The notes under the pieces: model-generated
Database searches by the model: none
What the model was told of the DNA's origin: nothing
What the model saw: the letters and a program-made list of their open reading frames with translations, nothing else
Program-made: the position numbers and the translations under genes
Assembly: GCA_947623655.1 (NCBI GenBank)
Contig: CANQHG010000002.1
Location: forward strand, 50,550-114,549
Source: an uncultured Clostridia bacterium
Lineage (GTDB): Bacteria; Bacillota; Clostridia; Christensenellales; Borkfalkiaceae
Reading direction: 5' to 3'
DNA: 64,000 nt
Shown: piece by piece, positions 1-64,000 of the stretch
Numbering within the stretch: the stretch's first letter is position 1
Layout of the letters: every line of letters begins with the position of its first letter

Positions 1-570
1 GTTCACCGTATAATCCGCTATGGGCGGCGTATATCCGTCTATTGTAAATGAGGCAGTGCTCTTATAATCCACGTTGGAAGGGCTCAGCGTCACTCTCAGC
101 GTTTTACCCGCTTCCACCTCCATGGAGATAACTTTCGTGAACGTTTGAATACCACACCAAGAAGCCTCTTCTTCGTCTTCTGTATCACAAATCGAACCAT
201 CGTATTGAACCGTAAGCGAGGTTTTTCCATCTTTCAAATCCGCTGTAAAACCTGCGGTAAAGCTGCCACTCTTTGTGAAAGTTAAATCAATAACTTTATT
301 GCCGTATTCCGCGTCCGCAGCATTGGCATAAAAACAGTCTCGGGACATGTCATATGCCCAAGGCGTATCACCGTCGGCGATATATTGGCCTTCATATCCA
401 TTTTCAGGATCGGCAAAAGAATAGTTTTTGCCGTCATATCCCGCGATAATGAACTCCGCAGGGGTGGATTCGCCGCTTGCGTCTATCATAAAGGGCATGC
501 TGATTCCCGCCCCTAAGACTATGATAAAACAGCCAAACAGGATCCCAAGCAACTTCTTTCTGATACTCAT
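1..570 (-). CDS. Putative secreted/surface protein, N-terminal part (gene runs off the left edge)
   Basis: Frame open from ATG (revcomp 568-570) to window edge, 190 codons with no stop: MSIRKKLLGILFGCFIIVLGAGISMPFMIDASGESTPAEF...; N-terminal signal/TM segment; RBS-like gggagaaaggat upstream. Missed by the ORF track because no stop lies in the window. Confidence 0.75.
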   Translation of the reverse strand, partial: MSIRKKLLGILFGCFIIVLGAGISMPFMIDASGESTPAEFIIAGYDGKNYSFADPENGYEGQYIADGDTPWAYDMSRDCFYANAADAEYGNKVIDLTFTKSGSFTAGFTADLKDGKTSLTVQYDGSICDTEDEEEASWCGIQTFTKVISMEVEAGKTLRVTLSPSNVDYKSTASFTIDGYTPPIADYTVN

Positions 571-584
571 ATCCTTTCTCCCTT

Positions 585-601
585 TGTTCATTTGTTGAAC
601 A
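585..601. promoter_or_regulatory. Inverted repeat TGTTCA-TTTGT-TGAACA, possible operator or leader hairpin
   Basis: Perfect 6-bp arms between the -10 (618-623) and the start codon (570). Confidence 0.4.
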
Positions 602-617
602 TTTGTTTCCATTAAAT

Positions 618-649
618 ATTATAGCATATTCTCCCCCCCCCATTGTCAA
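618..649 (-). promoter_or_regulatory. Sigma-A-type promoter with poly-G(9) spacer
   Basis: -35 TTGACA (revcomp 644-649), extended -10 TGCTATAAT (TATAAT = revcomp 618-623), 20-nt spacer containing nine G (C tract 633-641). Confidence 0.7.
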
Positions 650-736
650 TAATATTGAAGCACTTTCTTCACTCAAAGTTTTATATTTTTTATTTTAAAA
701 TCTTTTCACCGCCCCTACTGCCTACAAAAATGGCCT

Positions 737-852
737 TATGCCCACCTCAGTCGCCTGCGGCGACAGTACCTCCATGAGAGGAGCCTTTTTCCCCAAGGGG
801 GAAGGCTTATAGAAACATGGTGCCCTTTCCCGATTGGGAAAGGGCACCATGT
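737..852. repeat. Intergenic palindromic repeat (family A copy 1) with adjacent 17-bp inverted repeat
   Basis: TATGCCCACCTCAGTCGCCTGCGGCGACAG (737-766) recurs identically at 39629-39658; ACATGGTGCCCTTTCCC/GGGAAAGGGCACCATGT perfect arms at 815-831/836-852. Confidence 0.7.
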
Positions 853-908
853 AAATCTTTCAACAATATTCATTCTGCCGATCTCTTCTGCGACCGTCCG
901 AGAAATAC

Positions 909-3900
909 TTATTCAAACGGGGACAAAGGCTTGATCCCACGGTATTTCGCCTGAGAAGCTTCGTCGGCGAGCTGTTTTTCGTAGGTGTTTGCGCCGTCCG
1001 AGCCGTACATATAAAACCTGAAGTTCTGCGTACCCGCCGCCCGCGGCAAGATCTCGCCTTGGTGCCGTACGCCCTCGTCGTCCGACTCCTGCAATACGGT
1101 GATATTCACTTTGTATTCGTTCAGCCCGCGGCAACTCTCGTCGAGACCGTCCATGGAGAGCTGGGAATAGTTCTTCCCGCCGCCGTAGAAAGCGATCCCG
1201 CCGTGCACATACTGTTTTCCGTCCCTCTCGTCCATGATATTGCCGTACTTCTCGGGATATTTCTCGCTCACGAAATTCAGCATGGACGCGACGTCGAGCT
1301 TGAGGTCGGCCATAACGGTTTCGATGAGCGTGGAGCTGTCAACAAGGGTGAGATCTTTCCAATCGTACAGGCGCACATCCCCCTCCAGACGGAGCACGCT
1401 GGCAAAGGAAGTTCCGCCCGTGCCCGCCCATCCGTCAAAGCGGGCGGCATTGCCGAAGCTGTTTCTGTTGAGCAGCGCCCCGCCGAAGTTGCTCTCTACG
1501 CCGATGCAGAAGAGCCCGCTCGTCTCGAGAACGCTGTCTTTGAGGATGACGTCGGTGAGAACGTATTGCCGATAGAAATAGTCGTCATTCAAAAGATCTG
1601 TGCCGACGGCGTACGCCTTGCCCGTGCGATCGGTGAGCGAGGGCTCGTTCCCCGTGGAGATCGTAGACGGGATCGCCCTGTTCGTCCCCACTTTGAGGAT
1701 GAATTCTCTCGCCTGTGAGAGCACACAGCCCTCGATCGTGACGTTGATCCGCTCGTCGTCGCAACCGCTGTTCTCTTGCAACGAGGAGAGGAAGTAGTGC
1801 TCGCCGTCGCGGTTCCCGCCGTAGACGCGGACGACGTTTCTGCCGTTGCGGATCCTGCAGTTGAGAATGCGGGCGTCGGCGTTGATCTCGAGCGTCGTTC
1901 CCACGAGATTGAGCGCGAGAAGGTCGTAACTGTTGCCGCCTGCGGTGAGCGAGTCGTCGCTGCAATTCATAAGAGTGAGATTGTAGAGCGTTACGCCGTC
2001 CGTTCTGATCAAAAATCCGATGTTGTCCTGCCCGGCGACGCTGGCGAGCTGTTCGCCGTAGTTTACGAACCAGATGGGACCGCGGAAGAACTGCGGCGCA
2101 TTGGAACCGTCACGCGCGTTGGCGATGTATTCCGCATTGATGCTGCAACCGTTGCCGTATACGTCGTTTTTAAACTCAACAAGGTAGTTGACTTTGGCGT
2201 CTTCCGGCTTGCCGATATTGGAGTAATAGGCAGTGTTGAATGTGGAGCGCATCTCTTTGAGAAGGGCGCGGCGGGCCTCGAGCGGAAGCATTTTCCCCTC
2301 TTCATCCGTGCCGAGCATGACGTCCTTTGAGAGGACGATCTTATCTCCCGCTTCTGCCGACGTCATGAGCTGCGGCGCCGTGGAGACTTCAACCGCGTCG
2401 CCGATAACGCCCAAGGTGAGCGAAACGCGGGCGTTATTGCCGTAGACGGCGTTCCCTTTCCACGCCGCAGTCACTGTGACCTCGCCGCTTTCATGGGGAA
2501 TGAGAATAACTTGATCTTCTGCCGCCGTTATCGTGGCAACGCTCTCGTCGGACGTGGAGAACATGAGATCTTCAACGCTGTGAAGCGCACCGCCCGTATT
2601 GTAGGCCATGACATTGAGGACATATTCATTGTCGGCGACAACTCCGTCTTTCCACGTCTTGCCTGCGACCGTATATTTTCCCGCGAGCCCGACTTTTGTC
2701 TTATTCAGAAATTGCACCGCGCTGACCTGTTCGATCGCCTCAATGTAGATGGTGACGGTCTCCGAAAGAGGCTGTCCGCCGCGGTATGCCTGCACGGTGA
2801 GAACGGAAGTTCCCCTCTCCCCGAGTTGCAGCGTGCATACGGCGCTGTTTTCGGCATTCGCTTCCACAGTGCCGCCTCCCTCGCACGACCAGCCGTATGT
2901 GACGTCTTTAACATTCATCGATGGCACCGCATAGAACGAAAGCTTTGAATGCGCGAGCGCCGTCACGGCAAACGTGCCGTCTTCGTTGCCTTGCATGGCG
3001 AGATCGGAGCGCACGGCGTAGCTGAATTTTTCAAAGGAGAACACGACGCGTTCGGACCTGTCGCCAACGGCGACGCGTCCCTGCAACTCGCCCGAGAACG
3101 TATCGGCGAATGTGACGTCTATTCTGTACCGCCCGTGTCCGCCGAGAGAGACCGCAGTCCCCTCCGCGCCTTCCGCGATGAAACGGGGTTCGGCATCCGC
3201 TTCCACATAGATAGAAACCGTTTTTGCGCCCTCTTCCAGCAGGACGGTCGTGCCCGCGCTGCCGTTGACGGTGATGCCCGATTGCGTCTCCGCTTTCTGC
3301 ACGTTGAGCAAAGCGCGTTTTTTGATGGGACCGTCAACGCCGTCCGGCACCGTAACGGTGAGATCCACCTGCCCCGAAAAGGGAAGAAGGAGCGTGTGCG
3401 AGGCCTCGTCGGCAAAGGCGGGCGTTCCCTCCGAGGAGAGCGTTCCGCCGAAAAACGTCTCGGGACGGAGCCGCGTCTCGTATTGATATTTTCCGCTCAC
3501 GACGGTGGCGGCATACCCGTTGTCCGTCTTGCGCAACAGATCTGTCTCGCTATCGTAGAGCGAATACAGGGAGAAATCGAAATCGTAGGGACGGGAAGAG
3601 ACTACAATAACGGTTACGCTGTCCGTCTCGACGTCCGCGGCCTTACAGGAAGCGACGACGCGGGCGACGCCCGTCGAGCGGGCGATGACGGACCCTCTTT
3701 CGTCGACGCGCACATCCGCAAACTCACTGCCCTCGACGGGTTCCACGCTGAAAGCGTATTCACGGTTGGTCGCGTTTTGCGGGCTGACTTCCGCCTCGAG
3801 TTTGTAGGGCATGGGCGAAGCGAGATCGATAAAGAGCGTATCGTTCTCGGGCTTATTGAGGATCTTGATCCCGTTCGGTTTGATCTGCACGCCGAGACTT

Positions 3901-3980
3901 GCGACGTTCGTCGCCGAAAACACCGTGAACAGAAAGAGCAACGGTATGATGAGCATGAGCGCTATGATATTCTTTCTCAT
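909..3980 (-). CDS. Large membrane-anchored/exported protein with Ig-like repeats and a beta-helix-like C-terminal half
   Basis: 1023-aa ORF; N-terminal hydrophobic segment MRKNIIALMLIIPLLFLFTVFSATNVASLG; Big_2-like N-terminal segments; repetitive beta-helix-like region (GVTLYNLTLMNCSDDSL...ADARILNCRIRNGRNVVRVYGG...NVTIEGCVLSQ). Overlaps the permease start at 3980. Confidence 0.85.
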   Translation of the reverse strand: MRKNIIALMLIIPLLFLFTVFSATNVASLGVQIKPNGIKILNKPENDTLFIDLASPMPYKLEAEVSPQNATNREYAFSVEPVEGSEFADVRVDERGSVIARSTGVARVVASCKAADVETDSVTVIVVSSRPYDFDFSLYSLYDSETDLLRKTDNGYAATVVSGKYQYETRLRPETFFGGTLSSEGTPAFADEASHTLLLPFSGQVDLTVTVPDGVDGPIKKRALLNVQKAETQSGITVNGSAGTTVLLEEGAKTVSIYVEADAEPRFIAEGAEGTAVSLGGHGRYRIDVTFADTFSGELQGRVAVGDRSERVVFSFEKFSYAVRSDLAMQGNEDGTFAVTALAHSKLSFYAVPSMNVKDVTYGWSCEGGGTVEANAENSAVCTLQLGERGTSVLTVQAYRGGQPLSETVTIYIEAIEQVSAVQFLNKTKVGLAGKYTVAGKTWKDGVVADNEYVLNVMAYNTGGALHSVEDLMFSTSDESVATITAAEDQVILIPHESGEVTVTAAWKGNAVYGNNARVSLTLGVIGDAVEVSTAPQLMTSAEAGDKIVLSKDVMLGTDEEGKMLPLEARRALLKEMRSTFNTAYYSNIGKPEDAKVNYLVEFKNDVYGNGCSINAEYIANARDGSNAPQFFRGPIWFVNYGEQLASVAGQDNIGFLIRTDGVTLYNLTLMNCSDDSLTAGGNSYDLLALNLVGTTLEINADARILNCRIRNGRNVVRVYGGNRDGEHYFLSSLQENSGCDDERINVTIEGCVLSQAREFILKVGTNRAIPSTISTGNEPSLTDRTGKAYAVGTDLLNDDYFYRQYVLTDVILKDSVLETSGLFCIGVESNFGGALLNRNSFGNAARFDGWAGTGGTSFASVLRLEGDVRLYDWKDLTLVDSSTLIETVMADLKLDVASMLNFVSEKYPEKYGNIMDERDGKQYVHGGIAFYGGGKNYSQLSMDGLDESCRGLNEYKVNITVLQESDDEGVRHQGEILPRAAGTQNFRFYMYGSDGANTYEKQLADEASQAKYRGIKPLSPFE

Positions 3981-5674
3981 CAGGTATCCCTCTCAAATTC
4001 ATAATATTTTTTGCCGAGGCCGTGCAAAAGATAGAAACACGCAAACGCCGCCGCGGGAATTGCGATCGCCGCAGGGAGCAGATAGGTGAGATATCCGAGT
4101 TCCGCGCCTCTCAGAAGAGACATGATGCGCACGAACAACACGCTTCCCCCCACGGCGAAAGAGAGCAAGAGATTGATGAAGATCGTTACGCTTGCCGTCG
4201 TGCCAGACTCCGCGATCTCGCCGTCCTCTTCTTCGGAGAACCGCGCGTGGTTGAAATCTGACCGCGTTGCAAGGGCGATGTAGACAAAACTGAAGAGCGT
4301 CCCCACAACAAAGAGGAAGAGTGCGAAATACCATGAGAGGTATCCCGCCGCGGCGAGCATGATCGCCGTAACGAGTTGGGAAAGGACGGAGACAAGCATG
4401 CAGAAGAAGATCTTCGCAAAGAATATCGTCTTATAGTCTACAGGCATCGCCTTCATCGAGAAGAACATCTTCCCCTCGCGGCTGATGTTTGTGGAACAGA
4501 ACACGTTGGAGAGCGCGCCGAACATCAACGTCAGAAAGAGGGCGAGTTCGGTATCGCAGCTCAGGCCCGCAACGCGCACAATGAGCGAGGAAGCGATGGA
4601 CATGCAGAAATAGACCATGAGCGGCATGACGATCGCGACCGAAAAATAGGAGAACATGTAAGCGGGCGTGCGGAAGATCTGTATGAATTCTTTCTTGACG
4701 AGGGCGGTGAAGACGGAGGATCCCTTCTTTGCCGTGCGGCGATTTCCCACAGCGCGGCTCACGGTTGTCCGTGCGGACAAAACGCGCTTTAGGATGATGC
4801 GCAGCATGATGAGCGAGAGAAGAACGCTCAAAACGATGACGCCTGCGACCGCAAGCCCCCCCACGACGGCATTTCTGCCGACCATGAGACCCGCGAGCCA
4901 ATTCGAGGGGACGAGACAGGCGACCGCCCGCCCGATCCCGCGCATGAAAGGTTCATTGAAGAAATAGCGGAGCTCCCTGCCGAGCAAAAGTTCTTTCACG
5001 GCGTTGAGAACAAACGCATAGAGGGTAAATCCCCCCGCAAGCAGCACCGTGACCGCAAGGAAGTTGAGCGCGAAGTGCTCTTTGAGAAACTCTTTCACCG
5101 CAAAATAGGGAATCGCGATGAGCGAAGAGAGCGCAAGCGCGAGGAGAGGCAGAAGCAGGCACATGCCCGCCGCCGCCACGAAATACCACCAAGGCTGGAT
5201 CACATACGCCGCGATCGTGACCGTGACCGCCAGAATAAACGGAAGAAAGAGCGCCGTCTGCCGCACATAGATGATGATAAGCTTGGCCGTGTAGAGCGTC
5301 CCCGCGCTGATCGGCATCGCCGAAAACAGACGGATATCGTCGGCGGCGAAGAGCTCCCTGTTGATGAGCGAGATCCCCTCTACCGTCATAAAGAGAAGAA
5401 GAACAGAGAAAGAAAGGGTCAAAAGTTCGTAGACCCTGCCCTGTTTGTCGGGAGCGCCGTTCGTGTAGACGCCCGCATAGATGCCCGTAAAACGGCCGAA
5501 AAAGATCACAAACACAGCGATGAGGACGACGCCGATCGCGAGGCGGAAAATATTCCCCGTCACATTCACGCCGCCGCGGCGGAAAGAGGAGAATTGCTCT
5601 TGCCTGTGTTTGCGCAAGATGGCGCGGACGGAAGAAAAGTCCGTCCTTTCGAAATTTATCTTTTCCCTCTTCAT
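3980..5674 (-). CDS. ABC-2-type transporter permease, multi-TM
   Basis: 564 aa, many hydrophobic helices, overlaps an ABC ATPase gene by 4 bp. Confidence 0.85.
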   Translation of the reverse strand: MKREKINFERTDFSSVRAILRKHRQEQFSSFRRGGVNVTGNIFRLAIGVVLIAVFVIFFGRFTGIYAGVYTNGAPDKQGRVYELLTLSFSVLLLFMTVEGISLINRELFAADDIRLFSAMPISAGTLYTAKLIIIYVRQTALFLPFILAVTVTIAAYVIQPWWYFVAAAGMCLLLPLLALALSSLIAIPYFAVKEFLKEHFALNFLAVTVLLAGGFTLYAFVLNAVKELLLGRELRYFFNEPFMRGIGRAVACLVPSNWLAGLMVGRNAVVGGLAVAGVIVLSVLLSLIMLRIILKRVLSARTTVSRAVGNRRTAKKGSSVFTALVKKEFIQIFRTPAYMFSYFSVAIVMPLMVYFCMSIASSLIVRVAGLSCDTELALFLTLMFGALSNVFCSTNISREGKMFFSMKAMPVDYKTIFFAKIFFCMLVSVLSQLVTAIMLAAAGYLSWYFALFLFVVGTLFSFVYIALATRSDFNHARFSEEEDGEIAESGTTASVTIFINLLLSFAVGGSVLFVRIMSLLRGAELGYLTYLLPAAIAIPAAAFACFYLLHGLGKKYYEFERDT

Positions 5675-6435
5675 GCGTCGCCTTCCCGATATTTCTTTTC
5701 CACACTCTCGAGGAAATAAGTCTCGAAATCGAACTGCGGATCCTCTTCCATCATGCGGCGGACGTCAAGCTCGGAGATCTGCTTTCCGCCACGGATCAGA
5801 ATTACGCGGTCGCAAATGCGGGTGACGGTGTTGAGCATGTGCGAAGAGAAAAGAATGGTATTCCCCTTTCCGACATACTCGCGCATGTATGTCTGCACGG
5901 CGTGCATGGTGTAAGGGTCGAGCCCCATCATGGGCTCGTCCATGATCCAGAGTTTGGGCATATGAATGAGTGAACCCATCATGCAGATCTTCTGGCGCAT
6001 ACCGTGCGAATAGGAAGAAATGAGGTTGTAGACGGCGTCGCCGAGCGCAAACACTTTCTGAAGTTCTTCGAGGCGCTCCTTTCTGACTTCTACGGGAACT
6101 TTATAGACGTCCGCCATGAAGTCGAGATACTGTACGCCCGTCATCTTCGTAAAGACACCCTGATTATCGGTCACAAACCCCATCTGAAGTTTGGCCGCAG
6201 TCGGCTCGACGCGGATATCGTGCCCGCCGATCGTGATCGTGCCGTGATCGAAAGGCAGCATCCCTTCGAGACACTTCAAAATCGTGGATTTCCCCGCGCC
6301 GTTGTGCCCGAGAAGCCCTACGATCTCGCCCGCATAACAGCAAAAAGAAACGCCGTCTACGGCATATGCAGTCTGCCCGGCGTAGCGTTTTCCGAAATTT
6401 TCGATTTTGACGAGTGCTTCCTGTTGGTTTTCCAT
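5671..6435 (-). CDS. ABC transporter ATP-binding protein
   Basis: Walker A GLLGHNGAGKST, signature SYSHGMRQK, Walker B LWIMDEP; start placed at MENQQEALVKIENFGKRY (6435), preceded by gggaaag, rather than the longer ORF start at 6486. Confidence 0.93.
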   Translation of the reverse strand: MENQQEALVKIENFGKRYAGQTAYAVDGVSFCCYAGEIVGLLGHNGAGKSTILKCLEGMLPFDHGTITIGGHDIRVEPTAAKLQMGFVTDNQGVFTKMTGVQYLDFMADVYKVPVEVRKERLEELQKVFALGDAVYNLISSYSHGMRQKICMMGSLIHMPKLWIMDEPMMGLDPYTMHAVQTYMREYVGKGNTILFSSHMLNTVTRICDRVILIRGGKQISELDVRRMMEEDPQFDFETYFLESVEKKYREGDA

Positions 6436-6576
6436 ATGTAGTTCTCTTTCCCCCGCCGTGACGCTCCGAGGGGTGATTTTTTCCATACTATATCAAATTT
6501 CAGCCGCAGTGTCAAGAATTTTGAAAGATTTCCCGCCCGCTGCGAGCGGAAATCGGGCGGGATTTTTCTGTCGGAA

Positions 6577-6619
6577 CAAAAAAATACCTTCCGCAGAAGA
6601 CTCTGCGGAAGGATTTTTT
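6577..6619 (-). terminator. Intrinsic terminator of the collagen-like gene
   Basis: 11-bp perfect stem CCTTCCGCAGA/TCTGCGGAAGG with T tracts on both strands. Confidence 0.8.
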
Positions 6620-7605
6620 CAGGTCGCGGAAATGATACCTGCGTCTCTGAGGCTGGTGAGAAGAGCATTGAGGGTCGTGGCCACCTCGGGAAGCGTGGCG
6701 GTGTTGGGATCGTCGAGGTTGGCGACCGCAACGCCGGGCGTCACCGTGCCTTCGGGACCCTCGGGACCTACGGGGCCTTCGGGACCCTGTGCGCCCTGCG
6801 GGCCTGTGGGCCCTTGCGGGATCGTGAAGTTGAGCGTCACCGCTCCCTCTGTACCCGTCTGCGTGACGGAAGCCTGCGTCCCGGGTTCACCCGTCGTAGT
6901 CGTGCCGACCGTGATTGTTGCCGCTTCTCCCGTAGGACCGATCTCGCCCTGAGGACCCGTGGGACCGATCTCGCCTTGAGGTCCTGTAGGACCGATCTCG
7001 CCCTGAGGGCCCGTAGGACCGACTTCACCCTGAGGTCCCGTAGGACCGACTTCACCTTGGGGTCCTGTAGGACCGATCTCGCCTTGAGGGCCTGTGGGGC
7101 CAACTTCACCCTGAGGGCCCGTGGCACCCGTGGGACCTGTGGGACCCGTTGCGCCCGTTGCGCTTGCCGAACCTGCGGGGCCCGTTGCGCCCGTGGCACC
7201 CGTGGGACCCGTGGCGCCCGTTGCTCCCGTCGGGCCTTGGGCGCCCTGAACGCCCTGTGCGCCTTGAGGGCCCTGCGGGCCTTGAATGCCTTGCAGCCCC
7301 TGCACGCCCTGAGGGCCTGTCGCGCCCGTTGCGCCCGTGACGCCCGTTGCGCCGCGCGGAATGGTGAAAGTGAGCACGGCATTCACGCCGCCCGTAGAGG
7401 TGACGGAGGCCGCCGTCCCCGCATCGCCCGTGATCGTCTGCCCTACCGTAACCGTTGCAGGTCCCTGCGGCCCGGTGGGACCCGTGGGGCCTGTGGCGCC
7501 GCGGATCACGACAGGGGGATACCCATTATTCCCGTTGCAGCAGGGATTGTTGCCGCAAGTGCAGGGACAATTCCCGCAAGTTTGGCAACGTCTATAAATA
7601 TACAT
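6619..7605 (-). CDS. Collagen-like (Gly-X-Y) protein, BclA/exosporium-like
   Basis: 328 aa; Cys-rich N-terminus [17 protein letters not shown]; long GPTGPQ repeats; two ITVG[21 protein letters not shown] segments; RBS ggagg. Confidence 0.9.
6922..7110 (-). repeat. 27-bp in-frame tandem repeat (about 7 copies of GE[IV]GPTGPQ)
   Basis: Seven consecutive 9-aa units visible in the translation with highly similar DNA. Confidence 0.8.
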
Positions 7606-7723
7606 GTTTTTTCCTCCATTTACCTTGTATCGAGGTGTGGACGGTTTTACCGCCCCATTTCATCATATCCCGAAAAGGCAAAAGAGGTGACAGCGCGACC
7701 GCAGACTCATGCGCTCAGACAAA

Positions 7724-7762
7724 AAAAGACGGGAGCGTTATGCTCTCGCCTTTTGTTTTTTT
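7724..7762 (-). terminator. Intrinsic terminator downstream of the 7765-12801 gene
   Basis: Minus strand: GGCGAGAGC-ATAAC-GCTCCCGTC (one mismatch, one wobble) followed by TTTTTTT. Confidence 0.65.
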
Positions 7763-7764
7763 GC

Positions 7765-10700
7765 TTATTCCTGATCGGAAGGAGCGTCTGTTACGGTGAC
7801 TGTGATGACGTTGTTGTCGTCGATCGTGACCGTGAACGTACGGCCCGAACTCAGCGTCAGCGTAAATGTCTTTGCAGCCTCATCGTATACGATTTCATCT
7901 TCCGTGAACAGATAGGTGCCTGTGCCGTTATAGAGAAGAACGATCTTATGGTCGGCGCTGTATTCGATAAACGCTTTCCCGTCCGCGTCGTAGGCGACGG
8001 ACAGTTCGGCCTTTGTAACGGTCGCAGACTCGTAAGGCATGATCGTGTTCGAATCCTCTTCCCCTTCGACGATCTCGGGCGTCTTCTCCTTAAAGGTGAT
8101 GACATAGACGGTGGAAGCCGTGATCTTGTTCCCGTTGTCTTTGTCTCTCGTCCGCACAAGGTAGTAGACGGCGCCGTCGAGAACATAGCCCGTTTCGGAG
8201 GTGATCTCTTCGCCGTTCAACTTCAAAGTGAGGCTCCAGAACCCGCCGATGGAGATGTTGCGGTTTTCCGTCATGAGGACGCGTTCCGCTGTAACGGTGT
8301 AACCGTCCGCGGTCGTAAGCTCCTGCACGCGGGAGAACGCATAGAGACCGTAGGCATACATCCCGAGATATTGCACATAGGTGCTGTCGACCGCAAAATT
8401 CAGACTGTAACGATAGCCGTCTTTCCCGTCGACATAGACCGTGTAGATCCTGTTCTCATACGTGTATTCCGCATTTTCAAAGTCGAGAAGTTCGCCCGTC
8501 GTATCGACGATGCCGGAGTCGGGACCGAATGTGCCATTTGCGACCGCTTTGCCCGCTTCTCCATCTTCGTCGAACGGGGTCATGAGCTGAATGACGCCGA
8601 ATGTGTTCGGAACGACATAGCCCTGCATCATGTAGTTGATCAGGAAATTGAGGTAGATGGTATCGTACAAGGTCGCCTGCGTGCGCATGGACGTGATCTC
8701 ATACGTATTTTCCACGTCGTCTTCATCGCCGAGATATTTGAGATCGATCTCGAAAACAAAGCTTGCCAATCCGTTGGGGATCACGATCTGCATCTGATAG
8801 GTCGCGTCGTCCCCATCGCCGACTTTAACGCGGGAAACCGTGCACGTATACCTGTCCTCGCCGATATACACAGAGGCGCCGGTATCGGTAAACTCCGCGC
8901 TGCCCGAAGGCGAGAATTGGAGCTGGCCGAGCGGGATCTTCTGTTCCGTTACGCTGTCTCCCTGTCCGGAGGTCACTGTGATCGGGAACTTGTTCTGCGT
9001 TGCCGTATTGCGCGTAAATGTGAGCTGGAAGCTGGAACTCTGATAGTATGTCTTGCCGTCGAACGTCTTGGTGTCTTCAAATGTTCCGAAGAACGTCTCT
9101 TCGACAAAGCCGTATTTATTCGCTTTCTCATTGGTGGGATCCTGACGGTACAGAAGCACGTTGCCCGCTTGGTCGAGGTTGTAGTAGTAACGGGTCTGGC
9201 CGTTCATGATCATGAAGCCGTAGCGTGTGAAGAGCATCGCTTGGAAGTCTTCGGTGTAATATGCCCTCTCCACGTTGTTGATCGCCTTGATCGTTCCCTT
9301 CGCTTTGTCGTAGATATAGATGCAAGCGTCAGAACCGTCGTCGTTGACGTAGTAGAGCATCGTTTCGGTGACGATGGCATAGTCGCCCGTCTCGGAGCCG
9401 CCTTCGGCGCTGTATCTCGTTGCCGTGCCGCAGTCGGAGAGAACGAGAACAGACCAATCTTTCTCGTCCACATAGCTCATGTACACTTCGCCGTAGTCGT
9501 AGTAGAATGCGTTATAGGTCGAGGAAGACATTGTGATCGTTCCGACATGACCGACGATCTCCGCACGTTCCCCATTGTTCGTGTAGCTGAGCAGGTACGA
9601 ACCGTTTGCCTGAAGCTCATAGGTGCCGTCTTTACAGATGACGACGGGATCTTCTCCCGAAATATCGGTGACGGTGAGCTTGCCGTATCCGTCGAACCCG
9701 AACGTGAGAGCGTCGATGCTCTGGTTCTTGACGTACAGATAGTTGCCGTATACGTCGTCACGCACCGTGAACGTCTTGTTTTCCTTGAGGTCGATATAGA
9801 AGAGACGGGTCGCGGTCGTGAGGACGACGACATTTTCAGAGGCAAGCTCATAGAAGCCGCTGTAGCTCTCGTCTGCGGAGACCGTGTAGGTCGCAAGGAA
9901 CGCATAGCCGTCGAGAAGGAGCTTTTCGTCGCCGTTCGTGAATTCTCCGTTGAGCGTTTCGTTGTACTTGGCAAAGTAGACATCCGAGCCGTTTACGCTC
10001 ACAAAGATAAACTTGAAGCTCATGGAGCTGTCGGTCGCGGTAAAGATGTATACGGGGGAGCCGAACGCACTTTCTTCGTCGGTCTCGGTGAAGCGGCCCT
10101 CCGTCGTCACCGTCGAGGCAGTTCCCGCGTCGTCCCTTGTCGTGACAGCGTACGTTGCGCCGCCCTTTCCGTTGAACGTAAGCGTCTGGTTGCTCGTTAT
10201 ATAGCCGTTGTCGAGAAGTTCGTTGAAGCTGCCGATGGGCAAACTCAAAACGATAAAGCTGTTAGTTTCATCGTTGAGTTCAAAGTAATAGTAATGTGCC
10301 TCGCTTTCGGCAAAGTCGTAATAGTAGAGACTTGTAATGCCGTCTTGCGACGTGGAGACGGGACCCGTATAAGTCGCGGCGCCTTCGCCCGTCGTCTTAT
10401 AGACGCCGAAGCCCTGCGTGACCGTGAGCGTGGAACCGTCCGATGCGGTATACGTCTTATCGAATTCCTGCTTCTCCTCTTCTTTCATGGTCATCGAATG
10501 CCAATACATGATGGTGTAGGCATTGTCCGACCCCATGACGGTATCGATAGAGAACGTGCAGGTCAAAAGAGACGCAATATGGAAAGGTTCGCTCGTAAAG
10601 CTCTCTTCCGTAAGGACATCTTCGGTCGTGAACGTGTATACATCCGTTTGCTCGTCCTTTGCGACGCGGCCCGTGAGGACCTTGACATAAGCGTTGGAGA

Positions 10701-12801
10701 CGTACGCATACACGGAAGCTTTGCCGACCTCGGTGTCGTTGAGGACGAAGAGCGGCGAATAGTAGACGCTCCCGTCTTTAGAATACTGCACTTCGGTGTA
10801 TTCGGATGTCACGGCAGTGAACTTGTAGGTGGTAACTTGCTCGCTCGTCCCGTCGTCGCCGATCTGCGTCTCCGTTGCCGTCGTGATGAGGAAGAGGCGC
10901 ACGGTGTTGTCTGTCGCATAGAACTGCACGAGATTGCCGAGTTCGGAAGCGTAGAGCGTGTACATACCGCTCAAGGTATTGAGACCGCTCGCGTCGGCAT
11001 AGGTCGCCGTATACATACCGTCGAGTGCAAGCGTTTCACCGGACTCGGACTCATAAACATGGTCGTAAGTCGTGGAATAGAGCAAGTAGGCGCGGGCACC
11101 CGAGATCGTTGTGAGACGGGCAATGCCTACCGGCATGCCGTAGGCGTTCATGAGCGTGATTTCATTGTCATCGCGCCTGTAGTAATAGCTCGTCGTCGAA
11201 CCGTCGGGATTGGCAAACGTAGCGTTGCCGAAGCCGTTCAGCGTGATCGCATAGACGGAGGTATAGTAAGTGAGGTGCCCTTGATAGATGACGCCGCGGG
11301 GAATGGCACCCCAGCCGTACTCCTCTTCGTCGCGGACGAGGAAATATGCGCCGCTGGAGGAACGGGAGAGTGCATACACAAAGCTCTGCCCCGCCATGGG
11401 ACCTTCGGTATATTCAACGTCGTAGAAGCCGTCGGCGTTGATGGTGTAGGTGCCCTTTGATGTGTTGTGCGGGTTTGTAGCGTCGGTGTACTCGAGGCCG
11501 TTGTAGCCGTCGAGATGGATCTTGTAGTTTTCGTCCGCGCCGACGAGGTTCTTCATGTAGGTGAACGTGAACCCGTCGCGGGCGTCGCTGTAGTAGGAGA
11601 AAGTGCCGTCGGTATACAGCTTGCCCTGCAACATGTTTACTTCTTCGCCCGACGCATCGGTGGAGAAGAAGTCGAATTCACTCGTCTCGGGGTCGAATGT
11701 GCCGAGGAACATTTTATCGCCGCGCAACAGATAGATCTCTTCCGCGTCTTCGGCGAAATGGAAGATGTAGTCGCTGCCGCCGAACATGTTGGAATACCCT
11801 TGCAGCCAGACGGCATAGAGCGTCATCGGTTTCTGTACCTTAAAGACCTCTGTCTCTGCCGCGCCGTTGAAGAGGCGGGAAGAAATGAAATCGGAGTTGT
11901 ATTCCGCTTTGCCATCCGCGGTCGTGCTCCAACCGATCAGACCGTATCCCCTGTAAGAGAAAGGAACGGGAAGCGTGACTTCGCTGCCGTAGAGAAAGCT
12001 GACCGTCTCGCTCTCGGTGTTTCCCTCTCCCTGCAAGTCGGGATAATTGGCATTGAGGACGAGCGCGATCTGATTTCTGTCGAAATAGCGGACAAAGGTA
12101 TTCTCGGAAGCGTTCTCGGTGAGCGTCTTCGTCATGACGGAACCGTCGTGATCGATCGCAGTGAACCCTTCGAGCGCGGGCGCCGCCGTGAATGCGGTCC
12201 CCGTGACATATTCATAGCCGATGTAATTTTCCGCCGCCTTCTCATAGCCGCTGAGGTCGAGCTTCTGGAGATAGAGCTCAACGGAATAGGCGATCTTATA
12301 GTGCGCCGTGAGCGTGACGCCCTCTTTTGTGAGCGTTGCGCCCGCCGAAAGGGGTACGCCGCCCGTCAGCCACTCGCCGAACTGATGGTCGCTGAAAGTA
12401 GGAACATACTGCTGCATAAAGTCGGAGATGTTCGTCCCCTCTTTTGCATAGAGAGTCGTCCCGGCCTCGAGCGTTCCTCCGCCGAGTTCGAGCTTGATCG
12501 CGTACATCTGCTCCCACTTTGCGTAGAAAGTCATGTCTTTTTCGGGGGTAACGGACGTCACGGGAGAACCCGAGAAGTCGGACTCAAGATACCAACCCTC
12601 GAAGCTGTATCCTTCCCATGTCGGCTCGGGAAGTTCGTATGCTTCGCCGAGCGTGACTTCGACGCTTTCGATTTCGGGTCCGCCGTTCGTATTGAAGTTC
12701 AATTTTGCCTTATCGCCGCCGCCGCACGCCGCAAACAGCATGCAGATGGCCGCAATGAGCATCATGACGCTCAACAGAAAGCCTTTCCTTGATTTTACCA
12801 T
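7765..12801 (-). CDS. Giant lipoprotein with InlB B-repeat(s) and multiple degenerate DGYGxATY-like repeats
   Basis: 1678 aa; lipobox ...ICMLFAACGGG; InlB/Flg_new-like LNFNTNGGPEIESVEVTLGEAYELPEPTWEGYSFEGWYLESDFSG; recurrent L(D/N)G(Y/F)G-type units. Confidence 0.85.
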   Translation of the reverse strand: MVKSRKGFLLSVMMLIAAICMLFAACGGGDKAKLNFNTNGGPEIESVEVTLGEAYELPEPTWEGYSFEGWYLESDFSGSPVTSVTPEKDMTFYAKWEQMYAIKLELGGGTLEAGTTLYAKEGTNISDFMQQYVPTFSDHQFGEWLTGGVPLSAGATLTKEGVTLTAHYKIAYSVELYLQKLDLSGYEKAAENYIGYEYVTGTAFTAAPALEGFTAIDHDGSVMTKTLTENASENTFVRYFDRNQIALVLNANYPDLQGEGNTESETVSFLYGSEVTLPVPFSYRGYGLIGWSTTADGKAEYNSDFISSRLFNGAAETEVFKVQKPMTLYAVWLQGYSNMFGGSDYIFHFAEDAEEIYLLRGDKMFLGTFDPETSEFDFFSTDASGEEVNMLQGKLYTDGTFSYYSDARDGFTFTYMKNLVGADENYKIHLDGYNGLEYTDATNPHNTSKGTYTINADGFYDVEYTEGPMAGQSFVYALSRSSSGAYFLVRDEEEYGWGAIPRGVIYQGHLTYYTSVYAITLNGFGNATFANPDGSTTSYYYRRDDNEITLMNAYGMPVGIARLTTISGARAYLLYSTTYDHVYESESGETLALDGMYTATYADASGLNTLSGMYTLYASELGNLVQFYATDNTVRLFLITTATETQIGDDGTSEQVTTYKFTAVTSEYTEVQYSKDGSVYYSPLFVLNDTEVGKASVYAYVSNAYVKVLTGRVAKDEQTDVYTFTTEDVLTEESFTSEPFHIASLLTCTFSIDTVMGSDNAYTIMYWHSMTMKEEEKQEFDKTYTASDGSTLTVTQGFGVYKTTGEGAATYTGPVSTSQDGITSLYYYDFAESEAHYYYFELNDETNSFIVLSLPIGSFNELLDNGYITSNQTLTFNGKGGATYAVTTRDDAGTASTVTTEGRFTETDEESAFGSPVYIFTATDSSMSFKFIFVSVNGSDVYFAKYNETLNGEFTNGDEKLLLDGYAFLATYTVSADESYSGFYELASENVVVLTTATRLFYIDLKENKTFTVRDDVYGNYLYVKNQSIDALTFGFDGYGKLTVTDISGEDPVVICKDGTYELQANGSYLLSYTNNGERAEIVGHVGTITMSSSTYNAFYYDYGEVYMSYVDEKDWSVLVLSDCGTATRYSAEGGSETGDYAIVTETMLYYVNDDGSDACIYIYDKAKGTIKAINNVERAYYTEDFQAMLFTRYGFMIMNGQTRYYYNLDQAGNVLLYRQDPTNEKANKYGFVEETFFGTFEDTKTFDGKTYYQSSSFQLTFTRNTATQNKFPITVTSGQGDSVTEQKIPLGQLQFSPSGSAEFTDTGASVYIGEDRYTCTVSRVKVGDGDDATYQMQIVIPNGLASFVFEIDLKYLGDEDDVENTYEITSMRTQATLYDTIYLNFLINYMMQGYVVPNTFGVIQLMTPFDEDGEAGKAVANGTFGPDSGIVDTTGELLDFENAEYTYENRIYTVYVDGKDGYRYSLNFAVDSTYVQYLGMYAYGLYAFSRVQELTTADGYTVTAERVLMTENRNISIGGFWSLTLKLNGEEITSETGYVLDGAVYYLVRTRDKDNGNKITASTVYVITFKEKTPEIVEGEEDSNTIMPYESATVTKAELSVAYDADGKAFIEYSADHKIVLLYNGTGTYLFTEDEIVYDEAAKTFTLTLSSGRTFTVTIDDNNVITVTVTDAPSDQE

Positions 12802-12855
12802 TGTTGTCTCCTTATCGTTTAAAAACGTTATTGCTGATTTTCCGTCCCGTACGTT

Positions 12856-15800
12856 TTATGTGTTCGCGGGATCTCCGCCGCCCTCTCCGGAAGACGGCTG
12901 TTGGGGCTGGTTGCCCGTTGCCTGGCCGAACATCTTCATGAGCATATCGAGAAGCCAATCGGCATACTCGTCTTCCCACGCTTCTTGGTCGTCGACGGGC
13001 GGCGCCACTTCCCAGACGGAGTAGACCGTTGTCCCCGCGGGCAGCGTTTCGAGCTGTGCGGCGGTGTATTCCGCCTCGGTCGCGCCCTGTTTCGTGGACC
13101 AACCCACAAAGACGTAACCCTCTCTTCCGGGACCCGCATAGCCGAAGCGGGCATGGGGATAGGTAACGTTGTCTACCGTGACGGACTCGACATATGTCCC
13201 GTCTTCGGAGAGAACGACATCCCACACGGCGGGCCGCTGTGATGAGTTCCAATAGGCGCTCCAATCGCCCACGCCGTCGCCCGTGCCGTAGATCGTGAGA
13301 CGCGGACATCCGTAGAAAGCGTTTTCGTCGATCATGTCGGGCTTCCCCTTGAAGAGAACGGTGCTGAGATTTGTACAACCCTTGAATGCGAAGACCCCGA
13401 TCGATTTCACGCTTGCGGGGATCTGTGCCTGCGCGAGTCTCTCGTTGCCGTAGAATGCGTAGTCGCCAATCGTCTGCACGCCCTCGCCGATCGTGAGCGA
13501 GGTGAGGCGCTTGCACCCGTAGAACGCATAATCGCCGATGCGCTCTATATTCGAGGGGATCGTGAGATCACGCAACCATTCGCAATAGGAGAACGTGTAA
13601 TCTTCGATTTCTTTGAGCCCCGTGCCGAGAGATACGGACTGCAAAGCCCAACAATCGCCGAAAGCGCGCTCGCCGACCGAAACAACGGAGTCGGGAATGA
13701 CGACCTCTTCGAGAAACCAATTATTGTAGAAAGCATATTTTCCGATCGTCTCAACGGTATCGCCGAGGTCGATGGACGTGAGCCCGGCCTGGCGGAATGC
13801 GCTGTCGCCGATCGAAGTGACGCGCGTGCCGTGCAAATCGAGCTCGCGGAGCTGGTCGCAACGGTAGAACGCGTCGCGCCCGATAGACTGCAACATCGTC
13901 GGGAACGTGACGGAATAGATGGATTTGCACAGATAGAACGTGTAATCCTCGATCACTCTGAGATTTCTGTTCAGATTGACGTTGGTGAGCGAAGTGCAGT
14001 AAGCGAAAGCGCCCTTGCCAATCCGCGTGATGTTGTTGAGCCCCGAGATGTTCTGGAGCGCAGTATCGGCATAGAAAGCGTAGTCGCAGATCCCCACCGT
14101 CTCAGGTTTGAGTTCGATGAGAGGATGGCTGGTCTCTTCGCCTTCGGTAACAGGGTCGATATGATAGCCGACGACCCAGTTCCCCGCATAGACAACACCG
14201 TCTTCCAGCGTGCTCTCGTCTTTCCACAGTTCCGTATCGAAGTAAGCATTTTCGCCTACGCGCGTCACCGTGTCGGGAATGAGGAGCTCTGGATTATTTT
14301 GATTGTAGTTGAGGCGGGTGCAACGGAAGAATGCGCGAGTGCCGATCTCTCTGAGGCCGCTTGCTAAGCGTACGTTGTTGAGCGTATCGCACAATGCGAA
14401 AGCGTAGCTCCCGATGCTCACGAGACTGTCGTTATATTCCGCAATGATCCTCTGGAGGGACGGCGCATGATAGAACGCCGCCGAACCGATATATTTGAGG
14501 GAAGCGGGGAAACGGATCCGTCTGAGTTTTTCGCAACTGACAAACTCCTGCACGGTGTGCATCACGGGATTTCCTTCTTCGTCGAAAACGGGGTTTCCAT
14601 CTTCGTCGACCGTCTCTTCCTCATACGACCAGATATAGCGGAAAGCCGCGTCGCCGATGCCCACGGTCCCCTCGCGGAACGAGGTCTCGTCCATGATCTC
14701 GACCGTCTTTTTAAAGTCCTCCGTCGCGTCTACGATCCAATGGTCCGCATAGACGAGGTTGTCGCCCGACTGCATCTGATCGATATACAGCTTGCTGCCG
14801 TAAAACGCTTGGAGTGCGATGGAAGTGACGCTCGAGGGTATCTTGATGTTGTCGAGGGCGGTATCCTGCACGAAGCAATACTGGCTGATGGCTGTGAGCC
14901 CTTGCGGCAACTCGACGTTGTTGAGTTGCGGACATTCCGCAAACGCGTAGGTGTCGAGGGTAAGTTCGCCGCTGAGTTCCTTGAATACAAGCTCACGGAG
15001 CAGAGCGCAGTAGTCGAAAGCCATCTGCCCGATCGAGCGGATCCCGCTGCCGAACGTCACTTTTGTGAGCGATGCCAGCTGGCGGAAGGCGCTCTTCTCG
15101 ATCGTTTCAACGGAGTCGGGTAAGGTAAGCTCTGTAAGCGAAGAGCAGTTCGTGAACGCAGATTCCCCGATGCTCAGGGTGTTTTGCCCCATTTCGACGG
15201 ACGCAAGCGCCCTGCAATAGGCAAAAGTGAAAGGTTCGATGGCCGTCACCGATTCGGGGATACGGATCTCCTTGAGATTACTGCACTGCTGGAACGCCGC
15301 GCGGCCGATGGACGTGACGGACTCGGGAATGGTGACGGACACGAGATTGGAACAGTTGTAAAAGGCACTCTTGCCGATATACTTCACGGAGTCGGGAATG
15401 ACGACGCTCGTCACTTTGGTGCTGCCGCGGAAAGCGGTGTCGCCGATTCCCGTGACGGGTTTCCCGCGGTATGTCCGCTCGATCACGACGTCGCCGCCCG
15501 CCGAGCCGGCGCTTCTGACCTCATACTCCGTATTGCCGTTTGTGGCAGTATAGAGAAGTCCCGATTCTCTGTCTTTGTGGAAAGCTACCGTGTCCGACCA
15601 AGGGGAGAAAACGTCGTTTCCCGCACCGCCGACGGAGCGGACTCTGATCTCGTAGTCCCCTTCCTCAAGTGAGGAGAGGTCGTACGACGTCCTTTGAACG
15701 ATGTTTTCCTTGCGCTCGCCGCCCGCTTCCCCGATCTCGATCCTGTAGCTGCGCGCGTTGGGCACGGCAACCCATGAGAGGACGAGTTCGTCGTTGTCGA

Positions 15801-15903
15801 GAACGGGCACGGGTGCGTCGAGAGAGGAACCGCACGCCGTCGCAAGCAGGAAGATCGAGGCAGTCAGGATCATACCGACTATAAATTTCAGTATCTTATT
15901 CAT
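12856..15903 (-). CDS. BspA-like LRR_5 lipoprotein with C-terminal InlB-type repeat
   Basis: Start at MNKILKFIVGMILTASIFLLATACGSS (lipobox LATAC); many IGxxAFxxCxxLxxVxIPxSVxxI repeats; overlaps upstream VWA gene by 8 bp; the 16023 start of the ORF track is an N-terminal over-extension. Confidence 0.9.
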   Translation of the reverse strand: MNKILKFIVGMILTASIFLLATACGSSLDAPVPVLDNDELVLSWVAVPNARSYRIEIGEAGGERKENIVQRTSYDLSSLEEGDYEIRVRSVGGAGNDVFSPWSDTVAFHKDRESGLLYTATNGNTEYEVRSAGSAGGDVVIERTYRGKPVTGIGDTAFRGSTKVTSVVIPDSVKYIGKSAFYNCSNLVSVTIPESVTSIGRAAFQQCSNLKEIRIPESVTAIEPFTFAYCRALASVEMGQNTLSIGESAFTNCSSLTELTLPDSVETIEKSAFRQLASLTKVTFGSGIRSIGQMAFDYCALLRELVFKELSGELTLDTYAFAECPQLNNVELPQGLTAISQYCFVQDTALDNIKIPSSVTSIALQAFYGSKLYIDQMQSGDNLVYADHWIVDATEDFKKTVEIMDETSFREGTVGIGDAAFRYIWSYEEETVDEDGNPVFDEEGNPVMHTVQEFVSCEKLRRIRFPASLKYIGSAAFYHAPSLQRIIAEYNDSLVSIGSYAFALCDTLNNVRLASGLREIGTRAFFRCTRLNYNQNNPELLIPDTVTRVGENAYFDTELWKDESTLEDGVVYAGNWVVGYHIDPVTEGEETSHPLIELKPETVGICDYAFYADTALQNISGLNNITRIGKGAFAYCTSLTNVNLNRNLRVIEDYTFYLCKSIYSVTFPTMLQSIGRDAFYRCDQLRELDLHGTRVTSIGDSAFRQAGLTSIDLGDTVETIGKYAFYNNWFLEEVVIPDSVVSVGERAFGDCWALQSVSLGTGLKEIEDYTFSYCEWLRDLTIPSNIERIGDYAFYGCKRLTSLTIGEGVQTIGDYAFYGNERLAQAQIPASVKSIGVFAFKGCTNLSTVLFKGKPDMIDENAFYGCPRLTIYGTGDGVGDWSAYWNSSQRPAVWDVVLSEDGTYVESVTVDNVTYPHARFGYAGPGREGYVFVGWSTKQGATEAEYTAAQLETLPAGTTVYSVWEVAPPVDDQEAWEDEYADWLLDMLMKMFGQATGNQPQQPSSGEGGGDPANT

Positions 15904-18721
15904 GTTTCCGCGACGCCTTCCTTTCTTTATAACTTCTGATGAGCTCGTGCGGCCACTTGAATTTGAACTTGCGCACCGCAATGTCCGCAAGGAACAGGAC
16001 GGCGGCAGTGATGATGAACGCAAGAGCGGGGTCTACGACCTTTTCCGTTCCCGTGACGAAATCGCGGAAAACGCTCCAGGGGTCGTCCGCCGCAACGACG
16101 GAACCGTTCCCCTTTGCGGCAAGCTCCGCCATCAAGGCTGCGGGGTCGAAATCGGCGGCCTCTGTGAACATGTCGTATTCTTCCGAATAGGAGAACGTTT
16201 TATAGGTATCCGCCGTGGCGATAATGTTGCCGTCTTTGTCGACTTTATTGAGGACGATCCGATAGGTACCGCTCTTTTTGACGACGAACGTGGAGCGGGT
16301 GTAACGATTTTCCGCATTGAGGTCGGCCGTGACATAGAGATCGCCGTTTTGGGCGTCCGTCTTCGCGTTGAGCGACGTGGTGACTTCCCCGTCGTCGGTG
16401 TATTCAATGATACTGCCTTGAATGGTCTCCCCCTCGTTGAGGCTCGTATAGATATTCAGACGGTTGAAATAATTGTCTTCCTCGAGCTCCATTCTGATAG
16501 AATTGGGACGGATATTGGACGTCGGCATCAGGTTGGAGACGATATTCAGGAGCAATTTCTGTCCGTTTTCGTCCGATAGGAAATTGGCAGACCAGTGGTT
16601 GTTCAGATCGCACATGAAGCTTCCGACCATCCCTTCGCCGAATTTCCACTGCGCGTAGATGGGAACTTCGAACTGTCCGACGAGAATGGTATCGGCGCGT
16701 TCCCGCGCACGAACGCCGTAGAAACCGCCCAGCGTCGCGTCGAGCGCACGGGCCGTCTGCTTGATGACGTTGCCCTCTGCGTCGAGGTCTTCGACAAGGC
16801 CGTATTTCACGCCCGAGACGACTTGCGAGAGCTCGTTCGCAACGGAGGGGTGAAAATCTTCCTCGGTGAGTTCCTTGATCGCGGGCGCGTTCAGGTCGTT
16901 GATGAGCGATCCCAGAAGATCGTGCTCGCTGTCCGCCAAAAACAGCTTGCCGTCGCTCTCTTTTACGATATCTTCGAGCACCTTTGCGGGGTCGGAACCC
17001 GCGGTCATGTCGATTCCGATCGCGGAGAACGTGATGCCGTTGTTGCGGTAGTACCGCCTGACTTCGGGCATATAGTCCTCGGGCTGGTCGCCGGGGAGAC
17101 CGTCGGTAATGAGAATGACGTGCCGTCTGTCGACGCGCTGTTCTGCGACGAGAGCCCGTCCCGCACGCGTGATGGCGGGCGTGTACTTCGTGCCGCCCGA
17201 GCCCGAAATGTTATCGATCGTCTCTCTGATCGTCGTTTCCTCGGTGCGCGAAGTGAGCTGAAGCTCGGTGTGATAGCTGTCTTCCAGCGTGACGATGCCG
17301 ACGTAATCGCGCTCGGTCAAAGCGTCGAGGCAGATCTTCGCGCCGTTTTTCGCCCATTCGATCTTTTCGCCGGACATGGAGCCCGAGATATCAATGACGA
17401 GGACGACGCCGACGGGCGGCGTATAGTCGACCGCCTGCACGGGCAGCATCTGTTGGAGAAGAGTGTTTCTGAGGTCGAAACGGTTGTAGGCGTGCGCCGT
17501 GCCGTCTGCATTGTTGCCGCCCGCGGTGAAAAGGCCGCCGCCGTAATCATATACATAGGAATAGAGAAGCTCATCGAGCGCGTACGGCGTGAGATCGCCG
17601 CTCGCGATGTTGTTGAGAATGATCTGGTCGTAGTCGAGGAGTTCGTCGACGGTCGTCGGCACATGGGTGCTCGACGCGAGGTGCAAAACGGTGACTTCGT
17701 AATCGGCGCCCTCTTTCTCCTGCGCAAGAAGAGAAGAAATCGCGTCGGATTCATGCTCGTCTTTGCCCTGATCGATGACGAGAACGCGGTCGTAGACCTC
17801 GAGATAGATATAGGAATAGTATGTGTTATTCTCTTCGAGTTTGTCGTTGCTCTCCGTCGCTTTGATCCGGATCTCGTGCAACCCTTCCGTCGTAAACTTC
17901 TTGGTGAAGTTGACGACTTGCGTGCCCGCGGCAATGTCGACCGTCTGCACGCCCGTGTCGCTGTCGAACTCGCCGTTATCGAACAGTTCGATGACGGTGG
18001 AACGGGCGCCGTTTTTAGACGTCACATCGACGGCAATGGTGCACTCCTCGTTGACGTTGACGTGGTATGTGGGAAATTCCACGCCGATGACCTGCACGTT
18101 ATCGGTGCTGTAGTCGGAATTGATATATACTGTATCGATCTTCGTCCCCTGCGCGGAGATGGAACGGATGACGTTGGTCGCTTCCTCGTCCGTCTCCTTG
18201 CCGTCGGAAATGAGAACGATCTTCGCGGAGTCGCGATAATTGAAGAGCGTGCTCGTATAGCGGAGCGCCGCCGCGATATCCGTCGCGGACGTGTCGGGAA
18301 GCGGTGCGTTCTGATATTGTTCGAAAATGGTCTCCGTGTCGAACGTCAGCGGTACGGCGTATTGCTGCGTGAACCCGAACGTCACGACGCCGACTTTGTA
18401 GTTATCGTATTTGCTCTCGCTGATCACCGTCCTCATGAAGTCTTCGCGCGCGTCTTTCGACTCTTCGGTGGTGTCCGAAACGTCGACAAGGAGGATAATC
18501 TCGTTTTCCACGTTCGGGATACGGTATTGGAACTTCATCCCGGAGAGGACGCTGATGCACAGCGTCATGACGCACATGTGCAGAACCATGGAGACGATAC
18601 GGTTGCGCGTCTTGCGATAGCGCTTGGGAAGCAAGAAATAGGTGATGAGCGTCAGGGCCAAAGCGGGGATCAGGAGAAGCATCAGCCAAGGCCTGTCGAA
18701 TGTAATGGTAAAATCGGTCAT
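15896..18721 (-). CDS. Membrane protein with VWA domains and a GATase1-like region
   Basis: 941 aa; N-terminal TM pair, first VWA-like segment IILLVDVSDTTEE, second VWA with canonical MIDAS VVLVIDISGSMSGEK...ITDGLPGD, C-terminal TM. Confidence 0.85.
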   Translation of the reverse strand: MTDFTITFDRPWLMLLLIPALALTLITYFLLPKRYRKTRNRIVSMVLHMCVMTLCISVLSGMKFQYRIPNVENEIILLVDVSDTTEESKDAREDFMRTVISESKYDNYKVGVVTFGFTQQYAVPLTFDTETIFEQYQNAPLPDTSATDIAAALRYTSTLFNYRDSAKIVLISDGKETDEEATNVIRSISAQGTKIDTVYINSDYSTDNVQVIGVEFPTYHVNVNEECTIAVDVTSKNGARSTVIELFDNGEFDSDTGVQTVDIAAGTQVVNFTKKFTTEGLHEIRIKATESNDKLEENNTYYSYIYLEVYDRVLVIDQGKDEHESDAISSLLAQEKEGADYEVTVLHLASSTHVPTTVDELLDYDQIILNNIASGDLTPYALDELLYSYVYDYGGGLFTAGGNNADGTAHAYNRFDLRNTLLQQMLPVQAVDYTPPVGVVLVIDISGSMSGEKIEWAKNGAKICLDALTERDYVGIVTLEDSYHTELQLTSRTEETTIRETIDNISGSGGTKYTPAITRAGRALVAEQRVDRRHVILITDGLPGDQPEDYMPEVRRYYRNNGITFSAIGIDMTAGSDPAKVLEDIVKESDGKLFLADSEHDLLGSLINDLNAPAIKELTEEDFHPSVANELSQVVSGVKYGLVEDLDAEGNVIKQTARALDATLGGFYGVRARERADTILVGQFEVPIYAQWKFGEGMVGSFMCDLNNHWSANFLSDENGQKLLLNIVSNLMPTSNIRPNSIRMELEEDNYFNRLNIYTSLNEGETIQGSIIEYTDDGEVTTSLNAKTDAQNGDLYVTADLNAENRYTRSTFVVKKSGTYRIVLNKVDKDGNIIATADTYKTFSYSEEYDMFTEAADFDPAALMAELAAKGNGSVVAADDPWSVFRDFVTGTEKVVDPALAFIITAAVLFLADIAVRKFKFKWPHELIRSYKERKASRKHE

Positions 18722-18733
18722 GCGGCTCCTCCT

Positions 18734-20731
18734 TTATTTATTGTCGCGCGATTGCAACAGCCACTCGATAAAGAGCAACGAGACAAGCGCCACGGCGACC
18801 CACAAAAGCAATTCCTGTACGGTATTGTCGGGCTTTTCTTCGATCACAGGCTCGGACAATACGTCTTCCGTCGCCCAGATGTTGCTCTCTGCGGCGGGTA
18901 TCTTCACAAAAATTTTCAGATCGGTCGTACTGCCGTTGAAATAAGAATTCTGTCTGAGCGTATAGACGCCCGGGGTAGTGAATGTGAGCGGGATCGTGAA
19001 CGAAACCGCGTCTTCGGGTCTTTCGTACGTCCCGAGCACCGTGTTGTTCGCATCGCGGACTTCGAGCACGGAACCGCGGGGATTGACCGAGATCTGTGCG
19101 CCGACTTCAAACGAATTGCCGTTTACGGTGCCGGGGATAAAGAAGTTCGTGATATTGAAGAGAAGAGTGTACCATTCGGGCATCTGAACGATATTCGAAT
19201 AGTGCACGCTGAACGGCATGACGACGATCTTATTTCTCCCCTCGTTGCGGACGAGAAGAAGCGGATTTGTATCGCACGACATCAATACCTTATAGGCGGA
19301 ATCGTAGTTGAGCATATTGTACCGCGTCACAGAGATGAGCGCCGCGGAGATGTTCTTCAAGATCGGGTGTTCCTCTTCCGCCGCAAGGTACATGGAGGTC
19401 TGATACTGCTGCCGCCCCACGATGTTGAAACCTGCGCCCGTCGGCGCGATGTCGGGATCGGCAAGGAAAACCACGCCGTCCGTCGGGAGAAGGTCGGGTG
19501 CCGCATGCTCGTAGATGTAAAAATCGTAGCCTTCCGTCACAAAGGGCTGCGGCACGCCCCTCAGCTCTCTCTCAATCTCGGTAATGCGGAAATCCCACCA
19601 TTCCGAGAAGTCGTTTCTTAAAATATCGAGCGCACTCGTGAAGAACGGGTTGGGCTTTGTGCTCGTATAGAGCACGTTTACGAGCGGTTTGCGCCCGCCG
19701 TAGATCTGATAGGAGTTGTCGTCTGCAAAGGAATCCTGTTCACTCAGCGTAATGCTGATCTCCTGATACGACGTGAAGGAGGAGATTCCCTTTTGCAGCT
19801 CGGAATAGAAGATCCCGTCCGTGTCTTCGCCGCCGCCGTTGCGGAAAATGAGTGTCTGCGTCTTGCCGTCTTTGCAGTCGACGGTATGTTTGAAAGAGAT
19901 CGTATTCCCCTCGCTCGAGAGGTTGGCATTGGCGCCCTTGACCTGCACGTTCACTTCGAGCGGCCAGGAGATACCTTCCTGCCCGTAGCATGCGACCTGC
20001 ACGGTGAGCATATAATACCCGTCTTCGAGCTCGGCTTCGGCGCCGAGAATGGAAGCGTTCCACTCTTCGTTGCCCATCACGGGAACGACCTCAACGCTGT
20101 CGGGAACATAGCCGTACGTCGTATCCGTATAGAGATAGATCTTCGCGGCGGGATTTTCTGCCAAAATCTCCTCGCAGAGATCGATCGCGCCGTCGATATT
20201 CGCCGTTCCGTAAGAACAGGCCGAGGCGTCGTCGGAGTACTCCTGCAAAATATCCATGAGCGCCGAGCGGTTCCTGCGGTCGATACGCGTTGCAAGGAAC
20301 TCGGGCGTCTCGTCCGCAAGAATGACGGACATCGCCCCATCGGCTGAAAATGTGCTGTCGGAAAGTTCCGCTACGTCCCCCACCGCGCGGTGAAAGCGCG
20401 TTTCGCCGTTACTCTGCGTGTACATGCTCGCAGAAGAGTCGATGATCGCGATGACGTCCGAACGGTCGGTATTGCGATTGTAGACCAAGGCGGGACGGGA
20501 GAGAATGAGCGCCATAGCGGTAAGGATCAGAAGCTGGCAGATAAAGATCAGAATGTTTCTGAGCTTATTGACAGGGATCCTTTTCTTTCTGTACTTTAAG
20601 CTGAGCTGCCAGACGTACGTGCTTGAGACATGTTTGACCTGATAGTTCGGCTTAATGATGTAAATAAGAATGAGTACGGGGATCGTGAGAAGTCCCAGTA
20701 GCCCGAGCGGGATCAACAAACCGAGACTCAT
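18734..20731 (-). CDS. BatA-like membrane protein (aerotolerance-regulator N-terminal region plus VWA)
   Basis: 665 aa; N-terminal TM helices MSLGLLIPLGLLGLLTIPVLILIYIIKP; VWA MIDAS VIAIIDSSASM; C-terminal TM. Confidence 0.85.
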   Translation of the reverse strand: MSLGLLIPLGLLGLLTIPVLILIYIIKPNYQVKHVSSTYVWQLSLKYRKKRIPVNKLRNILIFICQLLILTAMALILSRPALVYNRNTDRSDVIAIIDSSASMYTQSNGETRFHRAVGDVAELSDSTFSADGAMSVILADETPEFLATRIDRRNRSALMDILQEYSDDASACSYGTANIDGAIDLCEEILAENPAAKIYLYTDTTYGYVPDSVEVVPVMGNEEWNASILGAEAELEDGYYMLTVQVACYGQEGISWPLEVNVQVKGANANLSSEGNTISFKHTVDCKDGKTQTLIFRNGGGEDTDGIFYSELQKGISSFTSYQEISITLSEQDSFADDNSYQIYGGRKPLVNVLYTSTKPNPFFTSALDILRNDFSEWWDFRITEIERELRGVPQPFVTEGYDFYIYEHAAPDLLPTDGVVFLADPDIAPTGAGFNIVGRQQYQTSMYLAAEEEHPILKNISAALISVTRYNMLNYDSAYKVLMSCDTNPLLLVRNEGRNKIVVMPFSVHYSNIVQMPEWYTLLFNITNFFIPGTVNGNSFEVGAQISVNPRGSVLEVRDANNTVLGTYERPEDAVSFTIPLTFTTPGVYTLRQNSYFNGSTTDLKIFVKIPAAESNIWATEDVLSEPVIEEKPDNTVQELLLWVAVALVSLLFIEWLLQSRDNK

Positions 20732-21627
20732 GACATGACACCTACCTTAAGCAATTCTCCGAAAAGCGCCTTTTCGACGGGGCGGTCGGTGATGACGGAA
20801 AGAAATCCCGCCTCGCGGGAATTGCAGAAACTTTTGAGTTCGCCGCGAAAATCCCTGAGCGCTTCCTGATAGGCGCGAAGCATACTGCGCGTAATGCGGA
20901 GCTTCATGTTTTTCGGGTCTTCCATGCCGAGCGCTTCCGAATCGACGAGATGGACCCTGCCGTCGTAGGCGGGGTCGTCCTCTTCGGGCGTGAGCACCTG
21001 TATGAGCAAGACCTGACGCTTTTTAAATGTCAGATAATCCACGGCTTTTTTCCAATCGCTGTCCGTCATAAAGTCGGAAATGATAACGGAGAGCCCGTCG
21101 TTCGAGCCCGTATCGGGGCAATTCGTCACGGCGGCGCCGATATCGACATCGTCGTCGAACTCCAGGTTTTCAAGACCGCTCATCGCTCTGAAAAAGGTCG
21201 TCTTTCCCACGATGGTCCCGAAAGGATCTTCGCACTTGTCCCCTTTCATCAGTTTGAACGAAACTTTATCCATATTATGGACAGCCAAAAAGCCGAGGGC
21301 GGCTGCAAAGGCAACGGCATAAGCCGCCTTTCGGGGAGCCTCCCTCTCCATGGACGCCGAACAGTCCAAAAAAATCTGCACGTGCATCTGCCGTTCGTCC
21401 GTGAACAGCTTTAAAAAGTATTTTTCGAATCGGCTATACAAATTCCAGTCGATCCTTCTGATGTCGTCTCCCAGCATGTATTCGCGGTAATCGGCGAATT
21501 CCACAGTCTGCCCGTACGTCTTCACGAGATGCTTGCCGCCGAAAAACCCCGCGAGGTTTGCACGCAGGTTCAGCGCAAGCGTCTCGAGACGGCTGAAAAA
21601 CGCATCATTCAAGTAACTGACTTTCAT
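20728..21627 (-). CDS. DUF58-family (VWA-like) protein
   Basis: GKHLVKTYGQTVEFADYREYMLGDDIRRIDWNLYSRFEKYFLKLFTDERQMHVQIFLDCSASM is typical of DUF58; overlaps the VWA gene by 4 bp. Confidence 0.93.
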   Translation of the reverse strand: MKVSYLNDAFFSRLETLALNLRANLAGFFGGKHLVKTYGQTVEFADYREYMLGDDIRRIDWNLYSRFEKYFLKLFTDERQMHVQIFLDCSASMEREAPRKAAYAVAFAAALGFLAVHNMDKVSFKLMKGDKCEDPFGTIVGKTTFFRAMSGLENLEFDDDVDIGAAVTNCPDTGSNDGLSVIISDFMTDSDWKKAVDYLTFKKRQVLLIQVLTPEEDDPAYDGRVHLVDSEALGMEDPKNMKLRITRSMLRAYQEALRDFRGELKSFCNSREAGFLSVITDRPVEKALFGELLKVGVMS

Positions 21628-22772
21628 TATTTTTTACCGAAAAGACCGCGCTTTTTTTTGTTATTCTTATTGTCAGAGATATCTTCCTCTCCGTTTTCCG
21701 AAGGGGCCGCCTCCGCGGCGGGCGTCTCTGCGCTCTCTTTCTGTGCGGAAACGGGCGCGGACGCGAGCGAAGCGGGTGCGGGAAGCTTATTCTTTTTGCA
21801 CACTTCCGAAATGACCATGCCGACGATAGCGTCGGGCGAGACGCGCTCTGCGATCGCTTCGAAATTGAGCTTGATGCGGTGACGGAGAACAGGATAAGCA
21901 AGATCGTTGATATCGGAATAGGCAACGTTGTACCTGCCCTTGATGAGCGCCATGACCTTTGCGGCCGAAATGAGCGCCTGACCCGCGCGGGGAGAAGCGC
22001 CGAGGCGCACGTACTTTTTCGCGGCCTCGGTCGCGCACTCACTGTCGGGATGGGTGGCGGAACAGAGCATCATCGCATATTTGAGCACTTCTTCCGCAAC
22101 GGGGATCTGATTGGCAGTCTCGCGCATTTTGAGCAGCTGCTCGCCGCTGCAGACGGGATCGGCAACTTCCGCCATCGTCTTCTGCGTCAGGCTGACGATG
22201 CTCATGAGCTCGTCTAAGCTGGGGTTGGGGACGATGAGTTTGAACATGAAGCGGTCCATCTGCGCTTCGGGCAGAGGATAGGTACCGTCTTGCTCGATGG
22301 GGTTTTGCGTCGCGAGCACGAAGAAAGGCTCGTTGAGCTTCCGCGATACGCCCATGACCGTGACCGTATGCTCCTGCATGGCTTCGAGAAGCGCCGATTG
22401 CGTTTTGGGGGTAGCACGGTTGATTTCATCGGCAAGGATAATGTTGCTGAAGACGGGCCCGGGCTGGAAACTGAACGTAGAATTGCCGTTGTCGTCTTTC
22501 ACGATGATATTGGTACCCGTAACGTCGGCGGGCATGAGGTCGGGCGTGAATTGGATACGGGCGAACGGCAAATCGAAGACGCGTCCGAGCGTTCTGACCA
22601 ATCTGGTCTTGCCGACGCCGGGCACCCCTTCCAAAAGAACGTTGCCGCCCGCTATCATTGCGATGACCGTACCCTCGACGACCTCTTTCTGTCCGATGAC
22701 GTCTCTCTTGATCTGCGCAAAAATGTTGTTGCTGAGTTCACTGAATTGCTTGATGTCGTTTTCCGTTACCAT
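21627..22772 (-). CDS. MoxR-family AAA+ ATPase
   Basis: GGNVLLEGVPGVGKTRLVRTLGRVF (Walker A), IILADEINRATPKTQSALLEAMQE (Walker B/MoxR). Confidence 0.96.
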   Translation of the reverse strand: MVTENDIKQFSELSNNIFAQIKRDVIGQKEVVEGTVIAMIAGGNVLLEGVPGVGKTRLVRTLGRVFDLPFARIQFTPDLMPADVTGTNIIVKDDNGNSTFSFQPGPVFSNIILADEINRATPKTQSALLEAMQEHTVTVMGVSRKLNEPFFVLATQNPIEQDGTYPLPEAQMDRFMFKLIVPNPSLDELMSIVSLTQKTMAEVADPVCSGEQLLKMRETANQIPVAEEVLKYAMMLCSATHPDSECATEAAKKYVRLGASPRAGQALISAAKVMALIKGRYNVAYSDINDLAYPVLRHRIKLNFEAIAERVSPDAIVGMVISEVCKKNKLPAPASLASAPVSAQKESAETPAAEAAPSENGEEDISDNKNNKKKRGLFGKK

Positions 22773-22808
22773 GATTTTCTCTCTTTATTTTTTGTAATCT
22801 CGGCTGTT

Positions 22809-23990
22809 TTAGTCGCCGCCACCTTCACTTTCGCCTTCTCCCTCGCCGTCGCCGGTCTTGGAAGAATCCTGTTGAATGGAATCGTAATAGTCCGAAATGC
22901 TGTCTTTTAAGCCGTCGTCCATCGATTCATCCGATCCCAAGCGGTCCATCGCCTCGCTGTGCGCGTCCTCATAGGTATCGCCGTAGAACGTCTGGCCGTC
23001 GATGATCTGGTTCCCCATGTCGCTCTGCGTGGCGCCGCCGGGGCCGTTCCCGCCGCCGCCGAGATTTTCCGGATCCTGTAACTGTTCGGTGGACTCGGAA
23101 CCGGGCCAAGGCGGTGCATCGGGATCGGTCTCGCCGTCCTGATTGTCGTTATCTCTCGGTTCGCGATAAATGTCGGGCGGCGCGAAACGATCGCTCTCGG
23201 CGTCTTCAACGTTCTCGGCATACTTCAAAAAGATCGCCTGCACGTCCATATTGCCCTTGACATTGACGTCTTGTCTGTATGCCTCGGTAACGCCGTCTGA
23301 CCAGCCGACAAAGATGTGCTTGTCGTCTTCCACTGCAAGAACGGCGGGCGCGTCTTCGCCCTCCGTGACGATGACTTCTTCAGAAACCGATTGTTCGTTG
23401 CTCCAATCGTCGGTATACATCACGATCGAACCGCCGCCGCTGCTGGAGACGGAATAGGTGAGCGTGAAAGTTTTAGGAAGAACGTTTTCCGAGACGAGCG
23501 AAACGCCGCTCGGAATGACGTCCGCGACATAGAGCGAGCCGACGGTGATCGCCGAGCATCCGAGAAGAACGCCGACGCCGAACGTGATGACGAGCGCCGC
23601 GGAGACGGCGATCTTCACGAGCATATGGTCGACGGAGCCGAGCGCTTTGAGCGTGTCTTCTCTCTGGCGCATTGCGATATAGGAAGGATCGTTTTCGAGC
23701 TCGACCATGGTGAGAACTCTCTCTTCGAGGCCGAGTTCGTCGACGCGCTTTGCGATCGCTTTCGTCGTGGGACGGTAAAGTTTATAATAAAACAGCGGTG
23801 CAAGGAGAGCGGTGAGCCCGACAAGAAGCCCGAGCCCGACATACAGCCCGCCTTTAAAGCCGAAGAACCAGCTGAAAAGAACGGTGAGCGACAGGGCGCC
23901 GAGGCCGATGCAAGCGCTCAGAAGAATGGATTTGAGGATCCCTTCCCGCGCGATCCTTGCGCGATATTTCTTAAACACGTTATTTGCCAT
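22809..23990 (-). CDS. Membrane protein of unknown function (TM helices, InlB-like repeat, acidic/disordered C-terminus)
   Basis: 393 aa; hydrophobic segments near the N-terminus; HIFVGWSDGVTEAYRQDVNVKGNMDVQAIF; first gene of the MoxR-VWA cluster. Confidence 0.8.
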   Translation of the reverse strand: MANNVFKKYRARIAREGILKSILLSACIGLGALSLTVLFSWFFGFKGGLYVGLGLLVGLTALLAPLFYYKLYRPTTKAIAKRVDELGLEERVLTMVELENDPSYIAMRQREDTLKALGSVDHMLVKIAVSAALVITFGVGVLLGCSAITVGSLYVADVIPSGVSLVSENVLPKTFTLTYSVSSSGGGSIVMYTDDWSNEQSVSEEVIVTEGEDAPAVLAVEDDKHIFVGWSDGVTEAYRQDVNVKGNMDVQAIFLKYAENVEDAESDRFAPPDIYREPRDNDNQDGETDPDAPPWPGSESTEQLQDPENLGGGGNGPGGATQSDMGNQIIDGQTFYGDTYEDAHSEAMDRLGSDESMDDGLKDSISDYYDSIQQDSSKTGDGEGEGESEGGGD

Positions 23991-24072
23991 TTTGAACCTC
24001 CTTATTTATTATTCTTATTTTTCATTTTATCATTTTTATATGGGGTTTGTCTACTATTTTTTAAACGCATAC

Positions 24073-24111
24073 GCCTCCGCACGAAATTTTCACATTCGTG
24101 CGGAGGTTTTT
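24073..24111 (+). terminator. Terminator-like hairpin with T tract on the + strand
   Basis: CCTCCGCACGAA-ATTTTCACA-TTCGTGCGGAGG followed by TTTTT on +; no T tract on -. Confidence 0.55.
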
Positions 24112-24138
24112 GCAGATTTTAGGGCTCCTTTTGGAAAA

Positions 24139-27100
24139 TTATTCCTCGGGAACGTAATCGAATACGACTTTTGCCTTGGTGTTCGTCATCCAATCAAAAC
24201 CGATGAGCGAACCTACGACATACCGGCTGTTCTCGAAACAGATCGTCTGATTCTCACCCCACGACGAGAATGCAGAAGCATCCACAGACGAGAGCTTGGA
24301 ATCCTTTCCGATGATGAATTTCTCGAACGCGCAGTTCATAAGCGAACCGCTGCCGATGGACGTAAGGCTGTCGGGTATTCTGAGCGTCTTCACCGTAGTT
24401 GTCCCCGGCTTTCCCCAAAGAGTCGTCGCGAATACATTGATCCCTTCGCCGAATACAACTGTCTCGAGCTCGGGGGTGTCCTCGAACAACTGGTTGAGCG
24501 TAACCGCCCTCGTCACACCGTCTGCCGTATCTTCAAAGATAACGCTCCGCAATTTCTGACAATGCCTGAACAGATAGATGATCGTGGATGTGTTGCTGCC
24601 CGTATTCGCCGTTCCGATAACGGTTCCGGGAACGACGGCCGTCTCAACAGAGCTGTATTCAAAGGTGTATTGACCGATATACGTTATCTTGCCGAAATCT
24701 TCCGCCGTCAGGTCTTTGAGGCCCGTCGTGTAGGAATAAGCATAGTCGCCGACCGAAATGATGTACTCCGTGATATGAAGGCTCGGCGTTGCGCTGCCGT
24801 AGAAGCAATATTTGGGGATCGCCGTGACCGACGAAGGAAGGTTGAGCGTCGTAAGGCGCGTCGTGTTCATAAAGGTACCGGTGGGAAGCGCAACGAGCCT
24901 TTCGGGCAAGGTAAGCGTTTCGATCGCCGAGTCGAAGAATACACCTGTCGTACCCGTCGCAGAGGTCGAGCCCGCCGCGAGAGTCAAAGGCTGAGGATCT
25001 TCCCCATCTGCGGGATCTTTGAACGTTACCGTCCTGAGGTTGGGCGTATTCGCGAATGCGTTCGAGCCGATCGTTGTGACGGACGCGGGAACGACGACTT
25101 CCTCTACAAGACTGCCCTCGAACATCGAAGCTCCGATCTCCGTAAGGCCGTCGGGAAGGATGACTTTCTTGACGTCGGCGCCGAACATATACGCGCCCAT
25201 TGAGACATCGGTGCCGACATCGGGATTCAGCGTATTGAAGTCGACAACGCCTTCTTCCACCGATGCATTGGGCATAGCGTAAAGGGTATTGTCTGCGCCG
25301 TAGAGAGCGCCGCTCTCCACGCGGAACGCCGTGTTTTCGCCGTCGAGCGCAAAGGCCGTGATCTTGGCGCAACCCATGAAAGGAGTTGCGACCGAAGTCG
25401 TACGGAAGTTTAACAGATCTTTGGAGAGCGTCACGGTGCCCGTAAGCCCAGCATTCTGGAAAGCTCCAACGCCGAAATCGGTAACGCCCGAAAAATCGAA
25501 ACCTTCGAGCTTCTCACAGTTGCGGAACGCATACTGGCCTACAACCTGGATCTGCCCCGCTCTCGTTGTTACGGTCTGCAAGTTGACGCATCCGTCGAAC
25601 ACATAGGAATTGTTGTTGCCCGCTGCCGTGGCGGAAGACGAAAGCCTCGTCACTTGCGTGCCCGAAAGATCGATCTTCTGCAGCGCCGTGCAGTTCTGGA
25701 ACGTATATGTGCCGAGATGCTTGATCAAGGCGCCGAGGGTAACTTTATCGAGCGACGTGCAACCAAGGAACATGTAGTTGCCGAGCGAAGTCGCGAGCGA
25801 CAAGCCTAAGTCTGCTTCCTTGAGCTTGATGCAGCCGTCGAACACATAAGTGCCGAACGTCGTGATCGTGCCGAGCTGAATGCTCGTAAGACTGAGGCAG
25901 TTGCGGAACGTGCAGGCCGGAAGATTGTTGATACGGTTGCTGAAGTTGACCGTTTCGACCGCCGAGCCCTCAAAGACGCCCAGAGTACGGGTTGCAGATG
26001 TAAACGACGTACCGCCCGCCGTGACCGAGATCGTCCCGGAACCGCTTTCAAATGTAACGGTCTTGAGAGAAGCGCAGTCTGCGAATACGCCCGCTTGCAA
26101 CGTCTTCAGCGTTGCGGGGATCTTGATGGAAGTAAGGCCGCTGCCGCTGAAAGCGTGTGTGTTGAGCGCCGTCGTGCCAACGAGTTCGATCTCCTTGAGA
26201 GATGTGCAGTTGCGGAAAGCGCAAGCGGCGACCGTCGCAACACGCTTGCTGAGAGTGACGTTTTGAACCGCCGAGTTCTCAAAGACGCCCAGAGCACGGT
26301 TTGCTGTCGTCCAACTCGTACTGCCCGCCCCGAGCGATATTGTCCCTGTTCCGTCTTCGAAAGTAACAGTCTGAAGGGAAGCGCAGTTTGCGAATGCGCC
26401 AGGGTCGATCTTCGTGATCTTTGCGTGGATGTTCACGGAAGTGAGCCCGCTGCCGTTAAAGGCGTTTTTCCCGATCGAGGTTATTTTCGTGAAATCGAAC
26501 GTCGTCATGGCCGTGCAGCCCATGAATACGCCTTCGGGTAAGGACGTGATGCCCGTATACTTGCTCAAATCTAACGACTGCAACAAAACGCAATCCTGGA
26601 ACGCCGCTTTCCCGAGCGACTTGATCCCGCTCGGCAACGTAACGCTTGTAAGCTGCGCGCAACCCGTATACATGTTCTCGGGCAAAGCTGTGACGTTTGC
26701 AAATTCGCTGAGGTCTGCCGACTGCAACGACGAGCATCCGTTAAACATGTTGGTCGGAAGTGTCTTAGCGCTCGTGAGCGAACCGAAGTTGACGGTAGTG
26801 AGCTTTGCGCAATCCTTGAACATGAAGTTCGAATTCGGGAACTTGGAGACGTCGAGCTTGGGAAGTTGAGTTGCGAAATCGAAGCTTTCGAGCCCCGTGC
26901 CGCAGAAAGCGTATGTACCGACCATGGTGACGTTATCGAGACCTGTGATCGTCTTGAGGTTCGTGCTACCCTCGAAGCACCTCGCGCCGAGCAATTCGAG
27001 ATTGGTCGGGAACTTCACGGTCGTGAGAGCGGTGCAACGCGCGAAGATGAAAGTTGCGCTTGACGCGCTCGACGGCATTGAGGTCTTCTTCGACGCGTCG

Positions 27101-30100
27101 AGATACTTCAGGTTGGTAAGGTTCGTAAGATCTACTTCTTCAAGCGCCGTACAATCCACAAACGCATTTTTCCCGATATATATGATCGAATTCGGAAGTT
27201 TGATCGAAGTAAGGTTGGGGTTCTGCGAGAAGAAACCGTAAAGATAGGAAAGCGTACCGCCTGCGCCGCCGCCCGCAGGAATTTCTTCAACGCCTGTGAG
27301 GCCGCTCATATCGATCTCGGTAGCGCCGCTCATCATGAACATATAGGCGCCAAGCTTTTTGAGCTGAGCGGTTTTAGGGAAAGTGATCTTGAGCGGGTTG
27401 TCGCTGTTGCGTCCCGCACCCGAAAAGATACCTGTCGCGGAATATGTATATGCGGTGTCACCGTTAAGCAGATAGTTGGAAGAATAGCTTCCTTTCCCAT
27501 CGCCGAGCGTGGCGAGACGTGTTGCGACCTCAAGATTGATTTTTTCAAGCTTGTAGCAGTTTTGGAAAGCGCCCGTACCGATGCTTTGCAGAGTGCTACC
27601 TGCCTCGAACTCAACTTCTTTGAGGTTGACGCAGTTCTGGAACGCGTATTCGCCGATGGACTTGACCGTCGCGGGAATGTAGACATACTCGAGCTGAGGC
27701 TGGTTGGCAAACGCCCGATCGCCAATCGCATTACCGCTCGCGATCTGGAACCTCTTGCTGTCTCCGCTCAACTCACCGTAGATCATGATAATGGAGTCTT
27801 TCTCGCCATTCGCGTCCTTCTGATAGATGATAGGAAGCTTTTCGTCGGCGATGAGATAAGGATTCTCTTCGTCGATGTTGATCGTCTCGATGCTTGCGCA
27901 TCCGCCGAGCACACCGTTGAGCGCCATGATCGAAGCGGAAAGGTTCATTTCGGTGAATTCCGTGCAGAACTTGAAGAGCGTGGCGCCCAACTCAATTCCG
28001 TTTGCCGCAGAAGATTCGGGGAAAGTGATCGAGGAGATCGACGTCTTGGAGAACGCAGACTCGCCCACTTTCTCGAGTTGGCTCATGCCATCTGCAAATG
28101 TGATGCTTGTGATCCCCGTAAGATTTGCAAGCAAGGACGCACCGATCTCCTTTACGTTCTGAGGGAACTCAAAGGACGTAAGGGCCGTGTCGCCCGTGAA
28201 GACGCTCGCACCGAACGTGAGAGGCGTTGCGGTTACGCCGAATTGGACCTCATTCAGCGCTTTCATGTTGGAGAATGCGCTTGCGCCGATGCTTGCGAGC
28301 AAGTTGTCGGCAGCGGTCGTGATCTTGGTGTAACCGGTGTTTGAGAAAGCGCTGTCGCCGATGCTCGTGACGGACGCGGGAATATTCAACGTGCCCGTGA
28401 GCCCGCCGTTGTCGCTGAATGCGCTCTTGCCGATCGTCTGAAGCCCTTCCGCAAGTTCGATGCTCTCGAGGGCACAACCGCTGAAAGCAGAATCTCCGAT
28501 CGCTTTCACCGCACCGGGAAGAGTGACTGTACGAAGGGCGCCGCAACTGCTAAACACGGAATTTCCGATCGATATCTCACTATCTCCATTCTCAAACTTC
28601 ACCGAAATAAGCTGATCGTTGTTGTAGAACGCATAGTTGCCGAGATAGGCAAGCCTTGAGGGAAGCGTCACCTGCGTAAGCACCATGTTGGCAAATACGC
28701 CGCTCGCACTATCGGGCGAGAGCGATGTTGCCATGAGCGCATCTTCGATGCGGAGCGGGACGATTTCTTCGCCGTCGGCAGGCGCATCAAAGGTAATCGT
28801 CTTCAGTCCACTGCATCCTCTGAAAGCGTTTGCGCTGATCGAGGTCACGGTGCTGGGAATGTTGATCTCCTGAAGTGACGAACAGGATCTGAAGAGGTTT
28901 GCATCCAAAGTCGCAAGACCTTTGGGAAGATGCACTTTCCGGATCACCGGATTGGACAGCGACGAGAACGGAGTGTGGGGGATCGTTGAAGACAAGCCGG
29001 AATCCCATTCCCATACGGGTAAACTGATGATATTGCTGAGTTTTGTTTCGCCCGTTTCGGCATCGTAGTCGTAGGTCGGGATCACATCGTTAAAGTGGAT
29101 ATCCGTGATGTTCTTGTTGTTCAATCCCGTGATATATGCCAGTGTACTACGGATATATCCGGAAATAGTTACCTGTCCGGTTATGCCTTCGGGGCAATAG
29201 AGAAGCGTATCGGGCACATAGGTGATCTCGTCTTTATCGGGATCTTCCTTAATGGCACGCGTTGAGTAGAGCACACCGTTTTCGGAGATGAAATGCGTGT
29301 TGCCGGGCGCAACGTTGATCTCTGTCAGATTGGTGCACCCCTGCCAAATACGCATAAATTGGGCGGGAGCATAGATCTGCGAGAATTCAAGCGACTCCAC
29401 ATTCTTGGGAAGCGTAAATTCTTGCAAATTCGTGCAGTTCATGAAAGCGTCGGTTCCGATGCTCTTGAGCCTGTCGGGTAAAGTAATACTTGTGAGGCTC
29501 GTGCAATCCTGGAACGTTTCGGAACCGATCGAAAGGTCGACTCCGTCGCCGGGAAGGAACGTTACGGTTTCGAGATTTTTGCATTCACTGAATGCACCGT
29601 TACCGATCGTTTTAACTCCCGCGTGGATCGTGATAGCTGTAAGTCCTCTTTTGCTGAACATGCCCGCAGGGATATTCGTGATCTGCGTGGGAATCGTGTA
29701 GGGCTTATTCCAGCTGGCGGGGAAGAAGATAAGCTTCGTCATGTCGGTGGAATAGAGAATGCCGTCACTGTCGGAAAGATAGTTGGGATTATTGAGATCG
29801 AGGATAACTTCCTTGACCTCGGCGCCGAAGATATCGGTGATCTCAAGGGCGGGAACATTCGGGCCGATATAAACGGTTTCTATATCGGACCCTGCACCCG
29901 CACCGCCTGTATTTTCAGCATCGAAAGCGCCTGCCTGATAACCCTTATAATCCGGGTCACGGCCGTCGGCTTCGACATATACAACTTTAAGACCGGTTGA
30001 ACCGCCGAACGCATATTGCCCGAGCTCTACAAGGTTTGCGGGAAGCGTAAGTTCTTTCAACCCGTTTCTTCCCCCGATCTGAGTTCCCTTCTTACCATAG

Positions 30101-33100
30101 AATGCCTTGGTAGCGATGATCAGGTCGTTATCGTCGGTATCGCCCAAGAATTGGATCTCTTTGAGGCTCGTGGTGCCCTCAAACGCGCTGGGACCGATAT
30201 AACGGACCTGCGGCGTGACGACGATTTTGGTCAGATATGTGTCTTTTGCGGCAGCTTCGCCGATCGCCATAATGGTTTCGGGAATAGTGAACTCCGTTGC
30301 TCTGCCGCTCGTGGTAATCGTTTCGGGGACATAAGCTTTCCCGTCCTCTCCGACGTGCCTGTTGTTGGGATAGTACACGAGTTCGAGGCCGTAGTCGCCC
30401 TCTTTGCAGAGAAGTCCGTCGAGCGAGGAATATGTTCCGCCCGCTTCGACATCGATATACGCAAGGTAAGTGAGCTTGCGGAGCGCTTCGCTGGGAACGG
30501 AGGAGAGGCGCTTGGGGAATTTGATGCTCATGATCTGCGACGTAGAAAGACTCGTTTTGGGATCGCCGAACGCAGTTTCACCGATCTGAAGCGACGTCGC
30601 TTCCGTTTCGCCCTGTTGAAGCGGCAGGAAGTTGATCGTTTTCATGTAATAGAATTTGAAGAATGCACCGCTCTCGATCGATGAAACCGTCGCCGGAACA
30701 TTGATCCGTTCGAGCGGGCAGTCTGTGTAGTCATTCGCGTGGAAAGCGCCGTCGGGGATCGCTTTAACGGGTCTCTTGCCGTCAACCGTCTCGATCATGC
30801 TCGGGATGGTGTATTCCGTATCCTGGCGCGCATAGGGATAATATTTGATCTCCATGCGGCCGCCGTCCGTCTTGCTGTTCCAATAGAAGAGAACGCCGTT
30901 TACAGAGTAGTACACAACATCTGCCGCGATCGAGGATTCGTAAATTTCGATATCGGTGAGCGAATCGCAACCCTTAAAGGCCGCGCCGTCGCCCGCAAGC
31001 GTAATGATGGTAACAGAATTGGGAATGGAGATCTTCCTCAGCGAAGTGCACGAGGAGAAGTCCCCCACCGTGGAGACGATACCGCCGTTGTATGTTTCGG
31101 GAATGGTAACTTCGGTAACGTATTGGATCCCGTCGCCCTTTGATACCGACTGCGTGCCGTCGGTCTGCTCATCGAATTTGAAGATCGCGACCCACGAAGC
31201 CTTGAGCGTGACCTGCTTTGCGTCAGTCCAATCGCTGACGCTCTCGCCCTTCTCGTTGGTATAGCGCGTTTTCTCGGTCGTATCGTACCAACCGCGGAAA
31301 GCGTAGACACTGTTCGTCGACTCGGGAACGGGAAGATTGTATGCGGAGCCGAACGTCACATCCTGCTCGGGAAGGCTGTCTTTGCCGTATGCTCCCATAT
31401 CGAACGTAACTTTGTATTGGTTGGCAGTCCACTTCGCGTAAACCGTACGGTCGTACTCGTCGTTGAACGTGGGTCCTTCGAAAGGCTCCCCTTCGCCGTT
31501 TGCCTGCGTATACCAACCGCTGAACGTATAGCCGAGAAGACTCGTCTGAGGAAGCTCAAGCGGGTCGCCTTTCGCCTTGAAGAGAGACTCTTTGATCTCT
31601 GCGCCGCTCTGTGAGTCGAACTTGATCTCATAGACGTCGACATCGACCGACTTCCACGCGCTGTCGGTGCCGTCTTTATTGACCGCGCAGACAAAGAGCG
31701 TGTTTTTGCCGCTCTGCGTGAAAGTGACCGTATACTCGGTATTGTCCGCAACTGCCTGCGGTTCGCCTTCGTTGATCTTGACTTTATACTCGGATACGCC
31801 GAACACAGCGTCCCATGTGAGCTTGCCTGCCGCGTAACGGAGTTCTCCCATTTCGCCGCTGCGGACAACGTAGTCGGCCGACCAAAGGGAGGCCTGAACA
31901 GAGCCGACGTTCTTGGCGCGGACTTTGATCGTGTAGGAAGCTACGCTTTCATCGTAGTAATCTGTAAGGTCGAGAGAATTCGACGTTGCAGGCAGGGTCT
32001 GATTGTTGAAAGAGACATCATAACCGTCTGCGCCGTCAACGTCGTCCCATGCGAGCGTAGACGCGGACAGGTGCAGACCCTTGGGCGTTGCAAAACGCGC
32101 TTTGGTATAGGAACCCGTCGCCGCGTCGGGGGAAAGCCAACCGAACGCCACGGGCATAACGGTAACGGTGATCTCGCCGTTGTTGTAGTATTGCAGATCG
32201 TACGTGAGCGCGTTGCCGACGTTTGCATTGAAGAGTTCTTCGCCGCCCGCCGAGATCGTAAGGACATACGACTGCGCATTCTCGACCGCCTGCCACGATA
32301 CGGTGTCATCGGCGTTGTTGAAAGAGATGCCGCTGACTTCATTGAGCGTTCTCTTGCAGTAATAGGGCTCGGAGACAGACGAAATGTAGCCTTGGGCGGT
32401 CGCTTCTACGGTAAACTTGATGCCGCCCGCCTTCATATCGCATTCGCTGAAGTCGTAGCTCGTCTTATTGCCGAGATCAATGGGCGCGGAATGGTCGTGA
32501 TCCGCGCTCCCGCATTCAACGGAGAGAAGATAATTGGTCGCATTGGGAACGGCGTTGAAGAGGAGCGTGGAGCCCTCGATCTCAAATACGGTGACTTGCG
32601 CCAACGCCTTGTTCTTGTAATATGCGGTGCCGGTCTGCCCGTCGAGCGTTTTGACCGTGACGGTATAGTCGCCTTCCGCTGCGGCCGCGAAATTATAATC
32701 GTAATTCGTCGTATCTACCGAAAGATCATTCTCAATCGCGTTGTCGTCGGGCCCCATGATGGTGAGCTTGTAGCTCGTGTTGCCCGAACGGCCAAGCCAC
32801 GACACGCCGCTTTGGGTGACGGAAACGGCGGGAGCTTCGCTCTCCCATACCGCATAGAGCGTGATGGGCTGTTCGATAGACTGATCTTTATATTGTGCCG
32901 TAAGTTTGTCGGCGGAGCCGTAGTCGCTGGTCCACCAACCGACGAACGTGTGTCCTTCCCAATCGGCGGGCGTGGGAAGCGTGTAGAGCTTGTGCCCTAC
33001 CGTCGTCTGCGCGGGGATATTCTCGGCGCCCGTATGATTGGCGTTGAACGTTACGGCAAATTCGGGAGGCGTGTGCTCGACGAAGCGCGCGTGAAGAGTG

Positions 33101-33633
33101 AGATCTGCCGTAATGGGCTGGTTGAACGAGAACAGAGTCGAAAAATCGCTCCCCGTATACCAACCGACAAATACAAGATCTCCCTTTTGGGGATCGTCGG
33201 GCTTAGCGGCTTTCTTGCCGTTGACGACTTTCTGCGCGGCGACCGCCGAACCGCCGTCCGTGTTGAACGAGACGGTATACTCGGTCGTGCGCAGAAATTT
33301 GTATGTATCGCTCTCATAGGTGAGCGTTACCGCGTCGTTATAGTAGGTGGCGGAATACTGCTCGCCGCTGCCCGCGGTGAGCGTTAAAAGTTCGCCGTCT
33401 TTGACGTAGGAACCGCTCAGTTCCTTCCCTCCGATCTTGAGGGTAAACGTGTTGCCGAGAACGAGTGCAAGCGTATATTCCTCCGACCCTGCGTCGTAGT
33501 AATACTCGCCCTGCTCTTCACTCGGTTCATAGACCGTTTGCTCGGTGTCGCCGCAGGCCGTAAACGTCAGGCCTACGATCATGAGGACCACCGAAAGCAG
33601 TACTATGGACAACCGCTTCAGAGATTTTTCCAT
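24139..33633 (-). CDS. Giant BspA-like LRR_5 lipoprotein (about 3164 aa) with InlB B-repeats near the N-terminus
   Basis: Start at MEKSLKRLSIVLLSVVLMIVGLTFTACGD (lipobox TFTAC, RBS aaggagt); InlB-like YTVSFNTDGGSAVAAQKVVNGKKAAKPDDPQKGDLVFVGWYTGSDF; dozens of LRR_5 units. Confidence 0.93.
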   Translation of the reverse strand: MEKSLKRLSIVLLSVVLMIVGLTFTACGDTEQTVYEPSEEQGEYYYDAGSEEYTLALVLGNTFTLKIGGKELSGSYVKDGELLTLTAGSGEQYSATYYNDAVTLTYESDTYKFLRTTEYTVSFNTDGGSAVAAQKVVNGKKAAKPDDPQKGDLVFVGWYTGSDFSTLFSFNQPITADLTLHARFVEHTPPEFAVTFNANHTGAENIPAQTTVGHKLYTLPTPADWEGHTFVGWWTSDYGSADKLTAQYKDQSIEQPITLYAVWESEAPAVSVTQSGVSWLGRSGNTSYKLTIMGPDDNAIENDLSVDTTNYDYNFAAAAEGDYTVTVKTLDGQTGTAYYKNKALAQVTVFEIEGSTLLFNAVPNATNYLLSVECGSADHDHSAPIDLGNKTSYDFSECDMKAGGIKFTVEATAQGYISSVSEPYYCKRTLNEVSGISFNNADDTVSWQAVENAQSYVLTISAGGEELFNANVGNALTYDLQYYNNGEITVTVMPVAFGWLSPDAATGSYTKARFATPKGLHLSASTLAWDDVDGADGYDVSFNNQTLPATSNSLDLTDYYDESVASYTIKVRAKNVGSVQASLWSADYVVRSGEMGELRYAAGKLTWDAVFGVSEYKVKINEGEPQAVADNTEYTVTFTQSGKNTLFVCAVNKDGTDSAWKSVDVDVYEIKFDSQSGAEIKESLFKAKGDPLELPQTSLLGYTFSGWYTQANGEGEPFEGPTFNDEYDRTVYAKWTANQYKVTFDMGAYGKDSLPEQDVTFGSAYNLPVPESTNSVYAFRGWYDTTEKTRYTNEKGESVSDWTDAKQVTLKASWVAIFKFDEQTDGTQSVSKGDGIQYVTEVTIPETYNGGIVSTVGDFSSCTSLRKISIPNSVTIITLAGDGAAFKGCDSLTDIEIYESSIAADVVYYSVNGVLFYWNSKTDGGRMEIKYYPYARQDTEYTIPSMIETVDGKRPVKAIPDGAFHANDYTDCPLERINVPATVSSIESGAFFKFYYMKTINFLPLQQGETEATSLQIGETAFGDPKTSLSTSQIMSIKFPKRLSSVPSEALRKLTYLAYIDVEAGGTYSSLDGLLCKEGDYGLELVYYPNNRHVGEDGKAYVPETITTSGRATEFTIPETIMAIGEAAAKDTYLTKIVVTPQVRYIGPSAFEGTTSLKEIQFLGDTDDNDLIIATKAFYGKKGTQIGGRNGLKELTLPANLVELGQYAFGGSTGLKVVYVEADGRDPDYKGYQAGAFDAENTGGAGAGSDIETVYIGPNVPALEITDIFGAEVKEVILDLNNPNYLSDSDGILYSTDMTKLIFFPASWNKPYTIPTQITNIPAGMFSKRGLTAITIHAGVKTIGNGAFSECKNLETVTFLPGDGVDLSIGSETFQDCTSLTSITLPDRLKSIGTDAFMNCTNLQEFTLPKNVESLEFSQIYAPAQFMRIWQGCTNLTEINVAPGNTHFISENGVLYSTRAIKEDPDKDEITYVPDTLLYCPEGITGQVTISGYIRSTLAYITGLNNKNITDIHFNDVIPTYDYDAETGETKLSNIISLPVWEWDSGLSSTIPHTPFSSLSNPVIRKVHLPKGLATLDANLFRSCSSLQEINIPSTVTSISANAFRGCSGLKTITFDAPADGEEIVPLRIEDALMATSLSPDSASGVFANMVLTQVTLPSRLAYLGNYAFYNNDQLISVKFENGDSEISIGNSVFSSCGALRTVTLPGAVKAIGDSAFSGCALESIELAEGLQTIGKSAFSDNGGLTGTLNIPASVTSIGDSAFSNTGYTKITTAADNLLASIGASAFSNMKALNEVQFGVTATPLTFGASVFTGDTALTSFEFPQNVKEIGASLLANLTGITSITFADGMSQLEKVGESAFSKTSISSITFPESSAANGIELGATLFKFCTEFTEMNLSASIMALNGVLGGCASIETINIDEENPYLIADEKLPIIYQKDANGEKDSIIMIYGELSGDSKRFQIASGNAIGDRAFANQPQLEYVYIPATVKSIGEYAFQNCVNLKEVEFEAGSTLQSIGTGAFQNCYKLEKINLEVATRLATLGDGKGSYSSNYLLNGDTAYTYSATGIFSGAGRNSDNPLKITFPKTAQLKKLGAYMFMMSGATEIDMSGLTGVEEIPAGGGAGGTLSYLYGFFSQNPNLTSIKLPNSIIYIGKNAFVDCTALEEVDLTNLTNLKYLDASKKTSMPSSASSATFIFARCTALTTVKFPTNLELLGARCFEGSTNLKTITGLDNVTMVGTYAFCGTGLESFDFATQLPKLDVSKFPNSNFMFKDCAKLTTVNFGSLTSAKTLPTNMFNGCSSLQSADLSEFANVTALPENMYTGCAQLTSVTLPSGIKSLGKAAFQDCVLLQSLDLSKYTGITSLPEGVFMGCTAMTTFDFTKITSIGKNAFNGSGLTSVNIHAKITKIDPGAFANCASLQTVTFEDGTGTISLGAGSTSWTTANRALGVFENSAVQNVTLSKRVATVAACAFRNCTSLKEIELVGTTALNTHAFSGSGLTSIKIPATLKTLQAGVFADCASLKTVTFESGSGTISVTAGGTSFTSATRTLGVFEGSAVETVNFSNRINNLPACTFRNCLSLTSIQLGTITTFGTYVFDGCIKLKEADLGLSLATSLGNYMFLGCTSLDKVTLGALIKHLGTYTFQNCTALQKIDLSGTQVTRLSSSATAAGNNNSYVFDGCVNLQTVTTRAGQIQVVGQYAFRNCEKLEGFDFSGVTDFGVGAFQNAGLTGTVTLSKDLLNFRTTSVATPFMGCAKITAFALDGENTAFRVESGALYGADNTLYAMPNASVEEGVVDFNTLNPDVGTDVSMGAYMFGADVKKVILPDGLTEIGASMFEGSLVEEVVVPASVTTIGSNAFANTPNLRTVTFKDPADGEDPQPLTLAAGSTSATGTTGVFFDSAIETLTLPERLVALPTGTFMNTTRLTTLNLPSSVTAIPKYCFYGSATPSLHITEYIISVGDYAYSYTTGLKDLTAEDFGKITYIGQYTFEYSSVETAVVPGTVIGTANTGSNTSTIIYLFRHCQKLRSVIFEDTADGVTRAVTLNQLFEDTPELETVVFGEGINVFATTLWGKPGTTTVKTLRIPDSLTSIGSGSLMNCAFEKFIIGKDSKLSSVDASAFSSWGENQTICFENSRYVVGSLIGFDWMTNTKAKVVFDYVPEE

Positions 33634-34111
33634 AAATGCAACTCCTTTTTTGTATTTATTCACCATTCCCGCCTGTCGTCAGGCGTGCATGGAGGATGCC
33701 GAATTTAATATAATACATATTTATATTATCATATGATTTTTCCGTTTGTCAAACGATTGGCGTCAAATAACGCCCCATTTTGCTATTAAAATAACGAATA
33801 GAAAGTATAAGTTGTAGTTTTTTATTCGTATAAATTCATTTGAATTTTTTTCAAATTATGCATTTTTTGCATAAAATTAACAAAATATCCGCCATGTTTT
33901 CACTTATTTTGCGTCGAAAGCACAAAAATCGGGCGTGTACGGCCTGCGGAAAAGGTTGGAAATTCCGAAAAATATTAAATTTACTCTGAAAAAATTATTT
34001 CGCCTGCGCAAAAAATTTTTTCGGCGTCCGTGTCCCCCGCGCGGCGAAAAACGCGTGCGGCACGGGAAACGCGCGGAGTCGCGGCGGCATATCCTGTAGA
34101 GGAGAATTTTT

Positions 34112-35140
34112 ATGCTTTTATCTGTCTGTATGATCGTGCGCGACGAAGAAAAAACGCTCCCCCGCTGTCTCGAAAGCATTCGCGGGCTCTTCGACGAGCT
34201 CGTGATCGTCGATACGGGTTCTTCGGACGGCACGGCCGCACTTGCAAAAACGTACACGCCGAACGTCATTTTCCTCCCTTGGAAAGACGACTTTTCCTAT
34301 GCGCGGAATAAAGCCTTCGGCCATGCGAACGGCGAATTTCTCTTGTGGCTTGACGCCGACGACATTGTGGAAGAAACAGACTTCTCCGCCCTGCGCGCGT
34401 TTTTAAAAAATGAGAGCCCCGACATGGTGTTCTGCCCCTATTATGCAGGTATGCTCACCTATGAACGCGAGCGCATCGTCAAGCGCGAAAAAGGGTACAC
34501 GTTTGAGGGGCGGGTGCATGAGGCGATCGTCCCGCGCGGAAAAATTTTACGCTATCCCCTTTTTGTCCGTCATCTTCCGTCCGAAAAACAGCGCGGAAGG
34601 CGCAACCTCGACATTTATCTGAAATGGGCGGAAGAGGAACCCCTCTCCCCGCGCGATCTCTTTTACTACGGCAGAGAACTGTACTATCATAAACTTTACA
34701 CGGAGAGCGCCGCCGTGTTGGAAAAGATGCTGAATGGCAGCGGATGGTATGTCAATCAGATCGCCGCCTGCGAGACCCTGTCCCGCTGCTATGAAGAGAG
34801 CGGGGACGAAAAAAGAGCGCTCGAAGCGCTCTTCAGAAGCTTTTTATTCGGCGAGCCCCGTGCCTTTATCTTGTGCCGTGCCGGCGATCTCTTTTTCCGC
34901 AGAGGAAAATATCGGGAAGCGGCGTTTTGGTACGAGGGCGCCCTGTCCTGCCGCGACCATACGGGGGAGGGCGACTTCGAGGAACCCGCATGCCGTTCCA
35001 CCACCCCCCTCATGCAGCTCGTCGTCTGCTATTGGCGGCTCGGAGAGCGGGAAAAAGCGCTTTCTTATCACAAAAAAGCGGAGGCGATCGCCCCCGCACA
35101 TCCCTCGGTGCTGTTTAACCGAAAGTTTTTTCAAGAATAG
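34112..35140 (+). CDS. Family 2 glycosyltransferase with TPR-like C-terminus
   Basis: LSVCMIVRDEEKTLPRCLESIRGLFDELVIVDTGSSDGTAALAKTY...LWLDADD; RBS gaggag. Confidence 0.92.
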   Translation: MLLSVCMIVRDEEKTLPRCLESIRGLFDELVIVDTGSSDGTAALAKTYTPNVIFLPWKDDFSYARNKAFGHANGEFLLWLDADDIVEETDFSALRAFLKNESPDMVFCPYYAGMLTYERERIVKREKGYTFEGRVHEAIVPRGKILRYPLFVRHLPSEKQRGRRNLDIYLKWAEEEPLSPRDLFYYGRELYYHKLYTESAAVLEKMLNGSGWYVNQIAACETLSRCYEESGDEKRALEALFRSFLFGEPRAFILCRAGDLFFRRGKYREAAFWYEGALSCRDHTGEGDFEEPACRSTTPLMQLVVCYWRLGEREKALSYHKKAEAIAPAHPSVLFNRKFFQE

Positions 35141-35143
35141 CGC

Positions 35144-36679
35144 TTACTCCCATTCGATCGTTGCGGGAGGTTTGGAAGTGATGTCGTAGACCACGCGGTT
35201 GGCATGCTTCACTTCTCCGGCAATGCGGCTTGCCGTCCGTCCGAGCACCTCGTAAGGGATACGCGCCCAGTCCGCCGTCATGGCGTCCACGCTGTGCACG
35301 GCGCGGAGCGCAATGACGTTTTCATACGTCCTGAAGTCCCCCTGCACGCCCACCGTCTTGCTGTCGGTGAGGACGGCGAAATACTGCCAGACGTCCCGAT
35401 CCAGCCCGGCTCTGACAATCTCTTCGCGAAAGATGGCGTCCGCCTCGCGGACGGTCTCCAGCTTCTCCACGGTGACTTCGCCCATGATGCGGATGGCGAG
35501 CGCGGGTCCGGGGCATGGTTGCCGCCAAACGATCTCGTCGGAAAGCCCGAGTTCCTTTCCCACGCTCCGCACTTCGTCCTTAAAAAGGTCGCGCAGAGGC
35601 TCCACGATCTCCTTGAAATCCACAACGGCGGGAAGGCCGCCCACGTTATGGTGTGATTTGATGACGGCGCTCTTGCCGTTGCCGCTCTCGATGACGTCGG
35701 GATAGATCGTCCCCTGCACTAAAAAATCGACCGCGCCGATCTTTTTCGCCTCTCTCTCAAAGACGTCGATAAACAGTTTGCCGATGATCTTGCGCTTCTC
35801 TTCGGGATCGGTCACCCCCCTCAGCGCATTTAAAAAGAGCTCCCGCGCGTCCACTTCGATGAGATTCATCCCCAGTCCGTCGCGAAACACTTTCATGACC
35901 TCTTCGGGCTCGTTCTTGCGGTGCAGGCCGTGATCGACGAACACGCAGGTGAGGTTTTTCCCAGCCGCCCTGTAAACGAGCGTTGCGGCGACGGCGGAGT
36001 CTACCCCGCCCGACATGGCGCAAAGCACTCTCTTGCCGCCGATCTTCTCCTTGAGTTTTGCGACCTCTTCCGCGGCAAAGTTTTTCATCGTCCAATCCCC
36101 TTTCGCCCCGCAGACCCGATAGAGGAAATTTTCGAGCAGACGGTTGCCGTATTCGGAGTGGACGACTTCGGGATGGAACTGTACGCCGTAGATCTTGCGC
36201 CGACGGTCGCCGAAGACGGCAACGGGACAGCTTTCGGTACGTCCGAGCATCGCAAAGCCCTCGGGAAGCGCCGAAACGCGGTCGGTATGGCTCATCCAAC
36301 ACACGCTACTGAGCGGAATGCCCGCAAGGAGCTCGTCTTCCCCGCATAGAGTAAGCAAGGTATTGCCGTATTCGCCCGCCGCGGCATGTTCGACCCCGCC
36401 GCCGAGCGTATGGGCGATGAGCTGGCAGCCGTAGCAGATCCCGAGCACGGGAATTCCGAGTTGTAAGATCTTGGGGTCGACGCGCGGCGCCCCTTTGTCG
36501 TAGACGCTGTTCGGCCCGCCAGTAAAAATGATACCGACGGGGGCGTACGCTTCGATCGCTTCCGCGGTCATCTCGCAAGGCTTCAGGTCACAATAGACGT
36601 TGAGATCGCGCACCCGCCTTGCGATGAGTTGGTTGTACTGTCCGCCGAAATCAAGCACCAGCACTCTCTGATGTTTCAT
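35144..36679 (-). CDS. guaA: GMP synthase (glutamine-hydrolysing)
   Basis: GATase [25 protein letters not shown]-loop, C-terminal [13 protein letters not shown]. Confidence 0.98.
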
Positions 36680-36693
36680 ACTTTCTCCGTTTG

Positions 36694-36717
36694 AAAAACG
36701 CCCGTACGGGCGTTTTT
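36694..36717. terminator. Bidirectional terminator-like hairpin between guaB and guaA
   Basis: AAAAA-CGCCCGTACGGGCG-TTTTT (36694-36717). Confidence 0.65.
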
Positions 36718-36720
36718 ATA

Positions 36721-38788
<2,068 letters not shown>

Positions 38789-38906
38789 GCCGCTCCTTTT
38801 TTCAGCCGTATAACGGTTTTACCCATTCTATCACACGGGCGAAAAAAATGCAACCGTATCGATAGAAAAAGTCATGAACTTTCCCCTTTTTTCATATGGA
38901 TATAGC

Positions 38907-39569
38907 ATGAAAAAACACATAATTCCATTATTCTTGCTTTTGATCTTCCCACTCGCTCTCACCGCTTGCGGAAAATCGTACGACTACACCGCCCACATCT
39001 CCGAACTCAGATCGGATATCTTCATGGCGCAAACGGAAGAGTTTTCGCTCACCCTCACGTGCGTGTCGCGCGAGTATCCCTATGCGGCGGACGGGGTTGC
39101 CTGCCCCCGCTCCGACGTGGTGGAAATTTCCCTCATTCCCGCCGTCAAAGAGGAGAGCTACAGCGTCTATTTCAAGACAGCAACGGGCGAACAGGGCGGT
39201 GAAACGGCCTTCAGAAACACATTCGGCGATTTCTTCTTCTCGGAGAGCGTGACGGAGTTCCCCGAGGGAAGCGTGTCTCTCCGCGTCACCTGGGGCAACG
39301 AGACCCGCGAAGTGACGGCAACCTCGGTGAAAAACGAAAAAACGGCGTCTTGCGACCAAGCGCTCGGCTTTGCGATCGAAGCCGAAAAAGAGCGTGTGGA
39401 ACGCATGACGGCAGGCGGCGTGTTTTTGGGTGAGTTTCATGTGCGGTTGCTGAGAAGAGATAAAAATTATTATTATGTGGGGATCATTGATAAGGAAGGA
39501 GAGACGCTCTCCCTGCTTTTGGATAGTGAGACGGGCGAAGTTCTCGCCCGCCGCGACACCCGCGTATGA
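38907..39569 (+). CDS. Small lipoprotein of unknown function
   Basis: MKKHIIPLFLLLIFPLALTACGKSYDY (lipobox LTAC); start set at the internal Met. Confidence 0.82.
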   Translation: MKKHIIPLFLLLIFPLALTACGKSYDYTAHISELRSDIFMAQTEEFSLTLTCVSREYPYAADGVACPRSDVVEISLIPAVKEESYSVYFKTATGEQGGETAFRNTFGDFFFSESVTEFPEGSVSLRVTWGNETREVTATSVKNEKTASCDQALGFAIEAEKERVERMTAGGVFLGEFHVRLLRRDKNYYYVGIIDKEGETLSLLLDSETGEVLARRDTRV

Positions 39570-39628
39570 ACTTCGGCGCCTATATGGAGCCTTGTGCCCC
39601 CTCCGAGGAGGGGGCAACGATTTCAGAA

Positions 39629-39680
39629 TATGCCCACCTCAGTCGCCTGCGGCGACAGCTCCTCCTTGGGAGGAGCCTTG
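39629..39680. repeat. Intergenic palindromic repeat (family A copy 2)
   Basis: 30 nt identical to 737-766, followed by related cctcc...ggaggagcc hairpin. Confidence 0.7.
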
Positions 39681-39688
39681 ACATGAGA

Positions 39689-39726
39689 CAAACAAAAACG
39701 CGGCTTTCGCCGCGTTTTTGTTTGTG
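39689..39726. terminator. Bidirectional terminator between convergent genes
   Basis: Perfect ACAAACAAAAACGCGGC-tttc-GCCGCGTTTTTGTTTGT palindrome. Confidence 0.9.
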
Positions 39727-39734
39727 ATCTTTGA

Positions 39735-42700
39735 TCATTCAGACCATTCGCCGTCATAGAGGTAGACTCCATTATCTTTCTTGATAATGATCTTTGTGGA
39801 AATCTTCCAGCTCTTATCCTCTATAGCAAAGTCGCTGTATTTGTTATCCAGAGTTTTGATCCAATCATTAAAACCTGAATACACCAAATACCCATTTGTG
39901 ACGCCGCCAGTAATTTCCTTTTTTATCTCTTCTTTCTTGTTTCCCTCTTCGCCGTCAAGTTGATAAATGACAAGATTATTCTCATTTTCCCAATAAAGAG
40001 CCAGATAAATAGCATCGTCGCCCTTTGTCAGCTTAAACAGAATTCTTTCCGCGATGCCTTTCGTAAAGACGTCTCCGGCATTGCTAAATCCCCACTTCTC
40101 AATGCCACCACGGACAAATTCAATCGCATCATTGCCATTGTCTTGCGCCTGTGCTTTATTGGGAGCGGCAAATAAGTAATCGTAATCATGCTCTGTCCCG
40201 ATTTCGAACGTAAAAATGTTAGACAAAGTATGATCGTTCATTGACGAGCTGCGCACAACGCCATCCACAGTATCTGTTTGATACACAAGGAGCATCAATC
40301 TGCGCTGGCCTTGAATTCCATAGACGGAAAGCGTGTATTTGAGCAAATCAAGCGTCGCGATCTCACTCTTTTCTACCCGATACAACAACGGCATTGCTTT
40401 GATCGTGAAGTCTGAGTTGTCAAACCATGCATCGTTTGCATCTGCAATATCTTCTGCATTATAGATATCATAGTAGGTTGCTCTTGCTTCAGTATTTTCG
40501 TTTCCGTAGTTTTGAATCTTTCCGTCGGAATTATACAATCTGTATTCGTCAGTTTCGCCTTTCCACAAATTGCTGTACGAACTGCCAAAAGAAACGCTCT
40601 TTTCGCTTGCGTCGATTCCTTTTGCCTGAATTTTATAGGCCAATTCGGTTACTTCGCTATCGGACGGCAATCCGTTTACCGTCATACTGATTTTGTATGC
40701 ATCGGTTGCATACTCAACGGCAACTGTGGCCTCTCCCGATTGCGAGCCCCTCGTATAATTCGCCGTCACGACGGGTTCCGTTTCAAGTTGAACGGGCTTT
40801 CCCTCTTTATCGAAGAATCTGAGGAAAACAATATATTCAGTTCTTGCGGTTCCATTCGCATGAGGGAAGTAGAAATCATACTCTTCGGGTTTTCTCTCAA
40901 AAGTAACAGTCAAGCTCTTTTGAGCGCCGATTTCAAGCGTTTCGTAAGACGTTTCGCCGCTTTGAAGAATTTTTGTCACGCCGTCATCGTCAATAATCGC
41001 AATATAACCCTCTGCGATCGTAAGATTGATTTTAACGACATCGCCGATAAAGTAGCTTTCGCTCTCGAGTGCGGCTGTGTTGCCCTCGCCTGCATTTTCT
41101 ACCTTAAACTGCACATCGGAGGGTTGCTTATCGGTCTTCGGATATACGGCGCGCGCGATCTCGGTCTGTCCCGCGTCATCGGAATAGAAGATGAATGTGT
41201 ACGTCTCGGGATAAGGTTCAGGCGCGCGAATAGCATGAATGTTGAATTGGACATCTCTTGCAACCACAAAGTCATTACCGCTCTGCAATGTCCCATTGAC
41301 ACGAACAGACTTTACAATATCTTGGATAGATTGCATATCTTCGTGGCTCATAGTTACACTGATCCATTCGCCACCATATTGGATAATACTTGTGATTTCA
41401 AGATTTTTGACTTGAGGCGGTTCTTCGCCCGATTGGGTAAACGTGACGACGATGCTCTTGGCGGCGTCGACGGTGATCGTATAGGTCAAAGCGCCTTGCA
41501 GGTCAACCGGTTCGTCGTTGATCTTGACTTCTACGGTATAGCCCTGTTGAAGCGTGATCGTGAGGGTCATCTGCGTATCTTTGGCGATCGCATCCCCTTC
41601 TTTGGGATCGAGCTCGGCCGTGTTGCCTTCGTTTCCGCCGTTATTCACCGTAAGAGTTACCGCAAAAGTCTCGCTCTCGCCCTCAGCAGGTGCAACCTCG
41701 ATATCGAAAGAAGTTGTCGCATCTCCGCCAACCGTCAAATACACCAAGAGATAAACAGTGAACGTTTTTGCCTCTTCGAATTTGTAGGTTTCCATGGGGT
41801 CGATCCCACCGGGTGCCCCGACGCGCATGATAACATTTGTCTGCACCACAGGCTCTCCGGCGCGAGGATAGTAGGTGACGGTAAAGTCGCTCTTGGTAAG
41901 CGTGTCGCCTACATGGAACGATTTCAACACTTCCACTTTCAGTCCTGTAAATTGAACTTCAAGCGTATATTCACCGGTTTGGCTCACTTCGCCATATTGA
42001 TAGGTTACCTTTATCGTATATGTGCCCTCTTCAGTGAAAGCGTTTTCTATCACTTTTCCGTCTTTCTCGATCGAGAGGGTGTAGTCAAATACTTCTCTGA
42101 CATCGTCCTCGCCGAAATGAGCCATAACAGTGAGGTCTTGCGCCGTAAGCGTATCGCCCGTGTAGAATGTCTTTTCCTCTTTTAAGGCAACGGTCACGCT
42201 CGAAAGCAGCGCCAAAGGCTTGCTTTCAACGGTGATGTTATAAGTAGCCGTCTGGTCTTGATAGGTAACGGTAACGGTTTGGGATGCCGTGGTGAGTTTA
42301 CGCTCTTCGTCAAGACCGTCTGCCAATACAGAATAGCCTTCCGTCAAGACGATAGAGAACTCACGCGGTTCATTTTCAGCATTCTTTACGCCGGTGTATT
42401 TTGCGGTGACGACAAGGTTATCGTAGGTGAGCTCGTCGCCCTCGGTGAAATTGTTTTGTACCTTTTCGGTATTCAGCTCGATCCCGTTATATGTCGCCTC
42501 GGAAAGCGGTTTGACTACAACTGTATATTTCACATTTTGTTCCGCACGGGTAACAACGAACTCAATCGATCCGCGTTCCACGTCTTCTTGGGTAAAGATG
42601 CGATCGCCCGCCGTGACGTTTTGATTGCTTTCAAACACATTAAAAACGCCTTCTCCTTTCCATTCTGCAGTTTGGCCATTGTCCCAATACTCCAATAAGA

Positions 42701-45419
42701 CAAGAGTCTTTCTCGGCTCATATCTTTCACCGACGTAGTAAACGGTGATGAGAGTTTCTTCTTGCAGTCCAAACATGATGACTTCAACGGTATAAGGTTC
42801 GCCATACTCCGTGCCGTCTACGTAAATATGTACGGTATAACTACCGGCAGGAGTTTTGCCGTTGGCGTTCTTAAAGATATTGGTGTCATCAACAAAGGAA
42901 TATTTTTGCTCGCCTTGGAAAAGTTCAAAGGTATAGTCGCCCGCCTGAAGCGTTTCATCTTCTCTGCGGTCGCTTTCATAATCCTTTTTCACGATAAGGC
43001 CGTTTGTATCAAAGGCATGGCCGACGTAGAATTTCTTTGTCGCGTTTGTGCTATCAACCGTAATAGTAAACTTTGTAGAGTCCCAAATCGCCGTGACGGT
43101 GACATCGGCATTGACAGTGATCTCCGTACCCGCCATTTTCTCTTCGCCGTTCACGTTCCAGCCGTAGAATTCCCAACCCTCGGCAGCTGCGAGCGCATCG
43201 GGAAGCTTCACCGTGAGGCCTTTATCCCCTGTCTTGGCGGCGGGAGCCTGAACGTCTGCCGCGGCATGATTATTTTCGCCTTCGCCGAGCGAATAGGTAA
43301 CGGTGACTTGTTCGATCCAAGTTGCCGTGTAGGTGACGGTAACGTCGGCATGCGCAAGCGTGAGGGTGAGAGCACCTTCGTTATTCACGAATTCGGCGCC
43401 GCTGACTTCAACCGTCCAACCCGTGAAACGGAACTTCGTTTTTGCGGGATCTTGCGGTTTGGCGACGGTGGCCGTTGCGCCGTTTTCGCTCCTTGTAACT
43501 TCGGGCGCGGCGACGTTTTCGGCTTCCTTAAATACAAATTTGATCTCGACCTGCTCGGCGTTGAACGCGATCTCGATATTCGCCTCGTTGATCGTGACCT
43601 TATAAGCGCCGCTTCCATCGGCCGTGAGCGTTTCTGTGCCGTTCATGACTGTGACCTTATAGCCCGCATCCACTTCGAGCGTGAAAGTCACCTCGGTATC
43701 GTTGTGCAAATAGCCCTCTTGGGAGAACGTGGCCTTGACATGATCGTTCTGTTGCGCCGTGACGGTGTAGAGCTGTTCCCACTGCGCCGTGATCGTGGTG
43801 TTGGCGGTAATCTGAACTTGCGCATCGGCCTCTTGCAACTCTTCGGCTTCGCCGACTTTCCAGCCGAGGAACTCGTGGCCTTCCCATACGGGCGCCGCGG
43901 GCAGAGTATAGGGCACCTGCTCGGTCGCCGTATCCGCTTTATCCTCGGTCCCGTTGCCGTATACGATCGTCACATTGTATGTATGAGGGATCACTTTAAC
44001 GGTGTAGGTCGCAGTTAAATTTCCTTTCTCGTAGGAGACGGTAACTGTGAACTCGCCCGCCTTTGTCATATCGGGGGTGTATGTTACTTTGTAATCCTCC
44101 GCGTCGAGGGCTCTCTCGGAGTCGTCGTCGTAGACAACGGCAACGGTGAGACCGTCGGTGGAGAATTCATCGCCGATATAATACTCGGCCGTATACCCGC
44201 TCAGCTTGAGGGACTTCATCACCCAAATCGTGGGTGTGCCGTTTACATTGCGCCAATAGTCGCTTTCGTCTGCGGGCGTCGCCGCGGAGAAGTAGTAGAC
44301 GTGAACCCCGGGAAGCTTATCGGCAAAAGAAGTGAGCCAATTCTCCGAAGTTCCGTAGTAGAACCAGGCGATCTCGCCGAGCCCCGTGAGCCCGCCGATG
44401 TCGGTGTAAACGTTTTCGCCGATCACGGGAAGCACAACGCCTTTTAGAGCGGAGCATCCTGCAAATGCATCTTGGCCGACGGTTTTGAGCGTGGCGGGAA
44501 GTTCCACAAAATCGAGCGCGTCGAGGCCTTTGAACGCGCCGTCCGCAATAACGAGGGTGCCGTTATTTACAGTGTACTTATATTGACCCCCCCCGTTTTC
44601 CAAAGCGGTTGCAGCGCGGGCCAGACGGGGCGCGGGTACAGGTGCAACCTCGGCAACTTTCACTTTGAGGAGGAATTTGCCGTTATAGAGCGAGTCGAAC
44701 TGCTCGCCGTCTGTCCAGCTCTTTTCTTCCCATGCGGTGCCCGTGAAAGCGTCTTCACCGACGGAGACGACCGTTTCGGGAATGGTAACATCGTCGAGAG
44801 CGGAGCAATCTTTAAATGCGTTCGCGCCGATCGTCTCGGTGCCGTCTTGCAGCTCGAGCTCTTTAATGCCCGTGCAGCCCGCAAACGCGTTGTCGCCGAT
44901 CTCCGCAGTGCCCTGAATCGTCACGTCCGTGATCGTGGTGTTGCCTGCGAAAGCGTTTTCCGCGACGACGACCTTTTTGCCGTTGTATTCCTTGGGAATG
45001 ATAACTTCGGTCTCGGGAGAATCCTTTACGCCCTGAACGACCACTACGGGATTTTTGGGATCGGAATTATCTTCCTGCAAACTGAATGCGACTTTCTTGC
45101 CGCAGATGTTACATTCGCCTTTCCCCAAGTCGACGTCGTGCGAGGTGCCGTCGGCGGGAATGGTGTAGGTGTAACCCTGCCCGCAGACCGTGCAAAAATG
45201 CATGCCGACGCCGGGCGTCACGCATGTCTGCGGATAAATGATGTAGCCGTTGTCTTCGCTGAAGTCATGCTCCGTGCAAGGCTGCGAAGGGCCGGGATTT
45301 TCGTCCGCATGCGCCGTCGCACTGCGGTTGAACGCGATCCCCGCCACGGCGAGCATCACACAGAGCAAGAACGAAAGGACGAAAACGGTTGATTTTTTGA
45401 GCGTTGAATGTTTGCCCAT
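39735..45419 (-). CDS. Large secreted surface protein: N-terminal CxxC module, LRR_5, InlB and bacterial Ig-like repeats
   Basis: Start at MGKHSTLKKSTVFVLSFLLCVMLAVAGIAF (RBS aaggag); CTVCG/CNICG; LRR_5 AFAGCTGIKELELQDGTETIGANAF; InlB YTLPAAPVWEGHEFLGWKVGE; paralogue of the 45689-52684 product. Confidence 0.9.
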   Translation of the reverse strand: MGKHSTLKKSTVFVLSFLLCVMLAVAGIAFNRSATAHADENPGPSQPCTEHDFSEDNGYIIYPQTCVTPGVGMHFCTVCGQGYTYTIPADGTSHDVDLGKGECNICGKKVAFSLQEDNSDPKNPVVVVQGVKDSPETEVIIPKEYNGKKVVVAENAFAGNTTITDVTIQGTAEIGDNAFAGCTGIKELELQDGTETIGANAFKDCSALDDVTIPETVVSVGEDAFTGTAWEEKSWTDGEQFDSLYNGKFLLKVKVAEVAPVPAPRLARAATALENGGGQYKYTVNNGTLVIADGAFKGLDALDFVELPATLKTVGQDAFAGCSALKGVVLPVIGENVYTDIGGLTGLGEIAWFYYGTSENWLTSFADKLPGVHVYYFSAATPADESDYWRNVNGTPTIWVMKSLKLSGYTAEYYIGDEFSTDGLTVAVVYDDDSERALDAEDYKVTYTPDMTKAGEFTVTVSYEKGNLTATYTVKVIPHTYNVTIVYGNGTEDKADTATEQVPYTLPAAPVWEGHEFLGWKVGEAEELQEADAQVQITANTTITAQWEQLYTVTAQQNDHVKATFSQEGYLHNDTEVTFTLEVDAGYKVTVMNGTETLTADGSGAYKVTINEANIEIAFNAEQVEIKFVFKEAENVAAPEVTRSENGATATVAKPQDPAKTKFRFTGWTVEVSGAEFVNNEGALTLTLAHADVTVTYTATWIEQVTVTYSLGEGENNHAAADVQAPAAKTGDKGLTVKLPDALAAAEGWEFYGWNVNGEEKMAGTEITVNADVTVTAIWDSTKFTITVDSTNATKKFYVGHAFDTNGLIVKKDYESDRREDETLQAGDYTFELFQGEQKYSFVDDTNIFKNANGKTPAGSYTVHIYVDGTEYGEPYTVEVIMFGLQEETLITVYYVGERYEPRKTLVLLEYWDNGQTAEWKGEGVFNVFESNQNVTAGDRIFTQEDVERGSIEFVVTRAEQNVKYTVVVKPLSEATYNGIELNTEKVQNNFTEGDELTYDNLVVTAKYTGVKNAENEPREFSIVLTEGYSVLADGLDEERKLTTASQTVTVTYQDQTATYNITVESKPLALLSSVTVALKEEKTFYTGDTLTAQDLTVMAHFGEDDVREVFDYTLSIEKDGKVIENAFTEEGTYTIKVTYQYGEVSQTGEYTLEVQFTGLKVEVLKSFHVGDTLTKSDFTVTYYPRAGEPVVQTNVIMRVGAPGGIDPMETYKFEEAKTFTVYLLVYLTVGGDATTSFDIEVAPAEGESETFAVTLTVNNGGNEGNTAELDPKEGDAIAKDTQMTLTITLQQGYTVEVKINDEPVDLQGALTYTITVDAAKSIVVTFTQSGEEPPQVKNLEITSIIQYGGEWISVTMSHEDMQSIQDIVKSVRVNGTLQSGNDFVVARDVQFNIHAIRAPEPYPETYTFIFYSDDAGQTEIARAVYPKTDKQPSDVQFKVENAGEGNTAALESESYFIGDVVKINLTIAEGYIAIIDDDGVTKILQSGETSYETLEIGAQKSLTVTFERKPEEYDFYFPHANGTARTEYIVFLRFFDKEGKPVQLETEPVVTANYTRGSQSGEATVAVEYATDAYKISMTVNGLPSDSEVTELAYKIQAKGIDASEKSVSFGSSYSNLWKGETDEYRLYNSDGKIQNYGNENTEARATYYDIYNAEDIADANDAWFDNSDFTIKAMPLLYRVEKSEIATLDLLKYTLSVYGIQGQRRLMLLVYQTDTVDGVVRSSSMNDHTLSNIFTFEIGTEHDYDYLFAAPNKAQAQDNGNDAIEFVRGGIEKWGFSNAGDVFTKGIAERILFKLTKGDDAIYLALYWENENNLVIYQLDGEEGNKKEEIKKEITGGVTNGYLVYSGFNDWIKTLDNKYSDFAIEDKSWKISTKIIIKKDNGVYLYDGEWSE

Positions 45420-45480
45420 ACTGTCTCCTTTGCCCGATATCCGCTCCCCCACGGCTTACGGGCGATATTAAATCATTCTT

Positions 45481-45509
45481 ATTTTACATGAAATGTTTGA
45501 TATTGTCAA
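45481..45509 (-). promoter_or_regulatory. Sigma-A promoter of the 39735-45419 gene
   Basis: TTGACA - 17 nt - TAAAAT on the minus strand. Confidence 0.8.
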
Positions 45510-45646
45510 TATCATTCGAAAAAAATGATAGAAAGATTGTATAAAACTTTAAATATTTTCATATTGAAATTATACCGAAATAAAAAGGGTATAAATATAG
45601 TATGCCATTTACACGCCCGTCGGGGGGAAGTCTTGCGTCCAAACAT

Positions 45647-45675
45647 AAAAAAACTCCCCCGAGGGGGAGTTTTTT
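45647..45675. terminator. Terminator downstream of the 45689-52684 gene
   Basis: AAAAAAACTCCCCC-GAGGGGGAGTTTTTT. Confidence 0.85.
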
Positions 45676-45688
45676 AATGACGCGCAAT

Positions 45689-48600
45689 TCAGTTGTTTTT
45701 CTTGCGAAGAACAAAGACGAGAGCGAGAGAGCCGAGCGCAATGACTACGGCGCCGACGGAACCGAACGCGATCCAAAGCCCGCTGACCGCGCCGTTTACG
45801 CCGTTTGTGTTGACATTGGCAACGGCCGCAGTCATCGAGGGGCCTTCCATTCCTTGATCGGCAGAGGCGGTTTCATAGGTAATCTTAATAGATGTTAATT
45901 TGGGTGTGGTGCTATCATCCGCTTTGATTTCAAAGAAAGTGTAATTATCACCATCTGCTGCTGTGTAGGGCAAGTCCTTAGAGGTATTGATGCTACCACT
46001 TGATGTACCAAGAGATAATGTTACATTCCCATCCGTCTTGACAATTTCAATCTTTGTGATACGTCCTGGAAATGCTTCATCATTATGTATGTAGCCTTTT
46101 CCCCTTTGGAATTGCATCTTGTCGCCATCCATTAGCATCACTTGATAGGTCGTAAAACTTATCTCATCAACCACATGCGCTTGGTTATTAGGAGTATACC
46201 CGCTATTTCCTGTTAAATTGAGAGAATTCGTACCCGCAGTCAATGTAACTGTAATTGGTTGCTTTTCTCCAGGTTCCGTCTCACCACCACCGCCACCGGA
46301 AGTTGTAGGAGCTTCGTAGTTAATTACTATCGCAGTATAGTAGCTGGCTTCTGCAGTCCATTCAAGCTTAAAGAAAGTACACGACTCACCTGCTTGAGGC
46401 TTGAAAGTTAAGTCACCGGTAGTAGTGGAATCATAGGGCTTCCCTGTTGAAGATGATCCACTACAAGAAGTATCAGTTCCGAAGCTGCATTTGATTTCCG
46501 CGGTTGCTTTTCCACTGCCTGGTTTGAAAGGCGTAAGTACAACAGAAGTAATTTTCCCGGGGAATGCTGTGGTATTCTGTAAATTAGATTTTTTAGATTT
46601 ATTTCCCTGAATAGAGTGTGTCCCCTTATAATTGTTATCCAGTAGTTGGACATAAGATATTTTTATTCCGCTTTTTGTTCCGCCCTCTTCTACATCATAT
46701 CCTGTGGTATTATCCCCATAGGAGGTCGTCAAGCCAAAGTTGCTATTTGTTAACGTAAGAGACTTCGTCTCGACCTCGTCGCCGCCGCCTTCGCCGCCGC
46801 CGGAAGATTGCGCGGAAATCGTAATCGTGATCGATGTTTCGTGCGCTTGAATATTGCCGCTTGTAATCTTTGCTATAAGCTGGCATACAATGTCAGTTTC
46901 GCCGCGTTTGATCTGAAGAACACCATCAACGATTTTTGCCGACTCAGGATCGGCGCCGTCGGTCGTGACGGAGACCTCCCATGTAATGCTCACGTTTGCC
47001 GTTAAATAATCGGCAAGATTGAGGCTTTCAAGCGTAGGAAGCGTGTAATTTTCGGTAAATGTTTTAGGAACAATATTCCCGATCGCTTCCTCTACCGCAT
47101 CCACTTTTTGCTGATCGCTCTTCTGCCAATCGGTGATTTTGGAGCCTGCCTTAAACTCAAGCGTTTTTCCCTGATAATTGGTAAGCGAGCCGACCACGGT
47201 AACGAGGTCTCCCTTTTCCAAGGTTGTAGCCTTTACCACATCGTGCGAAGCGTAATAGACCATGATTTCCGTTCCGTTCACGGTGATATTAAATTGCCAA
47301 TCGCCTTCACTGCCTGTTTTTGTAACGCCGTCAGAGGAAACCGTACCCGTAAGTTCGTAGGTTCCGTTGAGCGAGGCGTCCGCAGCAAGGCCTTTGAGAG
47401 CTGTAAGAGTTTCGTCTTGCAATGCTTTATGCTGACAATTCACGCACACGCCTGCTTCACAGTTGCAATTTTCCGTTTGCACTTCTTGCTTTAATGGACA
47501 ATCCGGAACATTACAGACCCTAGTGTGCTTAAGATCGCTTGAATATTGATACTCCCAAACATGCTCATGCGTGCTTACCGACTTCTTGTAGTAGGTTGCA
47601 GTAACGTTAACGTTGTTGTAATATGTGATTTCGAGTGTTCCGTTATAGTTCGTGATATAACCTTTGAGAACAATTTCGGCACCCACTTCAAAATCATCAT
47701 AGCTCTTTAATATCGTTCCGTCCGGCTCCAAGCCAAAGACAAGGATACCCTTGTCGGCCGGCTCGTCTGCGCTATCGGCGATTTTGGCATTGATGATGTT
47801 GTTATTTTTGGTGCTCCATTCGCCTCTGACAATGACAAACCCTTTTACATATACCTCAGCGCCGTCGTTATAATACGATCCCTGCGTAAGTCCGCCTGCG
47901 AGCTTTAAAGCATCTGCGACTGTGAACGGATTATTTGATGAGCCGTCGCCGGTGAGAGTGACGTGTGCGGGGACATGAAGCGTGAAAGTAGCTTCGGCAT
48001 TCTGGCCGTTGCAGGTTGCAGTAACCTTGAGGGTAACGTCCCGCGCCTCTTCGGCAAAGGTGACCGTCAAAGTCTTGCCGTCGGCGAGAGCCGCAACGCC
48101 GTTGCCGTTGTCGGTCAACGTCCATGCGAACTGCACATCGTTGCTGTTTTCGGGAAGCGTGAGCGTTTCGGAAGTATTCTCGGAATTATTGAGGGTCTCC
48201 CGGAACGTATCGATCTGCGACTGTGCCTCGGCCAGCGCTTTCTGTGCGGCAATCACGTCGGGATCGGGCGTAGCAACTGTGAGCTTCATGGAAGCGATAC
48301 CGATTTGTTGATTGCTTGACAACGTCGTAGTAATAGAAAGACGAACTTGCTTGGCATCTGTAATTACTTGATTAGAACTGATTGTAGTAATTGATAATTC
48401 ATCACCAAAAGCTTGATTACCGTTCTTTTTAATCAAGTTGTCAGAGCAAGAAAGCCATTCCGCTCCATTCTTATATTCAAGATGAATGTCGCTAAACTTC
48501 TTGGTGCCCCATTGTTTCAAGCCGAATTCAAACGCTGTAATCGTTCTTTCTTCTTGTTCTCCCAATTCGACCGTTACATAAACCGTACTTTCGTTAGCAA

Positions 48601-51600
48601 CCATAACGGGGCAATCTTTAATCGTATTGCTTTGTTTTGACACTTTTGAAAACTCTACTTGACCGCTTAAACCTGTTGCATTTTCTCCCGCTTCCATGCC
48701 AATGGCAGTGAAATCTACAGTTTTTGTGCCATAGGAGCTCCAATCTGTCTTCGCATAGGTTTCGAAGTTGGTTGAGAAGTCAAAATTGGCAACATTCGGG
48801 TCTAACTGTTCTTTGGCCTCGATGGTAAGCGTGAAAGAACGGCCGTTGCCAAACTCTTGCTCGCCGATGTAGGCATGAGCAACGAGTTGAAGAACAACCT
48901 TTTCTGCGGTTTGCGTGATCTTGAGAATACCGTTCTCCGCGTCGATCGTTGCGACGTTCGGATCGACGCCCTGAGTTGTTACTTCTACGGTCCACTTGAA
49001 TGTGACTTCCGGCACTGTGGACGTCGGCAAGGCAAGATCTTTCGTCAGTTTCTCGGTTGTATCGAGCTGAATTGCTTGGAGCGCATTTTCTGCTTTATCG
49101 GCATTGGAGAGATAGATGCCGCCCGAGTAGACAACTTCGATCGCGGTGATCTTAACTTGGCCCTTGTTTGCAGTCCCCTCATTACCTACATTTAATACCA
49201 CCTTGTCAGCATTTACTTGAATTAAATCGCCAGATTTATATGTGTTCTTTTTATCTTTATCTGAACTTAAAAGAATACCGCCTTGCTCTTGATTATAAGT
49301 AATTTTTATCGATACAATTTTTGCATCGTTTTCGGCTTTAAAGGTGAGTTCGGGTCCTTCAGTTTGATATAGTTTCCATTCGCCCTTTCCGGTTTCACCA
49401 TTGCCGGAGTTATTGTCATAATACTTACCTGTATTATTATTGCTACTCGTCGTTTTAACCGCTGTTACGATAATGTTGTTATCAAGTTCAATGGTCTCAT
49501 ACTGCGTACCATTCTTCCACCCCTTTCCCTTTGCATAATCAGGGATAGTGGTCTTTGCGGTGTGTGTTTCGGCGAATTTAGCGTAGAGGGTGAGAGCGTG
49601 GCTCTCGCCCGCCGCGGCCGCAAGGTCGAACGACTCACCGACTTGTATCTCCTCTTCGCCGCTCTTATAATACCAATACAAGAAAGTATATTCCTTGTCT
49701 TCGGCCGTCTTGGTGGGAACTTTGGCGGGAAGCGTAAAGGTCTCGATCTCCGTCTCGGCTTCGGGCATGTTTTCTACGCCCGTCATGTCTTCGGCCGTGT
49801 ATGTTACGCTGTAAACCGCGACGATCTCAATTTCGATCGTGATATTTTCGGTGACTTGGAACTCATAGGAATTGCCTGTGAATTCGCTGAGTTTGTCTGT
49901 TGTGTTGAATTTAAGGGATTTGAGCTTGTAGCCCTCGGTCACTTCGATCTTGAGAGTGACAGTTGAGCCCGACTTATAGGTCTCCTGTGCGGGGTCGAGG
50001 GAGACGGTTGCGCCCGTATATGTCTCCTGATCGAGCGTTACCTTATAAACTCTTACAAGCGTAGCGGTGACGGTAACAGTGGCACTGTCTTCGGCGGTAA
50101 ACGTGATGGTGACAACGTTGCCCTGCACATTAAAGTTTTTAGCACCCGTGACGGCGATCTCGCCATCAAGGATATAATCGGCATTCGGAGCGATCGTGAT
50201 CGTGACGGTATCGCCGACTACGTACTGCGTTTTCTCCCCATTATAGGCGACAGCAGCATTTTCGGCACTGACGCTGAGGGCGAATACCTGCGTCCACTTG
50301 GCCTCGTAGGTGACGGTGACATCGGAATTTGCAAGCGTGAGGGTGGTGGTGCTTCCGTCCTCTGCGACCTGATGTTCCGCGCCCGTGACGGTGATCGTCC
50401 AACCGTCGAAACGGTAGCCCGCGCGTTGAGGGGTGCCGACGGTGACGGTGGCGGTGGCGCCGTTTTCACTTCTTGCGACGCCAAGTTCCGCGCCGCCGCT
50501 TTCGCCCGTGATAGAGGCATTGATCGCGACTTCGACGGCCGTTGCGGTGATCGTGATGTTTTCGGTCCCGACGGTGAGGGTATATTTGCCGTTTTCGAGC
50601 GTGCCGACGGAAACTGTGCCGAGCTTAAAGCCGTTTTCGACCGTGATCGTGAACGTGACGGCGGCGCCTTTCTCGTAGTAGGCGGCGGGGTTTTCGATCG
50701 TGATCGTGAGGTGAGCCGCAGTGGCGGCCGTGACGGTGTAGAGCTGTTCCCATTCGGCGCCGATCTTGACGTTCATCTCGTCGGCAAGGGCGATCTCGAA
50801 CGAGTTGCCCTCGACGGCCTGCGGCGTGGCGTCATTGAGGGAAGAAGTCCAATTCAAGAACTTGTAGCCCGTGCGTTCGGGCGTGCCCGTGAGGGTGACG
50901 GTGTAGTACTCGGAGCCGTCTTCATGGGTCGAAAGTTCACCGTAAGCAAAGCTGAGCTGGGCGGCGTTGGTGACATCGGCGCCGAGGTCGAAAGCGAGCG
51001 CGGGCGTTTTCACCTGCCATTGAGCCGCGATCGTGATGTTGGCAGTGACGTCGATCCGGGCGGCGGGCTGCTGAAGGGCGGCGTCTTCGCCGACTTTCCA
51101 GCCGAGGAAAGTGTATCCCGTACGGACTGGAGCGGCGGGGAGAGTGTATTTTTCGCCCGAGGTGACGGATGCGGTGCCGTTGGGCTGGCCGTTGCCGTAT
51201 TCGATCGTGATGATGTACGCGTCGCCGACGGTGACTTGATAAGTGATTTTTTCGTAAAGATATGTAATGACGATGCTGAACGACTCGTTAATTGCATCGG
51301 ATCTGTATGCGGAGCTATCGATCGTATAGAAGCCGTGCGAAGTTGTTTCGGCGGGCTGAAGCGTTAACACATCGCCGTTTTCGTAGTAAGCGGTGACGAC
51401 AAGGCCCTCGGAAGAGAACGGCTCGCCTTTTTTGAATTCCGTTTTATAGTCCTTAAGCTCGAGCGGGTTTTCGGTTCTGAGAAGAGGCCAGATAACGGGC
51501 TCGCCCTCTTTTTCGTACCAATAATTGCCGCGTTGAAGAGGCTCGTCTTGGGAGAAAAGATATAAGGTGTTTCCCGTGCTTTGGAGCGCCTCGGGAAGCG

Positions 51601-52684
51601 TTGTGCCCTTGTAGAAGATCTTGACGCCCAGACCGTTGAGCCCTGCGACGTTCTGATAGGCGTCCGCGGCGTCTTCGGGAATGGCTTCGATGATCACGCT
51701 CTCCAGAGCGCAACCCTTGAATGCGTCTGCGCCCACAGTTTTGAGGCCTGCGGGAAGCGTGACTTGGGTGAGAGCGGTGAGGCCTTCGAACGCGCCGTCT
51801 GCAATGACGAGCGTGCCTTCGCTTACAGTATATTTACCCCCCCCGTTTTCCGCGTTCTCGCGAAGAGGTCTGCGGCCCAAAGGCTGCGCGGGCGTCACAT
51901 CTGCGGCGCTCACCTTGAGAAGATATTGCCCGTCTTTGTCCGCAAGAACTTTAAAACCGCTTTCGGTTTTCCAGTTCGCGGGAGTTGTATAGAATTCCGT
52001 TTCGGCAAATGCGTTCCGACCGACGGAAGTGACCGTAGAGGGAATGTCGACTTCGCTAAGAGCATCGCACCCGTTGAAAGCGTTCTCTCCGATCGTCTCG
52101 GTGCCTTCTTGAATGGTGAGCTTTGAAAGGCTTGTGCACCCCGCGAACGCGCTCTCGCCGATCGAGGCAGAGCCTTTAATCGTCACGCTTGTGATCTTTT
52201 TGTTGCCCGCGAAAGCGTTTTCCGCGACATGGACGGGCTTTTCATCGATCTTTTCGGGAATGACAATAGAGGTCAATTCGGAGTCTTCGGCGGGAACGCC
52301 CTTGACGACGACTTCCTCTTCGGTGCTCTGCTCTTCGTCAACAATATAGTTGATGCCCGTTTTATGACAGATAGAGCACTCGCCGACCTCATTGACCTTG
52401 TGAGAGTACCCGTTTGCGGGAATGATGACAGAGACGCCCTCGCCGCAGTCGGGATCGGTGCAATATTTCATGCCGACGCCGGGAGCGACACAGGTTGGCT
52501 TGTAGATAACATACACTTCATCGCCGAGCGTATGCTCGTGCGGTTGCGACGTGCCCTCTTGCTCATCGAGCGCGTTTGCATGCGTGCTGAGGCCGAGAGA
52601 GATCCCTGCCGCGGCAAGAAGCACACACATGAGCGCCGACATGACGAAAAGCGCAAGTCTGTTGAGCGTTAAATGTTTCTTCAT
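45689..52684 (-). CDS. Giant surface protein: CxxC module, LRR_5, InlB repeats, OB-fold-like and atrophied-Ig-like regions, C-terminal TM
   Basis: Start at MKKHLTLNRLALFVMSALMCVLLAAAGISLGLSTHA (RBS aaggag); C-terminal GLWIAFGSVGAVVIALGSLALVFVLRKKNN; no LPxTG motif. Confidence 0.9.
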   Translation of the reverse strand: MKKHLTLNRLALFVMSALMCVLLAAAGISLGLSTHANALDEQEGTSQPHEHTLGDEVYVIYKPTCVAPGVGMKYCTDPDCGEGVSVIIPANGYSHKVNEVGECSICHKTGINYIVDEEQSTEEEVVVKGVPAEDSELTSIVIPEKIDEKPVHVAENAFAGNKKITSVTIKGSASIGESAFAGCTSLSKLTIQEGTETIGENAFNGCDALSEVDIPSTVTSVGRNAFAETEFYTTPANWKTESGFKVLADKDGQYLLKVSAADVTPAQPLGRRPLRENAENGGGKYTVSEGTLVIADGAFEGLTALTQVTLPAGLKTVGADAFKGCALESVIIEAIPEDAADAYQNVAGLNGLGVKIFYKGTTLPEALQSTGNTLYLFSQDEPLQRGNYWYEKEGEPVIWPLLRTENPLELKDYKTEFKKGEPFSSEGLVVTAYYENGDVLTLQPAETTSHGFYTIDSSAYRSDAINESFSIVITYLYEKITYQVTVGDAYIITIEYGNGQPNGTASVTSGEKYTLPAAPVRTGYTFLGWKVGEDAALQQPAARIDVTANITIAAQWQVKTPALAFDLGADVTNAAQLSFAYGELSTHEDGSEYYTVTLTGTPERTGYKFLNWTSSLNDATPQAVEGNSFEIALADEMNVKIGAEWEQLYTVTAATAAHLTITIENPAAYYEKGAAVTFTITVENGFKLGTVSVGTLENGKYTLTVGTENITITATAVEVAINASITGESGGAELGVARSENGATATVTVGTPQRAGYRFDGWTITVTGAEHQVAEDGSTTTLTLANSDVTVTYEAKWTQVFALSVSAENAAVAYNGEKTQYVVGDTVTITIAPNADYILDGEIAVTGAKNFNVQGNVVTITFTAEDSATVTVTATLVRVYKVTLDQETYTGATVSLDPAQETYKSGSTVTLKIEVTEGYKLKSLKFNTTDKLSEFTGNSYEFQVTENITIEIEIVAVYSVTYTAEDMTGVENMPEAETEIETFTLPAKVPTKTAEDKEYTFLYWYYKSGEEEIQVGESFDLAAAAGESHALTLYAKFAETHTAKTTIPDYAKGKGWKNGTQYETIELDNNIIVTAVKTTSSNNNTGKYYDNNSGNGETGKGEWKLYQTEGPELTFKAENDAKIVSIKITYNQEQGGILLSSDKDKKNTYKSGDLIQVNADKVVLNVGNEGTANKGQVKITAIEVVYSGGIYLSNADKAENALQAIQLDTTEKLTKDLALPTSTVPEVTFKWTVEVTTQGVDPNVATIDAENGILKITQTAEKVVLQLVAHAYIGEQEFGNGRSFTLTIEAKEQLDPNVANFDFSTNFETYAKTDWSSYGTKTVDFTAIGMEAGENATGLSGQVEFSKVSKQSNTIKDCPVMVANESTVYVTVELGEQEERTITAFEFGLKQWGTKKFSDIHLEYKNGAEWLSCSDNLIKKNGNQAFGDELSITTISSNQVITDAKQVRLSITTTLSSNQQIGIASMKLTVATPDPDVIAAQKALAEAQSQIDTFRETLNNSENTSETLTLPENSNDVQFAWTLTDNGNGVAALADGKTLTVTFAEEARDVTLKVTATCNGQNAEATFTLHVPAHVTLTGDGSSNNPFTVADALKLAGGLTQGSYYNDGAEVYVKGFVIVRGEWSTKNNNIINAKIADSADEPADKGILVFGLEPDGTILKSYDDFEVGAEIVLKGYITNYNGTLEITYYNNVNVTATYYKKSVSTHEHVWEYQYSSDLKHTRVCNVPDCPLKQEVQTENCNCEAGVCVNCQHKALQDETLTALKGLAADASLNGTYELTGTVSSDGVTKTGSEGDWQFNITVNGTEIMVYYASHDVVKATTLEKGDLVTVVGSLTNYQGKTLEFKAGSKITDWQKSDQQKVDAVEEAIGNIVPKTFTENYTLPTLESLNLADYLTANVSITWEVSVTTDGADPESAKIVDGVLQIKRGETDIVCQLIAKITSGNIQAHETSITITISAQSSGGGEGGGDEVETKSLTLTNSNFGLTTSYGDNTTGYDVEEGGTKSGIKISYVQLLDNNYKGTHSIQGNKSKKSNLQNTTAFPGKITSVVLTPFKPGSGKATAEIKCSFGTDTSCSGSSSTGKPYDSTTTGDLTFKPQAGESCTFFKLEWTAEASYYTAIVINYEAPTTSGGGGGETEPGEKQPITVTLTAGTNSLNLTGNSGYTPNNQAHVVDEISFTTYQVMLMDGDKMQFQRGKGYIHNDEAFPGRITKIEIVKTDGNVTLSLGTSSGSINTSKDLPYTAADGDNYTFFEIKADDSTTPKLTSIKITYETASADQGMEGPSMTAAVANVNTNGVNGAVSGLWIAFGSVGAVVIALGSLALVFVLRKKNN

Positions 52685-52745
52685 GTTTTCTCCTTTGCTC
52701 GTATTCCATTCCCTTGACAGAATACGGACGATTTTACTCATCTAT

Positions 52746-52774
52746 ATTGTAACAGATGGCGCTTGCAATGTCAA
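52746..52774 (-). promoter_or_regulatory. Sigma-A promoter of the 45689-52684 gene
   Basis: TTGACA - 17 nt - TACAAT on the minus strand. Confidence 0.8.
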
Positions 52775-52885
52775 TGAAAATACCAAAAAATGATTGGGCT
52801 TTCATAAAAAATTTTTATACCTTTTATAAGTAAGAGTTTTAACTGCTCCGAGATAAAAGAGGAGAAAATTCGGAGGCAAAATCGC

Positions 52886-52914
52886 TTTACAGAACAAAAA
52901 AAGCCGTGTATAAT
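52886..52914 (+). promoter_or_regulatory. Sigma-A promoter of the VUT transporter operon
   Basis: TTTACA (52886-52891) - 17 nt - TATAAT (52909-52914). Confidence 0.8.
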
Positions 52915-52922
52915 AGACCCCA

Positions 52923-52961
52923 AGATGTTCCTTGCCAAACCATCTGAAAAAAACAAGGAGG
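52923..52961 (+). promoter_or_regulatory. preQ1-I riboswitch candidate
   Basis: P1 AGATG/CATCT (52923-27/52941-45), loop TTCCTTGCCAAAC, A-rich tail GAAAAAAA, pseudoknot CCTTG/CAAGG (52930-34/52954-58) overlapping SD AAGGAGG; directly upstream of a VUT-family transporter. Confidence 0.8.
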
Positions 52962-52967
52962 CTTCTC

Positions 52968-53747
52968 ATGAAGCGCACTTTTCAAAATTTCATCAAAGAA
53001 ACCAAACTGCTCCTTTCTTCCGTACCGCCGTTCACGTTTGCGCTCTTTCTTCTGAGCGTATTTGCGATGAACCTGCTCGCCAACAAGAGCGTCGATCTCC
53101 CCGTCGGGTGGCTCGCGCTCGATTGCGGGATCATCGTATCGTGGGCGTCTTTTTTATGTATGGACGTTCTCACCAAGCGCTTCGGTCCCAAGGCCGCGAC
53201 AACGCTCTCCGTTATCGCCGCGCTCGTCAATCTCGTGATGTGCCTCGTCTTCTTCCTCGCTTCGCTCATTCCCGGCACCTGGGGCGCGTTTTTCGATTTC
53301 GGGGAACAGGACGTCATAAATACCGCGCTCGATTCGACGTTCGGCGGGACATGGTATGTCCTTTTGGGCAGTACCGTGGCTTTTGTGGCGTCGGCGGCCA
53401 TCAACAATTTCACGAATTGGGGCATCGGAAAGATCTTTAAAAAGAACCCCGACGGCTTTTGGGCGTACGCATGCAGAACGTATGTCTCGACGGCGATCGG
53501 ACAGTTTGCCGACAACCTGATCTTCGCGCTCATCGTCTCGCATTTCTTTTTCGGCTGGACGATGCTGCAATGCGTGACATGCGCCCTCACGGGCATGGTC
53601 GCCGAGCTCTTGTGCGAAGCCGTATTCTCCCCTCTCGGCTACAAAGTTTGCAGAAATTGGGAGAAGAAAGGCGTCGGCGCGGCCTATCTGAACTACATCT
53701 CCGAGGGAGAACACAGCGATGAAAATACTGATCACGGGAACGAGTAA
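52968..53747 (+). CDS. VUT-family (YhhQ-like) queuosine precursor transporter
   Basis: Multi-TM; LDCGIIVSWASFLCMDVLTKRFGPKAA...AYACRTYVSTAIGQFADNLIFALIV typical of the DUF165/VUT family; start set after aaggagg RBS. Confidence 0.87.
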   Translation: MKRTFQNFIKETKLLLSSVPPFTFALFLLSVFAMNLLANKSVDLPVGWLALDCGIIVSWASFLCMDVLTKRFGPKAATTLSVIAALVNLVMCLVFFLASLIPGTWGAFFDFGEQDVINTALDSTFGGTWYVLLGSTVAFVASAAINNFTNWGIGKIFKKNPDGFWAYACRTYVSTAIGQFADNLIFALIVSHFFFGWTMLQCVTCALTGMVAELLCEAVFSPLGYKVCRNWEKKGVGAAYLNYISEGEHSDENTDHGNE

Positions 53748-54360
53748 GGGCATCGGCAAGGCGATCGCCCAAAAATTTCTCGCCAGCGGACATACGGTGA
53801 CGGGGATAGACGTGCTCCCCCCCGCTTTCTCGCATGCAAATTTCAGCCATGTGACGGCAGATATCGCTTGCGGCGATCTGCCCGACTTTGCGCCCGACGT
53901 CCTCATCAATAATGCGGGCGTGCAAGACAGCGGAAACGACATCGACGTCAACCTCAAGGGAACGATCCGCGTCACCGAAAAATATCTCACATATATGCCG
54001 AAAAGCGTGGTTTTTATCGCCTCGGCAAGCGCCTCTACGGGGGCGGAATTTCCCGCCTATGCCGCGAGCAAGGGCGGCATGGTGAGCTATATGAAAAACG
54101 TTGCGCTCAGAGCGGCCGAATGGGGCGGAACGGCGAACAGCGTCTCCCCGGGAGGCGTGACGACGGCGCTCAACGACCGCGTGATGAACGACGAAAAACT
54201 CTGGGCGCAGATCATGGACGAAACGCCGCTCAAAAAGTGGGCTTCGCCCGAAGAGATCGCCGAATGGGTATACTTCATCGCCGTCGTCAACAAATCGATG
54301 ACGGCGCAAGACATCCTCATCGACAACGGCGAGGCCGCGCGGGCAAAGTTTATATGGTAG
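53719..54360 (+). CDS. Short-chain dehydrogenase/reductase
   Basis: ILITGTSKGIGKAIA (TGxxxGIG), NNAG, YAASK active-site motif; overlaps the VUT gene by 29 bp. Confidence 0.92.
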   Translation: MKILITGTSKGIGKAIAQKFLASGHTVTGIDVLPPAFSHANFSHVTADIACGDLPDFAPDVLINNAGVQDSGNDIDVNLKGTIRVTEKYLTYMPKSVVFIASASASTGAEFPAYAASKGGMVSYMKNVALRAAEWGGTANSVSPGGVTTALNDRVMNDEKLWAQIMDETPLKKWASPEEIAEWVYFIAVVNKSMTAQDILIDNGEAARAKFIW

Positions 54361-54389
54361 TTTACGCTCAGCCTGAGGGCGTGAGGGCG

Positions 54390-54529
54390 GCGTCATGCTG
54401 AGAAGAAGAGTCGTACGAAGTCTATGGAAGCTGTATCGAAGCATCTCGCGGCATGGTGTACGGTCGCCCCGCGATATTCTTCGGGTTAGTTCCCGTCCTC
54501 TCGTCCTTCTCACGTTCTCAGAATGACGC
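54390..54529. repeat. MITE-like/imperfect palindromic element (family B copy 1)
   Basis: Terminal GCGTCATgCTGAG/CTCAGaATGACGC (12/13); related to 63656-63799. Confidence 0.65.
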
Positions 54530-54578
54530 GGGGCGTACGTTGCATTTATCCTCCCTCGGGAGGGGACATGATAACAAC

Positions 54579-54609
54579 AAAAAAATGACGGCAAAGCCGT
54601 CATTTTTTT
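54579..54609. terminator. Bidirectional terminator between the SDR and lemA genes
   Basis: AAAAAAATGACGGC-aaa-GCCGTCATTTTTTT. Confidence 0.9.
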
Positions 54610-54628
54610 GCACATATGTGCGCGTTTT

Positions 54629-55300
54629 TCAGAAGAATACGCCGCGGGCAGCTTCTTTCGTCTCCTTGTCGGCGATAAAAGGAATACGCGTCGTGTACCC
54701 CGCTTTGGCGGCGACGATCATCTTTGTGGGCCATGCGAAGACGTCGCGGTTCCAGGTATTTACGGAATCGTTATACACTTCGCGGGCGGCCGTGATCTCC
54801 CTCTGGAGATAGGAATTCTGCTGCATGGCGTCGGCGAGTTCCCGATGCGCCTTGAGATCGGGATAGTTCTCGAACGCGATATTGACCGAACGGCCGATGC
54901 GCTCGATCTGCGAGGCGTATTCATTTCTCGCCGCGTCACCCTCCGCGCCGTTGCCGCTGCGGTACTGCGCGATCTGCGTGAACGTATCCTTATCGAGGTC
55001 GACGGCCTTGTCGAGAAGTTTTGCGCAGTTCGTGAGGATCTGCACGCGCTGTTCGAGGTAGTTGTCGATCTGCGAAGCGTCGTGCTGGATCTTCTGTTGC
55101 AACTGCTGGAAGTGGTTTTTTGCCTTCACTTTCATGATCGTCCAGATGATACCGCCGATGATGGGCGGGAGAAACCACCACATGATGTCGAAAAACTTCG
55201 AGCCGCCGCCCACTTTGACTTCGAGCTGTTTTGCGATGACGTTGACATCGCGCCCCTCTTCCATCGTGGGGCCGCTGAGTTCGTCGAGTTCATTTGCCAT
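54629..55300 (-). CDS. lemA: LemA family protein
   Basis: FQQLQQKIQHDASQIDNYLEQRVQILTNCAKLLDKAVDLDK...YNDSVNTWNRDVFAWPTKM; start at MANELDEL (55300). Confidence 0.9.
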   Translation of the reverse strand: MANELDELSGPTMEEGRDVNVIAKQLEVKVGGGSKFFDIMWWFLPPIIGGIIWTIMKVKAKNHFQQLQQKIQHDASQIDNYLEQRVQILTNCAKLLDKAVDLDKDTFTQIAQYRSGNGAEGDAARNEYASQIERIGRSVNIAFENYPDLKAHRELADAMQQNSYLQREITAAREVYNDSVNTWNRDVFAWPTKMIVAAKAGYTTRIPFIADKETKEAARGVFF

Positions 55301-55322
55301 TAATATGTACCTCCGTTTTGTT

Positions 55323-57158
55323 TTACTGTTTGATACCGTTGAACGCGTCGTCGAACGGGGTGTTTTCATCCTCCGTCGCACAGCACAAAATCCCGTGCCC
55401 GTAGCCGCGGGCCGTGACGCCGCACGAGTTCAACGCCTCTTTCAAGGGACCTTCCTGCACTTTTTCGTCGAACGACCTGCCCGAAAGGCCGAGCTCTTTG
55501 AGCGCTGCCGTTCCGCTGTTGACGACGGGTATGTATTTCACCCAATGCACGGGCACATCGTGCATATGGCCGTCGCCGCCGAGCGTAGGAACAAAATCGA
55601 GCCGATCTTCGGTGCGGTAGGAGTACGCCGTGACGCGGATCCTGTCGCTCTCCCCCTCTTTTTTGAGAAATTCCGTCTTTAAAATGGTCTGCGTGTCCGT
55701 TTCGGGGTGGCAGAATGCCCTCTGTCCCGCCAAGTTCGCAAGGTATTCGCTCTCATAGGGCGTGTAGTTGCGGTAGTAGGACTCGGGATAGAGATATTCG
55801 TGCGGCTTGTGCTGCTGGTAGAGCGGAATGGAGAGGAGCGGCGCGAGATCGAAAAACAGCGATTTAAAGTATCGGCAGTTGAAATCGGTAAAAGTCTTTT
55901 TCGCAAGGTCGGCGCTGTAGGAAAAGTACCGCCGATAGTCGGTATCCATGTCCCAACCAGCCGAATGTTCGGACGAAACAAAGTTGAGGCATCCGCTCTT
56001 CCGCATGGAAAAATCGTCGCCGTATCCCGCCGTATCCGTCATGAGCGCAAGAATATTTTTCTGCGCGAGAGGCGTAAAGAGAAGGCGGAACTGCACTTCG
56101 TTGTCCCTATCGAGCGCGCCGAACAGAACGTCGAATTCCGCGTTCCCCATTTCGGTGAAATTGGTCGTGGGATCGTCGTCTTTCATCGCCTTTTCCTGCA
56201 ATTTTCTGATCGTTTTCGCCCCCGATCTTACCGCTTTTTCGCGTTTCCCCTCGCTCAGCCGCTCCGCATGGCCCGCCCTGCGCGAAAAATGCAAATCGGG
56301 CGCGGCTTCGTTGCCGTAGATGAGACGGGTCTGTTCACTGTAATAAGGTTTAGGGCGGACGATCGTTGCGACGAGCGTCTGCGAATGGTGCTGCACATGA
56401 ACGTTCCCCTCAGAGTCGGTATAGGTCGTCGTCCAGGTGATGAGGAGACTTCCCGAATAGGTGCAACTCCCCATGGTATGGACAAGTTCCCTATCCACGA
56501 CGAAAGGATTTCCCAAAATTTCGCCCGTGAGAATGCCGATCGTGGAACGCTCGGGATCGTCGGGTTCGCCGAAGCCGTATTTTGTGCACAGATGATCATA
56601 TCTGCGCATATTGAAGTTATCGTCGATCCGAATGAGCGGAACAGTCTGTTCAATGAGCTGTTTTGTGGCCGTGTCGTCGAACAAGGCGTTGAGCGGAGCC
56701 ATCTGCTCCCAGGCTTTTCGGAGAAGTTTATCCGCCTCTGCCTGCCGTTTGGCCCTCTCCTCGGCCGTACGTTTCAAAACGGGGTTGATCTTCCCCATGA
56801 TGACGCCGATGGCCGTTGCAATGAGCGCGGCCCCGCCGACCAAAAAGAGAGAGCCCATGAGATAGCCCTCATTCAGAAGAAAGACGACGCCGAGAACGAG
56901 CAAAACCGCGCCGATGACGATAAGGGCGATGAGAAATCCCCTCACCCCCTTTCCTTTGGAGATCCTTGCGTCGAGCTCGCCGATTTTCCGTTTCTTCTCC
57001 TCGTAAGAAGAAGCCGTTTTGCGGTTCTCTTCCAAGGGGACGCCCGATTTTTCGGCGAGCGCATCGAAATACGCCGACGCATTTTGTTCGAACTCCTGTT
57101 TATAATACCACTTATACGCCTCGAGAGGCTCGAGCAGTCTGTCGTCTGATGCTTCCAC
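55323..57158 (-). CDS. Membrane protein of unknown function adjacent to lemA
   Basis: About 611 aa from a GTG at 57158; two TM helices (GFLIALIVIGAVLLVLGVVFLL, GSLFLVGGAALIATAIGVIMG); the 57428 ATG of the ORF track lies inside tuf and is unlikely. Confidence 0.75.
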   Translation of the reverse strand: MEASDDRLLEPLEAYKWYYKQEFEQNASAYFDALAEKSGVPLEENRKTASSYEEKKRKIGELDARISKGKGVRGFLIALIVIGAVLLVLGVVFLLNEGYLMGSLFLVGGAALIATAIGVIMGKINPVLKRTAEERAKRQAEADKLLRKAWEQMAPLNALFDDTATKQLIEQTVPLIRIDDNFNMRRYDHLCTKYGFGEPDDPERSTIGILTGEILGNPFVVDRELVHTMGSCTYSGSLLITWTTTYTDSEGNVHVQHHSQTLVATIVRPKPYYSEQTRLIYGNEAAPDLHFSRRAGHAERLSEGKREKAVRSGAKTIRKLQEKAMKDDDPTTNFTEMGNAEFDVLFGALDRDNEVQFRLLFTPLAQKNILALMTDTAGYGDDFSMRKSGCLNFVSSEHSAGWDMDTDYRRYFSYSADLAKKTFTDFNCRYFKSLFFDLAPLLSIPLYQQHKPHEYLYPESYYRNYTPYESEYLANLAGQRAFCHPETDTQTILKTEFLKKEGESDRIRVTAYSYRTEDRLDFVPTLGGDGHMHDVPVHWVKYIPVVNSGTAALKELGLSGRSFDEKVQEGPLKEALNSCGVTARGYGHGILCCATEDENTPFDDAFNGIKQ

Positions 57159-57297
57159 GAATATATTGTATATCCTGCCGAGGAGAAATGTCAAGAGCTG
57201 CTTCGACTTTTTTTGACATTTTTCACCGTCCTGTCTCCCTCCCCTCTCTCCTGAATGGGCTTTCCAAAAAGAGAACAAGATGTATTCAGTATATGAC

Positions 57298-57328
57298 AAA
57301 AAGGCGCGATGAAGACCGCGCCTTTTTT
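57298..57328. terminator. tuf terminator
   Basis: AAAAAGGCGCG-atgaagac-CGCGCCTTTTTT. Confidence 0.85.
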
Positions 57329-57342
57329 CGGCTTGATTTGAG

Positions 57343-58563
57343 TTACTTGAGGATCTTGGAGACCGCGCCGGAACCGACCGTTCTGCCGCCCTCACGGATA
57401 GCGAAACGGAGGCCTTCCTCGATCGCAACGGGCTTGATGAGCTCGACCGTCATGGTAACGTGGTCGCCGGGCATGACCATTTCAACGCCCTCGGGAAGCT
57501 CGATGGAACCCGTGACGTCCGTCGTTCTGATGAAGAACTGGGGACGATAGTGATTGAAGAATGCCGTGTGACGGCCGCCCTCTTCCTTGGTAAGGACGTA
57601 GACCTGAGCCTCAAACTTCATAGCGGTGGGAACGGTGCCGGGCTTTGCGATGACCTGTCCTTTCTCGATCCCCGTACGCTCGATACCGCGGAGAAGCGCA
57701 CCGACATTATCGCCCGCCATAGCTTCGTCGAGCTGCTTGTGGAACATCTCGAGACCAGTAATGACGGTGGACTTGGGTTTCTCGATGAGACCGACGATCT
57801 CAGCGGGATCGCCGACTTTCGCAACGCCTCTTTCAACACGGCCTGTAGCAACGGTGCCGCGGCCGGAGATCGTGAACACGTCTTCGACGGGAAGAAGGAA
57901 AGGCTTCTGATCGTCTCTCTGAGGGGTGGGAATGTAGCTGTCTACAGCGTCCATGAGCTCGAGAACGCACTGGCACTCGGGAGCTGCAAGGATCTCCGCG
58001 TCGGAAGCGCCGCTCGTCGCCTTTTCGAGGGCTTTGAGCGCGGAACCCTTGATGATCGGGATGTCGTCGCCGGGGAAGTCGTAGCTCGAAAGAAGCTCGC
58101 GGATCTCCATTTCAACGAGGTCGAGAAGCTCGGGGTCGTCCATCTGGTCTACCTTGTTGAGGAAGACGATGATATAGGGAACGCCGACCTGACGGGCGAG
58201 CAGGATGTGCTCACGGGTCTGAGGCATGGGGCCGTCGGTCGCAGCGACAACGAGGATCGCGCCGTCCATCTGGGCAGCGCCCGTGATCATGTTCTTAACG
58301 TAGTCTGCGTGGCCGGGGCAGTCGACGTGCGCATAGTGGCGCTTGTCGGTCTCGTACTCGACGTGTGCGGTGTTGATCGTGATACCGCGCGCTTTCTCTT
58401 CGGGTGCCTTATCGATCTCGTCGTAACGCATCTTCTGAGCCTGACCTTTGCATGCCATTACCATGGTGATAGCTGCGGTCAAAGTGGTCTTGCCGTGGTC
58501 AACATGTCCGATGGTCCCGATGTTGACGTGGGGCTTGCTCCTGTCAAACTTTGCTTTTGCCAT
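57343..58563 (-). CDS. tuf: Elongation factor Tu
   Basis: [33 protein letters not shown]...[41 protein letters not shown]. Confidence 0.99.
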
Positions 58564-58676
58564 TTTGATGTCTCCTTAAAATTTTTTTATTTTTTGATAA
58601 CTTTTTCCCCTTATGACGGGGGAAGCGCAGCTATCTATCAAACAATGATATTAAGCTGAATCGCTTATCGCCTATT

Positions 58677-58705
58677 ATTATAAACCATGCGCAAGAATTT
58701 TGCAA
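58677..58705 (-). promoter_or_regulatory. tuf promoter
   Basis: TTGCAA - 17 nt - TATAAT on the minus strand, between fusA and tuf. Confidence 0.7.
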
Positions 58706-58769
58706 TCGTTTACGGAAAAATTTTACAAAAATTTATGCGCAAACTCTGTATGAAAGCCTTTTTTTGCCA

Positions 58770-60857
58770 TTAAGACGCGGGTTTGGAGGCTCTGTCGTGA
58801 ATGATCTTCTCGGAAATCGAGCGAGGCACTTCGTAGTAGTGGTCGAACTGCATCGTGAACTGCCCTCTGCCCTGCGTGCGCGAACGGAGTTCCGTTGCAT
58901 AGCCGAACATCTCGGAGAGCGGGATCTCCGCGTCGATGATCTTGGCGCCGTTGCGATCGTCCGTGTTGCAGATGTTGCCGCGGCGGCTCGAGACGTTGCC
59001 CATGAGGTCGCCGAAGTATTCCTCGGGGGTGATGATCTGCACTTTCATGATGGGCTCAAGGAGAACGGCCTTCGCCTTTTCCATACCATTTTTGAACGCC
59101 ATGGAACCTGCGATCTTGAATGCCATTTCGGACGAGTCGACCTCGTGGAAGCTTCCGTCGTACACTTCGACCTTGAAGTCGACGACTTCATAGCCTGCAA
59201 GGAAACCGTTCTTTGCGGCCTCCTGGATACCCTTATCGATGGCGGGAATGAATTCCTTGGGAATAGAACCGCCGACGGTGAGATCCTCGAACGAGTATCC
59301 CGACCCCGGCTCCCCGGGGATGAGACGAATCTTGCAGTGACCGTATTGGCCCTTGCCGCCCGACTGCCTCTTATACATACCCTCGGCTTCGACCTGCTGG
59401 CGGAACGTCTCGCGGTAAGCGACCTGGGGCGCACCGACGTTGGCCTCGACATGGAACTCTCTGAGAAGCCTGTCCACGATGATATCGAGGTGAAGCTCGC
59501 CCATGCCGGCGATGATGGTCTGTCCCGTCTCCTTATCGGTATATGTCTTGAAAGTGGGGTCTTCCTCGGCGAGCTTGATGAGCGCGAGCGTCATCTTCTC
59601 CTGTCCTGCCTTGGTCTTGGGCTCAAGGGAGAGCTGAATGACGGGCTCGGGGAATTCCATCTTTTCGAGAACGATGGGGTGCTTTTCGTCGCACAGCGTG
59701 TCGCCCGTCGTCGTGTTTTTGAGGCCGACAATGGCGCAGATGTCGCCTGAGTAGATCTCGGAGATATCCTTTCTCTCGTTCGCATGCATCTGGACGAGAC
59801 GCCCTACCCTCTCTTTCTTCTCCTTTGTGGAGTTGTAGACATACGAACCCGCCTCGAGTACGCCCGAATAGCAGCGGAAGTATGCGAGGGAACCGACGAA
59901 GGGGTCGGTCGCGATCTTGAACGCAAGGCCGGCGAAAGGCTCGTCGTCGGAAGTTCTCCTCTCTTCCTCTTCGCCCGTTTCGGGGTTGGTACCCTTTACG
60001 TGGTCGACGTCAATGGGGCTCGGAAGGAAGTGGATCACTGCGTCGAGAAGGAACTGCACGCCCTTGTTCTTATAGGAAGAACCGCAGAGCATGGGCACGG
60101 CCTCGAGTTTGAGGCAACGCTCGCGCAGACCTTTGATGATCTCGTCGACGGAGAGGTCGCCCTCTTCAAGATACTTCTCCATGAGCTCGTCGTTGGCGGA
60201 AGCCGCCTCTTCGACCAGCTTGAAGCGATATTCTTTTGCGAGATCCATCATATCGGCGGGAATGGGCTCCTTGCGGAAGTCCTTGCCGAGATCGTCGTAA
60301 TAGATCTCCGCTTCCATGCGGATGAGGTCGATGATGCCGCGGAAACTCGCCTCTTTCCCGATGGGAAGTTCGACGGGCACGGGATTGGCCCCGAGCCGCT
60401 CGCGGATCATCTTTTCGACGCGGAAGAAGTCGGCGCCGTTGATATCCATCTTGTTGACATAGGCGATGCGGGGCACTTTATAGGTGTCGGCCTGGCGCCA
60501 GACCGTCTCGGACTGGGGCTCGACGCCGCCCTTTGCGCAGAACGTTGCGATCGTGCCGTCGAGAACGCGGAGAGACCGCTCGACTTCTACGGTGAAGTCG
60601 ACGTGGCCCGGGGTGTCGATGATGTTGAAACGGTGGCCTTTCCAAATGCAGGTCGTCGCGGCGGAAGTGATGGTAATGCCGCGCTCCTGCTCCTGAACCA
60701 TCCAGTCCATGGTCGCGGCGCCCTCGTGGACCTCGCCGATCTTATGCGTCTTGCCCGTGTAGAACAAAATACGCTCCGTCGTCGTGGTCTTTCCGGCGTC
60801 GATATGCGCCATGATACCGAAGTTCCTCGTGTGTAATAAGTCGTATTCTCTTGCCAT
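58770..60857 (-). CDS. fusA: Elongation factor G
   Basis: [57 protein letters not shown]. Confidence 0.99.
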
Positions 60858-60874
60858 ACCTTACCTTGTCCTTG

Positions 60875-62036
<1,162 letters not shown>

Positions 62037-62148
62037 CTTTTACCTCCTTGTGTTATTTCGGAATATCCTCAAAATCTTTCGATTCGGAGTATCGTTCTTT
62101 CCCGTAATACGGCATGCAAAAAGAAGCGCCGAATTACAGACAATGGTT

Positions 62149-62177
62149 ATTTTACCAAAGTTGCAAATCTTTGTCAA
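62149..62177 (-). promoter_or_regulatory. Promoter of the str operon (rpsL)
   Basis: TTGACA - 17 nt - TAAAAT on the minus strand. Confidence 0.75.
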
Positions 62178-62241
62178 GGGAAAAAACGTCTCTTTTGCAA
62201 AAAAGACAAGTTTTTTCGGCCGCAGAATTGGGTTTAAAGTA

Positions 62242-62270
62242 TTGACAAATGTTGGAAAAAGAATTATGAT
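62242..62270 (+). promoter_or_regulatory. pgk promoter
   Basis: TTGACA - 17 nt - TATGAT; RBS aaaggaagg upstream of 62304. Confidence 0.85.
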
Positions 62271-62303
62271 GATAGGGAAATTTTAAAAAAGGAAGGTTAT
62301 CCT

Positions 62304-63626
62304 ATGAACAAATTGACCGTAAAAGACTTAACAGACCTCAAGGGCAAGCACGTTTTGGTTCGCTGCGACTTCAACGTCCCCATGAAAGACGGCAAGATCA
62401 CAGACGAAAACCGTATCGTGGGTGCGCTTCCCACCATCAAATATCTGCTTGACGCGGGCGCGAAAGTCACCCTTTGCTCGCACATGGGCAAGCCCCATTC
62501 CATCTTCTCCGACGAAGTAAAGCTCAACAAAAAAGAGAAGGCGAAGATCGAGGCGCTTCCCGCTGAAGAACAGGCGGCCGCGAAACAGGCCATCATCGAA
62601 AAGGCCCTCAAGGACGAGCCCAAGAAGCTCACCCTCGCCCCCGTTGCCGCCCGTCTCAACGAGTTGCTCGGCGGAAAAGTGACGTTTGCCAAAGACGTAG
62701 TGGGTCCCGACGCGCAGGCCAAAGTGGCCGCATGCAAGGAAGGCGAGGCCGTGCTTCTCGAAAATCTCCGCTTCCATTGGGAAGAGGAAAAGAAAGACCT
62801 TGAATTCTGCAAAAAGCTCGCCGCTTATGCAGATATCTACGTCAACGACGCGTTCGGCACGGCGCATCGCTCGCACGCCTCCACGGCCGCGATCGTCGAA
62901 TACGGATTGGTCAAGACCGCCGTCTGCGGCTTCCTCATCGAGAAAGAGCTCACCGTTATGGCCGACTCCCTCGAACATCCCGTCCGTCCCTTCGTCGCGA
63001 TCCTCGGCGGCGCGAAAGTTGCCGACAAGCTGGGCGTCATCTCCAATCTCCTCGAGAAGTGCGACACGCTCATCATCGGCGGCGGCATGGCGTACACATT
63101 CCTGAAAGCGCAGGGCTATGAAGTCGGCACATCCCTCGTCGACGATGAAAAACTCGAATATTGCAGAGAAATGATCGCAAAAGCAAAGGCGGAAGGCAAA
63201 GAGCTTCTGCTTCCCGTCGATACCGTCGTCACGGCCGCTTTCCCCGATCCCATCGACGCGCCCGTTACGGTGAAGACCGTCTCTTCCCACGAGATCCCCG
63301 CGGACATGATGGGCCTCGACATCGGCGAAAAGACGAGAGAGCTCTACGCCGAAAAAGTAAAGAGCGCGAAAACGGTCATTTGGAACGGCCCCATGGGCGT
63401 GTTCGAAAATCCCATCCTTGCGGCGGGCACCAACGCCGTTGCGCAGGCGCTCGCAGACGCAAAGGGCGCGACGACCATCGTCGGCGGCGGCGATTCGGCG
63501 GCAGCCTGCACCCAGCTCGGCTATGCAGACAAGATCACGCACATCTCGACGGGCGGCGGCGCATCGCTGGAACTCTTCGAGGGCAAGGTCCTTCCCGGCA
63601 TCGCTTGTTTAAACGATAAGAATTGA
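62304..63626 (+). CDS. pgk: Phosphoglycerate kinase
   Basis: [50 protein letters not shown]...[34 protein letters not shown]. Confidence 0.99.
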
Positions 63627-63655
63627 GCGCCGTGCGCTCATGCTGATCCCGCCCC

Positions 63656-63799
63656 GCGTCATTCTGAACGGCGGGAGTCGTACGAAATTCGATGACTCGC
63701 CCCGAAGAATCTCGGCGGGCGATTACGGACAATTATGCGGCGAGATGCCTCGGATATTTTTTCGTAGACTGCGTTCTTGCTCCGCGCCCAGCATGACGC
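63656..63799. repeat. MITE-like/imperfect palindromic element (family B copy 2)
   Basis: Terminal GCGTCATTCTG.../...CAGCATGACGC, internal agtcgtacgaa and (g)aatctcg motifs shared with 54390-54529. Confidence 0.65.
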
Positions 63800-63885
63800 C
63801 GCGTGCCCCCTTTCCGTCACTACGTGACACCCACCCCTCAAGGGGTGGGCAAGGGTCCGTCCTTTCTCGGCTCCCCCTCGAGGGA

Positions 63886-63938
63886 CGCAAAACGCAATTC
63901 TGCGCATCAGCACAGTGCGCTGCGCGCTGCGTTTTGCG
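63886..63938. repeat. Perfect 11-bp inverted repeat in an intergenic region
   Basis: CGCAAAACGCA (63886-63896) / TGCGTTTTGCG (63928-63938). Confidence 0.6.
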
Positions 63939-64000
63939 ATGAGTGAGCGCATTATCCCGCGCGAACGGTGACCGAGGACAATCGACCTGCCCGAGACAGC

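Follow-up and report, generated by a model that had tools for sequence, protein, structure and literature searches.

A poly-G spacer promoter before a giant surface-protein gene, one of a clade-wide set of candidate slippage promoters in gut Clostridia

Bacterial promoters are built around two boxes at a near-constant distance. On the minus strand of the DNA analysed here (a stretch of 64 kb, referred to as the window), an exact TTGACA and an exact TATAAT are held unusually far apart by a spacer that contains nine consecutive Gs. Is the tract incidental, or does its length decide whether the giant gene behind it is transcribed? The locus comprises the following features.

644–649, minus strand: -35 box TTGACA, an exact consensus, assigned by consensus match alone
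633–641, minus strand: G9 tract GGGGGGGGG within the spacer, the proposed slippage site, read from the sequence
624–643, minus strand: 20-nt spacer between the -35 and -10 boxes, read from the sequence
618–626, minus strand: extended -10 element TGC-TATAAT (TGC at 626–624, TATAAT at 623–618)
About 573–583, minus strand: purine-rich AAAGGGAGAAAGG, a probable ribosome-binding region, judged from the sequence
1–570, minus strand: 5′ part of the driven gene, encoding an MBG-repeat surface protein, which runs past the window edge (about G000:C2:38341-51119)

Read on the minus strand, the order is TTGACA, AT, GGGGGGGGG, AGAATATGC and TATAAT; the 20 nt are counted between TTGACA and TATAAT, with the extended -10's TGC counted in. 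This direct reading bears out the boxes, the nine Gs and the 20-nt spacer claimed in a preliminary description of the locus, together with its arithmetic, by which removal of 2 or 3 Gs gives 18 or 17 nt. The G count was taken from a single assembly of metagenome-like character (43 contigs) and could be wrong by one G, an error that is possible for assembly-derived tract lengths generally. No G/C run in the 64-kb window exceeds G9, and all others of at least 7 lie within long open frames. A homopolymer of slippage-prone length thus lies between exact TTGACA and TATAAT boxes, the arrangement expected of phase variation by promoter-spacer repeats. A standard promoter scan did not detect this promoter because it admits spacers of 16–18 nt only.

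The driven gene starts with an ATG at 570–568 (minus strand) and encodes a protein of 4259 amino acids with 14 MBG_2 stretches plus MBG_3, a signal-like N-terminus (MSIRKKLLGILFGCFIIVLGAG...) and a C-terminal hydrophobic segment followed by RRKF. By these sequence features the product is a membrane-anchored giant surface protein, in support of the surface location that had been proposed for it. A second promoter of the same kind, with G8 and a 19-nt spacer, lies approximately 14.5 kb away on the same contig; the boxes of the two paralogous promoter regions are identical, and the regions share 85% identity over around 200 bp. The gene behind the G8 promoter has about 4072 codons and 13 MBG_2 stretches. 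Upstream of the window promoter, at about 733–792, is a dispersed repeat of around 50 bp (CCTCTCATGGAGGTACTGTCGCCGCAGGCGACTGAGGTGGGC), which has some 30 copies or part-copies in the genome and is also present in related genomes.

How unusual is a 20-nt spacer? In G015 and G018, which belong to the genus, 141 ordinary exact-box promoters were counted: 10 had a 16-nt spacer, 122 one of 17 nt and 9 one of 18 nt, so that the window spacer is 3 nt above the length found in 122 of 141; none of the 141 was at 14, 15, 19 or 20 nt in a search that permitted those lengths. The 129 poly-G promoters among the matches listed for the genus (within-genome duplicates removed) were distributed as follows: 5 at 13 nt, 5 at 14, 27 at 15, 26 at 16, 9 at 17, 16 at 18, 26 at 19, 11 at 20, 2 at 21 and 2 longer, giving peaks at 15–16 and 18–19 nt with a trough at 17 between them. 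The 17-nt share was 9 of 129 (7%) versus 122 of 141 (87%) for ordinary promoters (Fisher 4e-44, from sites that are not fully independent), and 78 of the 129 listed poly-G promoters (60%) fell outside 16–18 nt, where there was no ordinary promoter. Shuffling tract lengths among the listed sites gave an expectation of 18.2 promoters at 17 nt against the 9 observed (P 0.004); the deficit is therefore not an effect of composition. The trough at 17 nt was repeated in a sample of the order, and 11 of 118 matches listed in a broader genome scan had 17 nt, the genus set, order sample and broader scan partly overlapping in species. Poly-C promoters with at least 8 Cs also cluster at 16 and 19 nt. To us these distributions indicate that the prevailing state is kept away from the optimum, in most cases within one to three slips of 17 nt.

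A different account of the same numbers is that the promoters are static: the helical geometry of G-rich DNA would make long-G spacers work at other lengths, and the tract would be no switch. Poly-G spacers do peak away from 17 nt, and in genome G002 nearly all of 19 related lipoprotein promoters carry G8 (15 nt), a near-uniformity that looks steadier than free switching would give and appears maintained. However, there are two peaks with a trough at 17 nt and not one shifted optimum, so a single geometry-shifted optimum does not fit, and homologous promoters span 13 to 20 nt. We consider a static promoter unlikely.

Close copies of these promoters differ in tract length between conserved flanks, in comparisons made between species or paralogues with one genome per species. 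Beyond the G9/G8 pair, the promoters of two sister species (L291 and L292) can be aligned over around 340 bases with a handful of substitutions, and their sole indel is one G, which gives spacers of 16 and 17 nt. Three orthologues of a lipoprotein gene (L276, L293 and L294) have spacers of 14, 15 and 16 nt, and the only promoter-proximal indels are at the tract edge. Paralogous promoters in G192 carry G11 and G12, and homologues of the window promoter in G026 carry G10 with 17 nt and G8 with 13 nt. In G109, a more distant homologue lacks the tract and reads as an ordinary-looking TTGACA-17-TATGAT.

These comparisons also bear on the idea that the extended -10 element, TGC-TATAAT, frees the promoter from its -35 box, so that tract length hardly matters. 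The element is present in the window promoter and its paralogue, and an extended -10 occurs in a minority of other sites (43 of 127 listed poly-G sites at 13–21 nt). Yet the exact TTGACA is kept in both own paralogues and in G026 while the tract and the downstream spacer differ, and most poly-G promoters among the matches listed are without TGn. Independence from the -35 box is very unlikely on this evidence, although the extended -10 may confer some activity at any spacing.

Two promoters with shorter tracts were noted alongside these. In L326, L327 and L329, a conserved promoter whose G7 tract is fixed and whose spacer measures 19 nt precedes the gene of a signal-peptide protein of around 630 amino acids; its G7 is the same length across the species seen, unlike the longer tracts. 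At about 1660–1715 of L305 (G000:C11 near 9164), a unit of around 22 bp (the G tract plus AGAATATGTTGTATA) of a G7 promoter is tandemly duplicated; this promoter precedes a signal-peptide gene that is related to the gene behind a G8 promoter on contig C10.

To what extent is the arrangement shared? The 1.66-Mb genome of the window contains approximately 21 distinct G runs of at least 8, five of which lie closely 3′ of TTGAC in a promoter-like context; all five precede genes with a signal-like N-terminus. Enrichment was measured by pattern searches with reversed-pattern controls. TTGACN{0,14}G6N{1,16}TANNNT had 12 matches (several per site) in the own genome versus 0 when reversed, and TTGACAN{0,12}G7N{0,11}TATAAT had 213 matches, which came from 74 of the 103 genus genomes searched, with 0 for the reversed pattern. 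A chance origin of the promoter poly-G is ruled out by these controls. A looser poly-G pattern was present in 92 of the 103 genomes, and its poly-C counterpart was rarer (33 of 103). With a slightly looser pattern, 46 of 248 genomes sampled from the order were positive and reversed matches were 0; the positives were concentrated in a few families (the own family, f1, and f19, f32 and f28). In a sample of 300 genomes from the phylum, 11 were positive, including that of the window, and there were 4 reversed matches. The counts are restricted to certain clades, so poly-G promoters are a trait of particular clades. Viral contigs yielded just 8 matches to the pattern. MutS of the genus is 59–60% identical to that of Candidatus Borkfalkia and 45–50% identical to those of the other families of the order that were compared, so that the genus probably belongs to the Borkfalkia family or lies close to it. 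In a scan of named genomes, read as the matches listed and not as a census of taxa, exact-box poly-G promoters were also found in Saccharibacteria, Candidatus Ancillula, Streptobacillus notomytis and uncultured Bacilli (L147–L266); among the matches listed, the pooled set has a similar trough at 17 nt.

The tract could instead be a binding site or structural signal, for a regulator or as a G-quadruplex, and not a length adjuster. The excess of coding-strand poly-G over poly-C (92 versus 33 of 103 genomes) and the G7 promoter with unchanged spacing in several genomes are in keeping with such a role. The tract, however, starts at any distance of 0 to 10 nt from the -35 box and ends 0 to 10 nt before the -10 box among the matches listed, and because its position is free a fixed regulator site is weakened; poly-C versions have similar off-length spacers, and because these counterparts exist a strict strand-specific or G-quadruplex role is weakened too. 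A signal of this kind is highly improbable. Scarcely credible is an assembly or sequencing artefact, in which the tract would be real, its length wrong and the true spacer optimal: the assembly is metagenome-like and homopolymers are error-prone (PMC4577077 gives a caution on their lengths in short-read drafts), but 74 of 103 genomes share the tract pattern while the reversed control had no match, and a systematic miscount would need to steer clear of a 17-nt total at sites with different flanks.

Which genes stand behind these promoters? By a simple home-made hydrophobicity rule, a signal-like N-terminus was called in 56 of 87 genes behind poly-G/C promoters versus 9 of 33 behind ordinary promoters (P 4e-4). 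Pfam matches in 67 driven proteins included ABC_tran (10), List_Bact_rpt (8), collagen (6) and InlB-type repeats (4), with 3 each for BspA LRR_5, Big_2 and DUF975; most of the driven genes encode lipoproteins, repeat adhesins, ABC exporters and membrane proteins. On the hydrophobicity rule and Pfam together, the promoters control surface or host-facing genes, as is usual for phase variation. In contrast, a conserved C7 promoter of a ribosomal-protein gene, which we take from its sequence to be L13/rplM, keeps C7 and 17 nt in seven genomes.

G runs also occur within coding sequence in the window. Two consecutive genes for giant proteins with BspA-type LRR and InlB repeats (1905 and 2350 amino acids) contain coding G8 runs at 44587–44594 and 51837–51844 (minus strand); a change of one G in either direction would cut each product short at around 300 amino acids, which makes the runs candidate translational switches.

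We therefore return to the reading in which the window promoter is a phase-variable spacer promoter that changes by slippage and belongs to a clade-wide off-length set, to which we assign a probability of roughly 0.8 (0.82). The spacer switch put forward as a candidate in the preliminary description gains support from the G8/G9 paralogues, from the tract differences between species and from the genus-wide recurrence before surface genes, all of them properties of assembled sequence. Under this reading, 618–649 (minus strand) would be a housekeeping-type promoter in which the G tract sets the distance between the -35 and -10 boxes, and slipped-strand mispairing during replication would add or remove Gs. 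In the assembled state (G9, 20 nt) the boxes would be too far apart, so that most cells should make little or none of the giant surface protein; shortening the tract by two or three Gs, to a spacer of 18 or 17 nt, would raise transcription, reversibly. The same would hold across the set, which mainly drives lipoproteins, repeat adhesins and ABC exporters and whose commonest assembled state appears to be off the optimal length. Expressing cells would form a minority, which would be of benefit when the immune system, phages or nutrient supply exert pressure. That slippage is responsible, that the change is reversible, that transcription depends on spacer length and that a benefit follows is what we infer from these patterns, and the spacer distribution lends indirect support to the dependence on length. 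Loss of mismatch repair as a cause found no support: the window's genome carries mutS1, as do the poly-G-rich relatives tested, and a general repair defect is therefore not implied.

With less confidence, although we lean towards it, we suggest that in this genus and several families of the order much of the variable surface proteome is governed by default-off slippage promoters that selection keeps off-length, and that populations carry rare expressers of many surface proteins, a form of combinatorial bet-hedging. That 74 of 103 related species together hold over 200 promoters of this type suggests group-wide switching of surface genes by gain and loss of Gs. Phase variation in gut commensals has so far been known mainly through invertible promoters. 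If the reading is true, there would be a second, sequence-readable switching system in largely uncultured bacteria, the on and off states of which could be scored by G counts in ordinary metagenomes, and many surface genes would be predicted, from assembled genomes, to be silent or weakly expressed in the majority of cells.

Related systems are known from other bacteria. Treponema pallidum has poly-G upstream of its tpr genes, which resembles the present case in placing the tract near surface-antigen promoters and differs from it in concerning few genes of a spirochaete. In Neisseria meningitidis, opc undergoes phase variation through a homopolymer in its promoter spacer. PMC5084427 relates that spacing by a homopolymer between the -35 and -10 boxes decides expression of porA (van der Ende 1995), and a 17-bp spacer gives high expression of FetA (PMC4577077). 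For NadA of the same species, a change in repeat number alters promoter spacing and expression; as described in PMC2791445, this system differs in that a tetranucleotide repeat upstream of the core promoter acts via the NadR repressor, with no tract in the -35/-10 spacer. Deep sequencing of Bifidobacterium breve has revealed replication slippage at G tracts in pilus genes, and the same study briefly notes that such tracts also occur in promoter spacers (PMC9187656). This is likewise a G-tract system of a gut commensal; unlike here, the demonstrated tracts sit between two reading-frame parts of a pilin gene, making the control translational, and the phylum is unrelated. Literature searches, with most subscription papers outside their coverage, returned no report of such promoters in this clade. 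The promoters described here share with porA, opc and fetA a G/C homopolymer between the -35 and -10 boxes of a surface-protein gene. Those systems comprise few genes, belong to a Gram-negative pathogen and have been shown to switch, whereas the present set, read from assembled sequences, is genus-wide in gut Clostridia and systematically off 17 nt. Because the mechanism is established in Neisseria and nothing was found for this clade, the class of mechanism is known, and the scale, the clade and the off-centre default look new.
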